Below, in pieces: positions 1 through 64,000 of a stretch of 64,000 bases of DNA. Below the pieces are notes generated by a model. The model saw only the letters and a list, made by a program, of their open reading frames with translations, was not told the origin of the DNA and did not search any database. The position numbers and the translations under genes are program-made. This DNA comes from an uncultured Clostridia bacterium (GTDB lineage Bacteria; Bacillota; Clostridia; Oscillospirales; Oscillospiraceae). The DNA lies in NCBI GenBank assembly GCA_945877365.1, contig CAMCRV010000008.1:1-64000 (forward strand), given 5' to 3'. Positions within the stretch are counted from its first letter, which is position 1. Each line of letters opens with the position of its first letter.

Positions 1-52
1 CACCTCCCCTTACACAGGGGAGGCTTTGGGCATCCCCACAAATAACAATTTG
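1..52. repeat. Palindromic repeat family 1, right part (cut by window start)
   Basis: Ends with CCCCTTACACAGGGG followed by AGGCTTTGGGCATCCCCAC, the same right flank as the copies near 16.76 kb and 58.76 kb. Only the last arm is inside the window. Confidence 0.8.
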
Positions 53-69
53 ACGAAAGGTTCCAGAGT

Positions 70-267
70 ATGAGAGAGAAATCGAAGGGAACAGTTCAAC
101 TTATTGGCAGAGACAGAACGCCAGTAAACGTCTGCGATGTGATAAATGGAAAGCCAAAAGTAAAGCAACGGGTAAAAGGCGACTATATTGAGTTCGTATT
201 ACGATATTCCTTGTTTCACAAGGAAATCAAGAGATACGATAAAAAGACTTTTGAAGAAATAAAGTAA
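70..267 (+). CDS. Small hypothetical protein (65 aa)
   Basis: A short basic ORF (many Lys and Arg) with no domain I recognise. A GAAAGG stretch lies about 11 bases before the ATG and could serve as a weak ribosome site. It sits between two palindromic repeats, away from any operon, so it may be a chance ORF. No function is proposed. Confidence 0.3.
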   Translation: MREKSKGTVQLIGRDRTPVNVCDVINGKPKVKQRVKGDYIEFVLRYSLFHKEIKRYDKKTFEEIK

Positions 268-349
268 ATTCCAATTTGTCGAACTGATAAAGGGCGCACT
301 TCTATACACCTTTCGGTGTACTGTGCGATCTTCGATTTTGCGCAGCACC

Positions 350-800
350 AAAGCCTCCCTTGTGTAAAGGGAGGTGGCACGGCGTAAGCCGTGACGGAGG
401 GATTGTCATGCAGCCAAAGTACAATAAGCAGTTGGTTCCCTTGGCAAAACAGCTGCGAAAAGAAATGACCAAGGAAGAACGGCACCTATGGTATGATTTT
501 CTGCGTTCCTACCCTGTCCGTTTTTCCAGGCAAAAAGTGCTGGGAAAATATATCGCTGATTTCTATAGCGCAGAAGCAAAACTTGTCATTGAGTTGGACG
601 GTTCTCAACACTTTGAGGATAGAAATGTCAAAAAAGATGCAGACCGCACCGCTTTTCTGGAGGGGTATGGTCTGAGAGTCATTCGTATCCCCAACAACGA
701 AGTCGGCAGAAATTTCCGTGGAGTTTGCGAGTATATCGATGCTGCGGTAAAGCAATCCCTCAGTCAGCTTCGCTGACAGCTCCCTTTACACAAGGGAGCC
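350..800 (+). mobile_element. Palindromic repeat carrying a DUF559 nuclease gene
   Basis: The left arm (350-407) holds hairpin CCTCCCTTGTGTAAAGGGAGG, then CACGGCGTAAGCCGTG, then GGAGGGATTGTC directly before the ATG of the DUF559 gene. The right arm (753-800) starts CAATCCCTCAGTCAGC and ends in CTCCCTTTACACAAGGGAG. The short family-1 repeats elsewhere in the window join the same two arms directly (GGAGGGGTTGTC next to AATCCCCCAGTCAGC). They therefore look like copies of this element without the gene. The GGAGGG in the left arm doubles as the ribosome site, and the right arm encodes the protein's last residues (SLSQLR). Mobility is inferred; no target duplication was identified. Confidence 0.65.
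408..776 (+). CDS. DUF559 (Vsr-like) endonuclease-domain protein
   Basis: A 122-residue protein of the DUF559 family, a compact PD-(D/E)XK/Vsr-like nuclease fold. Visible features are KEMTKEERHLWYDFLR, then RFSRQKVLGKYIADFY with the conserved Asp, then LVIELDGSQH with the putative metal-binding Glu and Asp, and FLEGYGLRVIRIPN. The start was placed at the ATG 16 codons inside the longest frame. GGAGGG from the flanking repeat is correctly spaced there, and the upstream codons are repeat sequence. The gene is wholly enclosed by the two arms of a palindromic repeat, and its C-terminus is encoded in the right arm. DUF559 biochemistry is poorly known; a role in spreading the repeat is inference. 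Confidence 0.85.
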   Translation: MQPKYNKQLVPLAKQLRKEMTKEERHLWYDFLRSYPVRFSRQKVLGKYIADFYSAEAKLVIELDGSQHFEDRNVKKDADRTAFLEGYGLRVIRIPNNEVGRNFRGVCEYIDAAVKQSLSQLR

Positions 801-830
801 CTGGGCGCTGCCGCGCCAGTGCATAACATA

Positions 831-865
831 AAAACCGACCTATGATCGTAACCATAGGTCGGTTT
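831..865. terminator. Hairpin, probable bidirectional terminator
   Basis: Inverted repeat AACCGACCTATG / CATAGGTCGGTT with an 8-base loop. It has T-rich sequence on both strands (five T on the minus strand), after the DUF559 element. The rest of 777-985 shows no gene. Confidence 0.55.
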
Positions 866-985
866 AACTGTCTTACGAAGACCCCGCTAAAGCAGCGGCC
901 TTTTTGCGCACTTTTTGTGGAAATGAAAAGAAGAATGTGATACAATGAATAACACGCCAATCAGTCCAATGGGGCGGATGGCATT

Positions 986-1129
986 GAATTGACAATTGAC
1001 AATGGACAATTGACAATGATTGTGTCCCTTCGGGACGGTTTTGAAATTATTACTGTAGATTCCAGCCAGTTTTCTTTCATCCCGAAGGGATTCCTTAATT
1101 GTCAACTGTCAACTGTCAATTGTCAATTG
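986..1129. repeat. Repeat family 2 (TTGACAATT-ended element), copy 1
   Basis: About 144 bp with terminal inverted repeats made of GAATTGACAATTGACAATG-type and reverse GTCAATTGTCAATTG-type motifs. Inside are two facing CCCTTCGGGA-type blocks. Related copies lie at about 36.8 kb and 43.2 kb. It abuts the ribosome site of the following methyltransferase gene, so it must form part of that gene's leader or promoter region. Confidence 0.8.
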
Positions 1130-1145
1130 AAACAGGAGGAACGCC

Positions 1146-2435
1146 ATGCTGCCGGAAGCATTTTTGAAGAGAATACACACCCAGCTGGGGGAGGAATATG
1201 AAGATTTTCTCCGCTCTCTGGAGCGCCCCCGGGCGGTGGCGCTGCGGTTCAATCCTCTGAAGGGGGAGGTTCCCCAGCTGCCCTTTGTGGGGCAGCCTGT
1301 TCCGTGGGAGCCCATGGGGTATTACTATGATCCCGATTCCCGGCCGGGACTGCACCTTTATCACGAAGCCGGCGTATACTACTTGCAGGAGGCCAGCGCC
1401 ATGGCGCCCGTGGCTCTGCTGGATCCCCAGCCCGGGGAGCGGATCTGCGACCTGTGCGCTGCTCCCGGGGGAAAAACCACCCAGATTGCCGGCAGAATGA
1501 TGGGAGAGGGCTTCCTGCTGTGCAATGAATACAGCCCCAAACGGGCAAAAATCCTCTCCCGGAACATCGAACGGATGGCGGTTGCCAACGCGCTGGTCAC
1601 CAATGAGCCTACAGAGGTTCTGGCTAGCCGGTTCCCCGGCTTTTTCCACCGGGTGCTGGTGGATGCCCCCTGCTCCGGGGAGGGAATGTTCCGCAAGGAG
1701 GAGGCCGCCGTGGCGGACTGGAGTCAGGAAGCTGTGGAAATGTGCGCCCGTCGTCAGCAGGAGATTCTGAACAACGCCGCCCAAATGGTGGCTCCCGGGG
1801 GACGGCTGGTGTATTCCACCTGCACCTTTGCCCCGGAGGAGGACGAAGGGGTTGTGGCGGAATTTCTGGCGCGGCACCCGGAGTTCTCCCCGGAGAGCGT
1901 AGAGGCTCCCTGGTTTCAGGCCGTGGAAAACGGCGGATACCGGCTGTGGCCTCACAAGCTGCTGGGGGAGGGACACTTTGCCGCCGTGCTGAAAAGGAAC
2001 GGGGGAGAGGAAGGGCGTGTACCGGTCTGTCCCGGCGGAAGGCTGCCGAAGGAGTGGACGGAATTTGCCAAGGCTCTGGAAATCCGGCTTCCGGCCGGCA
2101 AGGCGGTGGCCTTCGGAGCCAATCTGTACTGGGCACCGGAGGAGCTGTCGGAGCTGACAGGGCTTCGGGTTCTGCGCCCGGGTCTGGAGCTGGGTGAAGT
2201 GAAAAAAGGCCGCTTCCAGCCTGCCCACGCTCTGGCACTGTGGCTGAAAGACTGCGGCAATACCGCCCGGTTTGCCCCGGAATCGCCGGAGCTTGCGCGG
2301 TATCTCCACGGGGATGTCATCCCCTGGGACAAAAAGGGCTGGTGCCTGGTGATGGCCGGCGATTACAGCATCGGCTGGGGAAAAGGAGACGGAAATTGCC
2401 TGAAAAACCATTATCCCAAGGGTTTGCGCCGGTAA
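1146..2435 (+). CDS. RsmB/RsmF-type rRNA (cytosine-C5) methyltransferase
   Basis: A 429-residue SAM-dependent m5C methyltransferase of the NOL1/NOP2/sun family, expected to methylate a cytosine in 16S rRNA in the cytoplasm. The SAM-binding motif CAAPGGKTTQIA lies near residue 105. The two catalytic cysteines are in DAPCSGEGMF (about 180) and YSTCTFAPEED (about 225). The C-terminal part after residue 290 resembles the RsmF_B/PUA-like RNA-binding extension of Firmicutes RsmF homologues. The start at 1146 is set by AGGAGGAACGCC directly upstream. It stands alone, with repeat family 2 just before it and murA after it with its own promoter. The exact rRNA position cannot be told from sequence. Confidence 0.9.
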   Translation: MLPEAFLKRIHTQLGEEYEDFLRSLERPRAVALRFNPLKGEVPQLPFVGQPVPWEPMGYYYDPDSRPGLHLYHEAGVYYLQEASAMAPVALLDPQPGERICDLCAAPGGKTTQIAGRMMGEGFLLCNEYSPKRAKILSRNIERMAVANALVTNEPTEVLASRFPGFFHRVLVDAPCSGEGMFRKEEAAVADWSQEAVEMCARRQQEILNNAAQMVAPGGRLVYSTCTFAPEEDEGVVAEFLARHPEFSPESVEAPWFQAVENGGYRLWPHKLLGEGHFAAVLKRNGGEEGRVPVCPGGRLPKEWTEFAKALEIRLPAGKAVAFGANLYWAPEELSELTGLRVLRPGLELGEVKKGRFQPAHALALWLKDCGNTARFAPESPELARYLHGDVIPWDKKGWCLVMAGDYSIGWGKGDGNCLKNHYPKGLRR

Positions 2436-2450
2436 ATCCCGTTTTCATTC

Positions 2451-2479
2451 TTTACAAAATATTCAAATTGTGATATACT
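2451..2479 (+). promoter_or_regulatory. Promoter of murA
   Basis: TTTACA at 2451 and TATACT at 2474 with a 17-base spacer, a good match to the vegetative consensus. It lies about 50 bases before the TTG start of murA. Confidence 0.75.
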
Positions 2480-2529
2480 TTCAGAGCTTATGCAATTTCA
2501 ACCAAACTATCACAAGGAGAGGGTATCCC

Positions 2530-3795
2530 TTGGCCAGATATCAAATCAACGGCGGCAAGCCCCTGAACGGCACCGTTCTCATCAGCGGCGCCAAGAATGC
2601 TGCAGTGGCAATCCTGCCTGCGGCGCTGCTGGTAAAAGGCAAATGCCGCATTGAGAATGTGCCCGATATTTCCGATGTCCGTATCCTTCTGGATATTCTG
2701 GCAGGAATGGGGGCAAAGCTCTACCACCCCGAGGATCATGTGCTGGAGATTGACTGTACCGATGTGCAGTGCACGGAGCCGAACCCTGCTCTGGTCACCA
2801 AAATGCGGGCCAGCTATTACCTGATGGGTGCGCTGCTGGGTCGGTTCGGAAAGGCCCGGGTGGCTCTGCCCGGGGGCTGCAACTTTGCATCCCGACCCAT
2901 CGACCAGCATATCAAGGGCTTCTGGGCGCTGGGGGCAGAGGTGGATGAGACGGAAACCTATGTGGCGCTGGAACCCGGTGAGGAGGGGCTCCACGGTGCC
3001 CGGATCAGTCTGGATATGGCCAGCGTAGGGGCTACGGTGAACATCATGCTGGCGGCTGTGCTGCTGCCCGGCCAGACCATCATCGAAAACGCCGCAAAGG
3101 AACCCCACATTGTGGATCTTGCCAACTTCCTGAATACCATGGGCGCCCGGGTCACCGGCGCAGGCACCGACACCATGAAGATCCGGGGCGTCAACGCTCT
3201 GCGGGGCGGCACTTATGCCATCATTCCGGATCAGATCGAGGCCGGCACCTATCTGGCGGCCGTCACTGCCGCCGGGGGCAATGTGCTGGTGCAGAATGTG
3301 ATCCCCAAGCACATGGAGTGCATCACCACCAAGCTGCAGGAGATGGGCGCCCGGGTCATCAACTATGACGATGCCATCCGGGTCATCCGCAGCGGCAGAC
3401 TCCGCCGCGCCACGGTGAAAACCAGCCCCTATCCCGGCTTCCCCACGGATATGCAGGCGCAGGTCTGCGTGTGTATGTCCCTGGCCAACGGCCAGAGCAA
3501 GCTGACGGAAAGCGTCTATGAGACCCGGTTCTTCGGCTACTGCACCGAGCTGGAGAGCATGGGAGCCAATATCAAGATCTCCGGTAAGACGGCAACCGTC
3601 ACCGGAGTGGAAATGCTCCACGGCGCTACGGTGTGCGCCCACGATCTGAGAGCCGGCGCGGCTCTGGTGATCGCTGGACTTGCCGCGGAGGGCACCACCT
3701 ATGTGGAGGACATCCACTTTATCGAGCGGGGCTACGAGACGCTGGTGGAGAAGCTCACCGCTCTGGGCGCGGATATTTCCAGAATTGAGGATTGA
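2530..3795 (+). CDS. murA: UDP-N-acetylglucosamine 1-carboxyvinyltransferase MurA
   Basis: Catalyses the first committed step of peptidoglycan precursor synthesis, transfer of enolpyruvate from PEP to UDP-GlcNAc, in the cytoplasm. The protein is 421 residues, the usual family length. Conserved features are SGAKNAAVAILPAALL near the N-terminus (contains the catalytic Lys) and LPGGCNFASRPIDQH, whose Cys is the fosfomycin-target residue. DQIEAGTYLAA and PTDMQAQ also match the family. The start is a TTG, chosen because AAGGAG lies 10 bases upstream and the protein then begins LARYQINGGKPLNG as in homologues; an upstream ATG at 2470 would overlap the promoter. Whether it is the MurA1 or MurAB paralogue cannot be decided here. 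Confidence 0.95.
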   Translation: MARYQINGGKPLNGTVLISGAKNAAVAILPAALLVKGKCRIENVPDISDVRILLDILAGMGAKLYHPEDHVLEIDCTDVQCTEPNPALVTKMRASYYLMGALLGRFGKARVALPGGCNFASRPIDQHIKGFWALGAEVDETETYVALEPGEEGLHGARISLDMASVGATVNIMLAAVLLPGQTIIENAAKEPHIVDLANFLNTMGARVTGAGTDTMKIRGVNALRGGTYAIIPDQIEAGTYLAAVTAAGGNVLVQNVIPKHMECITTKLQEMGARVINYDDAIRVIRSGRLRRATVKTSPYPGFPTDMQAQVCVCMSLANGQSKLTESVYETRFFGYCTELESMGANIKISGKTATVTGVEMLHGATVCAHDLRAGAALVIAGLAAEGTTYVEDIHFIERGYETLVEKLTALGADISRIED

Positions 3796-3802
3796 AACGG
3801 AT

Positions 3803-3840
3803 AAAACAGACCGGACAAAGACTTGTCCGGTCTGTTTTGT
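3803..3840 (+). terminator. Terminator of murA
   Basis: Stem AAACAGACCGGACAA / TTGTCCGGTCTGTTT with a 4-base loop followed by TTTTGTT. Confidence 0.9.
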
Positions 3841-3899
3841 TAGGAAAGGATGTGGACAAAGCAAGTCAGGGCTAAAAAAGAGGGGCTGTTTCGGAAACA

Positions 3900-3936
3900 G
3901 GAAATCCTGTCATCCTGAGCTCACTCAGGATGACAA
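3900..3936. repeat. TCATCCTGAG inverted repeat
   Basis: TCATCCTGAG facing CTCAGGATGA around a short centre, embedded in otherwise empty sequence between murA and the ABC ATPase leader. It resembles small palindromic repeats common in gut Clostridia; one copy in this window. Confidence 0.5.
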
Positions 3937-4062
3937 ACATTTCTATATTGTTTCGGAACACAATAACGATATCTCCCCTCATAATTTTACACCTTCGGGA
4001 TACAAAAGAGAAATATGGGCAAAATGTCCAAAAATCAGAGAAAAAACTGTAGGAAGTCACCA

Positions 4063-4091
4063 TTGAACCGCCTGAAAAGATATGGTAATAT
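4063..4091 (+). promoter_or_regulatory. Promoter of the structured leader upstream of the sugar ABC ATPase
   Basis: TTGAAC at 4063 and TAATAT at 4086 with a 17-base spacer. The predicted start at about 4098 leaves a leader of about 180 bases before the coding start. Confidence 0.65.
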
Positions 4092-4095
4092 ACCA

Positions 4096-4280
4096 GTATC
4101 CGGGTGGATTCTGCCTACTCCACAAATAATAGGCAGCGGTCCGCTGAAATAAAGGAGGATAAACCCGTCTGACTCACGGTATGGCAGTGTGGAGACCTGT
4201 CATAAAGCCCCCGGAATGTTACTTTCCGGACGGTGAGAACGCACGCGAAAATGGTAGGTGCGTTTAGAGTCGAAAACAGT
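4096..4280 (+). ncRNA. Structured 5' leader, unassigned (possible regulatory RNA)
   Basis: Several complementary pairs are visible. ATCCGGG near 4098 can pair with CCCGGAA near 4211. CTGCCTA/TAGGCAG forms a hairpin near 4110-4137, and AGCGG/CCGCT follows it. CTCCAC (4119) matches GTGGAG (4190). CCGGAA/TTCCGG forms a strong hairpin at about 4211-4228 that competes with the first pairing. Mutually exclusive stems before a gene are typical of a riboswitch or attenuator, but I cannot assign a known family. A separate small RNA is also possible. Class and ligand are unknown. Confidence 0.4.
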
Positions 4281-5465
4281 ATGGCAAGCTTAACCCTGAA
4301 GAACATCAAAAAGGTCTACCCCTTCAACGGCGACGATGCCAAGAAAAAGAAGAAGGGCGAGCCCGCCAAGAAGACCAACCTGCAGGTTACCGATGAGGGC
4401 GTTGTGGCTGTTCAGGAGTTCAACCTGGACATCGCCGACAAGGAATTCATCGTTCTGGTCGGTCCTTCCGGCTGCGGTAAGTCCACCACCCTGCGTATGA
4501 TCGCCGGCCTGGAAGAGATTTCCGGCGGCGAGCTGTACATCGGCGACCGTCTGGTCAATGATGTCGCCCCCAAGGATCGGGACATCGCCATGGTTTTCCA
4601 GAACTATGCCCTGTATCCCCACATGACTGTTTATGAAAACATCGCTTTCGCACTGAAGCTGCGCAAGACCCCCAAGGACGAGATCGACCGCAAGGTCAAG
4701 GAAGCTGCCGAGATTCTGGATATCACCCAGTATCTGGGCCGTAAGCCCAAGGCTCTGTCCGGCGGTCAGCGTCAGCGTGTGGCCATCGGCCGTGCCATCG
4801 TCCGTGAGCCCAAGGTTCTGCTGATGGACGAGCCTCTGTCCAACCTGGACGCCAAGCTGCGTAACCAGATGCGTGCAGAGATCATCAAGCTGCGTGAGCG
4901 TATCAATACCACCTTTATCTATGTTACCCACGACCAGACCGAGGCTATGACTCTGGGCGACCGGATCGTCATCATGAAGGACGGCTTCATCCAGCAGATC
5001 GGCACACCTCAGGAGGTCTTCAACCATCCCTACAACCTGTTTGTGGCTACCTTCATCGGCACGCCTCAGATGAATATGTTCGACAACGCCAAGCTGGTCA
5101 AGGAGAACGGCAAGTACGCCGTCAAGCTGGACTGCCTGACTGTTGAGCTGTCCGAGGACAAGCAGGCTGCTCTGGCCAAGAACAATGTTGCCGAGCAGGA
5201 TGTGGTTCTGGGCGTCCGTCCCGAGCACATCACCCTGGAGCAGAGCGGCATCGACGGCAAGGTGGATGTGTCCGAAATGATGGGCTCCTCCGTCCACCTG
5301 CATGTCACCTCCATGGGCCGCGATGTGGTCATGGTTGTTTCCACCATGAATATGTCCGCTGCCGAGGTTGGCGCACTGTCCAATGGCTCCGCTGTGAAGT
5401 ACAACTTCCCCGGCCATGTCTGCCACCTGTTCTCCAAGGAGACCGGCATCAATCTGGAGGCCTGA
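4281..5465 (+). CDS. Sugar ABC transporter ATPase, MsmX/UgpC type
   Basis: A 394-residue CUT1-family ATPase that energises carbohydrate importers at the membrane. Motifs in order are Walker A GPSGCGKST, Q-loop VFQNYALYPHMTVYEN, signature LSGGQRQRVAIGRA, Walker B VLLMDEPLSNLDAKLR, H-loop YVTHDQTEA, then a C-terminal TOBE/OB domain. A Lys-rich insertion of about 30 residues (14-45, AKKKKKGEPAKK) splits the N-terminal strands; it is uncommon and unexplained. The start was chosen by homology (MASLTLKNIKKVY), since no strong ribosome site is present. It has no permease neighbours, so like MsmX it probably serves several importers, including the permease pair at 17-18.7 kb, which lacks its own ATPase. 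It follows a structured leader and ends at a terminator. Confidence 0.92.
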   Translation: MASLTLKNIKKVYPFNGDDAKKKKKGEPAKKTNLQVTDEGVVAVQEFNLDIADKEFIVLVGPSGCGKSTTLRMIAGLEEISGGELYIGDRLVNDVAPKDRDIAMVFQNYALYPHMTVYENIAFALKLRKTPKDEIDRKVKEAAEILDITQYLGRKPKALSGGQRQRVAIGRAIVREPKVLLMDEPLSNLDAKLRNQMRAEIIKLRERINTTFIYVTHDQTEAMTLGDRIVIMKDGFIQQIGTPQEVFNHPYNLFVATFIGTPQMNMFDNAKLVKENGKYAVKLDCLTVELSEDKQAALAKNNVAEQDVVLGVRPEHITLEQSGIDGKVDVSEMMGSSVHLHVTSMGRDVVMVVSTMNMSAAEVGALSNGSAVKYNFPGHVCHLFSKETGINLEA

Positions 5466-5478
5466 TTCCATACACCAA

Positions 5479-5507
5479 AAGCCCGCCGCAAGGCGGGCTT
5501 TTTATTT
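5479..5507 (+). terminator. Terminator after the sugar ABC ATPase
   Basis: Stem GCCCGCC / GGCGGGC, tetraloop GCAA, followed by TTTTTATTT. Confidence 0.92.
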
Positions 5508-5577
5508 ACGCCGGGCTCCGTTTTCCGTCCATTCCCCACCCGGGGAATCGGTATTTTGGGGCTAGCAGTGTACGCTT

Positions 5578-5661
5578 GCCTCTCCCTCTGGGAGAGGTGC
5601 CCGGAGGGCGGAGAGGGCACCCTCTCAGTCAGCTTCGCTGCCAGCTCCCCCAGGGGGGAGC
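5578..5661. repeat. Palindromic repeat family 1, divergent copy
   Basis: Same plan as family 1 but with changed arms. CCTCTCCCTCTGGGAGAGG and GGCGGAGAGGGC meet CCCTCTCAGTCAGCTTCGCTG and a final CTCCCCCAGGGGGGAG. It is the gene-free form. Confidence 0.7.
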
Positions 5662-5756
5662 CAAGACATTTCCGAAAGCTGAATCACGGCAGCAAGGATT
5701 TCCTTTATACAATTCGCAGAAAATTGGGAAAATCTCCATATAACCTCGGGTTTACC

Positions 5757-5785
5757 TTGACAAAACAGGGAAAAGAAGGTATTCT
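5757..5785 (+). promoter_or_regulatory. Promoter of malQ-glgP
   Basis: TTGACA at 5757, 17-base spacer, TATTCT at 5780, about 95 bases before malQ. Confidence 0.75.
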
Positions 5786-5879
5786 TTATAAGTGTGCAGA
5801 GCTGAAAGTGGAATCGTTTCCAATTTGAAGAACCCCGGAAAACAGCGGCATACAGATAGAAGAAAAGAGGAGTAGATCC

Positions 5880-7415
5880 ATGCGAAGCAGTGGTGTATTG
5901 ATGCATATTACCAGCCTGCCCGGAAGCTATGGCGTAGGCACCATGGGCAGGCAGGCCTATGCATTCGTTGATTTTTTGAAGGAAGCAGGCCAGAGCTACT
6001 GGCAGATTCTGCCCCTGAGCCCCACGGGCTATGGCGATTCCCCCTACCAATCCTGTTCTGCCTATGCCGGCAACCACTACCTCATCGACCTGAATGCGCT
6101 GGTGGAGGAGGGACTGCTGACAAGGCAGGAGCTGGACGCCATTACCTGGTGCCGCAAGGACACCAAGACCGACTACGGCCTGCTGTACAACAGCCGGCTG
6201 AAGGTGCTGCGGCTGGCCTACGGCCGGTTCGCCGGAAGCGCTGAATTTGACGCCTTCTGTGAGACAAACAGAGGGTGGCTGGAGGACTACGGCCTGTATA
6301 TGGCCCTGAAGGACCGCAACAACGGCAAGCCCTGGTATCAGTGGGAGGATGACTACAAGTACCGGGATGTGGATGTGATGGACGATTCTCTGGTGGAGCT
6401 GAAGGAGGAAATCCGCTTCTACAGCTTTACCCAGTATCTGTTCTACCGCCAGTGGAATGCCCTGAAGGCCTACGCAAATGAAAACGGCATCAAGATCATC
6501 GGCGATGTGCCCATCTATGTGCCCCGGGATTCCGTGGAGGTCTGGTGCCATCCCGAGCTGTTCCAGCTGGATGAAATCGAGCTGGATCCCATTGATGTGG
6601 CAGGCTGCCCCCCGGATGGCTTCTCCAAGGACGGCCAGCTCTGGGGCAACCCCCTGTACCGCTGGGATGTGATGGAAAAAACCGGCTTCCGCTGGTGGCT
6701 GGATCGTCTGGGCGCCGCCGGAAAGCTGTACGATGTGATCCGTCTGGATCATTTCCGGGGCTTTGAGGCCTACTGGTCTGTGCCCTTCGGCGACAAGACC
6801 GCCAAAAACGGCAAGTGGGTGAAGGGCCCCGGCATGAAGTTTGTCCGGGCTTTGCAGCAGGGTCTGCCTCAGGTGGACTTTATTGCAGAGGATCTGGGCT
6901 TTTTGACCCAGGAGGTGCTGGATCTGCGGGACGAAAGCGGCTATCCCGGCATGAAGGTGCTGGAATTTGCCTTCGACTCCAAGGAGCCCTCCGACTACCT
7001 GCCCCATACCTATCTGCCCAACACCGTGTGCTATACCGGCACCCACGATAATATGACCATGCAGCAGTGGTTCGACACCGCATCCCCGGAGGCTGTGGAG
7101 TACGCCGTGGCATATATGAACCTGAACAAGCGGGAGGGCTATGTCTGGGGCACCATCCGGACGGCCTTTGCCTCTGTTTCTCAGCTCTGTGTGATTCAGA
7201 TGCAGGATCTTCTGGATCTGGGAGCTGAGGCACGGATGAATTTCCCCGGCACCCTGACCGATGCCAACTGGACATGGCGCATGGAGGACGGCGCCATTAC
7301 CCCCAAGCTGACAAAGAAACTGCGTAAGCTCACGGAGCTGTATGCCCGGCTGGGCAGCCAGAAGAAGCCTGACCCCAAAACTGAAGTGAGAACGGAGAAT
7401 GAAGATGAAGTATAA
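5880..7415 (+). CDS. malQ: 4-alpha-glucanotransferase (amylomaltase), GH77
   Basis: Transfers alpha-1,4-glucan segments between maltodextrins, producing longer chains and glucose in the cytoplasm. The length of 511 residues is standard. The opening MRSSGVLMHITSLPGSYGVG is typical of the family. Catalytic landmarks are IRLDHFRGFEAYWSVP, whose Asp is the nucleophile (about residue 287), and FIAEDLGFLT, whose Glu is the acid/base (about 340), followed by GTHDNMTMQQW. AGAGGAGTAGATCC precedes the ATG. The gene overlaps the following glycogen phosphorylase by 11 bases and shares its promoter, so the two act together in glycogen and maltodextrin breakdown. Confidence 0.95.
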   Translation: MRSSGVLMHITSLPGSYGVGTMGRQAYAFVDFLKEAGQSYWQILPLSPTGYGDSPYQSCSAYAGNHYLIDLNALVEEGLLTRQELDAITWCRKDTKTDYGLLYNSRLKVLRLAYGRFAGSAEFDAFCETNRGWLEDYGLYMALKDRNNGKPWYQWEDDYKYRDVDVMDDSLVELKEEIRFYSFTQYLFYRQWNALKAYANENGIKIIGDVPIYVPRDSVEVWCHPELFQLDEIELDPIDVAGCPPDGFSKDGQLWGNPLYRWDVMEKTGFRWWLDRLGAAGKLYDVIRLDHFRGFEAYWSVPFGDKTAKNGKWVKGPGMKFVRALQQGLPQVDFIAEDLGFLTQEVLDLRDESGYPGMKVLEFAFDSKEPSDYLPHTYLPNTVCYTGTHDNMTMQQWFDTASPEAVEYAVAYMNLNKREGYVWGTIRTAFASVSQLCVIQMQDLLDLGAEARMNFPGTLTDANWTWRMEDGAITPKLTKKLRKLTELYARLGSQKKPDPKTEVRTENEDEV

Positions 7416-9735
7416 TTGTGAAAATATCCTGAAGTGGACGGAAGCTCAGCTGAAATACACCTACGATGTCGCCCTGCAGGAGGCCACCCCGCAGGAGCTC
7501 CATGAGGCTCTGGGCACTGCCGTGATGATGGCCATTTCCGACAACTGGAGCAGCGCCAAGCACAAGCGCCTGCACCAGCGGAAGGCCTTCTACTTCTCCG
7601 CCGAATACCTCATCGGCCGTCTGGTGTACAGCAACCTGTTCAACCTGGGGATTCTGGACGAGATGAAGAAGCTGTTTGCCCAGCATGGCGTGGATCTGGC
7701 CATTCTGGAGGACATCGAGGACGATGCTCTGGGCAACGGCGGTCTGGGCCGTCTGTCTGCCTGCTTCCTGGACTCCGCCGCCAGCACCAATCTGCCCCTC
7801 AGCGGCTACGGCCTGCGCTACCGCTTCGGCCTGTTCAAGCAGAGCTTCGATGCCAACGGCAGTCAGGTGGAGAAGGCCGACGACTGGACGAAATACGGCG
7901 ATCCCTGGTCCTACCGCCGCTACAACCACACCGTGAAGGTGAAGTTCCCCGACCATACCGTGCTGGCTGTCCCCTATGATGTGCCCGTCATCGGCTATGG
8001 CACCGACAACATCGGCACCCTCCGGCTGTGGCAGTGCGAGGCCGAGCAGGAGCTGGACTTCAACGCCTTCAACAATCAGGACTATCTCCGGGCTCTGGAT
8101 CAGAAGAACAAGGCCGAGGATATCACCCGTGTCCTGTACCCCAACGACTCCACCTACGAGGGCAAGCGGCTGCGGATCAAGCAGCAGTATGTGCTGTCCT
8201 CCGCCTCCCTGCAGGATATGCTGCGGACCTTCAAGCTGGCCCACGGCACCGACTACGCCCGGTTCTGCGAGTTCTACGCCGTCCAGCTCAACGACACCCA
8301 CCCTGCCATGTCCATTCCCGAGCTGATCCGGCTGCTGATGAACGAGGGCATGAGCTTTGACGATGCCTTTGAGGTGGCTCGCAAGACCTTCTCCTACACC
8401 AACCACACCGTCATGAGCGAGGCACTGGAGAAGTGGCCCATGGATCTGATGCGCAGCGTGGTGCCCGAGATTGTGGATATCATCTGCCGCATTGACCACA
8501 AGCTCCGTCAGGAGCATCCCGGCCTGTGGGTCATCAACAACGACATCATCCACATGGCCAACCTGAGCATCTATGTGGGCTCCTATATCAACGGCGTGGC
8601 AGAGATCCACTCCCAGATTCTGAAGGACGACTGCTTCAACAACTGGTACAAGGTGTTCCCGGAGCGGTTCCAGAACAAGACCAACGGCATCACCCCCCGG
8701 CGGTGGCTGGGTCTGTGCAACCCCGAGCTGACGGCTCTGCTGTCTGAGCGCATCGGCGGCGACTTCCTGAAGGATCTGGATAAGCTGGCCGGCCTGAAGG
8801 GTCAGATCGACGACGAGCTGGTGGATCGGTTCAATGCCGTGAAGCGGGTGAAGAAGGAGCAGCTGTGCAAGATCGTGGCTCAGAAGGAGGGCGTGCAGCT
8901 GAATCCCGACTTCCTGTTCGATGTGCAGGTGAAGCGGCTGCATGAGTATAAGCGCCAGCTGCTGAACGCCCTGAGCATCATGGATATCTACTTCCGCCTG
9001 AAGAACGGCGAGCTGCCCAACTTCCAGCCCACCGTGTTCCTCTTCGGCGCCAAGTCCGCCCCCGGCTACGCCCGGGCAAAGGCCATCATCCGCTATATCA
9101 ACCGGGTGGCCAAGATGATCAACAACGATCCCACCGTGGCCGACAAGATGCGTGTGGTCTTCGTTCAGAACTACAACTGCTCCTATGCCGAGCATATCAT
9201 CCCTGCCGCCGATATCTCCGAGCAGATCTCCCCTGCCGGCACGGAGGCCTCCGGTACCGGCAACATGAAGCTGATGCTCAACGGCGCCGTGACTCTGGGT
9301 ACGCTGGACGGTGCCAATGTGGAAATCGCCAAGGAAGCCGGCATGGAAAATGAGTATATTTTCGGTGCCACCGTGGAAAAGATCAACGAGATCAAGGGCA
9401 GCTACAGCCCCCGGAGCATCTACGAGAGCAACCGCTACCTGCACCGCGCCATCGACACCCTGGTGGACGGCACCGTTCCCACCGATGCCGAGCAGACCGA
9501 GCTGTATCACGCCCTGCTGGACGGCAACAACTGGAGCCGTGCGGATAACTACTACCTGCTGCTGGACTACGCCTCCTATGTGGAAGCCAAGCTGAAGGTG
9601 AACAGCGACTATGCCGACCGCCGTGCCTTCGGCCGGAAGTGCCTGGAGAATATCGCCTCTGCCGGTAAGTTCTCCTCCGACCGCACCATCCGTCAGTACG
9701 CCGAGGAAATCTGGCACATCCAGCCCACCCAGTAA
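7405..9735 (+). CDS. glgP: Glycogen/starch/alpha-glucan phosphorylase
   Basis: Releases glucose-1-phosphate from alpha-1,4-glucans using phosphate and PLP. The protein has 776 residues, in the normal range for family GT35. N-terminal features include KAFYFSAEYLIGR and GNGGLGRLSACFLDS. The PLP-binding motif EASGTGNMKLMLNG is near residue 620, followed by GTLDGANVEI. The start at 7405 is preferred to the ATG at 7399 because GGAG at 7394-7397 is then 7 bases away instead of 1. It overlaps the end of malQ, so translation is probably coupled. A terminator follows. Confidence 0.95.
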   Translation: MKYNCENILKWTEAQLKYTYDVALQEATPQELHEALGTAVMMAISDNWSSAKHKRLHQRKAFYFSAEYLIGRLVYSNLFNLGILDEMKKLFAQHGVDLAILEDIEDDALGNGGLGRLSACFLDSAASTNLPLSGYGLRYRFGLFKQSFDANGSQVEKADDWTKYGDPWSYRRYNHTVKVKFPDHTVLAVPYDVPVIGYGTDNIGTLRLWQCEAEQELDFNAFNNQDYLRALDQKNKAEDITRVLYPNDSTYEGKRLRIKQQYVLSSASLQDMLRTFKLAHGTDYARFCEFYAVQLNDTHPAMSIPELIRLLMNEGMSFDDAFEVARKTFSYTNHTVMSEALEKWPMDLMRSVVPEIVDIICRIDHKLRQEHPGLWVINNDIIHMANLSIYVGSYINGVAEIHSQILKDDCFNNWYKVFPERFQNKTNGITPRRWLGLCNPELTALLSERIGGDFLKDLDKLAGLKGQIDDELVDRFNAVKRVKKEQLCKIVAQKEGVQLNPDFLFDVQVKRLHEYKRQLLNALSIMDIYFRLKNGELPNFQPTVFLFGAKSAPGYARAKAIIRYINRVAKMINNDPTVADKMRVVFVQNYNCSYAEHIIPAADISEQISPAGTEASGTGNMKLMLNGAVTLGTLDGANVEIAKEAGMENEYIFGATVEKINEIKGSYSPRSIYESNRYLHRAIDTLVDGTVPTDAEQTELYHALLDGNNWSRADNYYLLLDYASYVEAKLKVNSDYADRRAFGRKCLENIASAGKFSSDRTIRQYAEEIWHIQPTQ

Positions 9736-9743
9736 TCAGCCCA

Positions 9744-9776
9744 ATGCCCCCACCGCCTGCGGTGGGGGCATATTTT
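9744..9776 (+). terminator. Terminator of malQ-glgP
   Basis: Stem TGCCCCCACCGC / GCGGTGGGGGCA with loop CT, then TATTTTG. Confidence 0.9.
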
Positions 9777-9881
9777 GTGGGAATGGAGCGTTGATTTTGA
9801 TAAAGAATCCTCCGGGCACTGTTTCCGTGTAAAGAATTCTTGTGAGTTTTTATAAAAATCAGGAAAAACAGGAAATAACTC

Positions 9882-9910
9882 TTGGCAGATTGACAAGAAT
9901 TTGGTATAAT
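9882..9910 (+). promoter_or_regulatory. Promoter of the nucleotidyltransferase gene
   Basis: TTGGCA at 9882 and a perfect TATAAT at 9905, 17-base spacer, about 115 bases upstream of the ATG. Confidence 0.75.
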
Positions 9911-10025
9911 GAAAAAGTCAAAATCAAGGATTGAAAGCATGGCTTGAAATGGCCTTCCCGGAAATGGTAAAGGCTGGAAGATAAGCCCGGAGAATTCAAC
10001 CATAAACATAAAGGAGACAAGCATT

Positions 10026-10955
10026 ATGAAGAAACCTGTTCTTGTTGTCATGGCTGCGGGTATGGGCAGCCGCTACGGCGGCCTGAAGCAGATCGACCCT
10101 GTGGGCAGCTGCGGAGAGGCGATTCTGGACTACTCCATTTACGATGCCCATGAGGCCGGTTTTGAGACGGTGGTCATCATCATCAAGGAGGCCATCAAGA
10201 AGGACTTTATGGATACCGTTGGCGCCCGGCTGAAGGACGCTCCTGTGGAGATTCGCTACGCCTATCAGGAGCTGGACAAGATTCCCGCCGGTTATACCGT
10301 CCCTGCCGACCGCACCAAGCCCTGGGGCACCAGCCACGCTGTGCTCTGCGCCAAGGATGTGATTGGGGACGCTCCCTTTGCCGTCATCAATGCCGACGAC
10401 TACTACGGCAAGTCCGCCTACCGGGAGATGTACAACTTCCTGTGCAATGCTCAGGACACCGACAAGTACAACTACTGCATGATCGGCTATGAGCTGGGCA
10501 AGACTGTCACCGACAACGGCTCCGTTGCCCGGGGTGTCTGCGAAACCGACGAAAACGGCTACCTCACCGAGGTGGTGGAGCGCACCAAGATCGAGAAGTA
10601 TGCTGGCGGCATCCACTTCACCGAGGACGACGGCGCCACCTGGACGGATGTGCCTGCCACTGCTACCGTATCCATGAATATGTGGGGCTATACCCCCAGC
10701 TTCATCCGGGAGATCGAGACCCGGTTTCCGGCATTCCTAGATGCCGTGCTGAAGGACGGCAACCCCAAGGCAGAGTTCTTCCTGCCCTCCACCGTCTCCC
10801 AGCTGCTGAAGGAGGATAAGGCCACCGTGAAGGTGCTGCACTCTGCCGACAAGTGGTACGGCGTCACCTACGCCGCCGACAAGCCCGTGGTGGTGCAGAT
10901 GCTGAAGGAGAAGACCGCCGAGGGTCTGTATCCCAACGGCCTGTGGAAGAAGTAA
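10026..10955 (+). CDS. Sugar-phosphate nucleotidyltransferase (NTP_transferase family)
   Basis: A 309-residue cytoplasmic enzyme expected to join a sugar-1-phosphate to an NTP. The N-terminal signature LVVMAAGMGSRYGGLKQIDP holds the nucleotide-binding loop, and FAVINADDYYG holds the metal-binding Asp pair. Family members with this opening are usually annotated only as nucleotidyltransferases. UTP-glucose-1-phosphate or a choline-phosphate-type substrate are both possible, so no symbol is given. AAAGGAGACAAGCATT precedes the start. It has its own promoter and terminator. Standing next to glycogen enzymes that make glucose-1-phosphate, a glucose-1-phosphate substrate is plausible but inferred. 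Confidence 0.85.
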   Translation: MKKPVLVVMAAGMGSRYGGLKQIDPVGSCGEAILDYSIYDAHEAGFETVVIIIKEAIKKDFMDTVGARLKDAPVEIRYAYQELDKIPAGYTVPADRTKPWGTSHAVLCAKDVIGDAPFAVINADDYYGKSAYREMYNFLCNAQDTDKYNYCMIGYELGKTVTDNGSVARGVCETDENGYLTEVVERTKIEKYAGGIHFTEDDGATWTDVPATATVSMNMWGYTPSFIREIETRFPAFLDAVLKDGNPKAEFFLPSTVSQLLKEDKATVKVLHSADKWYGVTYAADKPVVVQMLKEKTAEGLYPNGLWKK

Positions 10956-10965
10956 ACAAGGATAC

Positions 10966-10993
10966 AAGGGTGCGCAAACGCGCACCCTTTTCC
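10966..10993 (+). terminator. Terminator of the nucleotidyltransferase gene
   Basis: Stem GGGTGCGC / GCGCACCC, loop AAAC, followed by TTTT. Confidence 0.85.
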
Positions 10994-11014
10994 AGTTTTT
11001 TCCGGGAAAGACCG

Positions 11015-11044
11015 TTGACAAACGCCGGTGTAAAACAGTATACT
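11015..11044 (+). promoter_or_regulatory. Promoter of the transketolase operon
   Basis: TTGACA at 11015, 18-base spacer, TATACT at 11039; about 80 bases before the first subunit. Confidence 0.75.
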
Positions 11045-11125
11045 ATAAGGGGGTCTGTGGACCTCTGTTATATTTGAAGAAGCATTCTGCCTTGTCGGAG
11101 GGCAGGAGAGATTAAGGAGAATAGC

Positions 11126-11959
11126 ATGGATAAGAAGCAGCTGCAAATCACCGCCTGCAAGGTGCGTATGGGCATCCTCACCGGAACCCACAGCGCCAAG
11201 GCGGGTCATCCCGGCGGAAGCCTGTCCGCCGCGGATCTGTTTACCTACCTGTACTTTCAGGAGCTGAATGTGGACCCTGCCAACCCCAAGTGGGAGGATC
11301 GGGACCGCTTTGTGCTGAGCAAGGGTCACACCGCCCCCGGCCTGTACGCCGCTCTGGCGCACCGGGGCTTCTTCCCGGTGGAGGATTTAACCACCCTGCG
11401 GCACATCGACTCCTATCTGCAGGGCCACCCCAACATGAACAGCGTTCCCGGTGTGGATATGTCCACCGGATCTCTGGGTCAGGGCATCTCCTGCGCCGTG
11501 GGCATGGCTATGGGGCTGAAGCATCAGGGGAAGTCCGCCCGGGTCTATACCCTGCTGGGGGACGGTGAGATTCAGGAGGGTCAGGTCTGGGAGGCCTGCA
11601 TGGCTGCTTCCCATTACAAGCTGGATAACCTTGTGGTGATTGTGGACAACAACGGCCTGCAGATCGACGGCGATGTGGCCAAGGTCATGAGTCCCTATCC
11701 CATTGCGGACAAGCTGGAGGCCTTCGGCTTCCACACCATCGCCATCGACGGCCACGACTTTGACCAGATGGAGCAGGCCTTTGCCGAGGCCAGAACCGTC
11801 AAGGGTAAGCCCACCGCCATCGTGATGAAGACCGTCAAGGGCAAGGGCGTGTCCTTCATGGAAAACAACGCCGGCTGGCACGGCAAGGCACCCAATGATG
11901 CCGAGTATGCCCAGGCAATGGACGAGATTCAGGCAGTGCTTGCCGGACTGGAGGGTTAA
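11126..11959 (+). CDS. Transketolase, N-terminal (TPP-binding) subunit
   Basis: One half of a two-gene transketolase that moves two-carbon units between sugar phosphates in the pentose phosphate pathway. The 277 residues cover the pyrophosphate-binding domain: GHPGGSLSAADLFTYLYF, SKGHTAPGLYAALAHRG, GSLGQGISCAVGMA, and the TPP motif GDGEIQEGQVWEACMAA with VDNN at its end. AAGGAG lies upstream of the ATG. It is followed after 2 bases by the C-terminal subunit. The split form is normal in many anaerobes and is not a frameshift. Confidence 0.95.
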   Translation: MDKKQLQITACKVRMGILTGTHSAKAGHPGGSLSAADLFTYLYFQELNVDPANPKWEDRDRFVLSKGHTAPGLYAALAHRGFFPVEDLTTLRHIDSYLQGHPNMNSVPGVDMSTGSLGQGISCAVGMAMGLKHQGKSARVYTLLGDGEIQEGQVWEACMAASHYKLDNLVVIVDNNGLQIDGDVAKVMSPYPIADKLEAFGFHTIAIDGHDFDQMEQAFAEARTVKGKPTAIVMKTVKGKGVSFMENNAGWHGKAPNDAEYAQAMDEIQAVLAGLEG

Positions 11960-11961
11960 TC

Positions 11962-12900
11962 ATGGCTGAAGTGAAGAAAATCGCAACCCGGGAGGGCTAC
12001 GGCGCGGCACTGGTGGAGTTGGGCAAGGCTCACGACAATGTGGTGGTGCTGGATGCCGACCTGGCAGGAGCCACCAAGACCTCCGTATTCCAGAAGGCCT
12101 TCCCTGACCGGCACTTCGACTTCGGCATTGCCGAGGCCAATATGATCTGTGCCGCCGCCGGCATGGCAACCACCGGACTGGTGCCCTTTGCCGCCAGCTT
12201 TGCCATGTTTGCCGCCGGGCGCGCCTATGAGCAGGTGCGCAACTCCGTGGGCTACCCCCACCTGAATGTGAAAATCGGCGCAACCCACGGCGGCATCTCC
12301 GTGGGTGAGGACGGCGCAAGCCACCAGTGCTGCGAGGATTTCGCCCTGATGCGCTCCATCCCCGGCATGGTGGTGATGAGCCCTGCCGACGAGGTGGAGG
12401 CCAGAGCTATGGTCAAGGCCGCCTATGAGCATGACGGCCCGGTGTATATGCGCTTTGGTCGTTCCGCTGTGCCGGTGATTCATGAGGAGGGTACCCCCTT
12501 CGCCATCGGCAAGGGTGAGATTCTCCGGGACGGCACTGATGTTGCCATCATCGCCAACGGCCTGCTGGTGTACGAAGCCGTGGTGGCTGCCGAAGAGCTG
12601 GCTGCCAGGGGCATCAACGCCATGGTCATCAACATGGCTACCATCAAGCCTCTGGACGAGGAGCTGGTTCTGGCCGCTGCCAGGAAGTGCGGCAGAATCA
12701 TCACCTGTGAGGAGCATTCCATCATCGGCGGTCTGGGTGAGGCTGTGTGCAGCCTGCTGTCTGAGAAGCTGCCCACTCCTGTCCGCCGCATCGGTGTCAA
12801 CGATGTGTTCGGTCACTCCGGCCCTGCCGCGGCTCTGCTGAAGGAGTTCGGCCTCAGCGCGGAGCATATCGCAGAAGTGGCTGTGGAGTTCTGCAAGTAA
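11962..12900 (+). CDS. Transketolase, C-terminal (pyrimidine-binding) subunit
   Basis: The 312-residue partner of the preceding subunit. It contains the pyrimidine-binding domain (DFGIAEANMICAAAGMA, ATHGGISVGEDGASHQ, PADEVEARAMVKAA) and the transketolase C-terminal domain (DVAIIANGLLVYEAVVAAEEL, EEHSIIGGLGEAV). GGAGGG ahead of the ATG lies in the last codons of the upstream gene, so the two are translationally coupled. DXS and transketolase share these folds; the short, split architecture favours transketolase. Confidence 0.95.
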   Translation: MAEVKKIATREGYGAALVELGKAHDNVVVLDADLAGATKTSVFQKAFPDRHFDFGIAEANMICAAAGMATTGLVPFAASFAMFAAGRAYEQVRNSVGYPHLNVKIGATHGGISVGEDGASHQCCEDFALMRSIPGMVVMSPADEVEARAMVKAAYEHDGPVYMRFGRSAVPVIHEEGTPFAIGKGEILRDGTDVAIIANGLLVYEAVVAAEELAARGINAMVINMATIKPLDEELVLAAARKCGRIITCEEHSIIGGLGEAVCSLLSEKLPTPVRRIGVNDVFGHSGPAAALLKEFGLSAEHIAEVAVEFCK

Positions 12901-12910
12901 CGGGTTCTCA

Positions 12911-13031
12911 GGCCCCCTTGTGTAAAGGGGGCTGTCACCGCATTGCGGTGACTGGGGGATTGACACTGCCGAGGTCAACCCCTCCGCCCCAGTGTGCGCA
13001 CTGGGGCACCTCCCCTTACACAGGGGAGGCT
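12911..13031. repeat. Palindromic repeat family 1, gene-free copy
   Basis: Outer arms CCCCCTTGTGTAAAGGGGG and CCTCCCCTTACACAGGGGAGG. The inner hairpins are GTCACCGCATTGCGGTGAC and GCCCCAGTGTGCGCACTGGGGC. It is placed between the transketolase stop and the terminator. Confidence 0.9.
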
Positions 13032-13090
13032 TAGCTGCTGTTGTGTCAGTGCCTTTCATCCGGGTTTCCATCAACACAGTTCCCTGCAAT

Positions 13091-13130
13091 CAAAAATCGC
13101 TCTGTGGGGTTGCCCACAGAGCGATTTTTT
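13091..13130. terminator. Bidirectional terminator between converging operons
   Basis: Stem AAAATCGCTCTGTGGG / CCCACAGAGCGATTTT with A-run and T-run on both sides. It serves the transketolase operon (+) and the BlaI/BlaR-like operon (-). Confidence 0.9.
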
Positions 13131-13132
13131 AC

Positions 13133-16048
13133 TTATTCATGGAACTCACATTCGTACTCGTCCACTTTCCAGGTGCCGTTCTCCCGAACCAGAGACAGAT
13201 TCAGGTAATGGGTGCCGTTGCCCTGGCTGCTGTCCGTGAAGGGGACGGAGAGGTAGTAGTAACCATTTTGCTCCATGACCTGCCCCACGGGGCCGTAGAG
13301 GACAACGGAATCCTCAAGAATCTGAACACCCTCGGTGCTGCCTTCGTAGCTGGTGGCCTCCCAGGCCTGCAGCAGAGGCTCCGACATACAGGCACCCATG
13401 GTTTCGGTGTCGTTGGCAAAGAAAGCATAGGTGAACCTGACCACGGTGGCCTCCAGATTCTGGGCATCCAGCTCATCGGTGCCGGTGATGTCCTTTAACC
13501 AGTCCAGCCCGGAAATCTCAGTGGATTCCTCAGCCGCTGCTTCGGGGAACAGCACCTTGCCGTCCAGCGTGACATTGGAGCAGTCGATGAAGTTGGTGTC
13601 GTCGCCACCCAGATCCCGGAAGGTGCAGTTGTCAATGACCACATCCTTGGTGCTCCACATCTGGATGCCGCCGATGCTGCAATCGTAGATATCGCTGTTC
13701 AGAACCTTTACATCGCTGCAATAGTTGGTTTCCACACCCAGAATGCCGCAGCCGAACAGACCGCAGCTGTCCACGGTGATGCCGTCGGAGTCGTTGAAGT
13801 TCAGCACGCCGCCGGCGCAGCTGCCGGGAGCCTCGGTGTGACCGGCGGTGAAGCCGGAGACGGTGGTGTTGGTGCAGGCGCGGAAGGTGAGGACATTGGC
13901 ATACCGGGGGGTGACGGAGATGGTGTGCCCCTTGATATTGCCATCGTTGGAGCGGATGGTCAAGTTGTCCACATTCTGGATGATGAGGCCGGGGCCGTCA
14001 TAGATGTCCTCCCAGCAGTAGTAGTCCCCGGTGACGGTGCCGTAGCCCGTGGCCTTGTTGATTTCATACATCTCACCGGTGAGGATGATCTCGGTGTTGG
14101 GGGCGATGGCTGCCAGCAGCTCATCCACGGTGGCAACCTCCACCTGCTTCTGGGGCTGGGTGGGGTCGCTGGCCTGCACAGTGCCGAATCGCTTGGCAAG
14201 CCTTGCCTCGGTAAGGTTCGTGCCGGTTTCGTCCACAACCCAGTAGCAGTTGGGGGCATACCAGTTGCGGATGTTGTTGTCGGTGAAGGTGTTGTCGTCT
14301 TTCAGAAGCATATAGCCGTTTTGGTTGAAGGCACCGTTCTGAATCCGGTTGTTCTGGAAGGTATTGTTGAGAAGCTCAACGCTGGAATCGGTGCTGTCCA
14401 CCAGATACATCAGGGTGCTGTCGGACAGCAGGGAGTTTTTCACCACCACGCCGGAGGTCTGGGTTGCGGTGAGGTAGGTGTAGGCATTGTAGCCGTAGCC
14501 GTCGATGTGGTCAAAGGTGCACGCATCCATGGTGACGGTGTCGCAGCGGTACAGATCCACCGCGCTGCTGGAGCACTCGTAGATCCGGCACTGCTTCAGC
14601 TCCAGATTCCGGCAGCTTTCGGCATTGACACCCACCACGCCGCAGCCAAAGAGGCCCAGTCCATCCATCTGTGTGTTCCGGCAGTCGATGAGCTTCAGCA
14701 CGCCGCCGCAGCACTCGCCGGGCTTGTCCTTGGTGTGACCGGCGGTGAAGCCCGAGAGCGTCACATTGTCGCAGTTGTCCAGCGTGATGACATGAGCGTA
14801 CCGGGGTTCTGTCTCCAAAGTGGTGCTGTCCATGCCGCTGCCCCGGATGGTCAGGCCGTGGACGCTGTCCAGCTGCAATCCAAAGCCGTCATAGTCCTCT
14901 ACCCAGTGGTAGTAGAGACTGCCGCTCTGCTGGCCGTAATTGCTGGCATCGCAGAGGTTGTATGTACCGGGCAGCATGAGGATATCCGCGTTGGGGGCGA
15001 TGGCACCCAGCAGCTCGTCCACATTTCTCACTTCAATGGTTCCGGGGGTGGTGACCTCAAGGCTGGGGCCGTCCGAGGAGCCGGGGTTCAGCGCGCAGGC
15101 CGCCAGGGCGGCGATGAGCACCACTGCGGCGGTGATGATGACCCAGAATTTGGGCTGTTTCCAGTTAGCCATATTTTTGATGCGTCCTTTCGTGTCGCCC
15201 TCGCCGAAGGCAAGGGGTGTCAAAGCAATGGAGGGGTGGTGGGTGGACAGCCGCAGCAGGGATTCGGCGTAGAAGCTCCGAACCTGTGGGCCAAACCGGC
15301 GGATCACCGCCTCGTCACAGCTCATTTCCATATCCTTCCCCGACAGCCGGAAGGCCACCCACGCCAGTGGGTTGAACCAGTGCAGGCTCAGGGCGATGTA
15401 GGCCAGCAGCCGCACAACGGGATCTCTGCGCTGGATGTGGCAGGTCTCGTGAGCCAGAATGTAGGCCATTTCCGACTCTGCCAGCTGGGAGGGAAGGAAG
15501 ATTTTGGGGCGGAGGATGCCCAGCACAAAGGGGCCGGGGATGTGATCCGCCATGTAGATCCGCCGGGACAGCTTCACCGCACCCGTGAGCCTGCGGTGAA
15601 GAAGAAGCAGACTGACAAAGCTGTACACCAGCATCCCGGCAACCCCTGCCGCCCAAACAATCGCGGCGTAGTCCAGCAAACTTTTCTCAGGCTCCGGTGC
15701 TGCCTGAGGTTCTGCCGGTAAAATGACATTGGGGGTGTGGTTTTTCTGCGCCGTGAGGGTTTCCTCCGGAATCTGCACCTGCCGGGGCGTTTCCCGGGGG
15801 AGGTACTGCACACTGGATACATTGCCCTGCTGGGAAATTGCCGGGGGCTCCACAATGGTAAACAGAGAGAACATGGAGCTGAAGGACACCGGGCACAGCA
15901 GCCGGAACAGCACCACCGACCACAGAGCGTAGGAGAACACCTTGGGTGCCTTTTTCAGGAACAGCCGGGTGGCCAGCACAAAGAGAATCACCACGCTGCC
16001 GGTGAGGCTCATGTTGAGAATCGGGGAGAAGAGGCTTGTCAATGTCAT
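13133..16048 (-). CDS. BlaR1-like M56 metalloprotease fused to two beta-helix modules
   Basis: A 971-residue membrane protein. Residues 1-320 are an M56 peptidase domain: three early membrane spans, the zinc motif HETCH at 200-204, NPLAWVAFRLSGKDMEMSCDEA, and a fourth span at about 301-320. In BlaR1 and MecR1 the domain after this span is a penicillin-binding sensor. Here it is replaced by two homologous modules (about 335-620 and 640-850) rich in short turns such as NCDNVTLSGFTAGHT and ACTNTTVSGFTAGHT, typical of right-handed parallel beta-helices. A C-terminal alpha/beta domain (about 860-971, VVRFTYAFFANDTETM) follows. Beta-helices often bind or cut polysaccharide, so a surface-glycan sensor is plausible but inferred. 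GAGGGGGTAATTGCC precedes the ATG. It is co-transcribed with blaI, 5 bases apart. Confidence 0.88.
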   Translation of the reverse strand: MTLTSLFSPILNMSLTGSVVILFVLATRLFLKKAPKVFSYALWSVVLFRLLCPVSFSSMFSLFTIVEPPAISQQGNVSSVQYLPRETPRQVQIPEETLTAQKNHTPNVILPAEPQAAPEPEKSLLDYAAIVWAAGVAGMLVYSFVSLLLLHRRLTGAVKLSRRIYMADHIPGPFVLGILRPKIFLPSQLAESEMAYILAHETCHIQRRDPVVRLLAYIALSLHWFNPLAWVAFRLSGKDMEMSCDEAVIRRFGPQVRSFYAESLLRLSTHHPSIALTPLAFGEGDTKGRIKNMANWKQPKFWVIITAAVVLIAALAACALNPGSSDGPSLEVTTPGTIEVRNVDELLGAIAPNADILMLPGTYNLCDASNYGQQSGSLYYHWVEDYDGFGLQLDSVHGLTIRGSGMDSTTLETEPRYAHVITLDNCDNVTLSGFTAGHTKDKPGECCGGVLKLIDCRNTQMDGLGLFGCGVVGVNAESCRNLELKQCRIYECSSSAVDLYRCDTVTMDACTFDHIDGYGYNAYTYLTATQTSGVVVKNSLLSDSTLMYLVDSTDSSVELLNNTFQNNRIQNGAFNQNGYMLLKDDNTFTDNNIRNWYAPNCYWVVDETGTNLTEARLAKRFGTVQASDPTQPQKQVEVATVDELLAAIAPNTEIILTGEMYEINKATGYGTVTGDYYCWEDIYDGPGLIIQNVDNLTIRSNDGNIKGHTISVTPRYANVLTFRACTNTTVSGFTAGHTEAPGSCAGGVLNFNDSDGITVDSCGLFGCGILGVETNYCSDVKVLNSDIYDCSIGGIQMWSTKDVVIDNCTFRDLGGDDTNFIDCSNVTLDGKVLFPEAAAEESTEISGLDWLKDITGTDELDAQNLEATVVRFTYAFFANDTETMGACMSEPLLQAWEATSYEGSTEGVQILEDSVVLYGPVGQVMEQNGYYYLSVPFTDSSQGNGTHYLNLSLVRENGTWKVDEYECEFHE

Positions 16049-16053
16049 GGCAA

Positions 16054-16413
16054 TTACCCCCTCATGGCTTCGATGAGCGCCTGAAGCGCATCGATCTCGC
16101 TGTCGGACAGCTTCTTCTGGGAGGCGAAGGCTGCCACGAAGGCGGGAAGAGAGCCGGAGAAGGTCTCCTCCACAAACTGCTGGCTCTGCTTTGCCTCGAA
16201 TTCCTGCCGGGTCACCAGGGCTGTGACCATGCTGTCCTCCGTGCGGAACAGCCCCTTTTCACTGAGCTTTTTCAGCACGGTATAGGTGGTGGTGCGTTTC
16301 CAGCCCAGCTCCCGGGCGCATATCGCAATCAGCTGCGCGGTGGTCAGGGGAGCATTCTCCCAGATAATCTCCGCAAATCGGGTCTCAATGGGACCCAGCT
16401 TCCAATCTGCCAT
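16054..16413 (-). CDS. BlaI/MecI-family transcriptional repressor
   Basis: A 119-residue winged-helix repressor, the usual BlaI length. Typical segments are LGPIETRFAEIIWENAPLTT, the recognition-helix region WKRTTTYTVLKKLSEKGL, and a dimerising helical C-terminus (ALIEAMRG). It should repress its own operon until cleaved or displaced after signalling by the adjacent BlaR1-like protease. Two matching 17-bp dyads lie directly upstream. No beta-lactamase gene is nearby, so the regulon is probably not antibiotic resistance; target genes elsewhere cannot be excluded. Confidence 0.93.
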   Translation of the reverse strand: MADWKLGPIETRFAEIIWENAPLTTAQLIAICARELGWKRTTTYTVLKKLSEKGLFRTEDSMVTALVTRQEFEAKQSQQFVEETFSGSLPAFVAAFASQKKLSDSEIDALQALIEAMRG

Positions 16414-16431
16414 ATTCTTTCCTTCAATCGT

Positions 16432-16483
16432 GTCTATTTCCTATAGACAACCATAGTCTATCATCAATAGACATATTTGTCAA
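16432..16483 (-). promoter_or_regulatory. Promoter with two BlaI-type operators
   Basis: Minus-strand promoter TTGACA (16483-16478), 17-base spacer, TAGACT (16460-16455). Two dyads, GTCTAT-N5-ATAGAC at 16432-16448 and at 16456-16472, have centres 24 bp apart. The second covers the spacer and -10, and the first lies just downstream. This is the expected arrangement for cooperative repression by BlaI dimers. Confidence 0.85.
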
Positions 16484-16578
16484 TAGTTTGTAACCATATT
16501 TTTGCCGAAATTTCAGAAATCATCAAAACACGAGAAATTGGCTTTGGGGTAGACAAATTGTTATTTGGCGAGGTCAAA

Positions 16579-16768
16579 GGCCCCCTTGTGTAAAGGGGGC
16601 TGTCAGCGAAGCTGACTGGGGGATTGACAACCCCTCCGGCAAAAATCAATAGATTTTTGCCACCTGATACATTTTGGTATGATTGCCACTGGCAATCATG
16701 GAGATTTTGATTCGCTGCGCGGAGCACAACCCCTTACACAGGGGAGGCTTTGGGCATCCCCACAAATA
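16579..16768. repeat. Palindromic repeat family 1, copy with about 70-bp insertion
   Basis: Starts GGCCCCCTTGTGTAAAGGGGG, then GTCAGCGAAGCTGAC and GGCAAAAATCAATAGATTTTTG. About 70 bp of foreign sequence then interrupts the final arm, before CCCCTTACACAGGGGAGG and GGGCATCCCCAC. Together with the operators and the terminator it accounts for the 16.41-16.95 kb gap; no gene is seen there. Confidence 0.85.
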
Positions 16769-16870
16769 TAGAATAGACCACCACCGCAAAAACGAACCGG
16801 GCGTGCAGCGGATGGGAAGATTACTACCAGACTAACCTCTCGTCATTGCCCGCGGGGGCATCCCCGCAAA

Positions 16871-16910
16871 AAACACAAAGGGCTGCACTTTTGTAAAAGT
16901 GCAGCCCTTT
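16871..16910 (-). terminator. Terminator of the sugar ABC operon
   Basis: Perfect stem AAAGGGCTGCACTTTT / AAAAGTGCAGCCCTTT. On the minus strand it is followed by TGTGTTTTTTG. Confidence 0.9.
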
Positions 16911-16947
16911 GCGTTTAGGGAAGGAATGAAGAAGATTGTTAAGATGA

Positions 16948-17823
16948 TTAGCCCTTCACGGCGCCCATAGCCATGCCCTTGACGAAGTCCTTCTGAACCA
17001 GAAGGGTCAGGATCACCACAGGAACCAGTGTGACCAGTGCGGAGGCAGCCATGGGACCCCATGCCAGACCACGGTCTGTGATGAAGCCTGCGATAACCAC
17101 CGGCAGGGTCTTGGACTTGTTGATGCTCAAAATCACGGCGAAGAGGAATTCGTTCCAGGTGGCCGTGAAGGTCAGAATGGCAGAGGCCACCAGACCGGGC
17201 TTGGTGATGGGAAGGATGATGTTGAAGAACCGATGGGTGAAGCCGGAGCCGTCCAGCATGGCGGATTCCTCCAGCTCATAGGGCACCTGCTCAAAGAAGC
17301 CCATCATCAGCCAGATAACCAGAGGCAGGTTGAAGCTGGTGTTCATAATAATCATGGCCAGCAGGGTGTCGATGAGCTTCAGGCTGCGCATCACCAGATA
17401 CACGGGGATGGCGGTGGCAATGGCAGGGTACATCTTCTGAACCATGAACCACAGGCCGAAGAAATTCTTGGCCTTTTTGCCCAGAGGCCCCCGCTGCACG
17501 GCATAGGCTGCCATGCTGCCGATGAGCAGAGTGATGACGGTGGTCACCACGGAAATGGTGGCGGAGTTGATGAGGTTGTTCATCAGCTGATTCTTGGTGA
17601 ACACCTCAATAAAGCTGTCCAGAGTCAACTGGCTGGGGAAGAACACCGGCGGATATGCCCGGTAATCCTGCTCCAGCTTAAAGGCACTGATGGTCAGCCA
17701 GTACAGGGGGAAGATGACAGACACAAGGCTGAACACCACCAGAATCCACTTGACATAGGGACCTGCGAAATTGCTGATGACATAGTCGGTGGAGGCAAGA
17801 TCTTTTTTTCTACGCTTTACCAT
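16948..17823 (-). CDS. Sugar ABC transporter permease, MalG/LacG type
   Basis: A 291-residue inner-membrane permease with about six spans (for example WILVVFSLVSVIFPLYWLTI near the start). The ATPase-docking EAA loop is EESAMLDGSGFTHRFFNIIL. It forms the translocation pore with the adjacent MalF-type protein. Its start overlaps the upstream permease by 7 bases, so the pair is co-translated. No ATPase is encoded here; the MsmX-type ATPase at 4.3-5.5 kb is the likely partner. The substrate, probably an oligosaccharide, is not visible from sequence. Confidence 0.92.
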   Translation of the reverse strand: MVKRRKKDLASTDYVISNFAGPYVKWILVVFSLVSVIFPLYWLTISAFKLEQDYRAYPPVFFPSQLTLDSFIEVFTKNQLMNNLINSATISVVTTVITLLIGSMAAYAVQRGPLGKKAKNFFGLWFMVQKMYPAIATAIPVYLVMRSLKLIDTLLAMIIMNTSFNLPLVIWLMMGFFEQVPYELEESAMLDGSGFTHRFFNIILPITKPGLVASAILTFTATWNEFLFAVILSINKSKTLPVVIAGFITDRGLAWGPMAASALVTLVPVVILTLLVQKDFVKGMAMGAVKG

Positions 17824-18710
17824 ACATTGTCCTCCTCCTTCTTTCTCAGATTCAGGAAGAACAGGGTAATCAGCGCCATGACCAGCACGAAGACGATGGC
17901 CAGTGCTGCGGCATAGCCGGCGTCATAGTATTTCAGACCCTGCTTGTAGATAAAGTTGGGCAGCATTTCGGTGGCAGTGCCGGGGCCGCCGTTGGTCATA
18001 ACATAAATGGTGTCAAACACCTTAAAGGCGTCGGTGAAGCGCATCATCACCACAATGACCAGCACCGGCTTGATCAGGGGAAGCACGATCTTCCAGAAGA
18101 TCTGCCGGGGGGTGGCACCATCCACCAGAGCGGCCTGAATGCAGTCCTGAGGCAGAGCCTTCAGACCCGCGGCACAAATCACCGTGACCCATGGGGTCAG
18201 CTGCCAGACATTCACCAGCAGCACGGAGATTTTGGCCATGGTGGGGTCCGCCAGCCATTGGACAGGATCGACGCCGAAAAAGCTGAGGAAATAGTTGATC
18301 ACACCGGTAGAGGCGTCAAGCATCATGCGCCACATGGTACCAATGGCCACCGGAGCCATAATCATGGGAATCATAAAGATGGAGGTAGCCACCCGGGACC
18401 ACATACTGTCCGAGCAGATGACCATGGCCACCATCAGACCCAGTACGACCTCCAATGCCACGGAGATACAGGCGAACACAATGGTGTTCCAGGTGCTGAC
18501 ATGGAGCATACTGTCGGTAAACATTTTCAGGTAGTTTTCCAGACCCACGAAGGTGGGAGCCTGGTTGGGGAGATTCAGCTTCAGACGGAAAAAGCTGAGG
18601 TAGAAGGAATACAGCAGAGGAAACAGCGCGGTGATGCCCAGAAAAATCAGCGTCGGGGTCAGGAAGGCCCAGCACGCGAATTTGTCGCTTCTCCTTTTTT
18701 GCAGTTTCAT
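17817..18710 (-). CDS. Sugar ABC transporter permease, MalF/LacF type
   Basis: A 297-residue permease with an N-terminal span FACWAFLTPTLIFLGITALF and about five more. The EAA loop is AALVDGATPRQIFWKIVLPL. The start was set at the ATG (protein MKLQKRRSDKF) because AAAGGTGG lies 8 bases upstream; a GTG four codons earlier would overlap that site. It partners the MalG-type permease and receives sugar from the lipoprotein encoded upstream. Confidence 0.92.
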   Translation of the reverse strand: MKLQKRRSDKFACWAFLTPTLIFLGITALFPLLYSFYLSFFRLKLNLPNQAPTFVGLENYLKMFTDSMLHVSTWNTIVFACISVALEVVLGLMVAMVICSDSMWSRVATSIFMIPMIMAPVAIGTMWRMMLDASTGVINYFLSFFGVDPVQWLADPTMAKISVLLVNVWQLTPWVTVICAAGLKALPQDCIQAALVDGATPRQIFWKIVLPLIKPVLVIVVMMRFTDAFKVFDTIYVMTNGGPGTATEMLPNFIYKQGLKYYDAGYAAALAIVFVLVMALITLFFLNLRKKEEDNVW

Positions 18711-18804
18711 AGGCAAATCCACCTTTCGGCATTAGGATCGCAGGGTATTTAAGAGTCCGGCCGGAGAGGGGAACTCTCCGGCCGGAAAAATGAGAGGTCA
18801 GATA

Positions 18805-20106
18805 TTAGTGGTTGTAGTTCTTGATGCCGGCCTCGGGAGGAGAGTTCTTCAGAGCGGCAGTCAGAGCTTCATCCAGCTGCTTAACGGCCTCTTCCAGATC
18901 GATCTGGTCGGACAGGTAAGCACCCACGATGGTGTTGATCATAGAGTCGGCCTCGACGGATGCGGGGATACGCCACCACATATTGGCGGTGTCCAGAGCG
19001 TCGCGGACAGCCTTCTGAGAGGCCATCTTCTCCTGCTCCCAGAATGCCTTCCGGGGAGACAGAATGCCGTGGTCGTCATAGAACTTGTTCTGCATATCGT
19101 AGCTGGTGTACATCTTGACCCACTCCCAGGCCAGATCCTTGTTGTCGGAGCCGGCGGGGATAGCCACATCCCATGCAGACAGCAGGGTCAGACCGGTCTT
19201 TTCAGCAGGCAGCACATCCAGAGCCCACTTGCCCACGATCTTGGACTTTTCGGGGTTGTCGCCGTTCTGAACAATACCCAGAGAGGGCCAGGTCTCACAG
19301 ACGGCAGCCTTGCCGTCCAGGAAGGCCTGAATGGACTCGTCAACGCCCCATGCCAGGTTGGCGGGATCGGAGACATCCTTCAGAGCGTACAGGTGCTCCA
19401 GAGCAGCGCGGGTCTCGGGGCAGTCGATGGTGACATTCCAGTCCTCGTCGGCCCAGTTGCCGCCCATGGACCACAGAACATAGTCGAACACGCCGCCCAG
19501 CTGGCCGCTGAGCTCGGAAACGGTAACGCCGTACAGGCCGTTGGCAGGATCGTTCACCTTAGCCAGAGCCTCACGGTACTCCTCCCAGGTGTCGGGGATG
19601 CCGTTGGGCAGCAGGTCGGTGCGGTAAGCAAAGGTCTGGGGAGTGGAGGCGTTGGGGATACCGATGATGGTGCCCTGCCAGTCGCCGCAGTTAGCCAGAA
19701 CATTGTCGATCCACACGCTCATGTCGTAGTTGTCCCGGGCGATGTAATCGGTCAGGGGCTCCAGGAAGGGGGCGAACTCGCCGTCCCACTGAGAGGCCAC
19801 ATCGATGACATCATAGGAGCCGGTGCCGGAGGTCAGATCCAGCAGAGCCTTCTCATGCAGGGTCAGGTAGGGATAGTCCACAACCTCGACCTTTGCACCG
19901 GTGGCTGCCTCGAATTCGGGAACCATGGCGCGGGCTGCATCGGCGTAAACACCGGACATATACAGGACAGTCAGGGTCTTGCCTGCATAGGGCAGGCCGC
20001 CCTCTGCCTTGGGGGTCTCTGCTGCGGGGGCGCTGCCGCTGCCGCCGCAGGCGGTCATGCCGAGAACCATGACCAGAGCCAGAACAATCGCAATCAATCG
20101 TTTCAT
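18805..20106 (-). CDS. Extracellular sugar-binding lipoprotein of an ABC importer
   Basis: A 433-residue family 1 solute-binding protein. The signal peptide MKRLIAIVLALVMVLGMTAC ends in a lipobox with Cys at 20, so it is lipid-anchored outside the membrane. The mature protein has the expected pattern (TLTVLYMSGVYADAARAMV, NPANLAWG-type stretches, FLDGKAAVCETWPS, and WAL-DVLPAEKTGLTLLSAWD). The start was placed 24 codons inside the longest frame, directly after AGGAGGAAAAACA. It is the first gene of the importer operon and the most likely to be induced by sugar through the divergent ROK regulator. Confidence 0.93.
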   Translation of the reverse strand: MKRLIAIVLALVMVLGMTACGGSGSAPAAETPKAEGGLPYAGKTLTVLYMSGVYADAARAMVPEFEAATGAKVEVVDYPYLTLHEKALLDLTSGTGSYDVIDVASQWDGEFAPFLEPLTDYIARDNYDMSVWIDNVLANCGDWQGTIIGIPNASTPQTFAYRTDLLPNGIPDTWEEYREALAKVNDPANGLYGVTVSELSGQLGGVFDYVLWSMGGNWADEDWNVTIDCPETRAALEHLYALKDVSDPANLAWGVDESIQAFLDGKAAVCETWPSLGIVQNGDNPEKSKIVGKWALDVLPAEKTGLTLLSAWDVAIPAGSDNKDLAWEWVKMYTSYDMQNKFYDDHGILSPRKAFWEQEKMASQKAVRDALDTANMWWRIPASVEADSMINTIVGAYLSDQIDLEEAVKQLDEALTAALKNSPPEAGIKNYNH

Positions 20107-20191
20107 TGTTTTTCCTCCTGTTGTTATTTTTGCCGCTGATTTCGGCGGAATTTTCCTGCTTTCGTTGATAATATTCAATTACTAACAGGAT

Positions 20192-20243
20192 AAGTTTATT
20201 TTACATATAGATTCAGAGAAAGTCAACTGTTGTATTTATACAA
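20192..20243 (-). promoter_or_regulatory. Promoter of the sugar importer operon with upstream palindrome
   Basis: On the minus strand, TTGACT (20226-20221) and TAAAAT with a 17-base spacer. Immediately upstream is the perfect dyad TTGTAT-TT-ATACAA at 20230-20243. The dyad lies between the divergent importer operon and ROK gene, so it is a good candidate operator for the ROK protein; this is inferred. Confidence 0.65.
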
Positions 20244-20317
20244 TATGTTCCAGTGTTTTTGTGCACATCGACTGACGAAAATTGCAAACACAGGAGGAGA
20301 AAACCCGGATTCCCCTC

Positions 20318-20367
20318 TTGCATTTTGCAACGAGGTTGGTTATACTGTATTCATAACCTCGGAGGTT
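20318..20367 (+). promoter_or_regulatory. Promoter and leader hairpin of the ROK regulator gene
   Basis: TTGCAT at 20318, 17-base spacer, TATACT at 20341. The ribosome site lies inside a small dyad AACCTC-G-GAGGTT (20355-20367), so it could be masked by pairing. The transcript would have a leader of only about 20 bases. Confidence 0.6.
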
Positions 20368-20370
20368 GAA

Positions 20371-21549
20371 ATGATGAAACAGGCACTGAACGCAACGGAC
20401 ATCAAACGACAGAACCAGCGGCTGATTCTGGACGCTGTTTTCCGCAGCGGCTCCACATCCCGCAGCCAGCTGTCCAAGGAGCTGTCCCTGAGCAAGCCGG
20501 CAATTTCCGACAATCTGACGGAGCTGCTGGAGGCCGGAATTGTGCGGGAATCCGGGGAAAGCTCCCCCAGCCCCTCCGGCGGGCGGAAGTCCATTCTGCT
20601 CCAGCCCAACGGGAACCACCGCTATATTCTTGCCATCAATCTGAACTTTTCCCATCCCTTCCTTGCGCTGGGAAATCTGACGGGGGACATTTTGCAGTCC
20701 ATGGATTTTTCCGTCCCCCCGGGCTCCTCCACGGAGAATTCGGTGGAGCTTCTGCGGGGGCAGGTGCGCACCATGCTGGACGCACTGGGACAGGAACGGG
20801 AGAAGGTCTACTGCATTGGCGTGGCGGCCCCCGGCACCTTTGACGAACAGGGAAATCTGAGCTCCTATAACCCCGACTGCAACGGCCCCATGTGGTGGCA
20901 GGTGGATGTCCGCAGCCTGCTTCAGCAGGAGTTTGGCCTTCCGGTACTGATGTATAACGATGTCAAGGCAGCCACTCTGGGAGAGTGGACCAAGGGAGAG
21001 GCGTGCAATGTGAAGAACCTGTTCTACCTCAGCGTGGGTCTTGGCATCGGCTCGGGAATCATCCTGAATAATGCCCTGCTGATGGGCGAGCAGTTTGACG
21101 CCGGAGAGATCTATGACTATATTGACCCGGCGGCGGCCATGGCAGGCTTCAATCTGGAAAGCACCATCTGCCTGAATTATCTGAAGGACAGCTGCTTCCG
21201 GGCCAGACATCCGGCCTTCCCGGTGCGGCAGGAGATCCATCTGAAGGATATTGTCAGGGTTTACCAAGGCGGCGACCCGGTGGTGGTGGAGATTGTGGAC
21301 AGGATTTGCAGCCGTCTGGCAGTGGTGAGCTTCAACTGCATGAATCTGCTGTCCGCCCGGAACATGGTGTTCGGCGGAGAGTACACCCCCTTCGGAGACT
21401 GCTTCATCCGGCATTTGCAGCGGCTGTATCTGCATGCCCGGCGGCCGGTGCCCAGAGTGATGATTTCCAGACTGGGGAAAATGGCCGGTATATACGGCGT
21501 GCTGTATCTGGCCAAGGAGAAATATTTTCAGGAATTCTGTAACCGTTAG
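20371..21549 (+). CDS. ROK-family transcriptional regulator (NagC/XylR type)
   Basis: A 392-residue regulator with an N-terminal winged HTH (ATDIKRQNQRLILDAVFRSG and SRSQLSKELSLSKPAISDNL) and a C-terminal sugar-kinase-like ROK domain. The latter shows the ATP-loop-like VGLGIGSGIILNN and YNDVKAATLGEWTKG. The usual ROK zinc motif (CxCGxxGC) is not seen; around residue 270 the sequence is MAGFNLESTICLNYL. Zinc binding may therefore be absent. It is divergent from the sugar ABC operon and probably controls it. GGAGG lies 5 bases before the chosen ATG. Confidence 0.9.
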   Translation: MMKQALNATDIKRQNQRLILDAVFRSGSTSRSQLSKELSLSKPAISDNLTELLEAGIVRESGESSPSPSGGRKSILLQPNGNHRYILAINLNFSHPFLALGNLTGDILQSMDFSVPPGSSTENSVELLRGQVRTMLDALGQEREKVYCIGVAAPGTFDEQGNLSSYNPDCNGPMWWQVDVRSLLQQEFGLPVLMYNDVKAATLGEWTKGEACNVKNLFYLSVGLGIGSGIILNNALLMGEQFDAGEIYDYIDPAAAMAGFNLESTICLNYLKDSCFRARHPAFPVRQEIHLKDIVRVYQGGDPVVVEIVDRICSRLAVVSFNCMNLLSARNMVFGGEYTPFGDCFIRHLQRLYLHARRPVPRVMISRLGKMAGIYGVLYLAKEKYFQEFCNR

Positions 21550-21576
21550 TTCATCTTGCTTTAAGGAGGCAATGGT

Positions 21577-22230
21577 ATGAAAAAACACATTTTATGCATC
21601 GGTGATTCCAACACCCACGGCTACTGCGCCGACCCTGCGGACTGCGCCGACGGCGGCATCCGCTTCAACGAGGACGAGCGCTGGACCTGTCTGCTGCAAA
21701 AAGCGCTGGGGGAGGAATACCTTGTGACGGAGGAGGGGCTTTCCGGCCGGACTACCGTCTTCGCAGACCCCATCAATGAGAACATGGATCTGCTGCCTTA
21801 CCTGTACGCCCTGCTGAAGAGCCATGAGTATATCGATCTGCTGGTGATCATGCTGGGCACCAACGACACCAAGCAGCGGCTGGGAGCCTCGGCGTGGACT
21901 ATCTCCAAGGGTATGGAGCGTGTGGTGAAGAAGGCCATGGCAACGGATTGCTGGGCACCGGGAGCCAAGCCCAATGTGCTGATCATTGCACCTCCTCCCA
22001 TCGGCCGGGGTGTGGTAAATACCTGTGTTGCCCCGGAAATGGGAGAGGGCAGTGTGGAAAAATCCGAAAAGCTGGCTGCCTGTTATGAACAATCCGCCAA
22101 GCTGCTGGGTGTTCATTTTCTGGATGCCGCCGGGTGTGAGTTCAACACCGTGGACTTTATGCACCTGACCCGGAAGGGGCACCGCCAGCTGGCTGACCGG
22201 CTGTCCGCCCTGATTCCCACGCTGGTGTAG
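21577..22230 (+). CDS. SGNH/GDSL hydrolase (arylesterase-like)
   Basis: A 217-residue cytoplasmic SGNH hydrolase. Block I is ILCIGDSNTHGY (nucleophile Ser), block III is IMLGTNDTKQRL, and block V DFMHLTRKGH holds the catalytic Asp and His. There is no signal peptide. It follows the ROK gene with a 27-base gap and AAGGAGG, and is probably co-transcribed. Removal of acetyl or other acyl groups from an imported sugar would fit the context but is inferred. Confidence 0.9.
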   Translation: MKKHILCIGDSNTHGYCADPADCADGGIRFNEDERWTCLLQKALGEEYLVTEEGLSGRTTVFADPINENMDLLPYLYALLKSHEYIDLLVIMLGTNDTKQRLGASAWTISKGMERVVKKAMATDCWAPGAKPNVLIIAPPPIGRGVVNTCVAPEMGEGSVEKSEKLAACYEQSAKLLGVHFLDAAGCEFNTVDFMHLTRKGHRQLADRLSALIPTLV

Positions 22231-22238
22231 AAATTGGA

Positions 22239-22283
22239 AGAGCCTGTATTCTGCGCATTTTCGGCAGAATACAGGCTCTTTTG
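22239..22283 (+). terminator. Terminator of the ROK-SGNH operon
   Basis: Stem AGAGCCTGTATTCTG / CAGAATACAGGCTCT with TTTT after it. Confidence 0.88.
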
Positions 22284-22389
22284 CAGGCGGACAGAATGCA
22301 GGAAAACGAGACTTTTCAGATTCTGCCTGCCGTGATATAATAATTCGTACATATCAGCTCAAGGCAGCAAAGCGACAAATTGGAATTTG

Positions 22390-22511
22390 TGGGGCTGCCC
22401 AAAGCCTCCCCTGTGTAAGGGGAGGTGGCAAAAATCTATTGATTTTTGCCGGAGGGGTTGTCAATCCCCCAGTCAGCTTTGCTGACAGCCCCCTTTACAC
22501 AAGGGGGCCTT
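22390..22511. repeat. Palindromic repeat family 1, gene-free copy (opposite orientation)
   Basis: GCCTCCCCTGTGTAAGGGGAGG, then GGCAAAAATCTATTGATTTTTG, GGAGGGGTTGTC joined to AATCCCCCAGTCAGC, and final CCCCCTTTACACAAGGGGG. Flanks include CAAATTGGAATTTGTGGGG and AAATTCCAATT, which also border other copies. The rest of 22.28-22.60 kb holds no gene. Confidence 0.9.
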
Positions 22512-22605
22512 TAGATCGCCAAATTCCAATTTCTCAATCAGCTGCGCACAGCCGATAAGCATTATTTTTGAATGATTCTTGAAACGGTCACAGGAGAGAC
22601 AGAAT

Positions 22606-24354
22606 ATGAAGAAGCTTTTGCCCTATCTGAAGCGGTACACCATGGAAAGCATCCTTGCGCCGCTGTTCAAGCTGCTGGAGGTCTGCATTGACCTGCTGGT
22701 GCCGCTGGTGGTGGCGCGGATGATCAACATCGGTGTGGTGAACAACGACCGGGGCTTTCTGCTCCGGTGCTTTCTGGTGCTGATTTTCATGGCACTGGTG
22801 GGATTGGCCTTCAGCATCACGGCTCAGTTTTTTGCAGCAAAAGCCAGCACCGGCTTTGCCGCGGATCTGAGGCAGGCGGTGTTTGACCACATTCAGGGCT
22901 TCTCCTTCACGGAGCTGGATACGCTGGGAGCCGACACCATGATCACCCGGCTGACGGACGACATCCATCAGGTGCAGACCGGCGTGAATCTGGGGCTTCG
23001 GCTGCTGCTGCGCAGCCCCTTCGTGGTGTTCGGTGCCATGGTGATGGCCTTTACCATCGATGTCAGCTGTGCATGGGTGTTCGCGGTGGCCATTCCGGTG
23101 CTGTTTGCGGCGGTGTTTGCCATCATGCTGGTGAGCATCCCCCTGTATCAGAAGGCGCAGAGCGGTCTGGATCGCATCACCCGGCTGACCCGGGAGAACC
23201 TGACGGGTGTTCGGGTGGTTCGGGCCTTCTGCCGGGAGGAGCACTCCGTCCGGGAGTTTGAGGAGGGAAATCAGGCGCTGACCCGGCTCAATGAGTTTGT
23301 GGGCAGAATTTCCGCCCTGCTGAATCCCGTCACCTATGTGCTCATCAATATCGCGGCAGTCTGGCTCATCCACCGGGGGGCTTTGCAGGTCAGCGTCGGC
23401 AGAATCGCACAGGGTGATGTGGTGGCTCTGAACAACTATATGCTTCAGATCATTGCAGAGCTGATCAAGCTGGCCTCCCTGATTATCACCCTGACCAAGT
23501 CCCTGGCCTGCGCCGGGCGTGTCAGCAGCGTGCTGGCACAGAAAGCCACCATGGATTACCCGGAAGAAACGGCAATTTCCCGGGAAAACCGGTCTGCCGC
23601 TGCCCTTCGGTTCGACCATGTCACATTTACCTATCAGAATGCCGGCGCCCCCAGCCTGTGTGACATCAGCTTTCAGGCACTCCGGGGTCAGACCATCGGC
23701 ATTATCGGCGGCACCGGCAGCGGCAAATCCACCCTGGTGAGCCTGATACCCCGGTTCTATGACCCCCAGCAGGGCAGCGTCTCGCTGGATGGTGTGGATG
23801 TCCGCAGCTACACCCGGAAGGCGCTGTGCGAAAAAGTCGGGGTGGTGCAGCAGCGATCTGTGCTGTTTCAGGACAGCATCCGGGACAACCTCCGCTGGGG
23901 CAAAGAGAATGCCTCTGACGAAGAGCTCTGGGAGGCGCTGGAAAAGGCACAGGCTAAGGAAATCGTGGAGGCCAAGCCTGGCACGCTGGACTTCCGGCTG
24001 GAGCAGGGAGGCCGGAATCTCTCCGGCGGTCAGAAGCAGCGGCTTTCCATCGCCCGTGCGCTGGTGAAAAAGCCGGAGATTCTGATTCTGGACGACAGCT
24101 CCAGCGCGCTGGACTTTGCCACGGACGCTGCCCTTCGCAAATCCATCCGCAGCCTTGGCTATCCGGTGACCACCTTTCTGGTGTCCCAGCGGATCGCCTG
24201 TATCCGGCAGGCGGATCAGATTCTGGTGCTGGACAACGGGCACCTTGCCGGCTGCGGAACCCACGAGGAGCTGCTGGAAAGCTGCGCCCTGTATCAGGAA
24301 ATCTACGACTCCCAGTTCCCGGGAGAGGGACGGAAGGAGGGAAATGCGCAATGA
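22606..24354 (+). CDS. ABC exporter half-transporter, subunit 1 (degenerate catalytic site)
   Basis: A 582-residue type I exporter half: six membrane spans (residues 1-310) and a nucleotide-binding domain. Walker A is GGTGSGKST, the signature is LSGGQKQRLSIARAL, and Walker B is ILILDDSSSALD. The residue after Walker B is Asp where a catalytic Glu is normal. In heterodimeric exporters this marks the subunit contributing the non-hydrolysing site. GGAGAG precedes the ATG. The stop overlaps the start of the second half (ATGA), as expected for equal production. The substrate is unknown; such pairs move peptides, lipids or drugs. Confidence 0.92.
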   Translation: MKKLLPYLKRYTMESILAPLFKLLEVCIDLLVPLVVARMINIGVVNNDRGFLLRCFLVLIFMALVGLAFSITAQFFAAKASTGFAADLRQAVFDHIQGFSFTELDTLGADTMITRLTDDIHQVQTGVNLGLRLLLRSPFVVFGAMVMAFTIDVSCAWVFAVAIPVLFAAVFAIMLVSIPLYQKAQSGLDRITRLTRENLTGVRVVRAFCREEHSVREFEEGNQALTRLNEFVGRISALLNPVTYVLINIAAVWLIHRGALQVSVGRIAQGDVVALNNYMLQIIAELIKLASLIITLTKSLACAGRVSSVLAQKATMDYPEETAISRENRSAAALRFDHVTFTYQNAGAPSLCDISFQALRGQTIGIIGGTGSGKSTLVSLIPRFYDPQQGSVSLDGVDVRSYTRKALCEKVGVVQQRSVLFQDSIRDNLRWGKENASDEELWEALEKAQAKEIVEAKPGTLDFRLEQGGRNLSGGQKQRLSIARALVKKPEILILDDSSSALDFATDAALRKSIRSLGYPVTTFLVSQRIACIRQADQILVLDNGHLAGCGTHEELLESCALYQEIYDSQFPGEGRKEGNAQ

Positions 24355-26102
24355 AAAATCAGACTGGAAAAGCGGCGGAGAACGCAAAAACCATGCAAAA
24401 GCTGTGGCAGTACATTGCCCATTTCCGGGTTTTGCTGGTTTTGAGCATACTCTTGGCTGCCGTGACGGTGGTTTTGCAGCTGTATGTTCCCATTCTGTTC
24501 GGCGATGCCATTGACTGCATCGTGGCGGAGCGCCGGGTGGATTTTCCCCGGATGTGGGTCTATCTGCGCCGGGTGCTGATGTTTGCCGCCCTTTCCGGCA
24601 TCACCGGCTGGATGATGAGCCTTCTGGGCAACCGGATGTCCTACGGCGTGGTGCGCAGCATCCGCTCTCAGGCCATCCGTCATATTCAGAAGCTCCCCCT
24701 GTCCTATCTGGATCAGCACAGCTCCGGCGACATTGTCAGCCGGATTATCGCGGATGCCGATATCCTGTCGGACGGCCTGCTGCTGGGCTTTACCCAGCTG
24801 TTTTCCGGGATGGTGACCATTGTTGTGACCCTGATTTTCATGTTCTCCCGGAATTTCCGGATCACCCTGCTGGTGATTCTCCTGACCCCTGTCAGCTTCG
24901 GGGTGGCGAAGTTCATATCCTCCCGTTCCTACGGCCTGTTCCGAAAACAAAGCGAAATCCGGGGCAGACAGACGGCGCTGATCGAGGAGATTATCGGCAA
25001 TCAGAAGGTGGTGCGCTCCTACGGCTATGAGGAAAGGGCATCCCGGCGGTTTGCGGAACTGAATGAGGATTTGCGAAAATACAGCGCCCAGGCGGTGTTT
25101 TACAGCAGCCTCACCAATCCCTCCACCCGGTTTGTCAACAGCGTGATTTATGCCGGGGTTGCTCTGGTGGGCACGCTGCTGATCCCGGCAGGGAGCTTGA
25201 CGGTGGGCGGTCTTTCCGTGATGCTGTCCTACGCCAACCAGTATATGAAGCCCTTCAACGATATCAGCTCCGTCATCACGGAGATGCAGAACGCCCTGGC
25301 CTGCGCCGCCCGGCTGTTTGCCCTGCTGGAGGAGCCGGAGGAGACCGAGGATGCACCGGGCACGCTGGAGGACATCACCGGTCATGTGGAAATTCAGAAT
25401 GTGGCCTTCAGCTATGACAAGAGCCGCAGCCTGATTGAGAACTTTAATTTGGAGGTTCAGCCCGGTATGCGGATTGCCATTGTAGGCCCCACCGGCTGCG
25501 GAAAAACCACCTTTATTAACCTCCTGATGCGTTTTTACGACACCGACAGCGGCAGCATCCGGGTGGACGGGCAGGAAATCAGAACCCTTTCCCGTCATGC
25601 CCTGCGTTCCGGCTTTGGCATGGTGCTGCAGGACACCTGGATCAAGCAGGGCACCGTCCGGGAGAACATTGCCTTCGGCAGGCCGGAGGCCACGGAGGAG
25701 GAGATCATCCGGGCGGCAAAGGAGGCCCACAGCTGGGAGTTCATTGAGCGTCTGCCCAGAGGGCTGGATACCGTCCTGTATGAGGACAGCATCAGCCAGG
25801 GGCAGAAGCAGCTGCTGTGCATCACCCGGGTGATGCTGACCCTGCCCCCCATGCTGATTCTGGACGAGGCCACCTCCAGCATCGATACCCGTACCGAGGT
25901 GCTGATTCAGCAGGCCTTTGACAAGCTGATGCAGGGTAGAACCAGCTTCGTGGTAGCCCACCGCCTTTCCACCATCCGCAACGCCTCCCGGATTCTGGTG
26001 ATGAAAGAGGGGAAAATCATCGAGCAGGGCACCCATGGGGAGCTTCTGGCAAAGGGTGGCTTCTACACCACCCTCTACAACAGCCAGTTCCAGCAGGCAT
26101 AA
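24351..26102 (+). CDS. ABC exporter half-transporter, subunit 2
   Basis: A 583-residue partner of the preceding half. It has six spans, Walker A GPTGCGKTT, a deviating signature ISQGQKQLLCITR (SQGQ in place of SGGQ), and Walker B MLILDEATSSIDTRTE with the catalytic Glu present. The complementary defects of the two subunits (Asp at site 1 in the first, altered signature in this one) fit one canonical and one degenerate ATP site per heterodimer. A terminator follows 90 bases downstream. Confidence 0.92.
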   Translation: MKNQTGKAAENAKTMQKLWQYIAHFRVLLVLSILLAAVTVVLQLYVPILFGDAIDCIVAERRVDFPRMWVYLRRVLMFAALSGITGWMMSLLGNRMSYGVVRSIRSQAIRHIQKLPLSYLDQHSSGDIVSRIIADADILSDGLLLGFTQLFSGMVTIVVTLIFMFSRNFRITLLVILLTPVSFGVAKFISSRSYGLFRKQSEIRGRQTALIEEIIGNQKVVRSYGYEERASRRFAELNEDLRKYSAQAVFYSSLTNPSTRFVNSVIYAGVALVGTLLIPAGSLTVGGLSVMLSYANQYMKPFNDISSVITEMQNALACAARLFALLEEPEETEDAPGTLEDITGHVEIQNVAFSYDKSRSLIENFNLEVQPGMRIAIVGPTGCGKTTFINLLMRFYDTDSGSIRVDGQEIRTLSRHALRSGFGMVLQDTWIKQGTVRENIAFGRPEATEEEIIRAAKEAHSWEFIERLPRGLDTVLYEDSISQGQKQLLCITRVMLTLPPMLILDEATSSIDTRTEVLIQQAFDKLMQGRTSFVVAHRLSTIRNASRILVMKEGKIIEQGTHGELLAKGGFYTTLYNSQFQQA

Positions 26103-26189
26103 AAGAAGGAAGGCAGCACCGCATAATGGGGCAAAAGATCCGCCGAAGCCCCCATTGTGCGGTGTTGCCTGAAGAATATCCGGGAATTA

Positions 26190-26238
26190 AAAGCACATCG
26201 GCCGCTCCCTTTGGAGGCCGATGTGCTTTTCTTTTTTC
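26190..26238 (+). terminator. Terminator of the ABC exporter operon
   Basis: Stem AAGCACATCGGCC / GGCCGATGTGCTT followed by TTCTTTTTTC. Between here and 26.43 kb no gene or clear signal is seen. Confidence 0.85.
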
Positions 26239-26431
26239 GGAATGCAAACCCTTGACACGATTTGTCCCGAACGCACGGCACAATCTGCCCGTGGCCGGAA
26301 TCCACAGCAGCCGGCAGTATTTGTGTACGGCCGGCCATGAAACGGTACCCCATTTTAACCGGACAGACGCTTCATATCGTCAGCAATTTCGGAATAGAAT
26401 TACGCAGCAGGAGGTGACCGCTATCCGGAAA

Positions 26432-26647
26432 ATGGCTCCGATCCATGTGATTGTTTACTATCCCGGAACCGAAGCGGGAAAAGAGGCGCTGGCACGCCGG
26501 GTATCCGATGTCCATGCGGCAGCCGTGAATCAGCGTCTGAAATCCCTGAACTGCCCCACCAGTCAGAAGCTCGCCTTACTGGATGCGGTCATCGAAACGA
26601 AGAAAAAGGAGAACAGGGAACAAGACCTGGGGCAATCATCTGTATGA
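26432..26647 (+). CDS. Small conserved-looking protein (71 aa), element-associated type
   Basis: Sequence MAPIHVIVYYPGTEAGKEAL with a helical Lys-rich tail (TSQKLALLDAVIETKKKENR). The upstream codons of the same frame look random, so the start was placed at 26432; AGGAGGTGACC lies 15-20 bases upstream, somewhat far. Proteins of this look often sit beside serine recombinases or mobilisation genes in Clostridia, but I cannot name a family. It could be a leftover of an element. Compare the 47-residue ORF at 40.8 kb, which has a similar opening strand-turn-helix pattern. Confidence 0.5.
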   Translation: MAPIHVIVYYPGTEAGKEALARRVSDVHAAAVNQRLKSLNCPTSQKLALLDAVIETKKKENREQDLGQSSV

Positions 26648-26752
26648 AGTGCAGAGCAGTGCATTGCCGGATCAGAATTCTATGGGGTGCGGCAGGCAGC
26701 TGTGCACACTTTGGGACAATGTGCATACGCTGACTCATGACAGGAGGTTGGC

Positions 26753-27538
26753 ATGGCTGAGAAAAAAGTAATCTATTATGCACGAACATACCGCGCAATC
26801 CGTGCAAGCAGGACGAAGTGTTTCCTGTATATCTGTATTCTGATCCTGCCGATGCTGCTGCTTCTGTGGCTTCACCTGGATGACCTGACCCGGTGGATAT
26901 GCGAAGCGGCACAGTATGCATTTCGGGAGTTCTGCCTGGATATACCCGCTTCCATCCAGACCAAGAACTTTTCGCTGCTGGGGAAAGTGAGTTACCTCAG
27001 CGTCAGCACGGTGTACCCGGAATTCCGGATGTGCCTGCTCAACGGGGCAGTGTCCCTGGCCGTTATGATTATCATAGGAAATCTTCCCTGGAAGGGCCGT
27101 CCGATGGCCATTTATCTGATTCTGAATGCCGGAATCCAACTGATCAGCAGCCTTTGGTTTCTGTTCGCCGGGGAGCTTTTCCCCTACACCCTGACCCAAT
27201 ATTCCGAACTGTACATGGTGCAGGAGGTGGGCATCTGGATCGTCTTTCTGGTGATGACCGGAGCCGTTACCGGAATCGTTGGCGACAGGGGCTTCCCGGA
27301 TAAGCTTTTAACGGTTCTGTGCGTTATGGTGTACGCCATTGTCTTCGGAACAGTGCGGTATATTGTATTTTTGTACCTGCTGTATCGCTGCTCCGTGCTG
27401 TACATGACATTGCTCTATTTTACGCTGGGGCCTATGTTTGACTTTGTATATCTGGTAATGATCTATGCATTTTTCATAAACCGGATGATCCGGCTTTATG
27501 AATCCCACGCAGGAAAGGGGGCATGGAGATGGTCATAA
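26753..27538 (+). CDS. Multi-span membrane protein, first gene of the polysaccharide operon
   Basis: 261 residues with about six or seven membrane spans (for example CFLYICILILPMLLLLWL at 24-41 and AVSLAVMIIIGNL). No family is recognised. AGGAGG precedes the ATG. It overlaps the GT2 gene by 16 bases, so the two are co-translated. It may be a membrane partner of the synthase, but this rests only on position. Confidence 0.75.
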   Translation: MAEKKVIYYARTYRAIRASRTKCFLYICILILPMLLLLWLHLDDLTRWICEAAQYAFREFCLDIPASIQTKNFSLLGKVSYLSVSTVYPEFRMCLLNGAVSLAVMIIIGNLPWKGRPMAIYLILNAGIQLISSLWFLFAGELFPYTLTQYSELYMVQEVGIWIVFLVMTGAVTGIVGDRGFPDKLLTVLCVMVYAIVFGTVRYIVFLYLLYRCSVLYMTLLYFTLGPMFDFVYLVMIYAFFINRMIRLYESHAGKGAWRWS

Positions 27539-28794
27539 AAATCATGCAGGGTTACATCATTTTTGTAATCATTGTGATGCTCCTTTACACTGTCCGGCAT
27601 TTCTTCTTTACAATTGTCCGGCTGCTTGGCAGGCAGCGGCTGTATTACAACGATATTGTTACCAGCCGGATGAAGCACATTTCGGTGCTCATTCCCATGC
27701 ACAACGAGGAGAAGGTGCTGGACACGGTACTGACCGCGCTGCTGGAGTGTGATTACGACGCAGATCGGCTGGAAATCATTCCCATCAACGACAACTCCAC
27801 GGACAAAACCAGAGAAATGCTGGATGAATATCACAGGAAGTATGAGTTTATCCGGCCGCTGCACCGGAACTGCGCGGATCGGGGCAAACCGGTGGGCCTG
27901 AATGATGCCATGCGGATGGCCCGCGGTGAGATCATCATTGTATTCGATGCGGATTACCGTCCCGCCAGAAGTATGCTCAAGCAGATTGCGCTGGCCTTTG
28001 AAGATCCCCAGGTGGGGGCTGTTATGGGACGGGTTATTCCCTATAACACCAACAAAAATATGCTGACCCGGCTGATCAATCTGGAGCGTTCCGGCGGATA
28101 TCAGGTGGATCAGCAGGCGCGTTATAACCTGCGGGCAATTCCCCAGTACGGCGGCACGGTGGGAGGCTTCCGGAGGGATTTCCTGCTGAGTACCGGCGGC
28201 TTCAACCCCAAGGTTTTGGCGGAGGATACCGAACTTACATACCGTCTGATTACAAACGGATGGAAGGTAGTCTATGCCAACTCGGCGGAATGCTATGAGG
28301 AGTCCCCGGAGAGCTGGAATGTCCGTGGACGGCAGATCCGCCGCTGGGCCAGAGGACACAATGAGGTGCTGTTCCGGTATCTGATACCAACCATCACATC
28401 TCCCCATCTGAACCTGTTCCAGAAAATCGACGGCCTGTTCCTGCTGTTCATTTATGCCGTTCCCGTGCTTCTGCTGTTTGGCTGGGGAGTGTCTCTGGCA
28501 CTGTTCTTTCTGGGACGGATGGATATCTTTGGCGGCTGGTGGGTGCTCTTGTTCCTGGGCGTCTACAATGCCTTCGGCAATTTCGCACCCTTCTTTGAGA
28601 TCGGAGCAGCTCTGATTATTGACGGCCTGCCCGGTGAGGCACTGCTGCTTCCGCTGATGATGTTCAACTTCTTCTTTTACATGTGGAATATCTCTCTGGG
28701 ATTCTTCGATGCGGTGGTGGACATCGTTACAGGCAGAGGCGTCAAGTGGGATAAGACCATTCGGTTTGCGGTTAAGGAAGGTGCTGCGAAATGA
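27523..28794 (+). CDS. Processive family 2 glycosyltransferase (polysaccharide synthase)
   Basis: A 423-residue membrane-bound GT2 enzyme. An N-terminal span is followed by a GT-A domain with LIPMHNEEKVLDTVL, NDNSTDKTREML, VFDADYRPARSM (DxD metal site), EDTELTYRL (base) and QIRRWARGHNE (QxxRW). Three or four C-terminal spans (FLLFIYAVPVLLLFGW onward) form a pore. QxxRW is characteristic of processive cellulose, hyaluronan and alginate-type synthases that polymerise and export together. AAAGGGGGC precedes the ATG. It is the core enzyme of the 26.7-36.3 kb operon; the sugar it uses is unknown. Confidence 0.92.
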   Translation: MEMVIKIMQGYIIFVIIVMLLYTVRHFFFTIVRLLGRQRLYYNDIVTSRMKHISVLIPMHNEEKVLDTVLTALLECDYDADRLEIIPINDNSTDKTREMLDEYHRKYEFIRPLHRNCADRGKPVGLNDAMRMARGEIIIVFDADYRPARSMLKQIALAFEDPQVGAVMGRVIPYNTNKNMLTRLINLERSGGYQVDQQARYNLRAIPQYGGTVGGFRRDFLLSTGGFNPKVLAEDTELTYRLITNGWKVVYANSAECYEESPESWNVRGRQIRRWARGHNEVLFRYLIPTITSPHLNLFQKIDGLFLLFIYAVPVLLLFGWGVSLALFFLGRMDIFGGWWVLLFLGVYNAFGNFAPFFEIGAALIIDGLPGEALLLPLMMFNFFFYMWNISLGFFDAVVDIVTGRGVKWDKTIRFAVKEGAAK

Positions 28795-30533
28795 AAGTGC
28801 TGATTCTGGTATTTCTCATCCTGCTGGCGGCACCGCTGATTGTTGCGGTCGTGCATAGTAAGACGCAAAAGAGAAATATCCTCACAATCCGGCAGAGCTA
28901 TACCAAGGATCCCAGATATTTCGGACGCAGCTTTTCCAAAATGATGGAAGCGGCCATACCGCAGATGAAAGACGGCGTCATCCATTTGTCCCGGGATGAG
29001 GCTGTATGGGATGCGGATGCGCATCCGGCATTTCCCGATTCCCCGATCAACGCGGTTGTGATTGCAAGAGCCCATGATTTCTGCCCGGCGGAGGCGGGGC
29101 TGAATTTCAAAAAGGAGATTTATTGCGAGGAAAACGCACGGTTTACGGCGGAAAACACCCATCTCCGGGCAGTTTACAGCAAAAAACGGGTGTTGCTGGG
29201 AAATGGCTGCCGGGTTCTGCGGTGGGTGGATGCCGAGGGCGCAGTGGCGGTATTTGACCATTGCGATCTGGGGCAGAGCCTGTCCAGCGGGGAACAGCTT
29301 GTGGTGGGGTATGACAATACCTTCTGCCGCCTGTATGCTCCGGTGGTTCGGCTGGGGCAGCGCCCTGATGAACCTGACCTGTTTGCACAAAAACGGGATA
29401 CAAGGCTGTTCCGGCTCCCTGTCTCCGGTGAGAATATGCGGAATGTTCGCTACATTGGCGACGACATGACTTCCGGGGATGGCACTGTGCCCTATTCCAT
29501 TCTGACCACGCACGATCTCAAGCTCAGTGACGGCTTGATTCTCCGGGGCGATATTCACAGTGACGGTGCTGTGCGTATCATGGAAAAAGCGGTGGTTCTG
29601 GGGAATATTTTCGCGGAACGGGATATTCTTCTGGAGCGGGATTCCACGGTGCTGGGCAATGTGTTCACCCAGGGGGATATCTTCTTTGAAAAAGGCGCCT
29701 GCGTGGGGCAGCCAAACAGAATCAGCTCCGTAATTGCCCGGGGCACCATCCGCTTTTCCGGCGGAAACAATGTGTATGGATACATCGTAGCCGGAGACGG
29801 TGGGTACATCCTGAAAGAGGAACCCGGACAGCAGGATGAAACCGGCGATAACCCATTGCCGGACTACCGTTTCCCGGATGCCATACGGTATCCGGACACC
29901 GTCAGATTCCGGAATCTGGAAGCGTATCGGAATCTGGATAAACAGGGTTTCCGGATGGACAGCTACATTCTCCATGTGCAGATTCCCGATGGAGCGGACA
30001 GAATTCCGGGCAGTCAGTTTTTCGCGTGCAGGAATCTGAAAACGGTGGTTCTGCCCCAGAGCATCACCGCCATCGAAGATTATGCCTTTACGGACTGCAG
30101 AGAACTGACAACCACTCCCGATCTGAAGTGTCTGCCGCTGACCTTTGTCGGAACATCCGCCTTTGAAAACTGCGAAACGCTGTATTTCTCCGGGCTGCCC
30201 GATACGCTGCGAGCCATTGAAGGCGCTGCCTTTGCGGGCTGCCGCAGCCTGACGAAGCTGGTATTTTCGGAGGACGCAGCTCTGGAGACGATAGGTGATC
30301 ATGCCTTTCGGGACTGCTGCGGACTGACCGAGGTGTATCTGCCGGATCGAACCGCCCGTGTCGGGGTCAGTGCGTTCCTGGGCTGCACCGGTCTGCGGCA
30401 CCTTTCCCTGCCGGAAACGCTGAAGGATCAGCCGGGTGTGAAGGAGCTGCCGGTTCACTGCCCCGATGCCCGGGTTTCCTTCAGAAAAGTGCGCTTCTGT
30501 ACAGAGGAGGTTGGAAATGAACAAACCGTATAG
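28791..30533 (+). CDS. Membrane-anchored bactofilin-like and leucine-rich repeat protein
   Basis: 580 residues. An N-terminal membrane anchor (VLILVFLILLAAPLIVAVV) comes first, followed by a unique region. A bactofilin/polymer-forming beta-solenoid-like stretch at about 240-308 has repeating units such as LILRGDIHSDGAVRI, AVVLGNIFAERDILLE and TVLGNVFTQGDIFFE. From about 388 to 560 there are LRR_5/BspA-type repeats (LKTVVLPQSITAIEDYAFTD, LRAIEGAAFAGCRSLTKLVF). Overlap with the GT2 gene is 4 bases. A scaffolding or surface-attachment role for the synthase complex is inferred. Confidence 0.82.
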   Translation: MKVLILVFLILLAAPLIVAVVHSKTQKRNILTIRQSYTKDPRYFGRSFSKMMEAAIPQMKDGVIHLSRDEAVWDADAHPAFPDSPINAVVIARAHDFCPAEAGLNFKKEIYCEENARFTAENTHLRAVYSKKRVLLGNGCRVLRWVDAEGAVAVFDHCDLGQSLSSGEQLVVGYDNTFCRLYAPVVRLGQRPDEPDLFAQKRDTRLFRLPVSGENMRNVRYIGDDMTSGDGTVPYSILTTHDLKLSDGLILRGDIHSDGAVRIMEKAVVLGNIFAERDILLERDSTVLGNVFTQGDIFFEKGACVGQPNRISSVIARGTIRFSGGNNVYGYIVAGDGGYILKEEPGQQDETGDNPLPDYRFPDAIRYPDTVRFRNLEAYRNLDKQGFRMDSYILHVQIPDGADRIPGSQFFACRNLKTVVLPQSITAIEDYAFTDCRELTTTPDLKCLPLTFVGTSAFENCETLYFSGLPDTLRAIEGAAFAGCRSLTKLVFSEDAALETIGDHAFRDCCGLTEVYLPDRTARVGVSAFLGCTGLRHLSLPETLKDQPGVKELPVHCPDARVSFRKVRFCTEEVGNEQTV

Positions 30534-31620
30534 TACGCTTTTCCTGCTTGCCCTGGCAATTGCATTGGCAGTGGGCTGTGTTATTTTGCAGGAGCAGGCC
30601 GCTGCCCTGAAAAGTGCCGAAGCAGAAGAAGTCTATCATCCGGAATTACGGGATGCGTACAATGCATTCGGTCTGCCGAATCAGCAGTCCCTCTCCAACC
30701 GGAAGCTGTATGAAGGAAACGGCATCGCACTGTATCCGGATCGGGTTCTCCGGCTTGATACATACCTGGCAGGCGGCGCTCAATATGCCGCCGAAACCGC
30801 TGCCGCGGTTCTGGAGTATGCGCCGGAGCTGGAGGCGTTCTATATTCTGCCGATTCCCGAAAGGGCTGTGCTGGAGGCAGATTTTCCGGAAAAAACCGCA
30901 GAATATAAAGCCTTCGTGGAGGAGCTGAAGACCTGCTCCGGAGACGGCGTGACCGTATTGGATCCCCTGCCGGAGCTTTTGGCGCACCAGGATGAATACA
31001 TCCACTTCCGGACGGAGAATTCCTGGACCATGCGGGGCGCGTTTTATGGGGCGCAGGTATTCCGCAGAGCGTTGGGATATGAGGATGAAAGCCTGGACGC
31101 ATACAGAGTCTATGTGTTTGGAAAGTTTTCGGGGGGTCTGAACACAGAGGCCCAGTCGCTGCTGGGGGACAGTGAATGGAGCGAAACCATTGCGGATATG
31201 GAGAGCGACCCCTTCTTTATCCATATCAAAGGCGACGATCCCAACCGGCAGCAGCTGACCTTTGAAAACAGCACCGGAGAAATGGAAACGATAGCCTGCA
31301 GCACCATCCGGATGAACAGTATTGGTCCATCTGCGGTGATTGGATCGAATTATTGTCACAGTATCGTGGAGGGTAAGGGCGAGGGAAGCCTGATCCTCAT
31401 TGCAGATTCCTCCGGTCAAATGCTCATTTCCTATCTCACAGATCTGTACGGCAAAATTTATGTTGTGAATGGGCACACAGACGGGAATTTTATGCAGGAT
31501 CTGAACACCATCTGTTCTTCCCTGGATGTCCATCAGGTTCTGTGGGCACAGCGGGGATTCAGAGTGGGAAACCGGTCCTATATGAAGGCGCTGAATCCGT
31601 TCATGCGGAAAGGGGGCTGA
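30517..31620 (+). CDS. AlgX/AlgJ-like DHHW-family protein with altered catalytic motif
   Basis: 367 residues with an N-terminal signal anchor (LFLLALAIALAVGCVILQ). The fold matches DHHW/SGNH-like polysaccharide O-acetylation proteins. FRTENSWTMRGAFYGA occupies the place of the usual DHHWT motif, and LILIADSSGQMLISYL holds the expected nucleophile Ser. The Asp-His pair of DHHW is replaced by Glu-Asn, so acetyltransfer may be lost or use other residues. The start at 30517 follows GAGGAGGTTGGAA and overlaps the previous gene by 17 bases. It probably modifies or binds the polymer made by the GT2 enzyme outside the cell. Confidence 0.8.
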   Translation: MNKPYSTLFLLALAIALAVGCVILQEQAAALKSAEAEEVYHPELRDAYNAFGLPNQQSLSNRKLYEGNGIALYPDRVLRLDTYLAGGAQYAAETAAAVLEYAPELEAFYILPIPERAVLEADFPEKTAEYKAFVEELKTCSGDGVTVLDPLPELLAHQDEYIHFRTENSWTMRGAFYGAQVFRRALGYEDESLDAYRVYVFGKFSGGLNTEAQSLLGDSEWSETIADMESDPFFIHIKGDDPNRQQLTFENSTGEMETIACSTIRMNSIGPSAVIGSNYCHSIVEGKGEGSLILIADSSGQMLISYLTDLYGKIYVVNGHTDGNFMQDLNTICSSLDVHQVLWAQRGFRVGNRSYMKALNPFMRKGG

Positions 31621-31625
31621 GGCGG

Positions 31626-32255
31626 TTGATCCAACTGTTCGATATGTGGCTGTCCCTTTTCGCGGAAAAAACAGGGATTGCCGGTAAACTGTTCCTGGAT
31701 GCGCAAACCGTGGCTGCCATACTGGTGCTGCTGGGCATCTGCCTGGTGCTGGCGGGTATCCGGGTGTACCGCCTGATTACCTCCGCCCTGCTGTTCGGGG
31801 CAACGGCAGTTGTGATATGTATCTGTATGGCGGGAAATGCCGACTGGCGCGCCACGGTCACTGCGTTTACCATCATCGGCTGCCTTCTGGCGTTTGCTGC
31901 ATACAGCTGGAAGCTGCTGGACGCCGTGATTTTCAGTGCCCTTGCGGCTACTGCCCTTCTTTGGCACGGCTGTCCCCTTTGGTGGGCGGCCTGCATCGCC
32001 GGCATCCTCGCCGGCGGACTGACCTGCCTGTTTCCCCTTGTCGGGATCACATTCTTTACCGCAGCGGCAGGAAGCTGTCTGATCATGGAGCTGTTCCCGG
32101 GCAATTTCACGGCCATACCCGCAGCTGCCGCGGCCTGCGCAGGAACAGGCGTGCAGCTTCTGCTGTTCGGACGGAAGCAGAAGCTGTTCATCAGCACCAT
32201 GCCGGGAAAGGTCAGACTCTGGCTTTCGCAGAGAAAATCATCCGCAAGGGGATAG
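31626..32255 (+). CDS. Multi-span membrane protein of unknown function
   Basis: 209 residues, mostly hydrophobic, with about six spans (VAAILVLLGICLVLAGI, ALLFGATAVVICICMAG and others) and a basic C-terminal tail. The chosen start is a TTG (LIQLFDMWLS) six bases after the previous stop, with AAAGGGGG upstream. An ATG six codons later is an alternative. No family is recognised. It lies between the AlgX-like and VTC genes in one operon. Confidence 0.7.
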   Translation: MIQLFDMWLSLFAEKTGIAGKLFLDAQTVAAILVLLGICLVLAGIRVYRLITSALLFGATAVVICICMAGNADWRATVTAFTIIGCLLAFAAYSWKLLDAVIFSALAATALLWHGCPLWWAACIAGILAGGLTCLFPLVGITFFTAAAGSCLIMELFPGNFTAIPAAAAACAGTGVQLLLFGRKQKLFISTMPGKVRLWLSQRKSSARG

Positions 32256-32275
32256 CCCCGGAGAAGGAGGCGGCA

Positions 32276-32956
32276 ATGAATACCGTTTTTCGAAAAGAAA
32301 TCAAATACCTTATCCCCAGGTGTTCCGCCCTGAGCCTGCAGCGCAAGCTGGATAAGATCATGGAGCGGGATCAACACGGGGATCAGGGCAACTATTTTAT
32401 CCGTTCCCAATACTTCGATTCCCTGTATGACCGGGATCTGGCTGACAATCTGGATGGAGTTTACCATAAGAGGAAAATACGGCTGCGGATCTATGGGCTG
32501 GATGCGCCTGTCGCCAAGCTGGAATACAAATGCAAAAACGGTCAGGATGGTGTCAAATATTCCCTGACGATTACCCGGGAAGAAGCGCTGCAAATGGAAC
32601 AGGGGGACTTCTCCTTTCTGCTCCGTTACAACCGGGAGCTGGCCACGCGGCTGTATCTGCGAATGACGGAAGGGGTTTACAGACCCAAAGCCATCATCGA
32701 TTATCAGAGGCTCGCCTTTGCCTGCCCGGCAGGAGATGTCCGCATCACCTTCGATACGGATATCCGGGGGGCGGGATATCCCTATGGGCTGTTTGAGCCT
32801 GTCAGCACCAACGCTCTGAGCAGTCCCGAGCAGGTTCTGATGGAAGTCAAGTATACCGGCATCCTGCCGGAAGATATCTGCCAGACGCTGAAACAAGCGG
32901 ATGACCTGCCCACAAGCAACAGCAAATACGCTATTGCGAGAATGCAATATCTGTAA
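32276..32956 (+). CDS. VTC-domain protein (polyphosphate polymerase fold)
   Basis: 226 residues of the VTC/triphosphate-tunnel family. Motifs are FRKEIKYLIP, YFIRSQYFDSLYD, KRKIRLRIYG, AKLEYKCK, RPKAIIDYQRLAF, DVRITFDTDI and VLMEVKYTG, with basic and acidic residues lining a tunnel. In yeast the fold makes polyphosphate; in bacteria these genes recur beside DUF4956 and CotH genes, as here, and their reaction is not established. GAGAAGGAGGCGGCA precedes the ATG. Confidence 0.9.
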   Translation: MNTVFRKEIKYLIPRCSALSLQRKLDKIMERDQHGDQGNYFIRSQYFDSLYDRDLADNLDGVYHKRKIRLRIYGLDAPVAKLEYKCKNGQDGVKYSLTITREEALQMEQGDFSFLLRYNRELATRLYLRMTEGVYRPKAIIDYQRLAFACPAGDVRITFDTDIRGAGYPYGLFEPVSTNALSSPEQVLMEVKYTGILPEDICQTLKQADDLPTSNSKYAIARMQYL

Positions 32957-32998
32957 AATCCCACAGACGGCAGGCTGGAAGCCGGAAAGGACCACATT

Positions 32999-33679
32999 AT
33001 GAGAGAGTTTATTATTGAAAATCTGACCAATACGGAGTCCCTGCAAATTACCGTGATTCTGATGAACAATATTGTGGCGCTTGTAACCGCGTTTTTCATC
33101 ATGTTCACTTATAAAATTTCCTACGATGGGAGTGCCTACAGCCACAAATTCAACATTTCCCTTGGGTCGGTCACCATTATTACCGCCATGATCATGAGTG
33201 TCATCAGCAACAATGTGGCACTGTCTCTGGGCATGGTGGGTGCTCTGTCCATCATTCGCTTCCGCACGGCTGTCAAGGATGTCCGGGATGCCACCTATAT
33301 TTTCTGGGCAATCGCTGCCGGAATCGGCTGCGGCGTGTCCCAGTATGCGCTGATTGCCATTGGTTCCGTGTTTCTGCTCCTGTTCCTGTTCCTCACCAAA
33401 AAAGGCTTTGCCTCCAACAAGAAGCTCCTGGTGGTTCAGGGAGAGCTGGATGTCATGCACAGGATCGAGGCAGCCGTTGACAATTATTTCGACGGCAAGG
33501 TGCACTTCAGTATGCGCAATGTGACAGAAACCAGCTGCGAGCTGGTATATTCCGTTGGCGAGGGGCTTTTGGAGAAGGCTGCCAAGGACAAGCAAATGGA
33601 TATCACGGAAAAGCTGATAAAGCTTGAAGGCGTCAAGCGGGTCAATCTTGTGGATCAGAAAGATGAGCTTACCCGGTAA
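32999..33679 (+). CDS. DUF4956 membrane protein
   Basis: 226 residues. Three or four N-terminal spans come first, with the family core LSLGMVGALSIIRFRTAVKD followed by ATYIFWAIAAGIGCG. A cytoplasmic C-terminal alpha/beta domain from about 140 (KLLVVQGELDVMHRIE) resembles an ACT- or ferredoxin-like fold. It is conserved with VTC and CotH proteins across Firmicutes; the function is unknown. GGAAAGGACCACATT precedes the ATG. Confidence 0.9.
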   Translation: MREFIIENLTNTESLQITVILMNNIVALVTAFFIMFTYKISYDGSAYSHKFNISLGSVTIITAMIMSVISNNVALSLGMVGALSIIRFRTAVKDVRDATYIFWAIAAGIGCGVSQYALIAIGSVFLLLFLFLTKKGFASNKKLLVVQGELDVMHRIEAAVDNYFDGKVHFSMRNVTETSCELVYSVGEGLLEKAAKDKQMDITEKLIKLEGVKRVNLVDQKDELTR

Positions 33680-33711
33680 ACACAGGACTTGGACACCCGG
33701 GAGGTGATGTC

Positions 33712-35145
33712 ATGAAACGGCTGAAAGGGTTTATTGCCTGCGCTGCGATGGTGGCAGTTCTGATGTCTGCCGTCATCGCCGGTAACTATGTCACCCGGTC
33801 AGAAGGGGAAGCTCCGTCCCATAAGCGAAGCTCCATCACAAAAGAGCAGATGAAGGACTGGGATGCACCGGATGAAGAGGTTCTGGATTATTACGGCATC
33901 GGCCGGTTTCGCACCAAACTGCCTGTGGTCTATCTCAACACAAAAGGGCAGCAGGTGCTGAAGGAAAACTATATCATGGGAACGGCGGCGCTTCTGGATG
34001 CGGACGGAACGGAACAGTCCGTTTACGCTGTCCCCAATTCCATTTACACGGCTGCCATCAAGTACCGGGGCGCTTCCTCCTACAGCAAGTTTGACAAGAA
34101 GCAGTTCCGGATCAGGTTCTACAAGTGGGATTCCGGTAAGGAAGCATCGGTTTCCCTTGCCGGCATGGGCAGAAACAGCGAATGGGTTCTGAACGGGCCT
34201 TATCTGGATAAGACGCTGATGCGCAACAAGCTGGTGTACGATCTTGCCAGGGAGCTGAATGGCTGGGCGCCGGATTCCCGGTTCGTGGAGTTGTTTGAGG
34301 ACGGCGATTACAAGGGCGTCTATCTGGCAGTTGAGCCTGTAACCAATGGGGAAAGCCGGCTGCGGCTCTCGGAATTCAGCCTGCTGTCCGGACAGACTGC
34401 CTACATCGTCAACCGCGACCGTATCGGCATGGAATCAACGGAGCTGGAAACCTACGGCAAAATCCACGGCTATACCAGCAATGCCCTGTATTATTCCTAT
34501 CCGTCGGAAAAGAGTATTACCCGGCAGCAGCTGGCGTATATTACAGAGGATGTGTCTGCCTTCGAGAAGGCGCTGTATGGCGAGAATTTTCAGGATCCGG
34601 ATCTTGGATATGCCGCATATATCGACATAGACAACTGGGTGGATTATTTTATCATCAACGAGTTTGCCATGAACTATGATGCCGGAAACCTGTCCACCTA
34701 TGCCTACAAGGAGCTGACCGGAAAGCTGCAGCTGGCTGTCTGGGATTTTAACAACGGATTTGACAATTTTCAGAGGAGTCCACTGGAGGAAACGGAATTT
34801 TATACGGTGGAGAACAGCTGGATCAATCGAGTCTGTCAGGATCGGAATTTCATCGATAAGGTGGTCAGCAGGTATCATCAGCTGCGGCAGTCCACCTTGT
34901 CGGATGCCCACATTCAGGAGCTTATGACCTCCTACCGGGAGCAGCTGGGTGACGCCGCCTTCCGGAATTTCAAAGTTTGGGGTTACTCCTTTCGGGAAGA
35001 TCTGCTGGTAGAAGGTGACAGCGGAACGGACAGAAACATCAGAAGCTATGAACAGGCGCTGACCCAGCTGGAAACAACCATCCGTAAGCGGCTTGCCTAT
35101 CTGGATCAAAACATGGAAGCCCTATACGATTACTGCTTGAATTAA
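33712..35145 (+). CDS. CotH-family protein kinase-like secreted protein
   Basis: 477 residues with an N-terminal signal anchor (GFIACAAMVAVLMSAVIAG). The CotH domain shows IKYRGASSYSKFDKKQFRIR, SEWVLNGPYLDKTLMRNKLV, YKGVYLAVEPV, DIDNWVDYFIINEFAMN and the metal-site segment LAVWDFNNGFDNF. CotH of Bacillus is an atypical kinase that phosphorylates spore-coat proteins. Homologues in polysaccharide operons act on unknown surface substrates. GGGAGGTGATGTC precedes the ATG. It forms a cassette with VTC and DUF4956. Confidence 0.92.
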   Translation: MKRLKGFIACAAMVAVLMSAVIAGNYVTRSEGEAPSHKRSSITKEQMKDWDAPDEEVLDYYGIGRFRTKLPVVYLNTKGQQVLKENYIMGTAALLDADGTEQSVYAVPNSIYTAAIKYRGASSYSKFDKKQFRIRFYKWDSGKEASVSLAGMGRNSEWVLNGPYLDKTLMRNKLVYDLARELNGWAPDSRFVELFEDGDYKGVYLAVEPVTNGESRLRLSEFSLLSGQTAYIVNRDRIGMESTELETYGKIHGYTSNALYYSYPSEKSITRQQLAYITEDVSAFEKALYGENFQDPDLGYAAYIDIDNWVDYFIINEFAMNYDAGNLSTYAYKELTGKLQLAVWDFNNGFDNFQRSPLEETEFYTVENSWINRVCQDRNFIDKVVSRYHQLRQSTLSDAHIQELMTSYREQLGDAAFRNFKVWGYSFREDLLVEGDSGTDRNIRSYEQALTQLETTIRKRLAYLDQNMEALYDYCLN

Positions 35146-35166
35146 GAGGTTTAGGAGAAAAAGAAT

Positions 35167-36267
35167 ATGAAAAAGATCCTGGTGGTTTTTGGGACCAGAC
35201 CGGAAGCAATCAAAATGTGCCCGCTGGTGCTGGAACTGAAAAAAAGTCCGCTTCTGGACACCAAGGTGTGCGTGAGCGGTCAGCACCGGCAGATGCTGGA
35301 GCAGGTGCTGGACATTTTCGGGGTCGTACCGGATTATGACCTGGCGGTCATGAAAGCCGGTCAGGATCTGACGGATGTCACCACCTCCATTCTCACCGGA
35401 ATGCAGGAAGTCCTGCGGCAGGAAAAACCGGATGTGGTTCTGGTACACGGGGATACTTCTACGGCATTTGCGTCCTCGCTGGCGGCATTCTATCAGCAGA
35501 TTCCGGTGGGGCATGTGGAGGCAGGTCTGCGTACCCACAATATCTGGTCTCCCTATCCGGAGGAATTCAACCGTCAGGCAATCGGGCTAACCGCCGCCTA
35601 TCATTTCGCACCCACGGAAACCGCCCGGCAGGCTCTGCTGCAGGAGGGGAAGAATCCGGATACGATTTATGTGACCGGCAATACGGGCATCGATGCTTTG
35701 TTCCATACCATACGCAAGGATTTCTCCCATCCGGAAACGGAGTGGGCAAAGGGCAGCCGCCTGATTGTTCTTACTGCCCACAGACGGGAGAATCTCGGTG
35801 AACCCATGCGAAAAATGTTCCGCGCCATCCGCAGAGTGGTGGATACATTCCCGGATGTGAAGGTGCTGTATCCGATTCACATGAATCCCAGGGTTCGGCA
35901 AATCGCAGCGGAGGAATTTGGAAATCGTGACCGGATTCGGATTGTGGAGCCGCTGGATGTGGTGGCGTTCCACAATCTCATGGAGGCCAGCTACCTTATC
36001 ATGACCGACAGCGGCGGCATTCAGGAGGAGGCTCCTGCCCTGGGCAAGCCTGTTCTGGTTATGCGGGACACCACGGAACGCCCGGAGGGCGTAGAGGCAG
36101 GCACGCTGAAGCTGACCGGAACGGAAGAAGACACCATTTTCGCCGAATGCAGCAGACTGCTGACAGATACGCAGACATACCGGCGTATGAGCACGGCCAC
36201 CAATCCGTATGGTGACGGAAAGGCAAGTCAAAGAATCCGGAAAGTTTTGGAGGAAGCGAATGTCTGA
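35167..36267 (+). CDS. wecB: UDP-N-acetylglucosamine 2-epimerase (non-hydrolysing)
   Basis: 366 residues. Interconverts UDP-GlcNAc and UDP-ManNAc in the cytoplasm. Motifs are VFGTRPEAIKMCPLVLEL, SGQHRQML, LVHGDTSTAFASSLAAF, GHVEAGLRTHN, TAHRRENLGEP and DSGGIQEEAPALGKPVLVMR with TERPEG after it. It supplies an N-acetylhexosamine nucleotide, so ManNAc or a derivative may be part of the polymer made by this operon. AGGTTTAGGAGAAAAAGAAT precedes the start. Confidence 0.95.
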   Translation: MKKILVVFGTRPEAIKMCPLVLELKKSPLLDTKVCVSGQHRQMLEQVLDIFGVVPDYDLAVMKAGQDLTDVTTSILTGMQEVLRQEKPDVVLVHGDTSTAFASSLAAFYQQIPVGHVEAGLRTHNIWSPYPEEFNRQAIGLTAAYHFAPTETARQALLQEGKNPDTIYVTGNTGIDALFHTIRKDFSHPETEWAKGSRLIVLTAHRRENLGEPMRKMFRAIRRVVDTFPDVKVLYPIHMNPRVRQIAAEEFGNRDRIRIVEPLDVVAFHNLMEASYLIMTDSGGIQEEAPALGKPVLVMRDTTERPEGVEAGTLKLTGTEEDTIFAECSRLLTDTQTYRRMSTATNPYGDGKASQRIRKVLEEANV

Positions 36268-36645
36268 TCACCCCTGGGTCTTCCGCTTTGCGATGGCCGC
36301 GCTGGTGTTTGCGGTTCTTCTTTCGGCTGCATATTCCTATGCGGACAAGCGTTACCGAAGATTGAATCAGGAAAAGTACACGCCGAAGCTGCAGTGGATT
36401 GACACGGTGATGGCCGGGCAGATGAAAAAACCTTTGTCTGGGCGATGGCAGGAATGGCCGCGGTACAAACCGGCGACACAGAGACGCTCTGTTCCTTTTT
36501 GAAGACCTATGAGTCCACTTTTGCCGCCAACCGGAAGTACCCCCTGTATACCGGGGAGGCCGGATGGGTCTGCCGGAGCTGCGCCGGACTGCACAGGTTG
36601 TATACGGCGCAAATGAACCGTCACCTTTTCGGCTTGTTTTCATAA
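36260..36645 (+). pseudogene. Small membrane-anchored ORF with probable frameshift
   Basis: Starts MSDHPWVFRFAMAALVFAVL (one span) after GGAGGAAGCGA, overlapping wecB by 8 bases. The frame reads through QWIDTVMAGQMKK and then degenerates to a stop at 36502. Shifting frame at the A6 run near 36424 continues sensibly (FVWAMAGMAAVQTGDTETLC, SFLKTYESTFAANRKYPLYT) to about 36645. A one-base indel in the homopolymer, either real or a sequencing error, is the simplest reading. The final 25 residues are uncertain. Confidence 0.55.
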
Positions 36646-36660
36646 GCCAAACATTGACAG

Positions 36661-36716
36661 AAAACCCACAGAACATGAGTCCTCACTGGAGAGAGGGGAT
36701 GTTCTGTGGGTTTTGC
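36661..36716 (+). terminator. Terminator of the polysaccharide operon
   Basis: AAAACCCACAGAACAT / ATGTTCTGTGGGTTTT, with a loop of about 24 bases. Confidence 0.75.
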
Positions 36717-36794
36717 TGTGGGATGGATACGGATTCTCTTTTAAAGTGTTTTGTGCTTATCGGTTTTACTCAGCCGGTTGATAAATTGTTATTT

Positions 36795-36945
36795 AATTGA
36801 CAATTGAAAATTGATAATTGATAATTGTTGGTATCCCTTCGGGATGAATTTAAAAAGAAAAACCGAGAGAAACCGCAAAAAATGATTTCAAAATCGTCCC
36901 GAAGGGACACAATCATTTTCAATTATCCATTATAAATTATCAATT
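36795..36945. repeat. Repeat family 2, copy 2
   Basis: About 150 bp with AATTGACAATTGAAAATTG at one end and inverted ATTATCAATTC at the other; the facing inner blocks are ATCCCTTCGGGA and GTCCCGAAGGGAC. It is more diverged than the copies at 1.0 and 43.2 kb. It is followed by AAATTCCAGTTTGTCG, a flank also seen next to family-1 copies. Confidence 0.8.
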
Positions 36946-37079
36946 CGACGAAGTCGATAAATTCCAGTTTGTCGCTTTGCTGACTTAAGCCGATATGCAC
37001 AGAATGTTTCATCAATCCGGATGGAACATTTTTATCGAGAATTCGTATGAGAAATCGTATCAGGCGGGAGGAAACGGAT

Positions 37080-38795
37080 ATGCGGAAAAACGCGGAAGCA
37101 ATCGCCATCTATTCCCGGAAGTCCAAATTTACGGGCAAGGGCGAGAGCATTGGCAATCAGGTGGAGCTGTGCAGAGAGTATGTGCGCAATTTCTTTGGGG
37201 AGGAGTACGCAGACCGCTGTGTGGTGTTTGAGGACGAAGGCTTTTCCGGCGGCAATCTGAACCGGCCTGCCTTTCGGGATATGATGGAGGGGGTCAGGAA
37301 GCACCGGTTCAAGGCAATCGTCGTGTATCGGCTGGACAGAATCAGCCGCAATATCAGCGACTTTGCCAGCCTGATCGATGAGCTGACCAAGCTGGAGGTG
37401 TCCTTCGTCTCCATCCGGGAACAGTTCGACACCAGCACCCCCATGGGACGGGCGATGATGTTCATTATCTCCGTGTTCTCCCAGCTGGAGCGGGAGACCA
37501 TTGCCGAGCGCATCCGGGACAATATGCACGAGCTGGCAAAGACCGGACGCTGGCTGGGCGGCAACGCTCCCACGGGATTCAAGTCTGAGGCAGTCAGCAA
37601 GGTCACGGTAGACGGGAAAACCCGAAAATCCTTCAAGCTGGTGCCCATCCCCGAGGAAGCGGAAATTCCCAAGCTGATTTTTGACCTGTACACCGAAACC
37701 GATTCCCTGACCGCCGTGGAAGCGGAACTGCTTCGCCGGAGAATCAAGACCAAGCAGGGGAAGGACTTCACCCGGTTTGCCATCAAGGCTATCTTGCAGA
37801 ACCCGGTGTACATGGCGGCGGATGAAGCAGCTTTTGAATACTTCACCCAGCGGCAGGCGGATGTCTGCTTCCCCAGGGAAGCCTTCGACGGCAAGCACGG
37901 CATTATGGCCTACAACCGCACCGATCAGGAGAAAGGGAAAACCACGGTTCTTCTGCCAGTCAGCGAATGGATTATCGCTCTGGGACAGCATCCGGGACTG
38001 GTGCCCTCCGGGCAGTGGATCAAGGTGCAGGAATCTCTGGAGCGGAACAAATCCAAGGGCTACCGAAAGCCCCGGAACAACGAAGCCCTGCTCACCGGCC
38101 TGCTGTTCTGCGCCTGCGGCCAGCGGATGTATCCCAAGCTGTCCAAACGGTTCACGGCGGATGGTCAGCCGATCTACACCTATGTCTGTAAAATGAAAGA
38201 GCGCAGCAAGCGCCAGCGGTGCAACAAGCGAAACGCCAATGGCAATGTACTGGATATGGCAATGATTGAGCAGATCAAGGCTCTGACGGAGCATGACAGC
38301 AGCTTTCTGAACCAGCTGGAAAAGAGCCGCCAGTTCTATACCGGCAGCCGCCAGCAGTATGAAACCCAGCTGGCAGAGCTGAGAGCAGAATATGGGGAGA
38401 ATGAAAAGACCATCAACGGTCTGATTGATTCTCTGGCTATGGTCGGTGACTCCATCGCAAAGCCCCGTGTTCTGAAGCGGATTGAGGAGCTGACCGAAAC
38501 CAACCGGGAGATTGAAAACCGAATCCATGAGCTGGAGGGTCTGACCTCCACCAATGCCCTCAGCGATGGGGAGTTCGATCTGCTCCGGCAGATGCTGTCC
38601 GTGTTCCAAACCAATATCGACGAAATGTCTGTGGAGGAGAGACGGGCAGCCATCCGAACCGTGGTTCGCAAGGTGATTTGGGACGGCGTGAACGCCCATG
38701 TGGTGCTGTTCGGCGCGGAGGAGGGCAAGATCGAGTACCCGGATATGGTGAGCCGATATGCTGACACGGAGGATGAAAGCACCCCATTGGGGTGA
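37080..38795 (+). CDS. Large serine recombinase, SpoIVCA/skin type
   Basis: 571 residues. The resolvase catalytic domain begins AIYSRKSKFTGKGESIGNQV (nucleophile Ser in YSRKS) with VVYRLDRISRNISDF and FSQLERETIAERIRDN. The recombinase domain (TGFKSEAVSKVT onward), a zinc ribbon (LLFCACGQRMYP, then VCK and RCNKR cysteines) and a coiled-coil tail follow. The start was set at the ATG after GGGAGGAAACGGAT. Its stop codon lies directly against the 3' half of sigK on the same strand. In Bacillus and Clostridioides the sigK-splitting recombinase sits at this border, so excision to rebuild sigK is its likely original job. The matching 5' half of sigK is not in this window. Confidence 0.9.
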   Translation: MRKNAEAIAIYSRKSKFTGKGESIGNQVELCREYVRNFFGEEYADRCVVFEDEGFSGGNLNRPAFRDMMEGVRKHRFKAIVVYRLDRISRNISDFASLIDELTKLEVSFVSIREQFDTSTPMGRAMMFIISVFSQLERETIAERIRDNMHELAKTGRWLGGNAPTGFKSEAVSKVTVDGKTRKSFKLVPIPEEAEIPKLIFDLYTETDSLTAVEAELLRRRIKTKQGKDFTRFAIKAILQNPVYMAADEAAFEYFTQRQADVCFPREAFDGKHGIMAYNRTDQEKGKTTVLLPVSEWIIALGQHPGLVPSGQWIKVQESLERNKSKGYRKPRNNEALLTGLLFCACGQRMYPKLSKRFTADGQPIYTYVCKMKERSKRQRCNKRNANGNVLDMAMIEQIKALTEHDSSFLNQLEKSRQFYTGSRQQYETQLAELRAEYGENEKTINGLIDSLAMVGDSIAKPRVLKRIEELTETNREIENRIHELEGLTSTNALSDGEFDLLRQMLSVFQTNIDEMSVEERRAAIRTVVRKVIWDGVNAHVVLFGAEEGKIEYPDMVSRYADTEDESTPLG

Positions 38796-39110
38796 GGATA
38801 GCAAATGAAATCCTGATGTATTTCCGCTCCCAGCGGAAGAATGCGCAGGATGTATCCCTGTCGGAGGCTATTGAAACCGGGACGGATGGGGCATCGCTGT
38901 CGCTGATGGATGTGGTCTGCGAGGACTGCGATCTTCTGGAACAGGTGAGCACCCGGCAGATGGTTCAGCAGTTGCGCAGTGCCATGAACACCTGCCTGAC
39001 GGAGCAGGAGCGGCAGGTGATCTGCCTGCGCTATGGGTTGGCAGGCAAAGCGCCCCAGCGCCAGCGGGAGGTGGCGGCACAGACCGGAATCAGCCGCAGC
39101 TATGTATCCC
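38790..39110 (+). pseudogene. sigK: sigK 3' fragment, interrupted at both ends
   Basis: The frame reads RIANEILMYFRSQRKNAQDV, SLSEAIETGTDGASLSLMDV and later CLTEQERQVICLRYGLAG, REVAAQTGISRSYVSQ. This matches SigK from the end of region 2 to the region 4 helix-turn-helix. ISRSYVS and EILMYFRS favour SigK over SigE. The upstream border, ATAGCAAATGAAATC, is where skin elements join sigK; I recall AATGA as the Bacillus skin core, and AATGA is present. After YVSQ the family sequence stops and an unrelated 30-codon tail follows to 39196. The last residues of region 4 are therefore gone, replaced by the end of the neighbouring recombinase element. No SigK 5' half was found in the window. Confidence 0.8.
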
Positions 39111-39150
39111 AAAGCGGCTATTGTAAACGATTGACCGTTAGGAAATCGCT

Positions 39151-40731
39151 TCAAACTGTGCTTACAGTTAGCTGTTTGAAGCGGAATTTAATATAGATTT
39201 GTTTGTCCTCGCTGAGTTCAATGCGTTCAATGAGGCTGACCAGCAGCTCCCGGCTGGCGCAGGCACTTTCCCGGAAACGCTGAACCAGTGCGTTTGCTTC
39301 ATCCTCCGCTTTGGCGGGGGATTCTTTTTTCTTCTCCAGTTCCTTGCGCTGATTTTGCAGCCTGGCTCTGTCGGATTTCACCTTGCAATAGATTCGCTGG
39401 AAGTCGTCTTCGCTGAGAATACCGGAGAGCTTATCCATGTACATTCGGTCTAAATTGGCAGTCATGGACTCGATCCTGCCCTGCAAGGACTGAATCTCCC
39501 CTTCGGTGCTGTCCGCGGTTCTGGCGGCTTCCACGGCTTTCTGCGCCATTGGCAGCAGCTGGTCAGCGCCCAGATACGCCTGACAGACTTCCCGAACCTT
39601 GGCAAGCACAGCCTCTGTGACGGTCTGCTCCTTGATGGAGTGGCAGGTGCAGACACCGGCTTTGGTGAAGCGCTGATAGGTGCGGCAGACGAAGAACAGG
39701 CGGTCGTCTCCGGCGGCGTTCCGGCGGTTCAGCACTGCCAGGGGATAGCTGCACTCATGGCAGAAAATCAAACCCTTTAATAAAAAGTCGTATGTCCTGC
39801 TCCGGGTGTGTCTGCGGCTTTCCACCAGCAGCCGCACCTTGCGGAAGGTTTCGGCATCTACCAGAGGCTCGTGGGTTCCCTCCACCACAACCCAGTTTTC
39901 TCTGGGCTGTTTCAGACACTTCTTCGATTTGTAACTGATCTTTACCATACGGCCCTGAACCATATTTCCGATATAGGTTTCATTTTGCAGCATTTCAGAG
40001 ATTCGCTCACTGCTCCACAGGCCGGCGTAGGGGCCACGCCTTCCCATACTCCATCCGCAGTAAGTTGCAGGGGTCGGTATGCCCTCCTCATTGAGAGTGG
40101 CGGCGATTTTTCGGCAGCTCACCCCATCCAGCGCCATGGCGAAGATCCGCCGCACGATGGGTGCCACTTCCTCGTCAATGATGATCTTGTTCTTCTGCGT
40201 GGGGTGCATCTTGTAGCCATACATGGGCTTGCCGCCGATGAACTGCCCCCTGCGCTGCTTATCCCGTTTGACGGACTTGATCTTTTTTGAGATATCCTTG
40301 GCATACATATCGTTCATAATTGACCGGAAGGGAGTGATGTCATTGGCAGTGGATTCCACGCCGGTGTCGATGCCGTCCAGCAGGGAAATGTAACGCACAC
40401 GCTTTTCCGGGAAGTACCGCTCCATGTAGTGACCGGTCATAATGTAGTCGCGGCCCAGACGGGACAGGTCCTTGGTGATGACCATATTGACCTTTTTGGC
40501 TTCAATGTCCGCAAGCATCCGCCGGAATGCCGGGCGGTCAAAGGTGGTTCCGCTGTAGCCGTCATCGATATAGGTGTCGTATACGGAGAGCCGATGCTGT
40601 TTTACAAATTCATCCAGCAGAGAGTTCTGGTTGGTAACGCTTTGGGAAGGGCCTTCGCTTTCATCCTCCCTGGATAACCGGATGTATTTCGCCACATGGT
40701 AAGCCATGGGGTCGCTGATTTCCATGAACAT
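39151..40731 (-). CDS. Large serine recombinase, TnpX/TndX-like
   Basis: 526 residues. The catalytic domain starts AKYIRLSREDESEGPSQSVT with Ser in RLSRED; DDGYSGTTFDRPAFRRML and KDLSRLGRDYIMTGHYMERY are characteristic of the Tn4451/Tn5397 recombinase group. A recombinase domain (GKPMYGYKMHP), a zinc ribbon (LIFCHECSYPL, then FFVCRTYQRF and CTCHSIK) and a coiled-coil/DUF4368-like tail follow. GGGAGGTAATT precedes the ATG. Its 3' end lies about 40 bp from the broken sigK sequence. It probably catalysed that insertion. Confidence 0.92.
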   Translation of the reverse strand: MFMEISDPMAYHVAKYIRLSREDESEGPSQSVTNQNSLLDEFVKQHRLSVYDTYIDDGYSGTTFDRPAFRRMLADIEAKKVNMVITKDLSRLGRDYIMTGHYMERYFPEKRVRYISLLDGIDTGVESTANDITPFRSIMNDMYAKDISKKIKSVKRDKQRRGQFIGGKPMYGYKMHPTQKNKIIIDEEVAPIVRRIFAMALDGVSCRKIAATLNEEGIPTPATYCGWSMGRRGPYAGLWSSERISEMLQNETYIGNMVQGRMVKISYKSKKCLKQPRENWVVVEGTHEPLVDAETFRKVRLLVESRRHTRSRTYDFLLKGLIFCHECSYPLAVLNRRNAAGDDRLFFVCRTYQRFTKAGVCTCHSIKEQTVTEAVLAKVREVCQAYLGADQLLPMAQKAVEAARTADSTEGEIQSLQGRIESMTANLDRMYMDKLSGILSEDDFQRIYCKVKSDRARLQNQRKELEKKKESPAKAEDEANALVQRFRESACASRELLVSLIERIELSEDKQIYIKFRFKQLTVSTV

Positions 40732-40773
40732 AATTACCTCCCTGGGAAGCTCTGAAATTAGCGACCATCGCTG

Positions 40774-40917
40774 TTAAGATGCACCATCCTGGGTGGCTAT
40801 GGCAAATGTGCGAAGCTCCTTTTGTAAAAAGAGGCGGAAAGATTCCTGAATGATTTCAGCGATGTCTTTTCCCTCCTCGGAATACTCGCAGTGGATTACG
40901 ACGGTTTTCGTATTCAT
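40774..40917 (-). CDS. Small element-associated protein (47 aa)
   Basis: MNTKTVVIHCEYSEEGKDIA followed by EIIQESFRLFLQKELR. It starts after AAAGGAGGCGTTCT with ideal spacing and ends 43 bases before the recombinase gene, so the two form an operon. Similar short proteins often precede TnpX-like recombinases in Clostridia. Its function is unknown. Confidence 0.7.
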   Translation of the reverse strand: MNTKTVVIHCEYSEEGKDIAEIIQESFRLFLQKELRTFAIATQDGAS

Positions 40918-41221
40918 AGAACGCCTCCTTTGGTCAATGGTATGCAGGAAGCCGGGGCGAATTGTGCCGGAGTGCGTTATCTTCCTTGCTGAGCGTCAGC
41001 CCGGCGGTGCCATAATGCCATCGCTGCTGCCCGTAACGGGCGGATTCCCACTTCCCACCCCCACCCTGGCAGATGTGCATGATATGCATAATCCTGCTGC
41101 AAATCATTCGGATTCTGTGGATACTGCCCATTGCAATTTCAGACATTTCAGAGTATTATATCTATATTACGCAAGAAAGAAAATAGGAACTTGCAAATTT
41201 GAGTAATACTCGGAGGTAGCT
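40918..41221. other. Gap without a convincing gene
   Basis: Only a weak minus-strand 70-codon frame (933-1146 of the 40 kb block) is open, with no ribosome site. The expected 3' end of sigK was searched for by eye and not seen. GGAGGTAGCT just before 41222 belongs to the aminotransferase. Confidence 0.5.
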
Positions 41222-42529
41222 ATGAAACCCTATTCCGAAATGACACGCCAGGAATTGCTGGAACAGAAGGCAGCGCTGAAAGCGGAGTACAATGAATATC
41301 AGAAGCGGAAGCTGACGCTGAATATGGCCCGGGGCAAGCCCGGTCAGGATCAGCTGAATCTTTCCATGGGCATGATGGATGTGCTGAACAGTGACAGCGA
41401 CCTGACCTGTGATGACGGCACCGACTGCCGCAACTACGGCGTGCTGGACGGCATCGACGAGTGCAAGGAGCTGATGGCGGACATGATGGAGGTGCGGCCC
41501 GATCAGGTGATCATCTACGGCAACTCCAGCCTGAATGTGATGTTCGACACGGTGTCCCGATCCATGCTCCACGGCGTCATGGGCAGCACACCCTGGTGCA
41601 AGCTGGAGAAGGTGAAGTTTCTTTGCCCGGTTCCCGGCTATGACCGGCACTTCGCCATCACCGAGTATTTCGGCATCGAGATGATCAACATTCCCATGCT
41701 GCCCACCGGCCCGGATATGGACATGGTGGAGGAGCTGGTGTCCTCCGATCCGGCCATTAAGGGCATCTGGTGTGTGCCCAAGTACAGCAACCCTCAGGGC
41801 ATCTCCTATTCTGACGAGACCGTAAGGCGGTTCGCCAGACTGAAGCCCGCCGCCATCGACTTCCGGATTTACTGGGACAACGCCTACACCATTCACCACC
41901 TGTATGACCACGATCAGGATCATCTGATTGAGATTCTGGCGGAGTGCAAGCGGGCGGGCAATCCGGATCTGGCCTACAAGTTCGCTTCCACCTCCAAGAT
42001 CAGCTTCCCCGGCTCCGGCATCTCCGCTCTGGCGGCCTCCGAGAACAATCTGGTGGACATTCGGGCACAGATGAAGGTGCAGACCATCGGCCACGACAAG
42101 GTGAACCAGCTGCGCCATGTGCGCTTCTTCGGGGACATCCACGGCATGGTGGAGCATATGCGGCTCCACGCCGACATTCTGCGGCCCAAGTTTGAGCTGG
42201 TGAGAACTATTCTGGAAACCGAGCTGGGGGGACTGGGTATCGGCACCTGGACCAACCCCAAGGGCGGCTACTTTGTGTCCTTTGAGTCGCTGGACGGCTG
42301 CGCCAAGGAGATCGTCTCCCGGTGTAAAAAGGTGGGGCTCGTCATGACCGGCGCCGGCGCCACCTATCCCTACGGCAGGGACCCCCACGACAGCAACATC
42401 CGCATTGCCCCTTCCTTCCCGGCTCTGTCCGATCTGGAGCTGGCCATGAAGGTATTCACCTGTGTGGTGAAGCTGGTCAGCGTGAAAAAGTATCTGGCGC
42501 AGATGGACAGCCAGAGCACCGGAGAATAA
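41222..42529 (+). CDS. PLP-dependent aminotransferase (class I-like, PF12897 type)
   Basis: 435 residues. Opening MKPYSEMTRQELLEQKAALK and NMARGKPGQDQLNLS, then IDFRIYWDNAYTIHH (cofactor contact), FASTSKISFPGSG with the PLP-binding Lys, and TNPKGGYFVSFES. This matches the group annotated as aspartate or alanine-type aminotransferase; the amino-acid substrate is not certain. CGGAGGTAGCT precedes the ATG. It stands alone and ends at a terminator. Confidence 0.9.
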   Translation: MKPYSEMTRQELLEQKAALKAEYNEYQKRKLTLNMARGKPGQDQLNLSMGMMDVLNSDSDLTCDDGTDCRNYGVLDGIDECKELMADMMEVRPDQVIIYGNSSLNVMFDTVSRSMLHGVMGSTPWCKLEKVKFLCPVPGYDRHFAITEYFGIEMINIPMLPTGPDMDMVEELVSSDPAIKGIWCVPKYSNPQGISYSDETVRRFARLKPAAIDFRIYWDNAYTIHHLYDHDQDHLIEILAECKRAGNPDLAYKFASTSKISFPGSGISALAASENNLVDIRAQMKVQTIGHDKVNQLRHVRFFGDIHGMVEHMRLHADILRPKFELVRTILETELGGLGIGTWTNPKGGYFVSFESLDGCAKEIVSRCKKVGLVMTGAGATYPYGRDPHDSNIRIAPSFPALSDLELAMKVFTCVVKLVSVKKYLAQMDSQSTGE

Positions 42530-42562
42530 TCCTGGTTCCCCGGAGACTGCAGGTTCGCATAA

Positions 42563-42617
42563 CTGGACACCAACTTTGATACGATGGATATCATGGTTGG
42601 TGTCCGGTTTTTTTGTT
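42563..42617 (+). terminator. Terminator of the aminotransferase gene
   Basis: GGACACCAAC / GTTGGTGTCC stem with a loop of about 20 bases, followed by GGTTTTTTTG. Confidence 0.85.
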
Positions 42618-42677
42618 CTTTTGAAATATGAAAAAAGCATATCGGCCTGAGTCAGCAAACCGGCAAATTGTCATTTG

Positions 42678-42800
42678 TGGGGATGCCCAAAGCCTCCCCT
42701 GTGTAAGGGGAGGTGGCAAAAATCTATTGATTTTTGCCGGAGGGGTTGTCAATCCCCCAGTCAGCTTCGCTGACAGCCCCCTTTACACAAGGGGGCCTTT
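42678..42800. repeat. Palindromic repeat family 1, gene-free copy
   Basis: Nearly identical to the copy at 22.4 kb over the whole length. The central join GGAGGGGTTGTC/AATCCCCCAGTCAGC and both outer arms are present. Flanks CAAATTGTCATTTGTGGGG and AAATTCCAATTTGTCG are also shared. Confidence 0.92.
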
Positions 42801-42867
42801 GAGCTCACTAAATTCCAATTTGTCGTTTTACGGACTTAAGCGAAAATGTACAATAGGAAAACCGTAT

Positions 42868-43149
42868 TCAGTTGTCCTTTCCACCCCTGCTCCGGCAGAC
42901 CCGGCACTCGTCGGGGTGGGTGTCCACCAGAACAATGTCCGGGCCGATGCGGCGGATGGCACTCCAGGGAATCACAAATTCCTCCCGGCGACCCAGCATC
43001 CCCAGCCCCTTGCAGGGGGCCGGAACCACAATGGCGCAGACCTTGCCCTCGGTGATTTCCACCTGCACATCGGCGATGAACCCCAGCCGCCGCCCGTCGC
43101 TGACGCAGATGACCTCCTTACATTGCAGTTGGGTAAATTTCATGGACAT
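42868..43149 (-). CDS. YlmC/YmxH-family PRC-barrel protein
   Basis: 93 residues with a PRC-barrel: KEVICVSDGRRLGFIADVQV, then IVVPAPCKGLGMLGRREEFV and IPWSAIRRIGPDIVLVD. The family is linked to sporulation in Firmicutes, and the gene commonly follows sigG. The start at 43149 has GGAGGGG six bases upstream; an ATG two codons later is an alternative. Its position downstream of the sigG 3' half supports the identity of that gene. Confidence 0.88.
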   Translation of the reverse strand: MSMKFTQLQCKEVICVSDGRRLGFIADVQVEITEGKVCAIVVPAPCKGLGMLGRREEFVIPWSAIRRIGPDIVLVDTHPDECRVCRSRGGKDN

Positions 43150-43213
43150 CCAGCTCCCCTCCGTTTGATCCCTGCATCTATTGTATGCGGCGAAGGGGAG
43201 GGATGTGCATATT

Positions 43214-43361
43214 GAATTGACAATTGACAATGGAAAATTGACAATTAAGGAATCCCTTTGGGATGATTTTAGAATAAAGGGCTAAAAGCCGTACAAATCT
43301 TTTCTAATTTGTCCCGAAGGGACACCACAATTGTCAACTGTCAATTGTCAATTGTCAATTC
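43214..43361. repeat. Repeat family 2, copy 3
   Basis: 148 bp between the sigG 3' end and the ylmC-like gene. Ends GAATTGACAATTGACAATG and inverted CAATTGTCAATTGTCAATTC; inner ATCCCTTTGGGAT and GTCCCGAAGGGAC. Confidence 0.88.
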
Positions 43362-43370
43362 AAGACTGCT

Positions 43371-43871
43371 TTAGCTGCTGACGCTGACGCTTTTGCGCAT
43401 GGCTCCAATGGCGCCCTTCTCCAGCCGGGACACCTGAGCCTGGGAGATCCCCAGCAGCCCGGCCACCTCCATCTGGGTTTTGCCGTCGTAGAACCGCAGG
43501 GAGAGAATCTCCTTTTCCCGGGGACTGAGGCGGCGGAAGGCGTTTTGCAGGGTGATGTGCTCCATCCAGCCCTCCTCGGTGTTCTTGGTGTCCCGAACCT
43601 GATCCATGACGGTGAGAGGGTCGCCGCCGTCGGAGTAGATAGGATCGAAAAGGCTCATGGGGGCGCAGACCGCATCCAGCGCCTGATTCACATCTTCAAT
43701 GGGAATGTCCAGAAGCTGGGCGATTTCCTCCAGAGTGGGGTCCCGGTTCATCTGGGCGGTGAGCTGCTCCTTGCACTGCAAAACCCGGTAGGCCACATCC
43801 CGGATAGACCGGGAGACCCGGATGGGGCTGTTGTCCCGGAGGTAGCGGCGAACTTCTCCGGCGATCATGGG
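43371..43871 (-). CDS. sigG: sigG 3' half (RNA polymerase sigma-G, interrupted)
   Basis: Encodes PMIAGEVRRYLRDNSPIRVS and the rest of regions 3 and 4: LSPREKEILSLRFYDGKTQM, EVAGLLGISQAQVSRLEKGA, end MRKSVSVSS. The piece is 166 codons long. It lacks a promoter-proximal start with a ribosome site: the first ATG (43868) has none, and the residues upstream of Pro belong to the inserted element. Joined to the 5' half at 56886-57169 across the shared GG (CC on the coding strand), it gives VPMIAGEVRRYLRD in frame and a 260-residue protein, the length of Bacillus SigG. SigG drives late forespore transcription. In this state the gene cannot make a full sigma factor. Confidence 0.93.
   Translation of the reverse strand, partial: PMIAGEVRRYLRDNSPIRVSRSIRDVAYRVLQCKEQLTAQMNRDPTLEEIAQLLDIPIEDVNQALDAVCAPMSLFDPIYSDGGDPLTVMDQVRDTKNTEEGWMEHITLQNAFRRLSPREKEILSLRFYDGKTQMEVAGLLGISQAQVSRLEKGAIGAMRKSVSVSS
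43870..43871. other. attL core (GG) of the sigG element
   Basis: The element side reads GG, then 15 bases, then GCGAAAT (43887). The host side is CGGCGATCATG. It pairs with the GG at 56886-56887. Confidence 0.85.
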
Positions 43872-43897
43872 AATGATATGCAGAAAGCGAAATACTA

Positions 43898-45511
43898 TTA
43901 ACCTACCAAAAGACCCTGTTCTTCTGCCAGCATTTTAATAACTTTTTCTTCAACTAAATGCACTCTAATCAGGTGATTATTGAAGATTTCCACCTTTTCA
44001 ATCACATCATGGAAAAGGTTCTGCCGCTGCTTTTCTGTCATAGTGGGCCACTTGTCTTCCAGATTCTTTAACTTGTCAACAACCTGTTTGGCCTGAGAGC
44101 TTCTAACCGCCCGTTCCTGTTCCTCGGTGAATTGCTTGGTTAATTCTGCAATTCGCTTCTTGGATTCTGCCACCATTTGCAGAGAAACGCCGCCGTCTTC
44201 TTCCTCGCTGCACACAAGGTTATACAGACTGGCAAGCCGCTTCTTCTCTTTCTCCAAATCCTGTTTGGTGGTGCTGGTTGCTGCTGCCTTAATGGTGCTT
44301 ACTTCCTTGACCTCTGGAAGCTGCATTTTCAGCAGCTTATTTAATACGGCGGCTTCTACCTCGTCAGCCCAAAACAGACCTTGAGGGCAATCCTCAGCTT
44401 TCTTAAACCGTGCCTTGGAACTCTTAACCGTTGCATAGCAGACCAATTTCTTTCTGCCATGGGGCCCCCATTGCTGGTATCTCATGTGCCCACCACAGTG
44501 ACCACAATAGACAATACCCGAAAGAAGGTAGTTGCTAGACCCTCTGTTGCTGCTTCTGGCCTTTAATTCCATTTGTGCCCTGTCATAAGTTGCCCTGTCA
44601 ATAATTGGCTCATAGGCATCCTCAGACCGAATAGCGCCCCAATTCAAAGTACCCACATAGGTTTCCCGCTTCAGAATTAATCTTACATGGCTGTCATGGG
44701 AGAAACCCAACATAATGGCGATTTTTTCTGGCGGCATCCGTTCATCAAGGTATAATCTGAATACTTCTTTAACCTTTTCGGCTTCCTCTGGGTTGATTTC
44801 CAATTTGCCTGTGTTGGCATCATAATAATAGCCATAAGGCACACCGCCGCCGCCTGGGAAATAACCCTTTTTTGCTCTGACCTTTTTGCCCTCACTCAGC
44901 TTTCTAACAATCTGGTCACGGTCATACTCAGCCAGCATGGCGAACATTGCCAACATCATCTTGCCCATCGGGTCACCGCTGTCAACACGGCAAAAGGATT
45001 CTGCAACGCTATTAAAATTAATGGTTTCCTTGTTTTTGGAAATAACCTTGCTGCCTGTTGTCTTATGGGCTTGCTGCTGGTCTGCTGCCGACAAAATGTA
45101 TTCCTGAATGAACTCTAGTGTGCCCAACAAAGTACGGCCCAATCTGTCCAGCCTAGCAACTGTGAACCGATTAATTCTAATCTTGGACTGTCCAGCATTA
45201 TAGGCCATGATTAACGCTTTCACATTATTCAGAGCGGGTCTGTCCATAGTTGTACCTGTTACACCATCGTCAATGAAAACAAGCAAGTTGCCCAGCCCTG
45301 TACTCTTGGCGTAGCCCATAATGTCTTTTTCCTGAATGTCAAGGCCGTACTTTTCGACCTGTCCTTCAGTGGAAACACGCTCATAGGCCACATTGAGTAA
45401 ATAGTTACCGTTTTCGTCCTGTTCAACAATTCCATCAATTAAGATTTTGTATGAAATATCATCCCAAACAATGTTGTTTTGTTTGATAATGGTACTTAAT
45501 TTTTTACCCAT
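43898..45511 (-). CDS. Large serine integrase of the sigG element
   Basis: 537 residues. The catalytic domain holds LLNVAYERVSTEGQVEKYGL with the nucleophile Ser in RVSTEGQ, DDGVTGTTMDRPALNNVK, TVARLDRLGRTLLGTLEFI and MLAEYDRDQIVRKL. The recombinase domain starts near GGGGVPYGYYYDANTGK. The zinc ribbon is IVYCGHCGGHMRYQ with later Cys in LVCYATVK and DCPQG, followed by a coiled coil (KQDLEKEKKRLASLYNLV). The ATG after GGGGGTGATTGACA was chosen; a TTG two codons earlier is possible. Its stop lies 27 bases from the attL core, as usual for serine integrases. It is transcribed toward the sigG 3' half, so its mRNA may run into that fragment. Confidence 0.95.
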   Translation of the reverse strand: MGKKLSTIIKQNNIVWDDISYKILIDGIVEQDENGNYLLNVAYERVSTEGQVEKYGLDIQEKDIMGYAKSTGLGNLLVFIDDGVTGTTMDRPALNNVKALIMAYNAGQSKIRINRFTVARLDRLGRTLLGTLEFIQEYILSAADQQQAHKTTGSKVISKNKETINFNSVAESFCRVDSGDPMGKMMLAMFAMLAEYDRDQIVRKLSEGKKVRAKKGYFPGGGGVPYGYYYDANTGKLEINPEEAEKVKEVFRLYLDERMPPEKIAIMLGFSHDSHVRLILKRETYVGTLNWGAIRSEDAYEPIIDRATYDRAQMELKARSSNRGSSNYLLSGIVYCGHCGGHMRYQQWGPHGRKKLVCYATVKSSKARFKKAEDCPQGLFWADEVEAAVLNKLLKMQLPEVKEVSTIKAAATSTTKQDLEKEKKRLASLYNLVCSEEEDGGVSLQMVAESKKRIAELTKQFTEEQERAVRSSQAKQVVDKLKNLEDKWPTMTEKQRQNLFHDVIEKVEIFNNHLIRVHLVEEKVIKMLAEEQGLLVG

Positions 45512-46069
45512 TGTCAATCACCCCCATATATTTGCCCCTATCATAACTCAAGATTTCGCAATATGCAAGAGGTATTATGCGGATAACGAAAAATACCAGA
45601 TATGGCAAAGCACATCTGGTATTCCAAAATATATGTTAAGCTGCTTCTGTTTCGCAAGTCTGAATATTGGCCTTGTCTGACAGTCGAAGCGTGCTGGTAT
45701 CGTCAATCAATTCATTACCTAAATACACTTCTACCACCCAATCCATACATTGCTCCTTTCTCCGCAAATTCTAACCAAATTTATTCTTCTTTAATCCTTA
45801 TAGTTAGAATCGGCTCAAAAGGGAGGGCGAAACCAAATATTTTTAATTTAATCCAGAATTGTTGTTTCGGGTCGGGCTTTTTTGTTGCATAGTGGGGGAG
45901 GGGGATTAATAAAGCAACCCCAATATTGAGGCTGCATAGCTTTCCGAAAATCAGTAACGTCATTTGAAATGACGGAACTCTACGTATTAATCCGACTTAT
46001 CAGGAATAGGGAGAATGAAATAAGCAGCCCCAGCAAAGAGGCTGCTTAGGTAGCATGAGTGAAATTAGA
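45512..46069. other. Non-coding AT-rich gap inside the sigG element
   Basis: No credible gene. It contains AATACCAGAT...ATCTGGTATT (45590-45622), the palindrome CGTCATTTGAAATGACG (about 45960), and hairpin AAGCAGCC...GGCTGCTT (about 46020-46048), the likely terminator of the pilin fragment. Regulatory sites for the integrase would lie here. Confidence 0.5.
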
Positions 46070-46645
46070 TTACAGGTTAGTACCATTCCACTGGCCATAG
46101 ACGGCAACGGCATCCTGAGCGGAGGCCTGATTACCACCCATAGAGCCCATGCGGATGAATACAGTGTACTCAGAGTTACGATAGGTCTGTGAGGTCAAAG
46201 TAATATTGTCTCCAATAACAGCACGCAACTTATTGTAGAGGTATGCTCTCTTTGTGGTCGCTGCGGTATCAGCATCCATTGTGTTCAATGTGACATTTTT
46301 GCCAGAAGGAATAGCGGTGCCGCTATTATCTTTACCCGTTTCAATTTCATTAATTCTAGCATTTGCCATCACGAATACTGCAGCATTGGAACCACCACCA
46401 GTGGGGAATGTAATGGTTAGTCCACGCATATTACCAGCGGGGGCATACTTAGTTTCATCCTTCTGACGTGTGGTATCATTGAAATGCCATTGATTTTCGT
46501 CTGCTCCAGTTCCATAGGAAGTACTATCCTTAGATGCCTTATCGATAATGGCATTTGTAGTATCTGCTGTATAAGTGCCGTCTACATAGCACGACTTATT
46601 TCCTTTAATGCTATAAGTCAAGCACTCGTCATACAGGCCTCCCAG
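46070..46645 (-). pseudogene. Pseudopilin-like gene fragment lacking its 5' end
   Basis: The last part (AYLYNKLRAVIGDNITLTSQ, TYRNSEYTVFIRMGSMGGNQ and final YGQWNGTNL) matches the middle of the pseudopilin fusion at 53.3-55.3 kb (KNSSYTVFIRYYLADGTRKA, VYGAFNGTNL). The prepilin leader and hydrophobic helix are missing, and upstream of about 46645 the frame is unrelated sequence. The BspA repeats of the paralogue are absent; the protein would end right after GTNL. Probably a truncated pilin of the same family. Confidence 0.65.
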
Positions 46646-46647
46646 CA

Positions 46648-46959
46648 TCCGTTGATGGTGTCGTTTTAGGTCGTGAAATAGCAAAGATTATTACCATAAT
46701 GAAGAATCCTCACAACCATTACTCCTCCAGAGATATTACCTATGAATGGAAAAAGGGCGGTGAGGAAAAGGGCCTTTTTGCCAGAATTGGGCTAAAAAAA
46801 GAGAGTTACCCGTCACCGCAAAGCTGGTCAAGAAAAAAACGCCAGATACATAAAATGATTGGCGAAATTTTAGAGAAATACAGACAAGATGGAATAATTA
46901 CCGATTATCACGAAAATATCAACGGAAAATCGAAAGTTGGTTATCATATCGACATATAA
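46648..46959 (+). pseudogene. C-terminal fragment of a replication-initiator-like protein
   Basis: The open frame runs in from before the ATG at 46699 (GVVLGREIAKIITIMKNP, then HYSSRDITYEWKKGGEEKGL) and ends KMIGEILEKYRQDGIITDYH with KSKVGYHIDI. The helix followed by a strand pair looks like the winged-helix end of a plasmid Rep protein, and the fragment sits 55 bp before an iteron array. The N-terminal part is missing. The Rep assignment rests on context and pattern and is moderate. Confidence 0.45.
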
Positions 46960-47011
46960 TGAAAAGGCATCATCTCAGGATGGTGCCTTTTTTGTTTCGG
47001 TGGTTAACTTC

Positions 47012-47230
47012 AACCCCAGAATTGGATAACTGAAGTGCCCAATAATAGGGTAGCAAACCCCAGAATCGGTTAAAAACAACCCCAGAATCGGTTAAATCCA
47101 ACCCCAGAATCGGTTAAATCCAACCCCAGAATCGGTTAAATCCAACCCCAGAATCGGTTAATAGAACCCCAGAATCGGTTAAATACAACCCCAGAAATGG
47201 TTAAAACCAACCCCAGAATCGGTTAAATAG
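47012..47230. repeat. Iteron array, 22-bp period
   Basis: About nine direct repeats with core CCCCAGAATCGGTTAAAT. Seven follow one another at 22-bp steps (47078 onward), and two less regular ones precede them. A further copy lies near 47938-47958 after an AT-rich stretch. Two-turn spacing on one DNA face, next to a Rep-like fragment, is the usual look of a theta-plasmid origin. Confidence 0.85.
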
Positions 47231-47309
47231 ACGGGTGCCTGAAAAGTTGATTTTTCCTTAGAGCCGCAACGGTTTTCGGGCTTCAGTTTTGGAGGCCGTA
47301 AGATATAAT

Positions 47310-47360
47310 GTAAGCTATATGTAAGTACATTGTAAGAATCAGAGTAAGATAGCTGTAAAG
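47310..47360. repeat. GTAAG repeats at 11-12 bp steps
   Basis: Five copies of GTAAG (last one GTAAAG) about one helical turn apart, just beyond the iterons. Possible second protein-binding array of the replication or partition module. Confidence 0.5.
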
Positions 47361-48063
47361 ACTAGAGGGCCCTTTTTCACCCCAATGTCACCCTATTGGA
47401 AATCTCTTCGAGGCCCTGAAACATCATTGACTGAATTTGCCATCATATCAACATGAAGGTCAGGGCTTTTTCAATAGAAGCGCACCTTTACGGGTTCAGA
47501 TAGCCTTTATGACCAGTGACTACAACTAACCTACGCCCGACAGGTGCTGATTGGAATAACGCAGCCTTGCGGCTGCTACCCGTGCCCAGTGGGTCTGTTG
47601 TAGTGGAGTAAGCTTCATAGACATAATGGCAAAGACCCACGCTCTGAGGAATAACAAAAGCAGCCCAGAAGCCAACCACATTGCAGCGTTGGCTGATGGA
47701 CTGCGCCTATCTGATGCTGGGGAGCAACCAGCTCCCGTTTTCCGAGAATATTTCGCAAGAAATATTGGAGGAAAACTACTATCCTTAAAGAATACTACTA
47801 CTTAATATCAATAACAAATAACTAAAGTAAAGGAACAATATAAAGTAAAATAGCATGAATATCAAATTAATAACAGAGAATCAACAACAATAGAATACTT
47901 CTATCAACACAACACTGAAAACAACAAATGGTTAAAACCAACCCCAGAAACGGTTAAATAGAAAAATTCAAGTTGAATAACAAATTCTTGTAGAATTGCC
48001 CTACCTCTATTACTGTATTTCACTATAATAATACTGGAATACTTAAAAAAGGAGTACATAATT
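47361..48063. other. Origin-like region with hairpins and AT-rich DNA
   Basis: Holds hairpin GGGAGC/GCTCCC followed by GTTTTCC (about 47723-47743), palindrome AATATTTC-GCAA-GAAATATT (about 47752), and a strongly AT-rich stretch at 47770-47930 with a distal iteron. A minus-strand 63-codon frame (47488-47679) is open but unconvincing. Fits a replication origin that is probably not used while the element is integrated. Confidence 0.45.
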
Positions 48064-48252
48064 ATGAATATGTTAGATTTTTCCAAACGTAAAGGCCGCC
48101 GCAGCATTCGACCCGCTGAGGAAGAGCTGCTTAATCTGTATGTTAATCATAGTGCCAAAGAAATTGCTGAGATGTATGGTGTTTCTTGCCGTACTGTGGA
48201 GGCGTGGATTTACAATTACCGCAATGCTCACAAAAAGGAAAAGTGCAATTAG
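48064..48252 (+). CDS. Small helix-turn-helix DNA-binding protein
   Basis: 62 residues. AEEELLNLYVNHSAKEIAEM and YGVSCRTVEAWIYNYRN form a homeodomain-like/HTH_23 recognition unit with a basic tail. AAAAAAGGAGTACATAATT gives a strong ribosome site. It faces the relaxase gene and could regulate mobilisation or replication of the element; the target is unknown. Confidence 0.75.
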   Translation: MNMLDFSKRKGRRSIRPAEEELLNLYVNHSAKEIAEMYGVSCRTVEAWIYNYRNAHKKEKCN

Positions 48253-48297
48253 GATAATTAATACAGAATAACGCATTTTTTTAGATAGTCTTTGCTA

Positions 48298-50292
48298 TTA
48301 TCTGCTTCTGTGAATATGTCTGCTGATTGATTGTTTGGCCTTATTTGCCAGCTCAATAATTTCTTGGGCAAAATTTTGATAGCCTGTTCGCAAACATTCA
48401 ACTACATCTAAAACTTTCTGAACTGCGTTTTGTGTCCGTGAGCTGTGGATAGTATCAATTACTGTTTGAAGGGAAACCCCTTGCCCAATCTCTAATCCAG
48501 ATGCTATGGCATGATATTCATTGACTTCATCCCTTAATTGGTCACGTTGGGCAACAACCTTATCATATGATTCTGCCTTGTTCTTGTAAATATTGTTGTT
48601 CAGTTCAAGAGCTCTATTAATACGCTGCTGTATTTTCGATTCCAATTCGGCCTCTGGTAACTGAAGGGCCCGTTCTCTATCCCTTATCTTTGCAAACTGG
48701 GATTCAATAAAACTTTCTCTGCTTTTAATATCCCGCTCCTGCATTTCTAATTTGTGCTGCAAGTCATCCAAATTTTCAAAGCGGGTAGATTTAACAAACA
48801 TCCCCTCTAACGTTTCCAATTCAACAGGAACCGTCTCACGGCCTGTTATCCAGCCGATACCATTTTTCTTGGCATCTTTTTTAATTCTCTCCATATCAAC
48901 CTTAACCCTATTAATCTGGCTGGGCTTGAACTGGTACTTCTCCAAATCCTGAATATCCGCTTCTAATTGGTCATGCTGCTTCTTAATGCGGTCATATTCT
49001 TCCTTTGCTTCCTGAACCTTTTTCTGTGCAAGCTGAACCCTTTCCTGAGATTGAGCCTGAATTTCTTTTGCTTCTGCTATCGTCTGTTCATACTCAAGTT
49101 TACATAACGCCGTCTGTGCCTCTATATCGGCCTTTTGCTCGAGGGCGTGTTCTTTCATCTCCTGAGCCTCTTTAGCCTGTCTCTGGGCTTCCTGCGCCGT
49201 CTCAGCAGCATTTGCAATCATTTGTTCAGCTTCACTTGCTGCTTTTTGCGTAATTAATGCCGCCTGAGCCGCAGCAGCGGCCTTTTGCTGGGCTGCTTCC
49301 TGTTGGGCTTGCTGCTCTATCTTCTGAGCCTGTTGCTGGGCCTGTTCGGTGGTCTGCCGTGCTTGCTCTTCAATTTTGGCCTGATAATCCTTTCCCGCCT
49401 GTTTTAGCTGAATAACGGTTTCTTCTATTCTTCCTTTTTTCTGCTCTGCTTCCTCCATTTGTCCTACAACTATCTGCATTTTTTCTTCTGTTTTCTGCAA
49501 CTTTTCTTCCAAATCTCGGTGTTCTTTCTGCAGAGCCTCCGATTTGAAAGCTAAAACGTCTAAATGCTTCTGGGAAGGATTTTCAACCTCTCTGTTAATC
49601 TCAATTCCGTTTCTTTCGCAAATTGTATAGAATTGCTCCCTGTTCCTCTCTGTGAAGGTCATAAGAGCATTATTGTATTTACCAACCTTTTTATCTGGGT
49701 TTGGGCGTTCTATTCCTAATTCCTTAAATGCCGCTGTTTGGTTCACATCTAAATCCCCATTTCTATCTCTGGCGAAAAAGACGTATCTGGCGTGAATGTG
49801 CGGGGTAGCTTCATCAACGTGTAAAGCTACGTCCAAAATTTCCATATTGCTGCCGTACTGCTGCTGCATCCAATTTGTAAATTCTCTAAAGACCTTTTCT
49901 AATTGCTCTGGGGTAACGTGTTCCCCTTCTTTTCCTATTTGGTAGATGGTTTCTAATGGAGCGGTTTTCTTATTATTAATGACCTGTTCCATTGTTCTAA
50001 CGTCTGATTTATGGCCTGTCCTGATATATTCTGCGTTTTTCCTTTCTCTGGCAGCTCCGAACCTGTCTTTGTAAAATTGAAGCTCATAAGCCCTTGCATC
50101 GAAGCTGCCCTCTTGCCTAATCAGCTTTTTGCTGCTGAGATTATTAATATCTCTGGCCCACACGACATTTTCCAAAGTTCTTTCATGGTCAATGTGTTTC
50201 TGCTTGTCTCTTGTCTCAATCTTTGTGTTGTGATTGGCATTGTAAACATTGCCTGCTTTTGTTGCTCTTCCATTGTGATAACTGGCTTTCAT
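48298..50292 (-). CDS. MobV/Pre-type relaxase (plasmid mobilisation protein)
   Basis: 664 residues. The N-terminal relaxase domain includes ILDVALHVDEATPHIHARYV with the HxDExxPHxH metal motif (about 155-172), preceded by QQYGSNMEI and followed by NTALMTF-like segment KYNNALMTFTERNREQFYTI. From about 260 to 580 the protein is a long coiled coil rich in Gln, Ala and Glu (QQAQKIEQQAQQEAAQQKAA). It should nick the element's oriT and lead the strand into a recipient with the help of a host conjugation apparatus. GGAGG lies 9 bases before the ATG. No coupling protein or secretion genes are present, so the element is mobilisable and not self-transmissible. Confidence 0.9.
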   Translation of the reverse strand: MKASYHNGRATKAGNVYNANHNTKIETRDKQKHIDHERTLENVVWARDINNLSSKKLIRQEGSFDARAYELQFYKDRFGAARERKNAEYIRTGHKSDVRTMEQVINNKKTAPLETIYQIGKEGEHVTPEQLEKVFREFTNWMQQQYGSNMEILDVALHVDEATPHIHARYVFFARDRNGDLDVNQTAAFKELGIERPNPDKKVGKYNNALMTFTERNREQFYTICERNGIEINREVENPSQKHLDVLAFKSEALQKEHRDLEEKLQKTEEKMQIVVGQMEEAEQKKGRIEETVIQLKQAGKDYQAKIEEQARQTTEQAQQQAQKIEQQAQQEAAQQKAAAAAQAALITQKAASEAEQMIANAAETAQEAQRQAKEAQEMKEHALEQKADIEAQTALCKLEYEQTIAEAKEIQAQSQERVQLAQKKVQEAKEEYDRIKKQHDQLEADIQDLEKYQFKPSQINRVKVDMERIKKDAKKNGIGWITGRETVPVELETLEGMFVKSTRFENLDDLQHKLEMQERDIKSRESFIESQFAKIRDRERALQLPEAELESKIQQRINRALELNNNIYKNKAESYDKVVAQRDQLRDEVNEYHAIASGLEIGQGVSLQTVIDTIHSSRTQNAVQKVLDVVECLRTGYQNFAQEIIELANKAKQSISRHIHRSR

Positions 50293-51002
50293 AGAGTAAA
50301 ACCTCCACTAAATATTTGTTATTAGTTTAGAAGAGATAACCCAACCAAGTTAATTGAAAGAATCTTCCCATCTGGAATATATACCCAATACTATTTCCCG
50401 ATACTCAGGAAAAGATTGGGGCCCATCCTATGCGGATAGCAGTCTTCAATGGGCTTTGCCCAGCCAGACGGCTTCCCAGTCTTTTAGGGGTTTTACCCCG
50501 CCAGACAGCACCCCATTCTTCAAGGGCTTTGCCCGCCAGAAAGGCCCCCAATCTCATTAGGGGTGCCCCCTCGGCGATGCCTCACCCGCAGGCCCGTGAA
50601 CTATTAATCAATCCCTGTTTGCGAACAGGAATTAATTAATAATTCACAGGCTTTAGCCCCAATGTCCAACACCTTCCCCATATTAATAACCCCAATATTA
50701 ATATGAGCCGACATTGCGGCAAAAACATCCCATATCCAGCAATTCCAGCTCTATTCTGCTGTAAATGGCCTGTTTTACACGTTTCTTCCATTTGTCCTCC
50801 ATTTGTCTTCCATTCGTCTTCCAAATATTCTACATCCTGCTGCCTTTTGTAGAATAACTATCAGAAAAACAAATTCCGAAACTACTACAACATTCTTCTA
50901 ATTCTATTACTATTAGAAGACAATTATCCGTTATTTATCTTCTATACTACTTACAAACATAAGAAAAATATAAGAAAACTATCATAGAAAGGGCGTACAT
51001 TT
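50293..51002. other. Repeat-rich non-coding region upstream of the relaxase (possible oriT)
   Basis: Contains three imperfect units of about 35 bp with a GGGCTTTGCCC-type hairpin (50443-50560), a large dyad TTAATCAATCCCTGTTT / AACAGGAATTAATTAA (about 50607-50641), three 11-bp repeats of the TTCCATTTGTC type (50786-50822), and CTTCTAAT...ATTAGAAG (about 50902-50926). MobV relaxases nick just upstream of their own genes, so oriT is expected here; the exact site is not recognisable by eye. No gene is supported. Confidence 0.5.
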
Positions 51003-51491
51003 ATGGGTAAACTTGATGACTTTTATAAGAATGCAACAGACGAACAGTGGGACAAGATAGCGGCAGAAAGGGAGAAAATCAGATTAATTTCTGATGAAAA
51101 CGAACGGAGAAAGGCAGAAGGGGATTTCAAAAACCGTTATGGATTCTACCCCGACAGTGTTAGGAGCTTTCAATTAATGCACTATGTTGAGCTTGAAAAG
51201 CGGAAGAAGGTGCAGAAAGAAAGCAGCGCAGATGCAGAGTTGCAGCAGGAAAACGCAAGGCTCAAGGCAGAATTGGAGGCATTGAAGGGGGCAAATCAGG
51301 GGCTCCCCCAATGGCATAAAATAACAGGCACCCCAGCCAAAGGAACCATCTATTCCACCAAGGAAGCTATTGACCTGTATAACAGAGCCGTGGACTGGGT
51401 GGAGAACGAATACTGCTGCAAGAGGTGCTACGCCTCTGCCTTTGTGCTGGAGGAAGCTATTAAACGTCTGGGCATTGAAACAGCTGAATAA
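51003..51491 (+). CDS. Hypothetical protein with central coiled coil (162 aa)
   Basis: Acidic/basic helical protein: MGKLDDFYKNATDEQWDKIA, coiled coil ADAELQQENARLKAELEALK at about 76-95, and a C-terminal part with a Cys cluster (YCCKRCYASAF). GAAAGGGCGTACATTT precedes the ATG. No family recognised. It is transcribed away from the relaxase and may belong to the mobilisation region. Confidence 0.7.
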   Translation: MGKLDDFYKNATDEQWDKIAAEREKIRLISDENERRKAEGDFKNRYGFYPDSVRSFQLMHYVELEKRKKVQKESSADAELQQENARLKAELEALKGANQGLPQWHKITGTPAKGTIYSTKEAIDLYNRAVDWVENEYCCKRCYASAFVLEEAIKRLGIETAE

Positions 51492-51552
51492 ACAAGAAGA
51501 CCTGGGCCGCAGCCCAGGTCTTAAAACTGTTCGACAAATTGGAATTGGTCGA

Positions 51553-51837
51553 TTACTTGCTGTCTGCCGAACTTGTCTTTGACTTCAATTTAAGTACCAA
51601 GCCAGTCAGCAAGGAAGATACAAATGCAATCGTTGCTTGTGTTGCCAATATTCCATACAGTTCACTACCATGTGAAGGCACAACATTGACAACAACCCAA
51701 CCCACAAGGGCTAAAACTGCAAATACAACTGTTACAAAAAAGGCTTTATTAAATCGTTGCAACAGAATACGAATTGCTAAACCAACGATTATCGGAAGAC
51801 CAAAAATAAACAAATAGTTAATAATAATCTGTTTCAT
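51553..51837 (-). CDS. Small membrane protein (94 aa), cassette gene 3
   Basis: Three predicted spans (YLFIFGLPIIVGLAIRILL, FFVTVVFAVLALVGWVVVNV, ATQATIAFVSSLLTGLVLKL). The start was chosen at the ATG of MKQIIINYL because the bases before it are a leader shared with the next two genes (AATTTGACAAAGGGATGTGA then TTGTATG). Function unknown. Confidence 0.7.
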   Translation of the reverse strand: MKQIIINYLFIFGLPIIVGLAIRILLQRFNKAFFVTVVFAVLALVGWVVVNVVPSHGSELYGILATQATIAFVSSLLTGLVLKLKSKTSSADSK

Positions 51838-51869
51838 ACAATCACATCCCTTTGTCAAATTGGAATTGG

Positions 51870-52037
51870 TCAAAGCGACATTATCAGCATAACGGCGGTG
51901 GCAACAATCGCAACTGCCTCCATAATGCTGACCAAGGTAAATGCCTTCTTTGAAAATCTGTTCTGCTTATACTCTCCATAGGTAAAATACAGAGTGAGAG
52001 CAGAGAAAATTATAACTACTAAATACAACCAAGTCAT
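51870..52037 (-). CDS. Small membrane protein (55 aa), cassette gene 2
   Basis: MTWLYLVVIIFSALTLYFTY, then a short loop and a second span (IMEAVAIVATAVMLIMSL). The start follows AATTTGATAAAGGAGTGTGA TTGT ATG, nearly the same leader as the genes on both sides. Function unknown; two-span peptides of this size can act as toxins or signal peptides, but nothing here shows that. Confidence 0.65.
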   Translation of the reverse strand: MTWLYLVVIIFSALTLYFTYGEYKQNRFSKKAFTLVSIMEAVAIVATAVMLIMSL

Positions 52038-52070
52038 ACAATCACACTCCTTTATCAAATTGGAACTTAC

Positions 52071-52418
52071 TTAATTATCAGTCTGCATCCAATCTACTAA
52101 TACTGCATCCTCTATGTCAAAGTAATCGTTCATATTACTGCTAAATCCCGCCGCTTTCCATGCTCTTTCAAAGGGGATGTTTTCGATATTGCTCAAATAT
52201 GTAAATGTCGAATTTGTCTTAGCATTAGGCATAGTGCCTTTGATTACCAATCTATACTTGTATATTTGCCCATCGTATTCCCATGTGCCATCACTCAGTT
52301 CATAGTAGGTTTTCAAATTGCCTTCAATGGTTTTAGTGCGTTCGGGCGGCTGGTTGCCACATCCAACTAAGCCAAGTACACAAACTACCGCTAAAACTAA
52401 TGCTATCAGTTTTTTCAT
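52071..52418 (-). CDS. Small lipoprotein (115 aa), cassette gene 1
   Basis: Signal peptide MKKLIALVLAVVCVLGLVGC with a lipobox (LVGC); the mature part is about 96 residues (GNLKTYYELSDGTWEYDGQI, then YKYRLVIKGTMPNAKTN). The leader is AATTTGACAAAGGAGTGTGA TTCT ATG. Membrane-anchored small lipoproteins on mobile elements often act in immunity or exclusion; that is only a suggestion here. Confidence 0.75.
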   Translation of the reverse strand: MKKLIALVLAVVCVLGLVGCGNQPPERTKTIEGNLKTYYELSDGTWEYDGQIYKYRLVIKGTMPNAKTNSTFTYLSNIENIPFERAWKAAGFSSNMNDYFDIEDAVLVDWMQTDN

Positions 52419-52517
52419 AGAATCACACTCCTTTGTCAAATTCAAGTTTTGCGAATTGTTTGTATTTTTATTATAGCGGATTTGGCCTATTGCGTATAGA
52501 CCAAAATTGTAAAATTT

Positions 52518-52703
52518 TCACTTCTGGAACTGGCCCCGAACCAGGTCAAAGAGCCGCCAAATTAACGGCTTGGGCCGTAACTCCATGACACAGGGCCGCC
52601 AGTCTCCGCAGCCCTCGCAGAAGTCTTCCTCCAGCCAAACCTCGTTGGCCTGGTAATTGGTGCCGTTCAACTCGTTAAAACACTTCAAACAGAACTCAGC
52701 CAT
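52518..52703 (-). CDS. Small zinc-ribbon-like protein (61 aa)
   Basis: Two Cys pairs, FCLKCF and FCEGCGDWRPC, suggest a structural zinc site. The C-terminal part (ELRPKPLIWRLFDLVRGQFQ) is helical. It follows the 46-residue gene after 3 bases. Similar small proteins are common in Clostridial mobile elements with no assigned role. Confidence 0.7.
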   Translation of the reverse strand: MAEFCLKCFNELNGTNYQANEVWLEEDFCEGCGDWRPCVMELRPKPLIWRLFDLVRGQFQK

Positions 52704-52706
52704 GGC

Positions 52707-52847
52707 TTAACCTCCCGACGATATTATCAGTTCAATTATATCCCATGAGTATTCATCACAAGCTATTTCATAATCTGGGTTGTCACCGTTGTGGCGGCAC
52801 AATTCGCCGTGATAGCTGGGGGTTAATACTTCTTCCTGCAGCTCCAT
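52707..52847 (-). CDS. Small acidic protein (46 aa)
   Basis: MELQEEVLTPSYHGELCRHN and an acidic tail DEYSWDIIELIISSGG. Start set by TTGGAGGTAGGAAA. It is in one operon with the zinc-ribbon-like gene, and divergent from the XRE regulator. Function unknown. Confidence 0.55.
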   Translation of the reverse strand: MELQEEVLTPSYHGELCRHNGDNPDYEIACDEYSWDIIELIISSGG

Positions 52848-52981
52848 TTTCCTACCTCCAAATTGTATTATTATCGAGATTATACCATCCAACATAAACT
52901 AATACAATATGTAAAACATACAATGTAGATTGATTTTAATTGGGCTTACTATAACCGATACTATATGCAGAGGTGATAGTA

Positions 52982-53284
52982 ATGCACACACGAATTAGAA
53001 AAGCCCGTGAGGATATGGGCTATACCAGAGAACAATTTGCCGAAAAGCTGGACGTGAGCGTTTCCTATTTGGCAGAGCTGGAACGGGGCCGCACTGGCAT
53101 CTCAGTAAAAATGCTTGTGAAGGTCTGCAATGTGCTGGGCCTGTCTGCTGACTATGTTCTTTTTGGCAGCGAACGCATAGAGGATGAAATGAGACTTGAT
53201 GCAATCCACCGCATCAATGAGAAATACTTGCCTCTGCTCGATAACATGATTGAACAGTTGCTTTCATTAAGTGCTGAGAATTGA
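52982..53284 (+). CDS. XRE-family transcriptional regulator
   Basis: 100 residues. N-terminal Cro/CI helix-turn-helix MHTRIRKAREDMGYTREQFA, KLDVSVSYLAELERGRTGIS, then a helical dimerising tail. A GTG three codons earlier is possible, but AGAGGTG is better spaced for the ATG. It is divergent from the small-gene operons at 52.07-52.85 kb and is the probable repressor of the element. Confidence 0.9.
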   Translation: MHTRIRKAREDMGYTREQFAEKLDVSVSYLAELERGRTGISVKMLVKVCNVLGLSADYVLFGSERIEDEMRLDAIHRINEKYLPLLDNMIEQLLSLSAEN

Positions 53285-53306
53285 TAAAGGGGATAGCTTT
53301 TGACGG

Positions 53307-55331
53307 CTATCCAACTTTTATATTGTTTGTACTTGATGACCCTTTTATAGAATTTAGAATCGTTGATAAGCCAGTAAGAGTAATAGGTTTGCGCGTGTGC
53401 CAAAAACAGGCTGTATAGTTTGTTGGGTTGGCATTGATTTCTATTGTACCCGTGAGTGATGTACATTCATAGAATGTATAATACATATTTGTTACACTAC
53501 TTGGGATTACAGGTGCAGTTGTGAGAGAAGTACAATTGTAAAATGTATTACTCATAGTTGTTACATTGTTTGCTTGACTCATATCTGGTGCGGTAGTAAG
53601 TGATGTACAGCCATAGAATGCACAAGACATGTCGGTCACACTATTAGGTATTGCTGAGGCGGTTGAGAGAGATGAGCAATCTGTAAATGTTCTATATAAA
53701 CTCGTTACACCTTCAGGAATCAACGGTGCCGTAATTAATGAGGAACAACCATAAAATGCATAACCCATATTTGTTACACTACTTGGTATTGTTGGTGCTG
53801 TTGTTATTGCAGAACAACCAGAGAATGAACACGTGAGATTTGTTACACCCATTGGTATTTTGTAATTTGAAAAATCACCATTTATATCTTTACTGCCAAT
53901 GTATGTTATGATTGAACCACAACCATTAAAGATGTTATTTATTTCTTTTGTGCTACTCGGTATGGTCGGGGCGGTAATTAATCGTCCGCAGCCTGCGAAT
54001 GCGTAAGACAGGTCTGTTACTCCGTTTGGAATTATTGGTGCTGTTGTTATTGATGAACAAAACATGAATGCACCCTTCATATTAGTCATATTTTTTGGAA
54101 TATTGGGAGGAGCTGTGATTGAGCAATCCTTGAATGCGTATTCCATACTTGTCACACCGATTGGAATTGCTGGGGCATCGGTGAATTTCTCACATTTATT
54201 GAATAGGTGGTCTATGTTTGTTATTGGTTTATTATTAATACTTTCCAAAATTGGGCCATATGCAGTGTTTATTTTACTGTTGGCCGTTCCAACACCCCAT
54301 CCATTTTGAGATTGATGGGTTTCCCATGTCCAAGCATAGTCCTTGTGATGATAATTATATATGTACATATAGTCGCCATAAATATATGTATCACCATCTT
54401 CTACCGTTGATGGGAATGGTTGTCCAGCAGTATATCTTACACCATTTTGTGTGTAGGTCGCTCCTTCTGGTATTACACCGTTCGGGTGTAATTCAGCGGC
54501 ATTATGGTTATAACCATCGTCCAGACTATTTTCATCATCCTCAGAGCTTGGATTTTTATAACTTGGCAAGTTGCCTCCACCACTTAAATCTGAATTGGTA
54601 TAATTAGATTCTTGCCTTCCTCCAGTAGGTGTTGTGCTGATAGGCTTGTCTTCTTCATCATAACTTGATGTGTTGGAACCTATTGCAGCAGGGCATTCTT
54701 CTGATAGATTTGTACCATTAAAAGCACCATAGACATCAGCTTTTCGTGTTCCATCAGCAAGGTAATATCTGATAAACACGGTGTAGCTGGAATTTTTGTA
54801 TGTTGCTGACTTTTCTGAAATTGTGTTTCCAATTGACTGTTTTACCGCTGAATATAACAATTGATTGCCCATTTCTTCAAAATAGCATTGTTTCAAATCT
54901 TCATCAGCGGTTCGTTTCTCGGCAACAGAGCCGTTGCCATAGGTCATATCGTTTACAATACCCTTTCCAATGTCATAGTTACCGTTTTCATCGGGATTAA
55001 AGGTTATTGTTACAGCGGGCCCTGAGCCATCAGGGGCCCAAAATTCTTCATCCATAGTTCTATTGCCGTATACGCCAGAGGAGTCTGTGTAGGTCATGTA
55101 GTTGTTTGATATGCAGTATCCGTATGCTTCATCAAAAACTTTATCATCCGTTATTGCCAGATGTACCGCATTGACAACTTCATCCATTGCTGAATCATCA
55201 CGCTGCATTCGTGAGTGTTCAACACTCGATATGAGCATAGGGCTCAGTACCGCCAACAGAACAGCCAAAATAGCAATGACAACGACTAGCTCTACAAACG
55301 AAAATCCGTTCTTTTTGTTTCTTAGTTGCAT
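53307..55331 (-). CDS. Type IV pseudopilin fused to BspA/DUF285-like repeats
   Basis: 674 residues. The N-terminus is a textbook prepilin: leader MQLRNKKNG, cleavage before FSFVELVVVIAILAVLLAVL with Glu at +5. A pilin-like globular part follows to about 220 (ending VYGAFNGTNLSEECPAA), then a Ser/Asn/Asp-rich linker. From about 365 to 655 there are ten repeats of about 23 residues of the form CSSLTTAPVIPSSVTNMYYT, the DUF285/BspA-like surface repeat. ATAGGAG sets the start at 55331. The mature protein would be exposed on a pilus or membrane-anchored, with the repeats outward as an adhesin. No pilus assembly genes are on the element, so host machinery would be needed. Confidence 0.88.
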   Translation of the reverse strand: MQLRNKKNGFSFVELVVVIAILAVLLAVLSPMLISSVEHSRMQRDDSAMDEVVNAVHLAITDDKVFDEAYGYCISNNYMTYTDSSGVYGNRTMDEEFWAPDGSGPAVTITFNPDENGNYDIGKGIVNDMTYGNGSVAEKRTADEDLKQCYFEEMGNQLLYSAVKQSIGNTISEKSATYKNSSYTVFIRYYLADGTRKADVYGAFNGTNLSEECPAAIGSNTSSYDEEDKPISTTPTGGRQESNYTNSDLSGGGNLPSYKNPSSEDDENSLDDGYNHNAAELHPNGVIPEGATYTQNGVRYTAGQPFPSTVEDGDTYIYGDYMYIYNYHHKDYAWTWETHQSQNGWGVGTANSKINTAYGPILESINNKPITNIDHLFNKCEKFTDAPAIPIGVTSMEYAFKDCSITAPPNIPKNMTNMKGAFMFCSSITTAPIIPNGVTDLSYAFAGCGRLITAPTIPSSTKEINNIFNGCGSIITYIGSKDINGDFSNYKIPMGVTNLTCSFSGCSAITTAPTIPSSVTNMGYAFYGCSSLITAPLIPEGVTSLYRTFTDCSSLSTASAIPNSVTDMSCAFYGCTSLTTAPDMSQANNVTTMSNTFYNCTSLTTAPVIPSSVTNMYYTFYECTSLTGTIEINANPTNYTACFWHTRKPITLTGLSTILNSIKGSSSTNNIKVG

Positions 55332-55547
55332 ATAAATCATCTCCTATTTTTATGCATTTTGATAATAAAATAGAAGAAAGTACCAAATAAAAAATGTCAA
55401 AAAGCAGCATATTGATGTTACTAAAAACCCTGTTGCGAAACGAGGTCATTATTTTTACACTCTATTTGCCCGCTCAATGCTGCATTTTTCTTCTATAACT
55501 GTATAAGAAACTCAAATACCTTTTCGTATACAAATAGGAGAAACTTT

Positions 55548-56156
55548 ATGTCAACAATTTACGGATATGCACGATGCAGCACTAATGAATGGATGCAGGA
55601 CATTAACCGCCAGAAAAGAGAGCTATGCCGTCTGGGGGTCACTGATGAAAAGTACATCTATTGGGAATATGAATCAGGGGTCAAGGTTGACCGCCCTGAA
55701 CTTAATAAGCTGCTGGATGTGGTGCAAGAAGGGGACACAATTATTGCAACTGAGGTGTCCCGCCTGACCCGCTCAACAAGTCATCTTTGCACCTTGCTGG
55801 AGCTGGTCAAAGAAAAACGACTGAAATTAATTATTGGTTCTTTCGTTGTGGACTGCACCCAAAATGAGATAGACCCCATGACCAAGGGAATGTTAATGAT
55901 GTGGGGTGTCTTTGCTGAGATGGAGCGTGACATTATTTCCCAGCGTGTCAGGTCAGGTATGCAGAACGCAAAGGCCAAGGGTGTTAAAATCGGCAGACCC
56001 GAAACCACTGTTGATAACATCCCCAGCCAGTTCTTTAAGCTCTACAACCGATACCAAAACAAGCTGCTGACCATTACAGAAATGGCAAGAATCATGCAGT
56101 GCTCCAGAGCGACAATCTACAAGTACATCGGCATTGTGGAATCATCTAGCGGCTGA
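55548..56156 (+). CDS. Small serine recombinase (resolvase/invertase)
   Basis: 202 residues. Catalytic Ser in YGYARCSTNEWMQDINRQKR, then DTIIATEVSRLTRSTSHLCT, FAEMERDIISQRVRSGMQNA, GRPE, and a C-terminal HTH (LTITEMARIMQCSRATIYKY). Length and order match Tn3-type resolvases and Pin-type invertases. It may resolve multimers of the plasmid form; no invertible segment was spotted. Confidence 0.92.
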   Translation: MSTIYGYARCSTNEWMQDINRQKRELCRLGVTDEKYIYWEYESGVKVDRPELNKLLDVVQEGDTIIATEVSRLTRSTSHLCTLLELVKEKRLKLIIGSFVVDCTQNEIDPMTKGMLMMWGVFAEMERDIISQRVRSGMQNAKAKGVKIGRPETTVDNIPSQFFKLYNRYQNKLLTITEMARIMQCSRATIYKYIGIVESSSG

Positions 56157-56334
56157 TTCTACATTCTGGATGAAAGTATCAGGAATTGGTTAAAGTGCTG
56201 CAAAACTGCATTTGCATTTTGTGCATTATCCTGAAGCTCTACACGTCCCGCAGAGGGCTTGCGGCTATGAAGTAATGTCGATTTATGTCTAGCCTGTGAA
56301 AAAGCCGCCAGCGGCCTTGTAGAAGGCTCAGAGA

Positions 56335-56376
56335 AGAAAGAGAAGGTGCCGCCGATATGCAGCACCTTCTGTCTTC
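56335..56376. terminator. Hairpin between converging genes
   Basis: AGAAGGTGC / GCACCTTCT with a 12-base loop; T-rich after it. It lies between the resolvase and the right-end gene. The rest of 56.16-56.38 kb has no gene. Confidence 0.6.
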
Positions 56377-56378
56377 AC

Positions 56379-56843
56379 TTAATGCCAGACAATTTCAACC
56401 TGAAATTCTACACTCTTGGGCTGTGGCTTTGGCTCGTTTATGTATCGGGGTAGGCCGAACTGTTCAAGCACCTTTGTCCAACAGGTCAGATTATAATACT
56501 TCATCAGGACTTGCCAGCGGGGGAGGTCTGAACGCTTCCGCTCGTTGTATTCATCGGAGGTTCTGGGCCGCAGCTTCTTGTATTCTTCTATGAAGTCCTC
56601 AGCATACTTTTTCTTCCGTTCATCGTAGGACAGGACAGAAGGGCCGTAGTTGGCTGAAAGCCACTCACCAGCAGTTACGCCATAGATGGGCATGAAAATC
56701 CGCTTTGGGGGCATCTCAGGGGCCTTTAAATCCTTTGTGTTGGGTATGCGGCCCTCCCGCTCGATGAATTTGTTAATTAAGCCCCTGATTTCTTCATCTG
56801 TCCATGAGGACACCTTTCTGTTTGTTCTGGTTCTCTGTTCCAT
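56379..56843 (-). CDS. Right-end gene of the sigG element, helical DNA-binding-like protein
   Basis: 154 residues, basic. It contains WTDEEIRGLINKFIEREGRI-PNTKDL and a second similar unit (YAEDFIEEYKKLRPRTSDEY), resembling the repeated small helical domains found beside homing endonucleases (HNH-associated repeats) and MADF/Myb-like folds. Its start lies inside the tail of the read-through frame of the sigG 5' half, 43 bases from attR, so the sigG promoter should drive it. A directionality factor for the integrase is one possibility given position; this is inference only. Confidence 0.75.
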   Translation of the reverse strand: MEQRTRTNRKVSSWTDEEIRGLINKFIEREGRIPNTKDLKAPEMPPKRIFMPIYGVTAGEWLSANYGPSVLSYDERKKKYAEDFIEEYKKLRPRTSDEYNERKRSDLPRWQVLMKYYNLTCWTKVLEQFGLPRYINEPKPQPKSVEFQVEIVWH

Positions 56844-57169
56844 TGCGAAATATCCTTTCTGAATTTTCGCAATCTACACACTGTTGGCACCCCATAGGTG
56901 GAAAATTTTACCTGCTTGCCGGGGTCGAAGTTGGAGATGGCCTTGATCAGGCCGATGCACCCCACCTGAAACAGATCGTCGGGGCACTCCCCCCGCTTGT
57001 CAAAGCGCTGGATGACGCTGAGCACCAGCCGCAGATTGCCCTCGATGAGCTTTTCCCGGGCGGCTGCATCCCCTTCTCTGGCCCTGTGGAGAAGGGTTTC
57101 CATCTCCACAGGGGACAAAAGATTCAGTCTGGCGGTGTTGACGCCGCAGATCTCTACTTTTCCCTGCAT
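56777..57169 (-). CDS. sigG: sigG 5' half (RNA polymerase sigma-G, interrupted)
   Basis: Begins MQGKVEICGVNTARLNLLSP after AAGGAGGTCACC, the best ribosome site nearby. Host sequence continues through region 2 (GNLRLVLSVIQRFDKRGECP, DDLFQVGCIGLIKAISNFDP) to KFSTYGVP at 56886, residue 95. KVEICGV and DDLFQVGCIGL identify SigG. Beyond the GG core the frame enters the element and adds 35 unrelated residues to a stop at 56777. Excision would replace these with MIAGEVRRYLRD and onward. The truncated 130-residue product keeps region 2 but lacks regions 3-4, so it cannot be a normal sigma factor. Confidence 0.93.
   Translation of the reverse strand: MQGKVEICGVNTARLNLLSPVEMETLLHRAREGDAAAREKLIEGNLRLVLSVIQRFDKRGECPDDLFQVGCIGLIKAISNFDPGKQVKFSTYGVPTVCRLRKFRKDISQWNREPEQTERCPHGQMKKSGA
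56861..56887. other. attR of the sigG element
   Basis: Core GG at 56886-56887, inside the Pro codon. On the element side, 15 bases away, is TTTCGC (reverse GCGAAA). A larger dyad ATTGCGAAAT...ATTTTCGCAAT spans 56851-56872. Confidence 0.85.
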
Positions 57170-57785
57170 GGTGACCTCCTTGTGTGTTACGGGATATCAA
57201 AAGGATTCCCATTTGTCGGCGGATGATACCGGCCTTTCTTTTGTGGGAATTCCACAAAAAAATCGGCGGCGTCGAAAGGGGCGGCGGAGATTTGACAGCA
57301 TTTTTCCCGAAGAATCCAACTTTTTCCCGGGATTTTTTTCGGAGGTCGGGTGGGTGCAGACCCGACATAATCCAGATGGTTTCAGAATGGTTACAAAATT
57401 ATTCATGGGTGTATGCATGGTTTTCCACAGGGAATCTGGCTGTGGATTCCGCTGTGAATACTGTTGATAACTATGAGTTTTCCACATTCTCCACAGGTTT
57501 TTCCACAGGGGTTTTCCACAACTGCATTCGGTTGGGGATATGCATGGGGGATTTACATAAAAAATTCATATTTGATTCGACGCCTTTCCCACTTTTTCGC
57601 AGGCAGTAAATTTCACCATAGGGTTTTCTTTGTGCAAAAATTCGGGCTTGACAGCGACAGGATTCCCCAAAAAACCACAGGGCGGAGGAGTGCGAAAAAA
57701 ATATTGAAAAAGGGGTTGATTTTGCCCCGCAAGATCGCTATAATGTGTAACTGTATGAAAATAACGAAAGAAGGAGGTGCCATCT
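57170..57785. other. Intergenic region between sigG and rpsT with DnaA-box-like cluster
   Basis: Four TTTTCCACA (57421, 57478, 57499, 57512) and one TTCTCCACA (57488) occur within 100 bases, all in one direction; the DnaA-box consensus is TTATCCACA. No gene is convincing here. The divergent promoters of sigG (-) and rpsT (+) must lie in this stretch, but no SigF/SigG-type promoter could be identified with confidence. Confidence 0.5.
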
Positions 57786-58049
57786 ATGCCCAACATCAAG
57801 TCCTCTAAGAAGGATGTTATTTCTTCCAAGATTGCTTACGAGAAGAACAAGGCCAACAAGTCTGAGCTGAAGACCAACCTGAAGAAGTTCGACGCTGCTC
57901 TGGTTGCCGGCGACAAGGCCGCTGCCGAGGCTGCCTACAAGCTGGCTGTCAAGACCGTGGATCAGGCTGTTGTCAAGGGACTGCTGCACAAGAACAATGC
58001 TGCCCGCAAGAAGAGCAGCATGACTCTGAAGCTGAACCAGCTGGCCTAA
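57786..58049 (+). CDS. rpsT: 30S ribosomal protein S20
   Basis: 87 residues, the normal length. Sequence MPNIKSSKKDVISSKIAYEK with basic helices, KAAAEAAYKLAVKTVDQAVV, and KGLLHKNNAARKKSSMTLKL at the end. The start at 57786 follows GGAGGTGCCATCT; an ATG three codons earlier overlaps the ribosome site. Binds 16S rRNA early in 30S assembly. A terminator follows. Confidence 0.96.
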   Translation: MPNIKSSKKDVISSKIAYEKNKANKSELKTNLKKFDAALVAGDKAAAEAAYKLAVKTVDQAVVKGLLHKNNAARKKSSMTLKLNQLA

Positions 58050-58068
58050 GGTCATTCTCTGAAAATAT

Positions 58069-58099
58069 CTCCCTCCCACTTTCCGGAGGGAGTTTTTTC
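58069..58099 (+). terminator. Terminator of rpsT
   Basis: CTCCCTCC / GGAGGGAG stem followed by TTTTTT. Confidence 0.9.
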
Positions 58100-58166
58100 A
58101 TTTGTATGCAAAAGTGTTGTTTTGCGGCCGGATCTGCGGTATAATGAGGAAAATGAGGTGAGGGCA

Positions 58167-58613
58167 ATGACCATTGCACTGGGTACAAGGCAGGATATTG
58201 ACAGCTGGATGCGCCTTGCGGAAAAGGTACGGGATTCTTTTCCGGGGCTGGAAACCTGGGAGGCTCTGGACGGGCACAGGCGCACAGTGCTGGAATTTAT
58301 GGAAAGCGGCGGCGCAATCTGCGCCAAAGAACAGGCAGAGGTGGTCGGCGCCCTGTTATTTTCCCGTGAGCACAATATGCTTTGCTTTCTGGCTGTGGAT
58401 GCGCGGCACCGCAGGCAGCATATCGCGGAAAACATGGTATCGTATATGCTGACGATGATGGATTCCCACAGCGACATTTCGGTCACCACCTATCGGGAGG
58501 GCGTCCCGGAGGGAGAAGCTGCCAGAGCCTTCTATCAGCGGATGGGCTTTACCCCGGGGAAGCTGACGGAGGAATTCGGCAGCCCGGTTCAGGAGTTTGT
58601 GTTAAAGAGATAA
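58167..58613 (+). CDS. GNAT-family N-acetyltransferase
   Basis: 148 residues. The GNAT core is VVGALLFSREHNMLCFLAVD, followed by ARHRRQHIAENMVSYML (acetyl-CoA loop, RxxxxA variant) and AARAFYQRMGFTPGKL. The start at 58167 follows GAGGTGAGGGCA. Substrate unknown; not obviously in an operon. Confidence 0.88.
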   Translation: MTIALGTRQDIDSWMRLAEKVRDSFPGLETWEALDGHRRTVLEFMESGGAICAKEQAEVVGALLFSREHNMLCFLAVDARHRRQHIAENMVSYMLTMMDSHSDISVTTYREGVPEGEAARAFYQRMGFTPGKLTEEFGSPVQEFVLKR

Positions 58614-58635
58614 ATTGAAATTTGGCGCACCCAAA

Positions 58636-58760
58636 GGCCCCCTTGTGTAAAGGGGGCTGTCAGCGAAGCTGACTGGGGGATTGACAACCCCTCCGGCAAA
58701 AATCAATAGATTTTTGCCACCTCCCCTTACACAGGGGAGGCTTTGGGCATCCCCACAAAT
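58636..58760. repeat. Palindromic repeat family 1, gene-free copy
   Basis: GGCCCCCTTGTGTAAAGGGGG, GTCAGCGAAGCTGAC, GGCAAAAATCAATAGATTTTTG, CCTCCCCTTACACAGGGGAGG, right flank GGCTTTGGGCATCCCCAC. It is the reverse orientation of the copies at 22.4 and 42.7 kb. Confidence 0.92.
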
Positions 58761-58834
58761 AACAATTTACCGCACGGTTATTGCGTGAACGCCATCTATA
58801 AACTGAATGAAATATTGTGCCCGGAGGTGAGGAT

Positions 58835-60883
58835 ATGGCAAAGCTGACAGATTCCGTTTCCATCTTAAAAGGGGTAGGCCCTGCCAAGGCAAAGCAGTTC
58901 GCCGCCCTGAATATTTACACCCTGGGGGATCTCATCTGCCATTTCCCCCGGGGCTACGAGGATCGCACCCGGCTGGTGAGCATTGAAAAGCTGGAGCCTG
59001 ACCGCCCGGCCTGCTTCAAGGCCATGGTGATGAACACCCCCCGCACCAGCCACATCCGCAAGGGGCTGGATATCACCCGGGTGCAGGTGGCGGACACCAC
59101 CGCCCGGCTGAACCTCACCTTTTTCAACAACCGCTATGTCTCCGATCAGCTGCAATACGGCAGGGAATACATCTTCTACGGCGCAGTGAACGGGGATTAT
59201 GCAGGCTATTCCATGACCAATCCGGTGTTCGAGTCACCGGAAGTCTCGGGACTGATGACCCGCAGGATTCTGCCCATCTACCCCCTGACGGCAGGGCTGA
59301 CCAACGCCGCCATGGGTCGGGCGGTGCAGCAGGCACTGAGCATCTGCGATCCCCCGGAGGAAATTCTGCCGGAAAGCGTGCGCCGGGAATACGGAATTCT
59401 CCCGGCACAGGAGGCCTACTTTGCCATCCATGCACCCAAAACCATGGAGCAGGCGGAGCAGGCGAAAAGACGGCTGATTTTTGAGGAATTCTTCGTGTTC
59501 TCCGCAGGACTGTCCCTGATGCGCCAGAGCCGGGCGGAAAAGAAGACGGAACCCTATGAGAATCTGGACTTAACGGAATTTTATCGGGCGCTGCCCTTTG
59601 CCCTCACCGGGGCACAGCGCCGGGCAGTGGAGGACATCGTCCGGGATCTGGGCAGTGGCGCCCCCATGAACCGGCTGGTGCAGGGGGATGTGGGCAGCGG
59701 CAAGACCATGGTGGCCGCCGCTGCGGCCTTCTGCGCCGCCCGGAACGGAAAGCAGACTGCCCTGATGGCTCCCACGGAGATTCTGGCAGAGCAGCACTGC
59801 GCCTCTCTGGGAAAGCTCTTTGCCCCCCTGGGAATCTCCGTGGGGCTGCTCACCGGCTCCATGAGCGTGAAGGAAAAGCGGCTGACCCGGGAGGCGGTGG
59901 AGGCAGGGCAGCTTCAGGCGGTGGTGGGCACCCACGCTCTGCTGTCGGATACCACGGTGTTTCGGGAGCTGGGGCTGGTGATTGCCGACGAGCAGCATCG
60001 CTTCGGGGTAGCCCAGCGAAGCCGCCTGGCCGCCAAAGGCCATGACCCCCATCTGCTGGTGATGTCCGCCACTCCCATTCCCCGAACGCTGGCGCTGCTG
60101 ATGTACGGCGATCTGGAGGTGTCCATTCTGGATGAGCTGCCCCCGGGACGGGAGCCGGTGGACACCTTTCTGGTGGGGGAGAGCTACCGCCCCCGGATCA
60201 ACGCCTTCATCCGTAAACAAGTGGAGCAGGGGCACCAGTGCTTTGTGGTGTGCCCGGCGGTGGAGGAGACGGAGGAGCTGGGAATCAAATCCGCCTCGGC
60301 CTGGGCGGAGGCTCTGCAGCAGACGGTGTTTCCCGACCTGCGGATCAGCCTTCTTCACGGTCAGATGAAGGGGGCGGAGAAGGAGGCCGTGATGACGGCC
60401 TTCGCCCGGGGAGAGGCAGATGTGCTGGTGGCCACCACGGTGATTGAAGTGGGGGTGGATGTGCCCAACGCCACCTTGATGGTGATTGAGGATGCCGACC
60501 GGTTCGGTCTTTCCCAGCTGCATCAGCTCCGGGGACGGGTAGGCCGGGGCGGCGCGAAAAGCTACTGCATCCTCACCTCCCACAACAGAAACCCCGAGAC
60601 TCTGCAGCGGCTGAAGGCTCTGTGCAAAACCACCGACGGCTTCAAAATTGCGGAGGAGGATCTGCGCCTGCGGGGGCCGGGTGACTTCTTCGGCTCCCGG
60701 CAGTCGGGACTGCCGGCCTTCCGGGTGGCGGATCTCAGCTTCGATCTGAAGGAGCTGAAGCAGGCTCAGGAGGCCTCCGCCCGGTGGATTGAGGAATACG
60801 GCGACACTGACCTGCCCGAGGCAAGGGCACTGCGCGCCAGAATTGCCGACCTCTTTGCCCGGGCAGAGGGGACGATGAACTGA
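58835..60883 (+). CDS. recG: ATP-dependent DNA helicase RecG
   Basis: 682 residues, full family length. Remodels stalled replication forks and recombination junctions. The N-terminal wedge domain includes GVGPAKAKQFAALNIYTLGD and FFNNRYVSDQLQYGREYIFY. Helicase motifs are RLVQGDVGSGKTMVAAAAAF (Walker A), VIADEQHRFGVAQR (DEQH box), MSATPIPRTLALLMYGD, VATTVIEVGVDVPNATLMVI and QLRGRVGRGGAKSYC, then the TRG-like FKIAEEDLRLRGPGDFFGSR. The start at 58835 follows GGAGGTGAGGAT. Confidence 0.96.
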   Translation: MAKLTDSVSILKGVGPAKAKQFAALNIYTLGDLICHFPRGYEDRTRLVSIEKLEPDRPACFKAMVMNTPRTSHIRKGLDITRVQVADTTARLNLTFFNNRYVSDQLQYGREYIFYGAVNGDYAGYSMTNPVFESPEVSGLMTRRILPIYPLTAGLTNAAMGRAVQQALSICDPPEEILPESVRREYGILPAQEAYFAIHAPKTMEQAEQAKRRLIFEEFFVFSAGLSLMRQSRAEKKTEPYENLDLTEFYRALPFALTGAQRRAVEDIVRDLGSGAPMNRLVQGDVGSGKTMVAAAAAFCAARNGKQTALMAPTEILAEQHCASLGKLFAPLGISVGLLTGSMSVKEKRLTREAVEAGQLQAVVGTHALLSDTTVFRELGLVIADEQHRFGVAQRSRLAAKGHDPHLLVMSATPIPRTLALLMYGDLEVSILDELPPGREPVDTFLVGESYRPRINAFIRKQVEQGHQCFVVCPAVEETEELGIKSASAWAEALQQTVFPDLRISLLHGQMKGAEKEAVMTAFARGEADVLVATTVIEVGVDVPNATLMVIEDADRFGLSQLHQLRGRVGRGGAKSYCILTSHNRNPETLQRLKALCKTTDGFKIAEEDLRLRGPGDFFGSRQSGLPAFRVADLSFDLKELKQAQEASARWIEEYGDTDLPEARALRARIADLFARAEGTMN

Positions 60884-60907
60884 CGGTTAGCATTTCTTAA
60901 GGCGCCT

Positions 60908-61045
60908 ATCATTGCGAGCCAGTGCGCACACTGGCGTGGCAATCCGTTCTCCCCAATGTTCTATTTTATCGGGTAGTTCGGGAAATCGGTGCCTGCTTGG
61001 GGAACGGATTCCCACGGTCGCTTCGCTCCCTCGGAATGACACACA
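60908..61045. repeat. Interspersed repeat family 3 (GCGAGCCAGTGCGCACACTG type)
   Basis: ATTGCGAGCCAGTGCGCACA-CTGGCGTGGCAATCCGTTCTC at the left, and GGGGAACGGATTCCCACG-GTCGCTTCGCTCCCTCGGAATGAC at the right, with complementary ends (GAACGGATT / AATCCGTTC). A dispersed repeat of this look is common in related genomes; one copy is in this window. Confidence 0.6.
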
Positions 61046-61075
61046 CTTTGACATTTAATCTCTGCTTAACAACTT

Positions 61076-61119
61076 CCGGGATAATGACCCAAAACAGGGT
61101 CATCCTGGGAGTTTTTTTG
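61076..61119 (+). terminator. Hairpin with T-run before gpmI
   Basis: CCGGGATAATGACCC / GGGTCATCCTGGG, slightly imperfect, followed by TTTTTTT; ends transcription from recG. Confidence 0.75.
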
Positions 61120-61146
61120 TGAGGGATGGAAAAAATAAAAAAGTGG

Positions 61147-61175
61147 TTGTAAGTTAGGTGGAAATGATGTAAAAT
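61147..61175 (+). promoter_or_regulatory. Promoter of gpmI
   Basis: TTGTAA at 61147, 17-base spacer, TAAAAT at 61170, about 55 bases before the start. Confidence 0.6.
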
Positions 61176-61234
61176 AACAAAATGAATACAATGCAAAGTT
61201 ACGCGTATTTACGCTTTATGGGAGGTTAATACTT

Positions 61235-62797
61235 ATGGAAAAACCCATTGTTCTGGTAATTATGGACGGCGTCGGCAAGGGCGACGGCGGCAGCGGCGAT
61301 GCCGTAGCCGTGGCAAAGACCCCCACCCTGGATCATCTGCTGGAAACCTGCCCCCACACCTGGCTGAAGGCACACGGCACCGCCGTGGGTCTGCCCAGCG
61401 ACGACGACATGGGCAACAGCGAGGTGGGTCACAACGCACTGGGCTGCGGCCAGATCTATTCTCAGGGTGCCAAGCTGGTGGGCGAGTCCATCGAAAACGG
61501 CGCACTGTACGCTTCTGAAACCTGGAAGGAGCTGGTGGCCAACGCTGTTTCCGGCAAGGCCATGCATTTTCTGGGTCTGCTGTCCGACGGCAATGTCCAC
61601 TCCAACATCCATCATCTGATTGCCCTGCTGCGGCAGGCTAAGGCCGAGGGCGTGAAGAAGGCCTACTGCCATATCCTGCTGGACGGCCGGGATGTGCCTG
61701 CTACCTCCGCGCTGGAATATGTGGAAATGCTGGAAACCGTGCTGGCAGAGCTGAGCACCGACGGCTGCGACTACGCCATCGCCTCCGGCGGCGGCCGTAT
61801 GCAGATCACCATGGATCGCTACGAAGCCAACTGGGCCATGGTGGAAAAGGGCTGGAAAACCCATGTGCAGGCTCAGGGCCGGATGTTCGCCTCTGCAAAG
61901 GAGGCCATCGAGACATACCGGGCCGAGACCGGCTGTATCGATCAGGATCTGCCTGCCTTTGTCATCGAAAGAAACGGCGCCCCCGTGGCTCCCATCGCCA
62001 ACGGCGACAGCGTGATTCTGTTCAACTTCCGGGGCGACCGGGCACAGGAGATCTCCCTGGCCTTTGACCGGAAGGACTTCGACAAGTTTGACCGGGGCGA
62101 CTACACCGGGGTGAAGTTTGCCGGTATGCTGCAGTACGACGGCGACCTGAACATCCCCGAGCACTATCTGGTGCAGCCCCCGGTGATCCGCAACACCCTG
62201 ACCGAGGTGCTGTGCGCCGCCGGCATCCACGAGTACGCCGTTTCCGAAACCCAGAAGTACGGTCATGTCACCTATTTCTGGAACGGCAACCGCTCCGGTA
62301 AGGTGGACGAGGCTCTGGAGGACTATGAGGAGATCCCCTCCGATGTGATTCCCTTCGAGCAGGCTCCTGCCATGAAGTCCAAAGAAATCACCGAAAAGCT
62401 GGTGCAGGCCATGGCCTCCGGCAAGTACACCTTCCTGCGCTGCAACTTCCCCAACGGCGATATGGTGGGTCACACCGGCGTCATGGAGGCAGTGGTCACC
62501 GCCATGGAGTGCGTGGACAACAGCCTGAAGGCCATTGTGGAGGCCGCCGACAAGTACGGCTACACCCTGCTGATCACCGCCGACCACGGCAACGCCGACC
62601 AGATGACCGAGACCAAGAAGGGCAAGACCTCCGTCCGGACTGCCCACTCCCTGAACCCCGTTCCCTTCATCATCTACGACAAGGACACCAGCTGGAACAT
62701 CGTGGACGGCGCCTACGGCCTTGCCAATGTGGCTCCCACCGTGGTGAAGATGCTGGGTCTTACCGCCCCCGCCTGCTGGGAAGCCAGCATGGTTTAA
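61235..62797 (+). CDS. gpmI: 2,3-bisphosphoglycerate-independent phosphoglycerate mutase
   Basis: 520 residues. Interconverts 3- and 2-phosphoglycerate in glycolysis using two manganese ions. Motifs are VLVIMDGVG (metal Asp), DDMGNSEVGHNALGCGQIY with the phospho-Ser, HFLGLLSDGNVHSN, NFRGDRAQE, and near the end LITADHGNADQM with metal ligands. GGGAGGTTAATACTT precedes the ATG. It has its own promoter and is followed by the Asp23-yloV pair. Confidence 0.96.
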   Translation: MEKPIVLVIMDGVGKGDGGSGDAVAVAKTPTLDHLLETCPHTWLKAHGTAVGLPSDDDMGNSEVGHNALGCGQIYSQGAKLVGESIENGALYASETWKELVANAVSGKAMHFLGLLSDGNVHSNIHHLIALLRQAKAEGVKKAYCHILLDGRDVPATSALEYVEMLETVLAELSTDGCDYAIASGGGRMQITMDRYEANWAMVEKGWKTHVQAQGRMFASAKEAIETYRAETGCIDQDLPAFVIERNGAPVAPIANGDSVILFNFRGDRAQEISLAFDRKDFDKFDRGDYTGVKFAGMLQYDGDLNIPEHYLVQPPVIRNTLTEVLCAAGIHEYAVSETQKYGHVTYFWNGNRSGKVDEALEDYEEIPSDVIPFEQAPAMKSKEITEKLVQAMASGKYTFLRCNFPNGDMVGHTGVMEAVVTAMECVDNSLKAIVEAADKYGYTLLITADHGNADQMTETKKGKTSVRTAHSLNPVPFIIYDKDTSWNIVDGAYGLANVAPTVVKMLGLTAPACWEASMV

Positions 62798-62827
62798 TCT
62801 GAATCATTATTATGGAGGTACTGATCT

Positions 62828-63181
62828 ATGATCCGTCATGAAAATGCCAACGGCAGCGTGAATGTCAGCACCGGCGTGTATACCGACATCGTGGGCACCG
62901 CAGCTTCCAACTGCTTCGGCGTGAAGGGCATGGCTGCCCGGAGCGTCAAAGACGGCGTGTTCCACCTGCTGCGCAAGGAATCCGTGGGTAAGGGTGTCCA
63001 TGTCACCTTCCACGAGGACAACACCATCTCCATCGACCTGCACATCATTGTGGACAACGGCGTGAATCTCAACGCCGTGGGTGCTTCCATCATCTCCGAG
63101 GTGCGCTATGTGGTCACCAGCCACACCGGCACCGAGGTGCGGGCGGTGAATGTGTTCATCGACTCCATGATGATCGACTGA
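62828..63181 (+). CDS. Asp23/Gls24-family protein (YloU-like)
   Basis: 117 residues. GSVNVSTGVYTDIVGTAASN, GVKGMAARS, ISIDLHIIVDNGVNLNAVGA, VRAVNVFIDSM fit the family. It pairs with yloV/fakA across Firmicutes; Asp23 proteins are tied to envelope stress. TGGAGGTACTGATCT precedes the ATG. Confidence 0.92.
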   Translation: MIRHENANGSVNVSTGVYTDIVGTAASNCFGVKGMAARSVKDGVFHLLRKESVGKGVHVTFHEDNTISIDLHIIVDNGVNLNAVGASIISEVRYVVTSHTGTEVRAVNVFIDSMMID

Positions 63182-63197
63182 TACGGAGGAAAGAGAA

Positions 63198-64000
63198 TTG
63201 AGACAGACCATTAACGGCGCAGATCTGCGCAGAATGATTATCAGCGCGGCTGCCGCCATTGAGATCAACAAGCAGGCGCTCAACGAGCTGAATGTGTTCC
63301 CCGTCCCCGACGGCGACACCGGAACCAATATGTCCATGACCATCAACGCCGCCGCCGGCGACCTGCGCAAGACCGAGGATCCTGATATCACTACAGCCTC
63401 CAAGGTTGCCGCCTCCGCCATGCTCCGGGGCGCCCGGGGCAACTCCGGCGTCATTTTGTCCCTGCTGTTCCGAGGGCTGTCCAAGGCTCTGAAGGGCTGT
63501 GAGGTCTGCGACGGTGTGCTGTGGGCACAGGCTCTGCAGGAGGGCGTGGACGCCGCCTACAAGGCAGTTATGAAGCCTGCCGAGGGCACCATCCTCACCG
63601 TGGCTCGTCTGGCCGCTGCCAAGGCTGCCGACGCTGCGGCGGAGAACAACTATATCGAATTTGTCCAGGAGGCCGCCATTGAGGAGGCCAAGGTTGCTCT
63701 GGAAAACACCACCAACCAGAACCCCGTGCTGAAGAAGGCCGGTGTGGTGGATGCCGGCGGCAAGGGCTGGGTGGTGGCTCTGGAGGCCATGCTCAGTGCC
63801 CTGCGGGGTGAGGATGTGGTGGCTCCCGAGGCAGAAGCCACTCCCACCAAGGACAGTGCCGACTTCTCCGACTTCAACACCGAGGACATCACCTTCGCCT
63901 ACTGCACCGAGTTCATCATCTCCCGGGAGAACGACAAGGATCCCGAAAAGCTGAGGGAGTTCCTGTCCAGCCTGGGCGACAGCCTGGTGCTGGTGGAGGA
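63198..64000 (+). CDS. YloV/FakA-type DAK2 domain protein (runs off the window)
   Basis: Starts at a TTG (LRQTINGADLRRMIISAAAA) after CGGAGGAAAGAGAA, 16 bases beyond the Asp23-family stop. The visible 267 codons cover the DAK2 kinase domain (NELNVFPVPDGDTGTNMSMT, AMLRGARGNSGVILSLLFRG, GVVDAGGKGWVVALEAML) and the beginning of the next domain. FakA binds ATP and phosphorylates fatty acids held by DegV-type FakB proteins, feeding them to phospholipid synthesis. The rest lies beyond the window end. Confidence 0.92.
   Translation, partial: MRQTINGADLRRMIISAAAAIEINKQALNELNVFPVPDGDTGTNMSMTINAAAGDLRKTEDPDITTASKVAASAMLRGARGNSGVILSLLFRGLSKALKGCEVCDGVLWAQALQEGVDAAYKAVMKPAEGTILTVARLAAAKAADAAAENNYIEFVQEAAIEEAKVALENTTNQNPVLKKAGVVDAGGKGWVVALEAMLSALRGEDVVAPEAEATPTKDSADFSDFNTEDITFAYCTEFIISRENDKDPEKLREFLSSLGDSLVLVE

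Follow-up and report, generated by a model that had tools for sequence, protein, structure and literature searches.

The analysed stretch, hereafter called the window, comprises positions 1–64,000 of contig CAMCRV010000008.1, which belongs to a 2.15-Mb genome in 61 contigs (GCA_945877365.1). On its plus strand, positions 408–776 hold a gene of 122 amino acids for a Vsr-like PD-(D/E)XK nuclease of the DUF559 family (PF04480; profile match E=4e-29), the only DUF559 gene of the genome; proteins of this family are commonly annotated as unknown or Vsr-like. The gene is enclosed by two inverted arms, arm B upstream (353–406, +; stem 1 GCCTCCCTTGTGTAAAGGGAGG, a variable stem 2 (TGGCACGGCGTAAGCCGTGA) and then CGGAGGGATTGT) and arm A downstream (752–800, +; GCAATCCCTCAG, stem 2 (TCAGCTTCGCTGA) and CAGCTCCCTTTACACAAGGGAGCC), bearing out the original prediction that the gene is built into a palindromic repeat. 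The same prediction had the repeat supplying the ribosome site and the last codons of the gene, and this is what the arms contain: the Shine-Dalgarno sequence GGAGGG (396–401, +), 6 nt ahead of the ATG at 408, is part of arm B, while arm A codes for the C-terminal residues SLSQLR and carries the stop codon TGA (774–776) inside its second hairpin. Folding of the two arms as single-stranded DNA gave z values of −6.1 and −6.4, and no shuffled sequence was that low. PF04480 was the only domain between the arms, and the enzyme matched no transposase class. The open reading frames close to the gene resemble, as judged by eye, an RNA methyltransferase and MurA; no DNA-cytosine methyltransferase was seen among them. 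A structured RNA family was also considered for the arms and gave no Rfam match there.

The predicted structure of the encoded protein (pLDDT 88.9, pTM 0.82) matched, by VIA-align, the folds of NGO0050 (3hrl; Z 14.6), of I-Bth0305I, a homing endonuclease (3r3p; 96 residues aligned at Z 12.6; hmmsearch E=0.0015), and of E. coli Vsr (Z 10.4–10.9); this confident model and its matches agree with the single Vsr-like nuclease domain that had been proposed for the parent enzyme. Residues E24, D51, E62, D64 and H68 were invariant in 31 homologues, and the protein, which has the Vsr/PD-(D/E)XK fold of PF04480 only, contains neither an HUH motif nor the catalytic tyrosine motif of a tyrosine transposase. 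Vsr is a DNA-nicking enzyme, and VsrA, another DUF559 protein, provokes a DNA damage response in Caulobacter without the solitary cytosine methylase ScmA (PMC12907096). Given the modelled Vsr-type fold, the invariant residues and the activities of Vsr and VsrA, the window protein is likely to be an active nuclease. A search for defence systems with PADLOC returned weak domain matches only, including a weak ‘homing endonuclease’ match.

Scanning of GTDB species genomes for relatives yielded 80 loci with flanks from other Clostridia, each at least 72% identical in its best segment, which together with the window make a set of 81; the comparison overall spans about 110 relatives. Arm B was found in 73 and arm A in 75 of the 81 loci, at least one arm in 78 and both in 70, a proportion that describes the clade of the window gene since the 80 loci were selected by likeness to it. 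Most DUF559 genes of this set thus carry the arms, as had been anticipated; some of the more distant DUF559 genes lacked recognisable arms. In pairs with less than 90% amino-acid identity, the arm core (70 nt) was 97.4% identical, as against 36–50% at four-fold degenerate sites, which are near saturation. The sequence of stem 2 was free to vary with its pairing kept (36 variants in arm B and 14 in arm A), and native stems folded more stably than chimeras (−7.7 versus −4.4 kcal/mol for B; −6.4 versus −3.0 kcal/mol for A). The gene is under purifying selection, with a median dN/dS of 0.052, and seventy-seven of the 81 gene copies contained no stop codon. Distant DUF559 genes of the same GTDB family were flanked by other arms of identical layout, either CTCTCCC..GGGAGAG..CTGAGAGGG or CTTCCCC..GGGGAAG..GGATGAGG, and on a tree of 59 proteins the three arm types required 2 changes, the minimum (shuffled mean 12.2). 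Arm type tracks nuclease clade, and the best-supported reading is that arms and enzyme form a matched pair. Opposed arm cores were spaced either 99–180 bases (gene-free) or 422–487 bases (gene-bearing) apart, with few others, and no gene other than DUF559 was seen between opposed arms at the gene spacing.

The window also contains gene-free copies, at 12910–13032 (+; L096, with A and B arms and a short spacer), 16578–16750 (+; L097, with an extra hairpin insertion in the B arm), 22385–22509 (−; L098), 42672–42798 (−; L099) and 58634–58746 (+; L100), in addition to a partial one at 1–23 (+), the end of a B arm cut by the contig end. A related gene-free dimer at 5578–5662 (+) belongs to another arm family (CTCTCCC..GGGAGAG, type II), for which the genome held no cognate DUF559 gene; when this family is included, the earlier count of seven other copies or parts in 64 kb is correct. 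In the gene-free copies, arm A is joined head to head with arm B at ATTGACAA, and their A/B asymmetry equals that around the DUF559 gene. The prediction that these repeats join exactly the arms of the gene therefore stood as regards layout; the copies themselves form a separate subfamily with the B core CCCCTGTGTAAGGGG (n=27, median 96% alike) and its own outer ends (AAATTGGAATTT...AAATTCCAATTT), and subfamilies differ by fixed substitutions. They are a related subfamily and not simple deletion products of the gene's own arms.

Genome-wide copies were counted by pattern matching to the arm core; CCYTTGTGTAARGGG gave 75 matches (31+44) and the reversed control pattern none, so the abundance of the repeat is no accident. 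Gene-free copies folded as DNA with z values of −7.1 and −7.5, lower than any shuffle, and were intergenic wherever inspected. An identical extra hairpin (GATACATTTTGGTATGATTGCCACTGGCAATCATGG..) lies within arm B of the copy at 16578–16750 and of L084, L092, L107, L108 and L111; it is a nested secondary insertion, itself amplified. Many gene-free copies (L086–L091, L093, L098, L099 and others) are centred in a longer palindrome, ATGTGCTTATCGG..CCGATAAGCACAT, a position also known from some REP dimers; it suggests that hairpin loops or the centres of cruciforms are targeted.

Across 120 genomes of the family, arm B and DUF559 occurred together in 13, arm B alone in 6, DUF559 alone in 21 and neither in 80 (odds ratio 8.3, P=8e-5); many of the 21 DUF559-only genomes hold other arm types. 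The core was present in 45 of the 47 genomes with a DUF559 relative, at 1 to 37 copies each, and its median copy number over 48 genomes was 7. Five genomes (G121, G123, G125, G126 and G160) have a single exact core per orientation, namely the gene's own two arms, indicating that the gene is able to exist without gene-free copies of the core. Carriage by known phages or plasmids was considered as well and rejected: none of the 50,697 phage records and 72,556 plasmid records gave a full-length match, and distant homologues occurred in just 2 viral contigs.

Orthologous sites were compared between pairs at most about 93% identical, at which element boundaries are approximate. One gene-bearing copy (L049) lies between recF and gyrB, where the gap in congeners is empty (about 40–110 bp) or holds unrelated palindromic elements. 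Another full element (L063), whose gene has a stop codon, follows argS; at this site congener G152 has only the solo hairpin GCCTCCCTTTACACAAGGGAGCC, and an imperfect repeat of the argS end (~22–24 bp) flanks both the L063 element and the G152 solo hairpin, other congeners being without it. A third full element (L050) in G152 corresponds to the solo hairpin GCCTCCCTTTGCACAAGGGAGCC at the same site in G161 and G228, and to its right G152 carries a second, degenerate copy of the last codons of the upstream gene. The solo hairpin has a length of 23 bp and is what would be left if each arm's 7-bp CTCCCTT repeat were joined by deletion of the interval; because direct repeats enclose the arms, we read it from these alignments as a collapsed remnant of the full element, although the change may have run the other way. 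No intact A/B repeat was present among the orthologous alleles examined, which were either empty or a solo hairpin, and the genome of the window itself yielded no solo hairpin. The empty-site comparison that the original prediction had called for thus revealed gene and arms gained or lost together, or jointly collapsed to the solo hairpin.

Flanking direct repeats scored 7.37 over 67 loci relative to 6.37±0.15 for permuted pairs (0 of 2,000 permutations). The highest values belonged to L045, with a repeat of 32 bp, and L063, with one of 22 bp; the 29-bp repeat of L050 likewise scored high under softer scoring but ranked no higher than controls under harsh scoring. All of these repeats are imperfect. 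The signal at L022, L024, L025 and L048 stems from the host motif AAACTTGAATTTG and is to be discounted, and most insertions showed no recognisable target duplication. For gene-free copies there was a weak excess of direct repeats (P=0.002), and inverted similarity of their flanks did not exceed permutation because many of them share the outer palindrome. The recF–gyrB gap is a hot spot in the genus of G151 (L144–L173), where species differ in the palindromic element that they hold: DUF559 elements of type I, DUF559 with CTTCCCC arms together with gene-free copies (L168), elements of the GIY-YIG kind, and two palindromes, TTGACAATTGACAATTG and GTAGGGGCG.

That gene and arms are mobile as one unit is well supported by these comparisons of sequence. 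Our preferred explanation, which we consider probable, is a mobile element of ~450 bp, composed of the DUF559 nuclease gene and two inverted two-hairpin arms and accompanied by non-autonomous gene-free derivatives; that the latter dimers are non-autonomous relatives of the gene-bearing element is the best-supported view of their origin. We infer that the nuclease drives the movement. It would recognise the arms, the probable targets in them being extruded hairpins or the GGGATTGT/ACAATCCC palindrome, and would nick or cut there and at a target, after which host replication or repair would copy the element in, at times leaving target duplications of 22–32 bp; completion of the insertion by host repair would account for long, irregular duplications. 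The gene-free A+B dimers might be mobilised in trans by the single intact nuclease, in the manner of REPINs by their RAYT or of MITEs by their parent, and old copies would acquire stop codons and then lose the interval between the CTCCCTT repeats, leaving the 23-bp solo hairpin. Counting against this explanation are the rarity of recognisable target duplications, the separate subfamily to which the window's gene-free copies belong, the six genomes that have arm B but no DUF559, and the larger unit shared by L003–L009.

The strongest competitor of whole-element mobility is homing into pre-existing repeats, whereby the repeats spread by other means and a free-standing DUF559 homing gene cuts the repeat centre (GGGATTG^ACAATCCC or a hairpin loop), spreads to gene-free repeats when the break is repaired, its insertion destroying the cut site. 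The fold, which is closest to 3hrl and I-Bth0305I, and the weak PADLOC match point in this direction, as does the exactly central position of the gene in the A/B repeat, and gene-bearing and solo-hairpin alleles at one site can be read as homed and unhomed. However, gene and arms co-diversify, the direct repeats beside argS and those of the L050 site enclose the arms rather than the gene alone, most congeners have no such repeat at recF–gyrB and argS, as insertion of a whole element predicts, and the exact cores in the five genomes named above are the gene's own two arms only; homing is therefore disfavoured, and we regard it as rather unlikely.

In some relatives the similarity extends beyond the arms. 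A larger unit of up to ~640 bp (265–905, +; first bases AAATTCCAATTTGTCG) is 93–96% identical across species and recurs between unrelated flanks in L003–L006, L008 and L009, all from other species, with a shorter version in L007 that corresponds to 323–904. The spread of these near-identical copies (L003–L009) involves the larger unit, and another system could be responsible; for these copies, bounded by AAATTCCAATTTGTCG, a passenger role of the nuclease is possible. Generalised to the whole family, this reading has an unrelated system, such as a transposase in trans or cassette-like AAATNNNAATTTG sites, moving arms and gene, with the nuclease as cargo that benefits or addicts the host. The shared larger unit speaks for it, as does the AAATT motif in which the gene-free copies of the window likewise end. 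Yet L049, L050, L052, L063 and others are bare arm-bounded elements outside any AAATTCCAATTTGTCG context, opposed arms at the gene-bearing spacing were seen to enclose no gene but DUF559, and cargo would not be expected to track arm type, which leaves the general form of this reading improbable. Least credible of all is the absence of mobility, with the arms as regulatory hairpins (terminators or mRNA stabilisers) and the scattered copies as ordinary REP-like terminators. Stable hairpins that contain the Shine-Dalgarno sequence and the stop codon, and the intergenic location of the inspected gene-free copies, would fit such a role, but the variable occupancy of orthologous sites, the recurrence of near-identical copies in unrelated places, the flanking direct repeats, the A+B joined form and the lack of matching Rfam families at the site all count against it, and we give it very little credence.

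REP-like palindromes rank with the most frequent repeats of bacteria, and their spread is only partly settled, for GTAG REPs with RAYTs. The mobile DUF559 element was compared with the REPtron, or REPIN–RAYT, system, in which the enzyme is a REP-associated tyrosine transposase (PMC3116915, PMC3733652, PMC8266576). Common to both are a gene that is enclosed by inverted palindromic repeats and, in the genome studied here, present once; many gene-free inverted dimers; dimers nested in other palindromes; and specificity between arm and enzyme. In contrast, the DUF559 enzyme is a Vsr-like PD-(D/E)XK nuclease with neither HUH nor catalytic tyrosine motif, its arms are two-stemmed, some copies have flanking direct repeats of 22–32 bp, and a GTAG tag at the hairpin foot is absent, the aligned arms of 70 loci starting with GCCTCCC and ending with GATTGT. 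With MITEs and their parents the element shares terminal inverted repeats in autonomous and non-autonomous copies, short amplified gene-free forms and internal-deletion remnants; it differs in that a transposase, whether of the DDE, serine or tyrosine type, is missing, that its ends are hairpin arms of ~50 nt, and that duplications are long and often absent. The REP/RAYT or MITE/parent parallel drawn in the original prediction agrees in anatomy, copy numbers and co-diversification, and since the enzyme is of another kind, the element is a variant of these systems and not a member.

As for nucleases of related fold, I-Bth0305I (Vsr-like EDxHD, 3r3p) resembles the DUF559 enzyme in its catalytic fold and in a gene placed mid-way in its presumed site, whereas the DUF559 gene has no intron or intein and no separate DNA-binding domain, and it resides in a palindrome dispersed through intergenic DNA rather than in a conserved gene. 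E. coli Vsr and the Caulobacter DUF559 protein VsrA (PMC12907096) share the fold and the DUF559 domain, whereas the window gene is tied to mobile palindromic arms and has no DNA-cytosine methyltransferase seen adjoining it. CGTC-tagged REPs (PMC3733652) are similar in their palindromic dimer style; their CGTC tag is absent from the arms of DUF559. No earlier description of a DUF559–palindrome element was found in the literature searched, which is weak evidence as subscription journals and preprints were sparsely covered there. Through pairing with its repeat, DUF559 gains a candidate function, and a compact nuclease–repeat unit that exists as solo hairpin, dimer and gene-bearing element, each nuclease with its cognate arms, opens the spread to in vitro tests that need no more than a protein of 122 residues and a hairpin of 60 bases.

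A second nuclease family showed a comparable arrangement. At the recF–gyrB hot spot and in other places of that genus, small GIY-YIG genes (PF01541) lie between inverted TGTCATTGCGAG...GTGGCAATCC arms (L159, L160, L163 and L170, all in the recF–gyrB gap, and L202–L209), and another set (L211–L214, L216) has TGTCATCCTGAG...GGATC arms on its two sides. Such arms are absent from the more distant GIY-YIG genes in the same genomes. We tentatively propose a class of ‘nuclease REPtrons’, which may or may not hold together, in which small stand-alone nucleases spread hairpin repeats: DUF559 enzymes would act on arms of the CTCCC type, and GIY-YIG enzymes, having taken up this role independently, on arms of the TCATTGCGAG or TCATCCTGAG type; if true, two unrelated nuclease folds share one life style. 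CGTC/TGTC-tagged REPs were described by Di Nocera et al. as having no dedicated transposase (PMC3733652), and the TGTC-tagged GIY-YIG arms resemble them in appearance. The GIY-YIG nuclease–palindrome system may be their missing enzyme, in which case this branch would provide the enzyme for widespread REP families reported without a transposase.

Several other repeats were observed in the window. Small open reading frames of unknown function, bounded by AAATNNNAATTTGnCG motifs, resemble a cassette-like array at 1–281 and 51532–52446; the motif occurs at 16 window sites relative to 0.7 expected and at 30 exact sites genome-wide, and gene-free repeats also sit inside it. A dispersed palindromic family, (TTGACAATTGACAATTG)..CCCTTCGGGA..TCAATTGTCAA, is present at 983–1131, 36791–36946 and 43211–43363 and contains no gene. 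About ten 22-bp units (AACCCCAGAATCGGTTAAATCC) are repeated in tandem at 47007–47250, and the only Rfam match, a malK-I RNA motif (RF03069, 104 bits), lies at 4100–4286, upstream of a gene for the ATPase of an ABC transporter.

Follow-up and report, generated by a model that had tools for sequence, protein, structure and literature searches.

Pairs of an M56 membrane protease and a BlaI-type repressor are known from antibiotic resistance. The operators of Staphylococcus BlaI/MecI are paired, and the bond cleaved in MecI/BlaI is N-F. According to two reports, the sensor domain of BlaR1 resembles class D beta-lactamases (PMC7593790, PMC9834060). For BlaI_0696 of Clostridium thermocellum, a DAP-seq study gives a motif of inverted GTCTAT repeats five nucleotides apart, with two motif matches needed per target and a regulon of three operons, its own included (PMC8457756). 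Here we describe a blaI–M56 operon in a 64,000-nucleotide stretch of DNA from an uncultured Clostridia bacterium (hereafter the window), whose receptor carries beta-helices at the position of the sensor. A search of the literature, covering published papers open without subscription, returned nothing on an M56 protein with a beta-helix ectodomain or on an operon of helix protein, blaI and M56.

The blaI–M56 operon and its beta-helix ectodomain

The operon consists of blaI and the M56 gene only, with blaI lying 5′ and a gap of five bases between them (Table 1). A terminator-like hairpin lies between the M56 gene and the convergent gene; the scan scored it on the + strand only, the stem itself being symmetric. 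The Pfam M56 match covers residues 10-292, the protease motif H200-E-T-C-H204 (HEXXH) is intact, and E241 and D245 also align to BlaR1. The last M56 membrane helix is placed by the model at residues 300-319. With 73.8 bits against a cut-off of 400 for the NCBIfam BlaR1 equivalog (NF000326), the receptor stays below the curated threshold for BlaR1, and no penicillin-binding, class D-like sensor domain was detected in it by Pfam at E values up to 1. The repressor aligns with MecI (1sd6) over residues 6-114 (E 6.4e-6). Identical copies of a dispersed repeat, in direct orientation and 3.7 kb apart (12913-12936 and 16581-16604), flank the operon. As this repeat occurs at 75 places of the genome at up to three mismatches (72 of them exact), we regard it as a weak sign of a cassette.

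Table 1. Features of the blaI–M56 operon, in window coordinates
Feature	Position	Strand	Remarks
M56 receptor gene	13133..16048	-	971 aa ORF
BlaI/MecI-type repressor gene	16054..16413	-	119 aa; PF03965 (Penicillinase_R) E 1.1e-23
M56 protease domain and membrane helices, residues 1-319	15092..16048	-	PF05569 E 1.3e-51; helices from model
Lipobox-like L315-A316-A317-C318	15095..15106	-	outer end of last M56 membrane helix
Beta-helix module 1 and linker, residues 335-630	14159..15046	-	PF13229, model
Beta-helix module 2, residues 631-840	13529..14158	-	model pTM 0.89; conserved H737, C744, C767, C790
Small C-terminal alpha/beta domain, residues 857-971	13136..13480	-	modelled secondary structure
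Sigma-70-type promoter TTGACA-17-TAGACT	16455..16483	-	10/12 matches
Candidate BlaI operator 1	16456..16472	.	exact GTCTAT-N5-ATAGAC, overlaps -10
Candidate BlaI operator 2	16432..16448	.	exact GTCTAT-N5-ATAGAC, between -10 and blaI start
Terminator-like hairpin	13092..13129	.	17-pair stem, directly 3′ of M56 gene

C-terminal to the M56 part, the receptor matches the Pfam family Beta_helix (E 4.4e-16), and in the structural models both modules are right-handed beta-helices. The full-length model reached a mean pLDDT of 79 and a pTM of 0.55, with 399 of the 971 residues at 90 or above and poorly modelled linkers; module 2 modelled alone from 58 sequences reached a pLDDT of 90. The small C-terminal domain was modelled poorly (means of 10-residue blocks about 35-77) and gave sub-threshold Pfam matches only (DUF3828, E 0.039; DUF4829, E 0.18); it may belong to the NTF2-like clan. 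A related domain, 31% identical over 121 residues, is present in another M56–helix fusion of the same genus (locus L054). Separately, L054 carries a C-terminal phosphodiester glycosidase domain (residues 1148-1309; PF09992, E 5.3e-30). Each helix module of the window receptor retains one His and three Cys, the cysteines being spaced 23 residues, or about one coil, apart. In module 2 all four are invariant in 58/58 rows, and they are retained in 22, 22, 19 and 23 of 24 distant rows.

Structural comparison of module 2 with VIA gave neighbours with Z scores of 14.6-17.8, deviations of 2.0-4.0 Å over 160-195 residues and identities of 8-20% (50 matches listed). By title, these were right-handed beta-helices, mostly glycan lyases, glycoside hydrolases, epimerases and phage tailspikes. 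Foldseek searches with module 2 likewise returned mostly carbohydrate-active neighbours, and those with the full-length receptor also returned cryo-EM chains of BlaR1. By sequence, no enzyme of known structure was close to the helix (best E 0.017). Since known structures with a right-handed beta-helix are for the most part glycan-active, such neighbours are weak evidence for glycan binding; the fold that module 2 has in common with these enzymes shows no function. Glycan or wall sensing by the modelled ectodomain is plausible, and its ligand would most likely be a glycan or another envelope polymer.

The first-pass annotation had read the locus as a BlaR1-type M56 protease retained with its BlaI partner and double operators, in which two beta-helices and a small C-terminal domain replace the beta-lactam sensor of a proteolytic switch. 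The two proteins, the intact protease motif, the paired sites and the make-up of the ectodomain were all confirmed by the data above and in Table 1, the C-terminal domain at the quality of its model. The proposal of a switch lacking a beta-lactam sensor gains support from the beta-helix fold and its mostly carbohydrate-active neighbours, and neither structure prediction nor Pfam points to a degenerate penicillin-binding domain.

Candidate operators and the search for a regulon

Within the blaI promoter, the starts of the two candidate operators are 24 bases apart. It is this adjoining pair of exact sites that is striking; the total count by itself is not, as four operator-like sites were found at up to two mismatches against a shuffle mean of 1.25, with 3 of 100 shuffles reaching four. 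Across the window genome (2.15 Mb in 61 contigs, 97.3% complete) no second operator pair was detected at up to two mismatches, so that autoregulation is the only regulation that can be supported. The operator search, suggested by the first-pass annotation as a way to define a regulon, hence yielded no further paired target. The same result bears on a beta-lactamase under the same operators, which that annotation had named as counter-evidence: within the same mismatch limit, no other pair was found under which a gene for a beta-lactamase or a PBP could stand; control of such a gene through more diverged sites or by an indirect route may occur.

A genome-wide regulon was rejected: at up to two mismatches the motif gave 28 places, 16 of which were a single dispersed 17-mer, and the reversed control pattern gave 104. 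Besides the repeat that flanks the operon, a second dispersed element, with GGTTATATAGAATAGAC, occupies 16 places in the window genome (G000) and resembles a repeat and not a set of operators. An isolated operator-like site with one mismatch (52485-52501) stands before the gene for a small lipoprotein (52071-52445, - strand). We do not claim it as a target: it is single, whereas BlaI_0696 requires pairs (PMC8457756), and by a rough estimate chance alone would give one to a few sites of this kind.

Four M56–BlaI pairs are encoded in the window genome, with operators differing between pairs. The promoters of the other three contain other double palindromes at similar positions. One of these, the C21 pair TCTAC-N5-GTAGA, was identified by eye; its sites resemble those of the window, and crosstalk between the two switches may therefore occur. 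The ectodomains of the other three M56 proteins gave no helix match and no transpeptidase hit, so that this one gut bacterium has four M56–BlaI pairs with no detected penicillin-binding ectodomain in any. Beside a fifth BlaI-like gene (C2) no M56 hit was found.

Fused and separate helices in relatives

A relative of the helix is present in 35/300 genomes of the family and in 33/136 genomes of the window genus. M56 and helix stand on one protein in 4 of the 29 family loci examined, the window's own excluded; five family genomes with a helix match gave no locus for examination. In the GTDB contig collection the window helix alone returned 0 matches, and the relatives were obtained with a helix alignment: 202 stretches encode them, and among the best 80, which were kept, 49 are fusions to M56 and 31 are not. 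Wherever the 5′ end of a fusion is intact (46/46), a BlaI gene lies at that side, the other three being cut there. Many fusions on a backbone other than that of the operon clade described below come, by their titles, from ruminant gut samples, and 41/44 of the promoters of such fusions contain two or more TACANNTGTA (up to one mismatch), with 0.18 expected. Within a few kb of the fusion operons no conserved neighbour was found: the largest cluster covers 8/80 loci, two of them fusions, and among the clusters listed the most fusion loci in any one is 4/49.

An M56 tree of 87 rows, built after thinning of the fusions at 65% identity, requires three changes of the helix label, all of them forced by well-supported branches; all trees were of the 'quick' type, without bootstrap. 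In AU tests, run after removal of four long-branch rows and on groups chosen after the data had been seen, a single M56 clade was rejected for all fusions (p-AU 7.5e-5), for all fusions minus the window's (p-AU 0.005) and for the window with the genus members L054 and L055 (genomes G385 and G377; p-AU 1.9e-11). On the helix tree, those three form a supported trio (98), nested in a group of 24 in which the remaining 21 rows lack M56. Related ectodomains thus appear on two M56 backbones within one genus. A further genus fusion counted here, L172, matches the helix weakly by Pfam. Judging from these trees, the same helix family is found on at least three M56 backbones. The counts of label changes would fit gain or loss alike, but the sister M56 proteins carry other ectodomains.

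In 20 loci of the genus, hand-picked and not random (as were some of the other loci) and chosen partly for a nearby M56, we found 12 co-directional arrangements of helix gene, blaI and M56, one fusion and seven with neither. Together with L087, this makes 13 distinct operons. The separate helix protein is encoded first, and most begin with a lipoprotein-type signal; in those of L213 and L215 a strict lipobox is absent from the first 60 residues. The M56 proteins of these operons have ectodomains of their own with no detected helix. Sites of the type GTTTAA-N4-TTAAAC (up to three mismatches) were present within 260 bases 5′ of the helix gene in 13/13 operons, and 11/13 had two or more, 28 or 29 bases apart, against 0.14-0.47 expected. 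The 130 bases 5′ of blaI inside the operons hold one weak site in all 13 loci together. Between operators and helix gene, an ORF of about 24 residues, membrane-peptide-like and similar in sequence, was noticed by eye in 3/13 operons (L210, L212, L214).

A single M56 clade of 14 sampled rows (support 99) unites 12 operon members with two fused proteins, L054 and L055; two further duplicates were removed, and the operon L074/L207 was left out as its M56 is cut. Since the clade mixes both arrangements, the helix is, in its sampled rows, either a separate gene behind operators or a part of the receptor. The switch of operon-type relatives likely has the helix protein as its output, and in the fused receptors the captured helix is likely the sensor; in the relatives, the captured sensor domain would thus probably be of the same family as the protein that the switch controls. 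As the M56 of the window falls outside the operon clade, this link between sensor and output holds for the relatives and not for the window. No free helix gene was found in the window genome, and the fused protein itself would therefore be the main output there. For 27 free helix genes outside M56 operons, a search of 260 bases at up to two mismatches showed no site of either type, GTTTAA-N4-TTAAAC or GTCTAT-N5-ATAGAC, which speaks against a general rule: the helix family serves other contexts too. The free helix surface proteins, the helix as first gene behind BlaI-type operators in the genus and the at least three backbones had not been part of the first-pass annotation.

Proposed switch and comparison with known systems

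We propose, with a probability of about 0.6, that blaI–M56 is an autoregulated two-gene switch that senses the cell surface. A pair of BlaI dimers on the two operators would repress blaI–M56. On meeting its ligand, the extracellular beta-helix ectodomain would pass a signal to the M56 protease at the inner face, and the activated protease would cut BlaI and so derepress the operon. This reading is limited by the window BlaI, which has A-F where MecI has N-F, and by the choice of operon loci partly for a nearby M56. A relic or degenerate beta-lactam receptor appears extremely improbable: the M56 and BlaI proteins are kin to BlaR1 and MecI, as it would predict, but the BlaR1 equivalog score falls far below its cut-off and the ectodomain is a beta-helix with no hit to a penicillin-binding domain. 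A rival to be taken more seriously, though we hold it to be rather unlikely, is that the ectodomain is a surface adhesin or enzyme, the helices being no sensor, and that M56–BlaI merely tunes its amount through sensing of a general envelope signal by the membrane helices. The separate helices in 19/20 of the hand-picked genus loci and in 31/80 of the best loci would fit this, as would operon M56 proteins that have helix-free ectodomains of their own yet stand behind a helix gene; it speaks against this rival that the helix is fused in the place of the sensor on three or more M56 backbones.

The lipobox-like LAAC of the window receptor follows a signal-like helix and allows for a receptor made as a polyprotein, in which the last M56 helix would double as the signal peptide of a lipoprotein, and lipidation and cleavage at C318 by Lgt and LspA would separate the ectodomain from the protease. 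In a survey that dropped two fusion loci with a cut M56 (L076, L084), a Cys close to the outer end of this helix was seen in 44/49 helix fusions and 43/60 other M56 proteins, a strict lipobox in 26/49 vs 14/60 and a relaxed one in 40/49 vs 21/60; two longer control stretches of the same 60 proteins contained a strict lipobox in 1/60 and 2/60. In a small local database, the starts of two free helix proteins, L128 (E 8e-21) and L131 (E 2e-13), also resembled the last M56 helix. Their signal peptides look like remnants of it, apparently through loss of the protease part, so that fission can probably turn an M56 helix into a signal peptide. Yet L054 and L055, the closest relatives of the cassette, have VAVC and no lipobox, even the relaxed motif is absent from nine of the 49 fusions, five have no Cys there, and an early cut would cost the protease its sensor. 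We consider such a polyprotein unlikely. More doubtful still is a wider scheme in which M56 receptors recruit a copy of the surface protein they control as their sensor, fusion and fission occur at the signal-peptide-like helix, some receptors are polyproteins that release the ectodomain, and the His and three Cys, one coil apart, form a ligand or metal site read in each module.

What is new is that M56–BlaI with a double helix recurs (49 of the best 80 of 202 loci), and that in relatives a helix of the same family is a separate surface protein in an operon apparently under such a switch. With that operon and the shared ectodomain, the free helix protein offers a direct route to the signal and output of orphan switches. 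BlaR1, whose sensor resembles a class D beta-lactamase, gives a parallel for the origin of a sensor in the family of the output, and whether such recruitment of a sensor from the output is a general rule becomes testable.

Among glycan enzymes, GH110, PL6 lyases, AlgE epimerases and the fucoidan lyase FdlA share the fold of module 2 (VIA Z 14.6-17.6), at 10-16% identity; unlike them, the window helix has a conserved His and Cys ladder and an attached signalling protease, and no catalytic site was identified in it. The BlaI_0696 regulon of C. thermocellum is alike in its motif of GTCTAT repeats, inverted at a spacing of five nucleotides, in the two matches per target and in the inclusion of its own operon; the study interprets that regulon as a beta-lactam response (PMC8457756), and the comparison with the window covers operators and regulon. 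With BlaR1/MecR1 and BlaI/MecI of Staphylococcus, the window pair shares a membrane M56 protease with HEXXH, a C-terminal ectodomain, a gene for a BlaI-type repressor and paired operators. It differs from the staphylococcal bla and mec systems in the operator and in an operon without a beta-lactamase gene, and where BlaR1/MecR1 has a class D beta-lactamase-like sensor, the window receptor has two beta-helices and a small domain.
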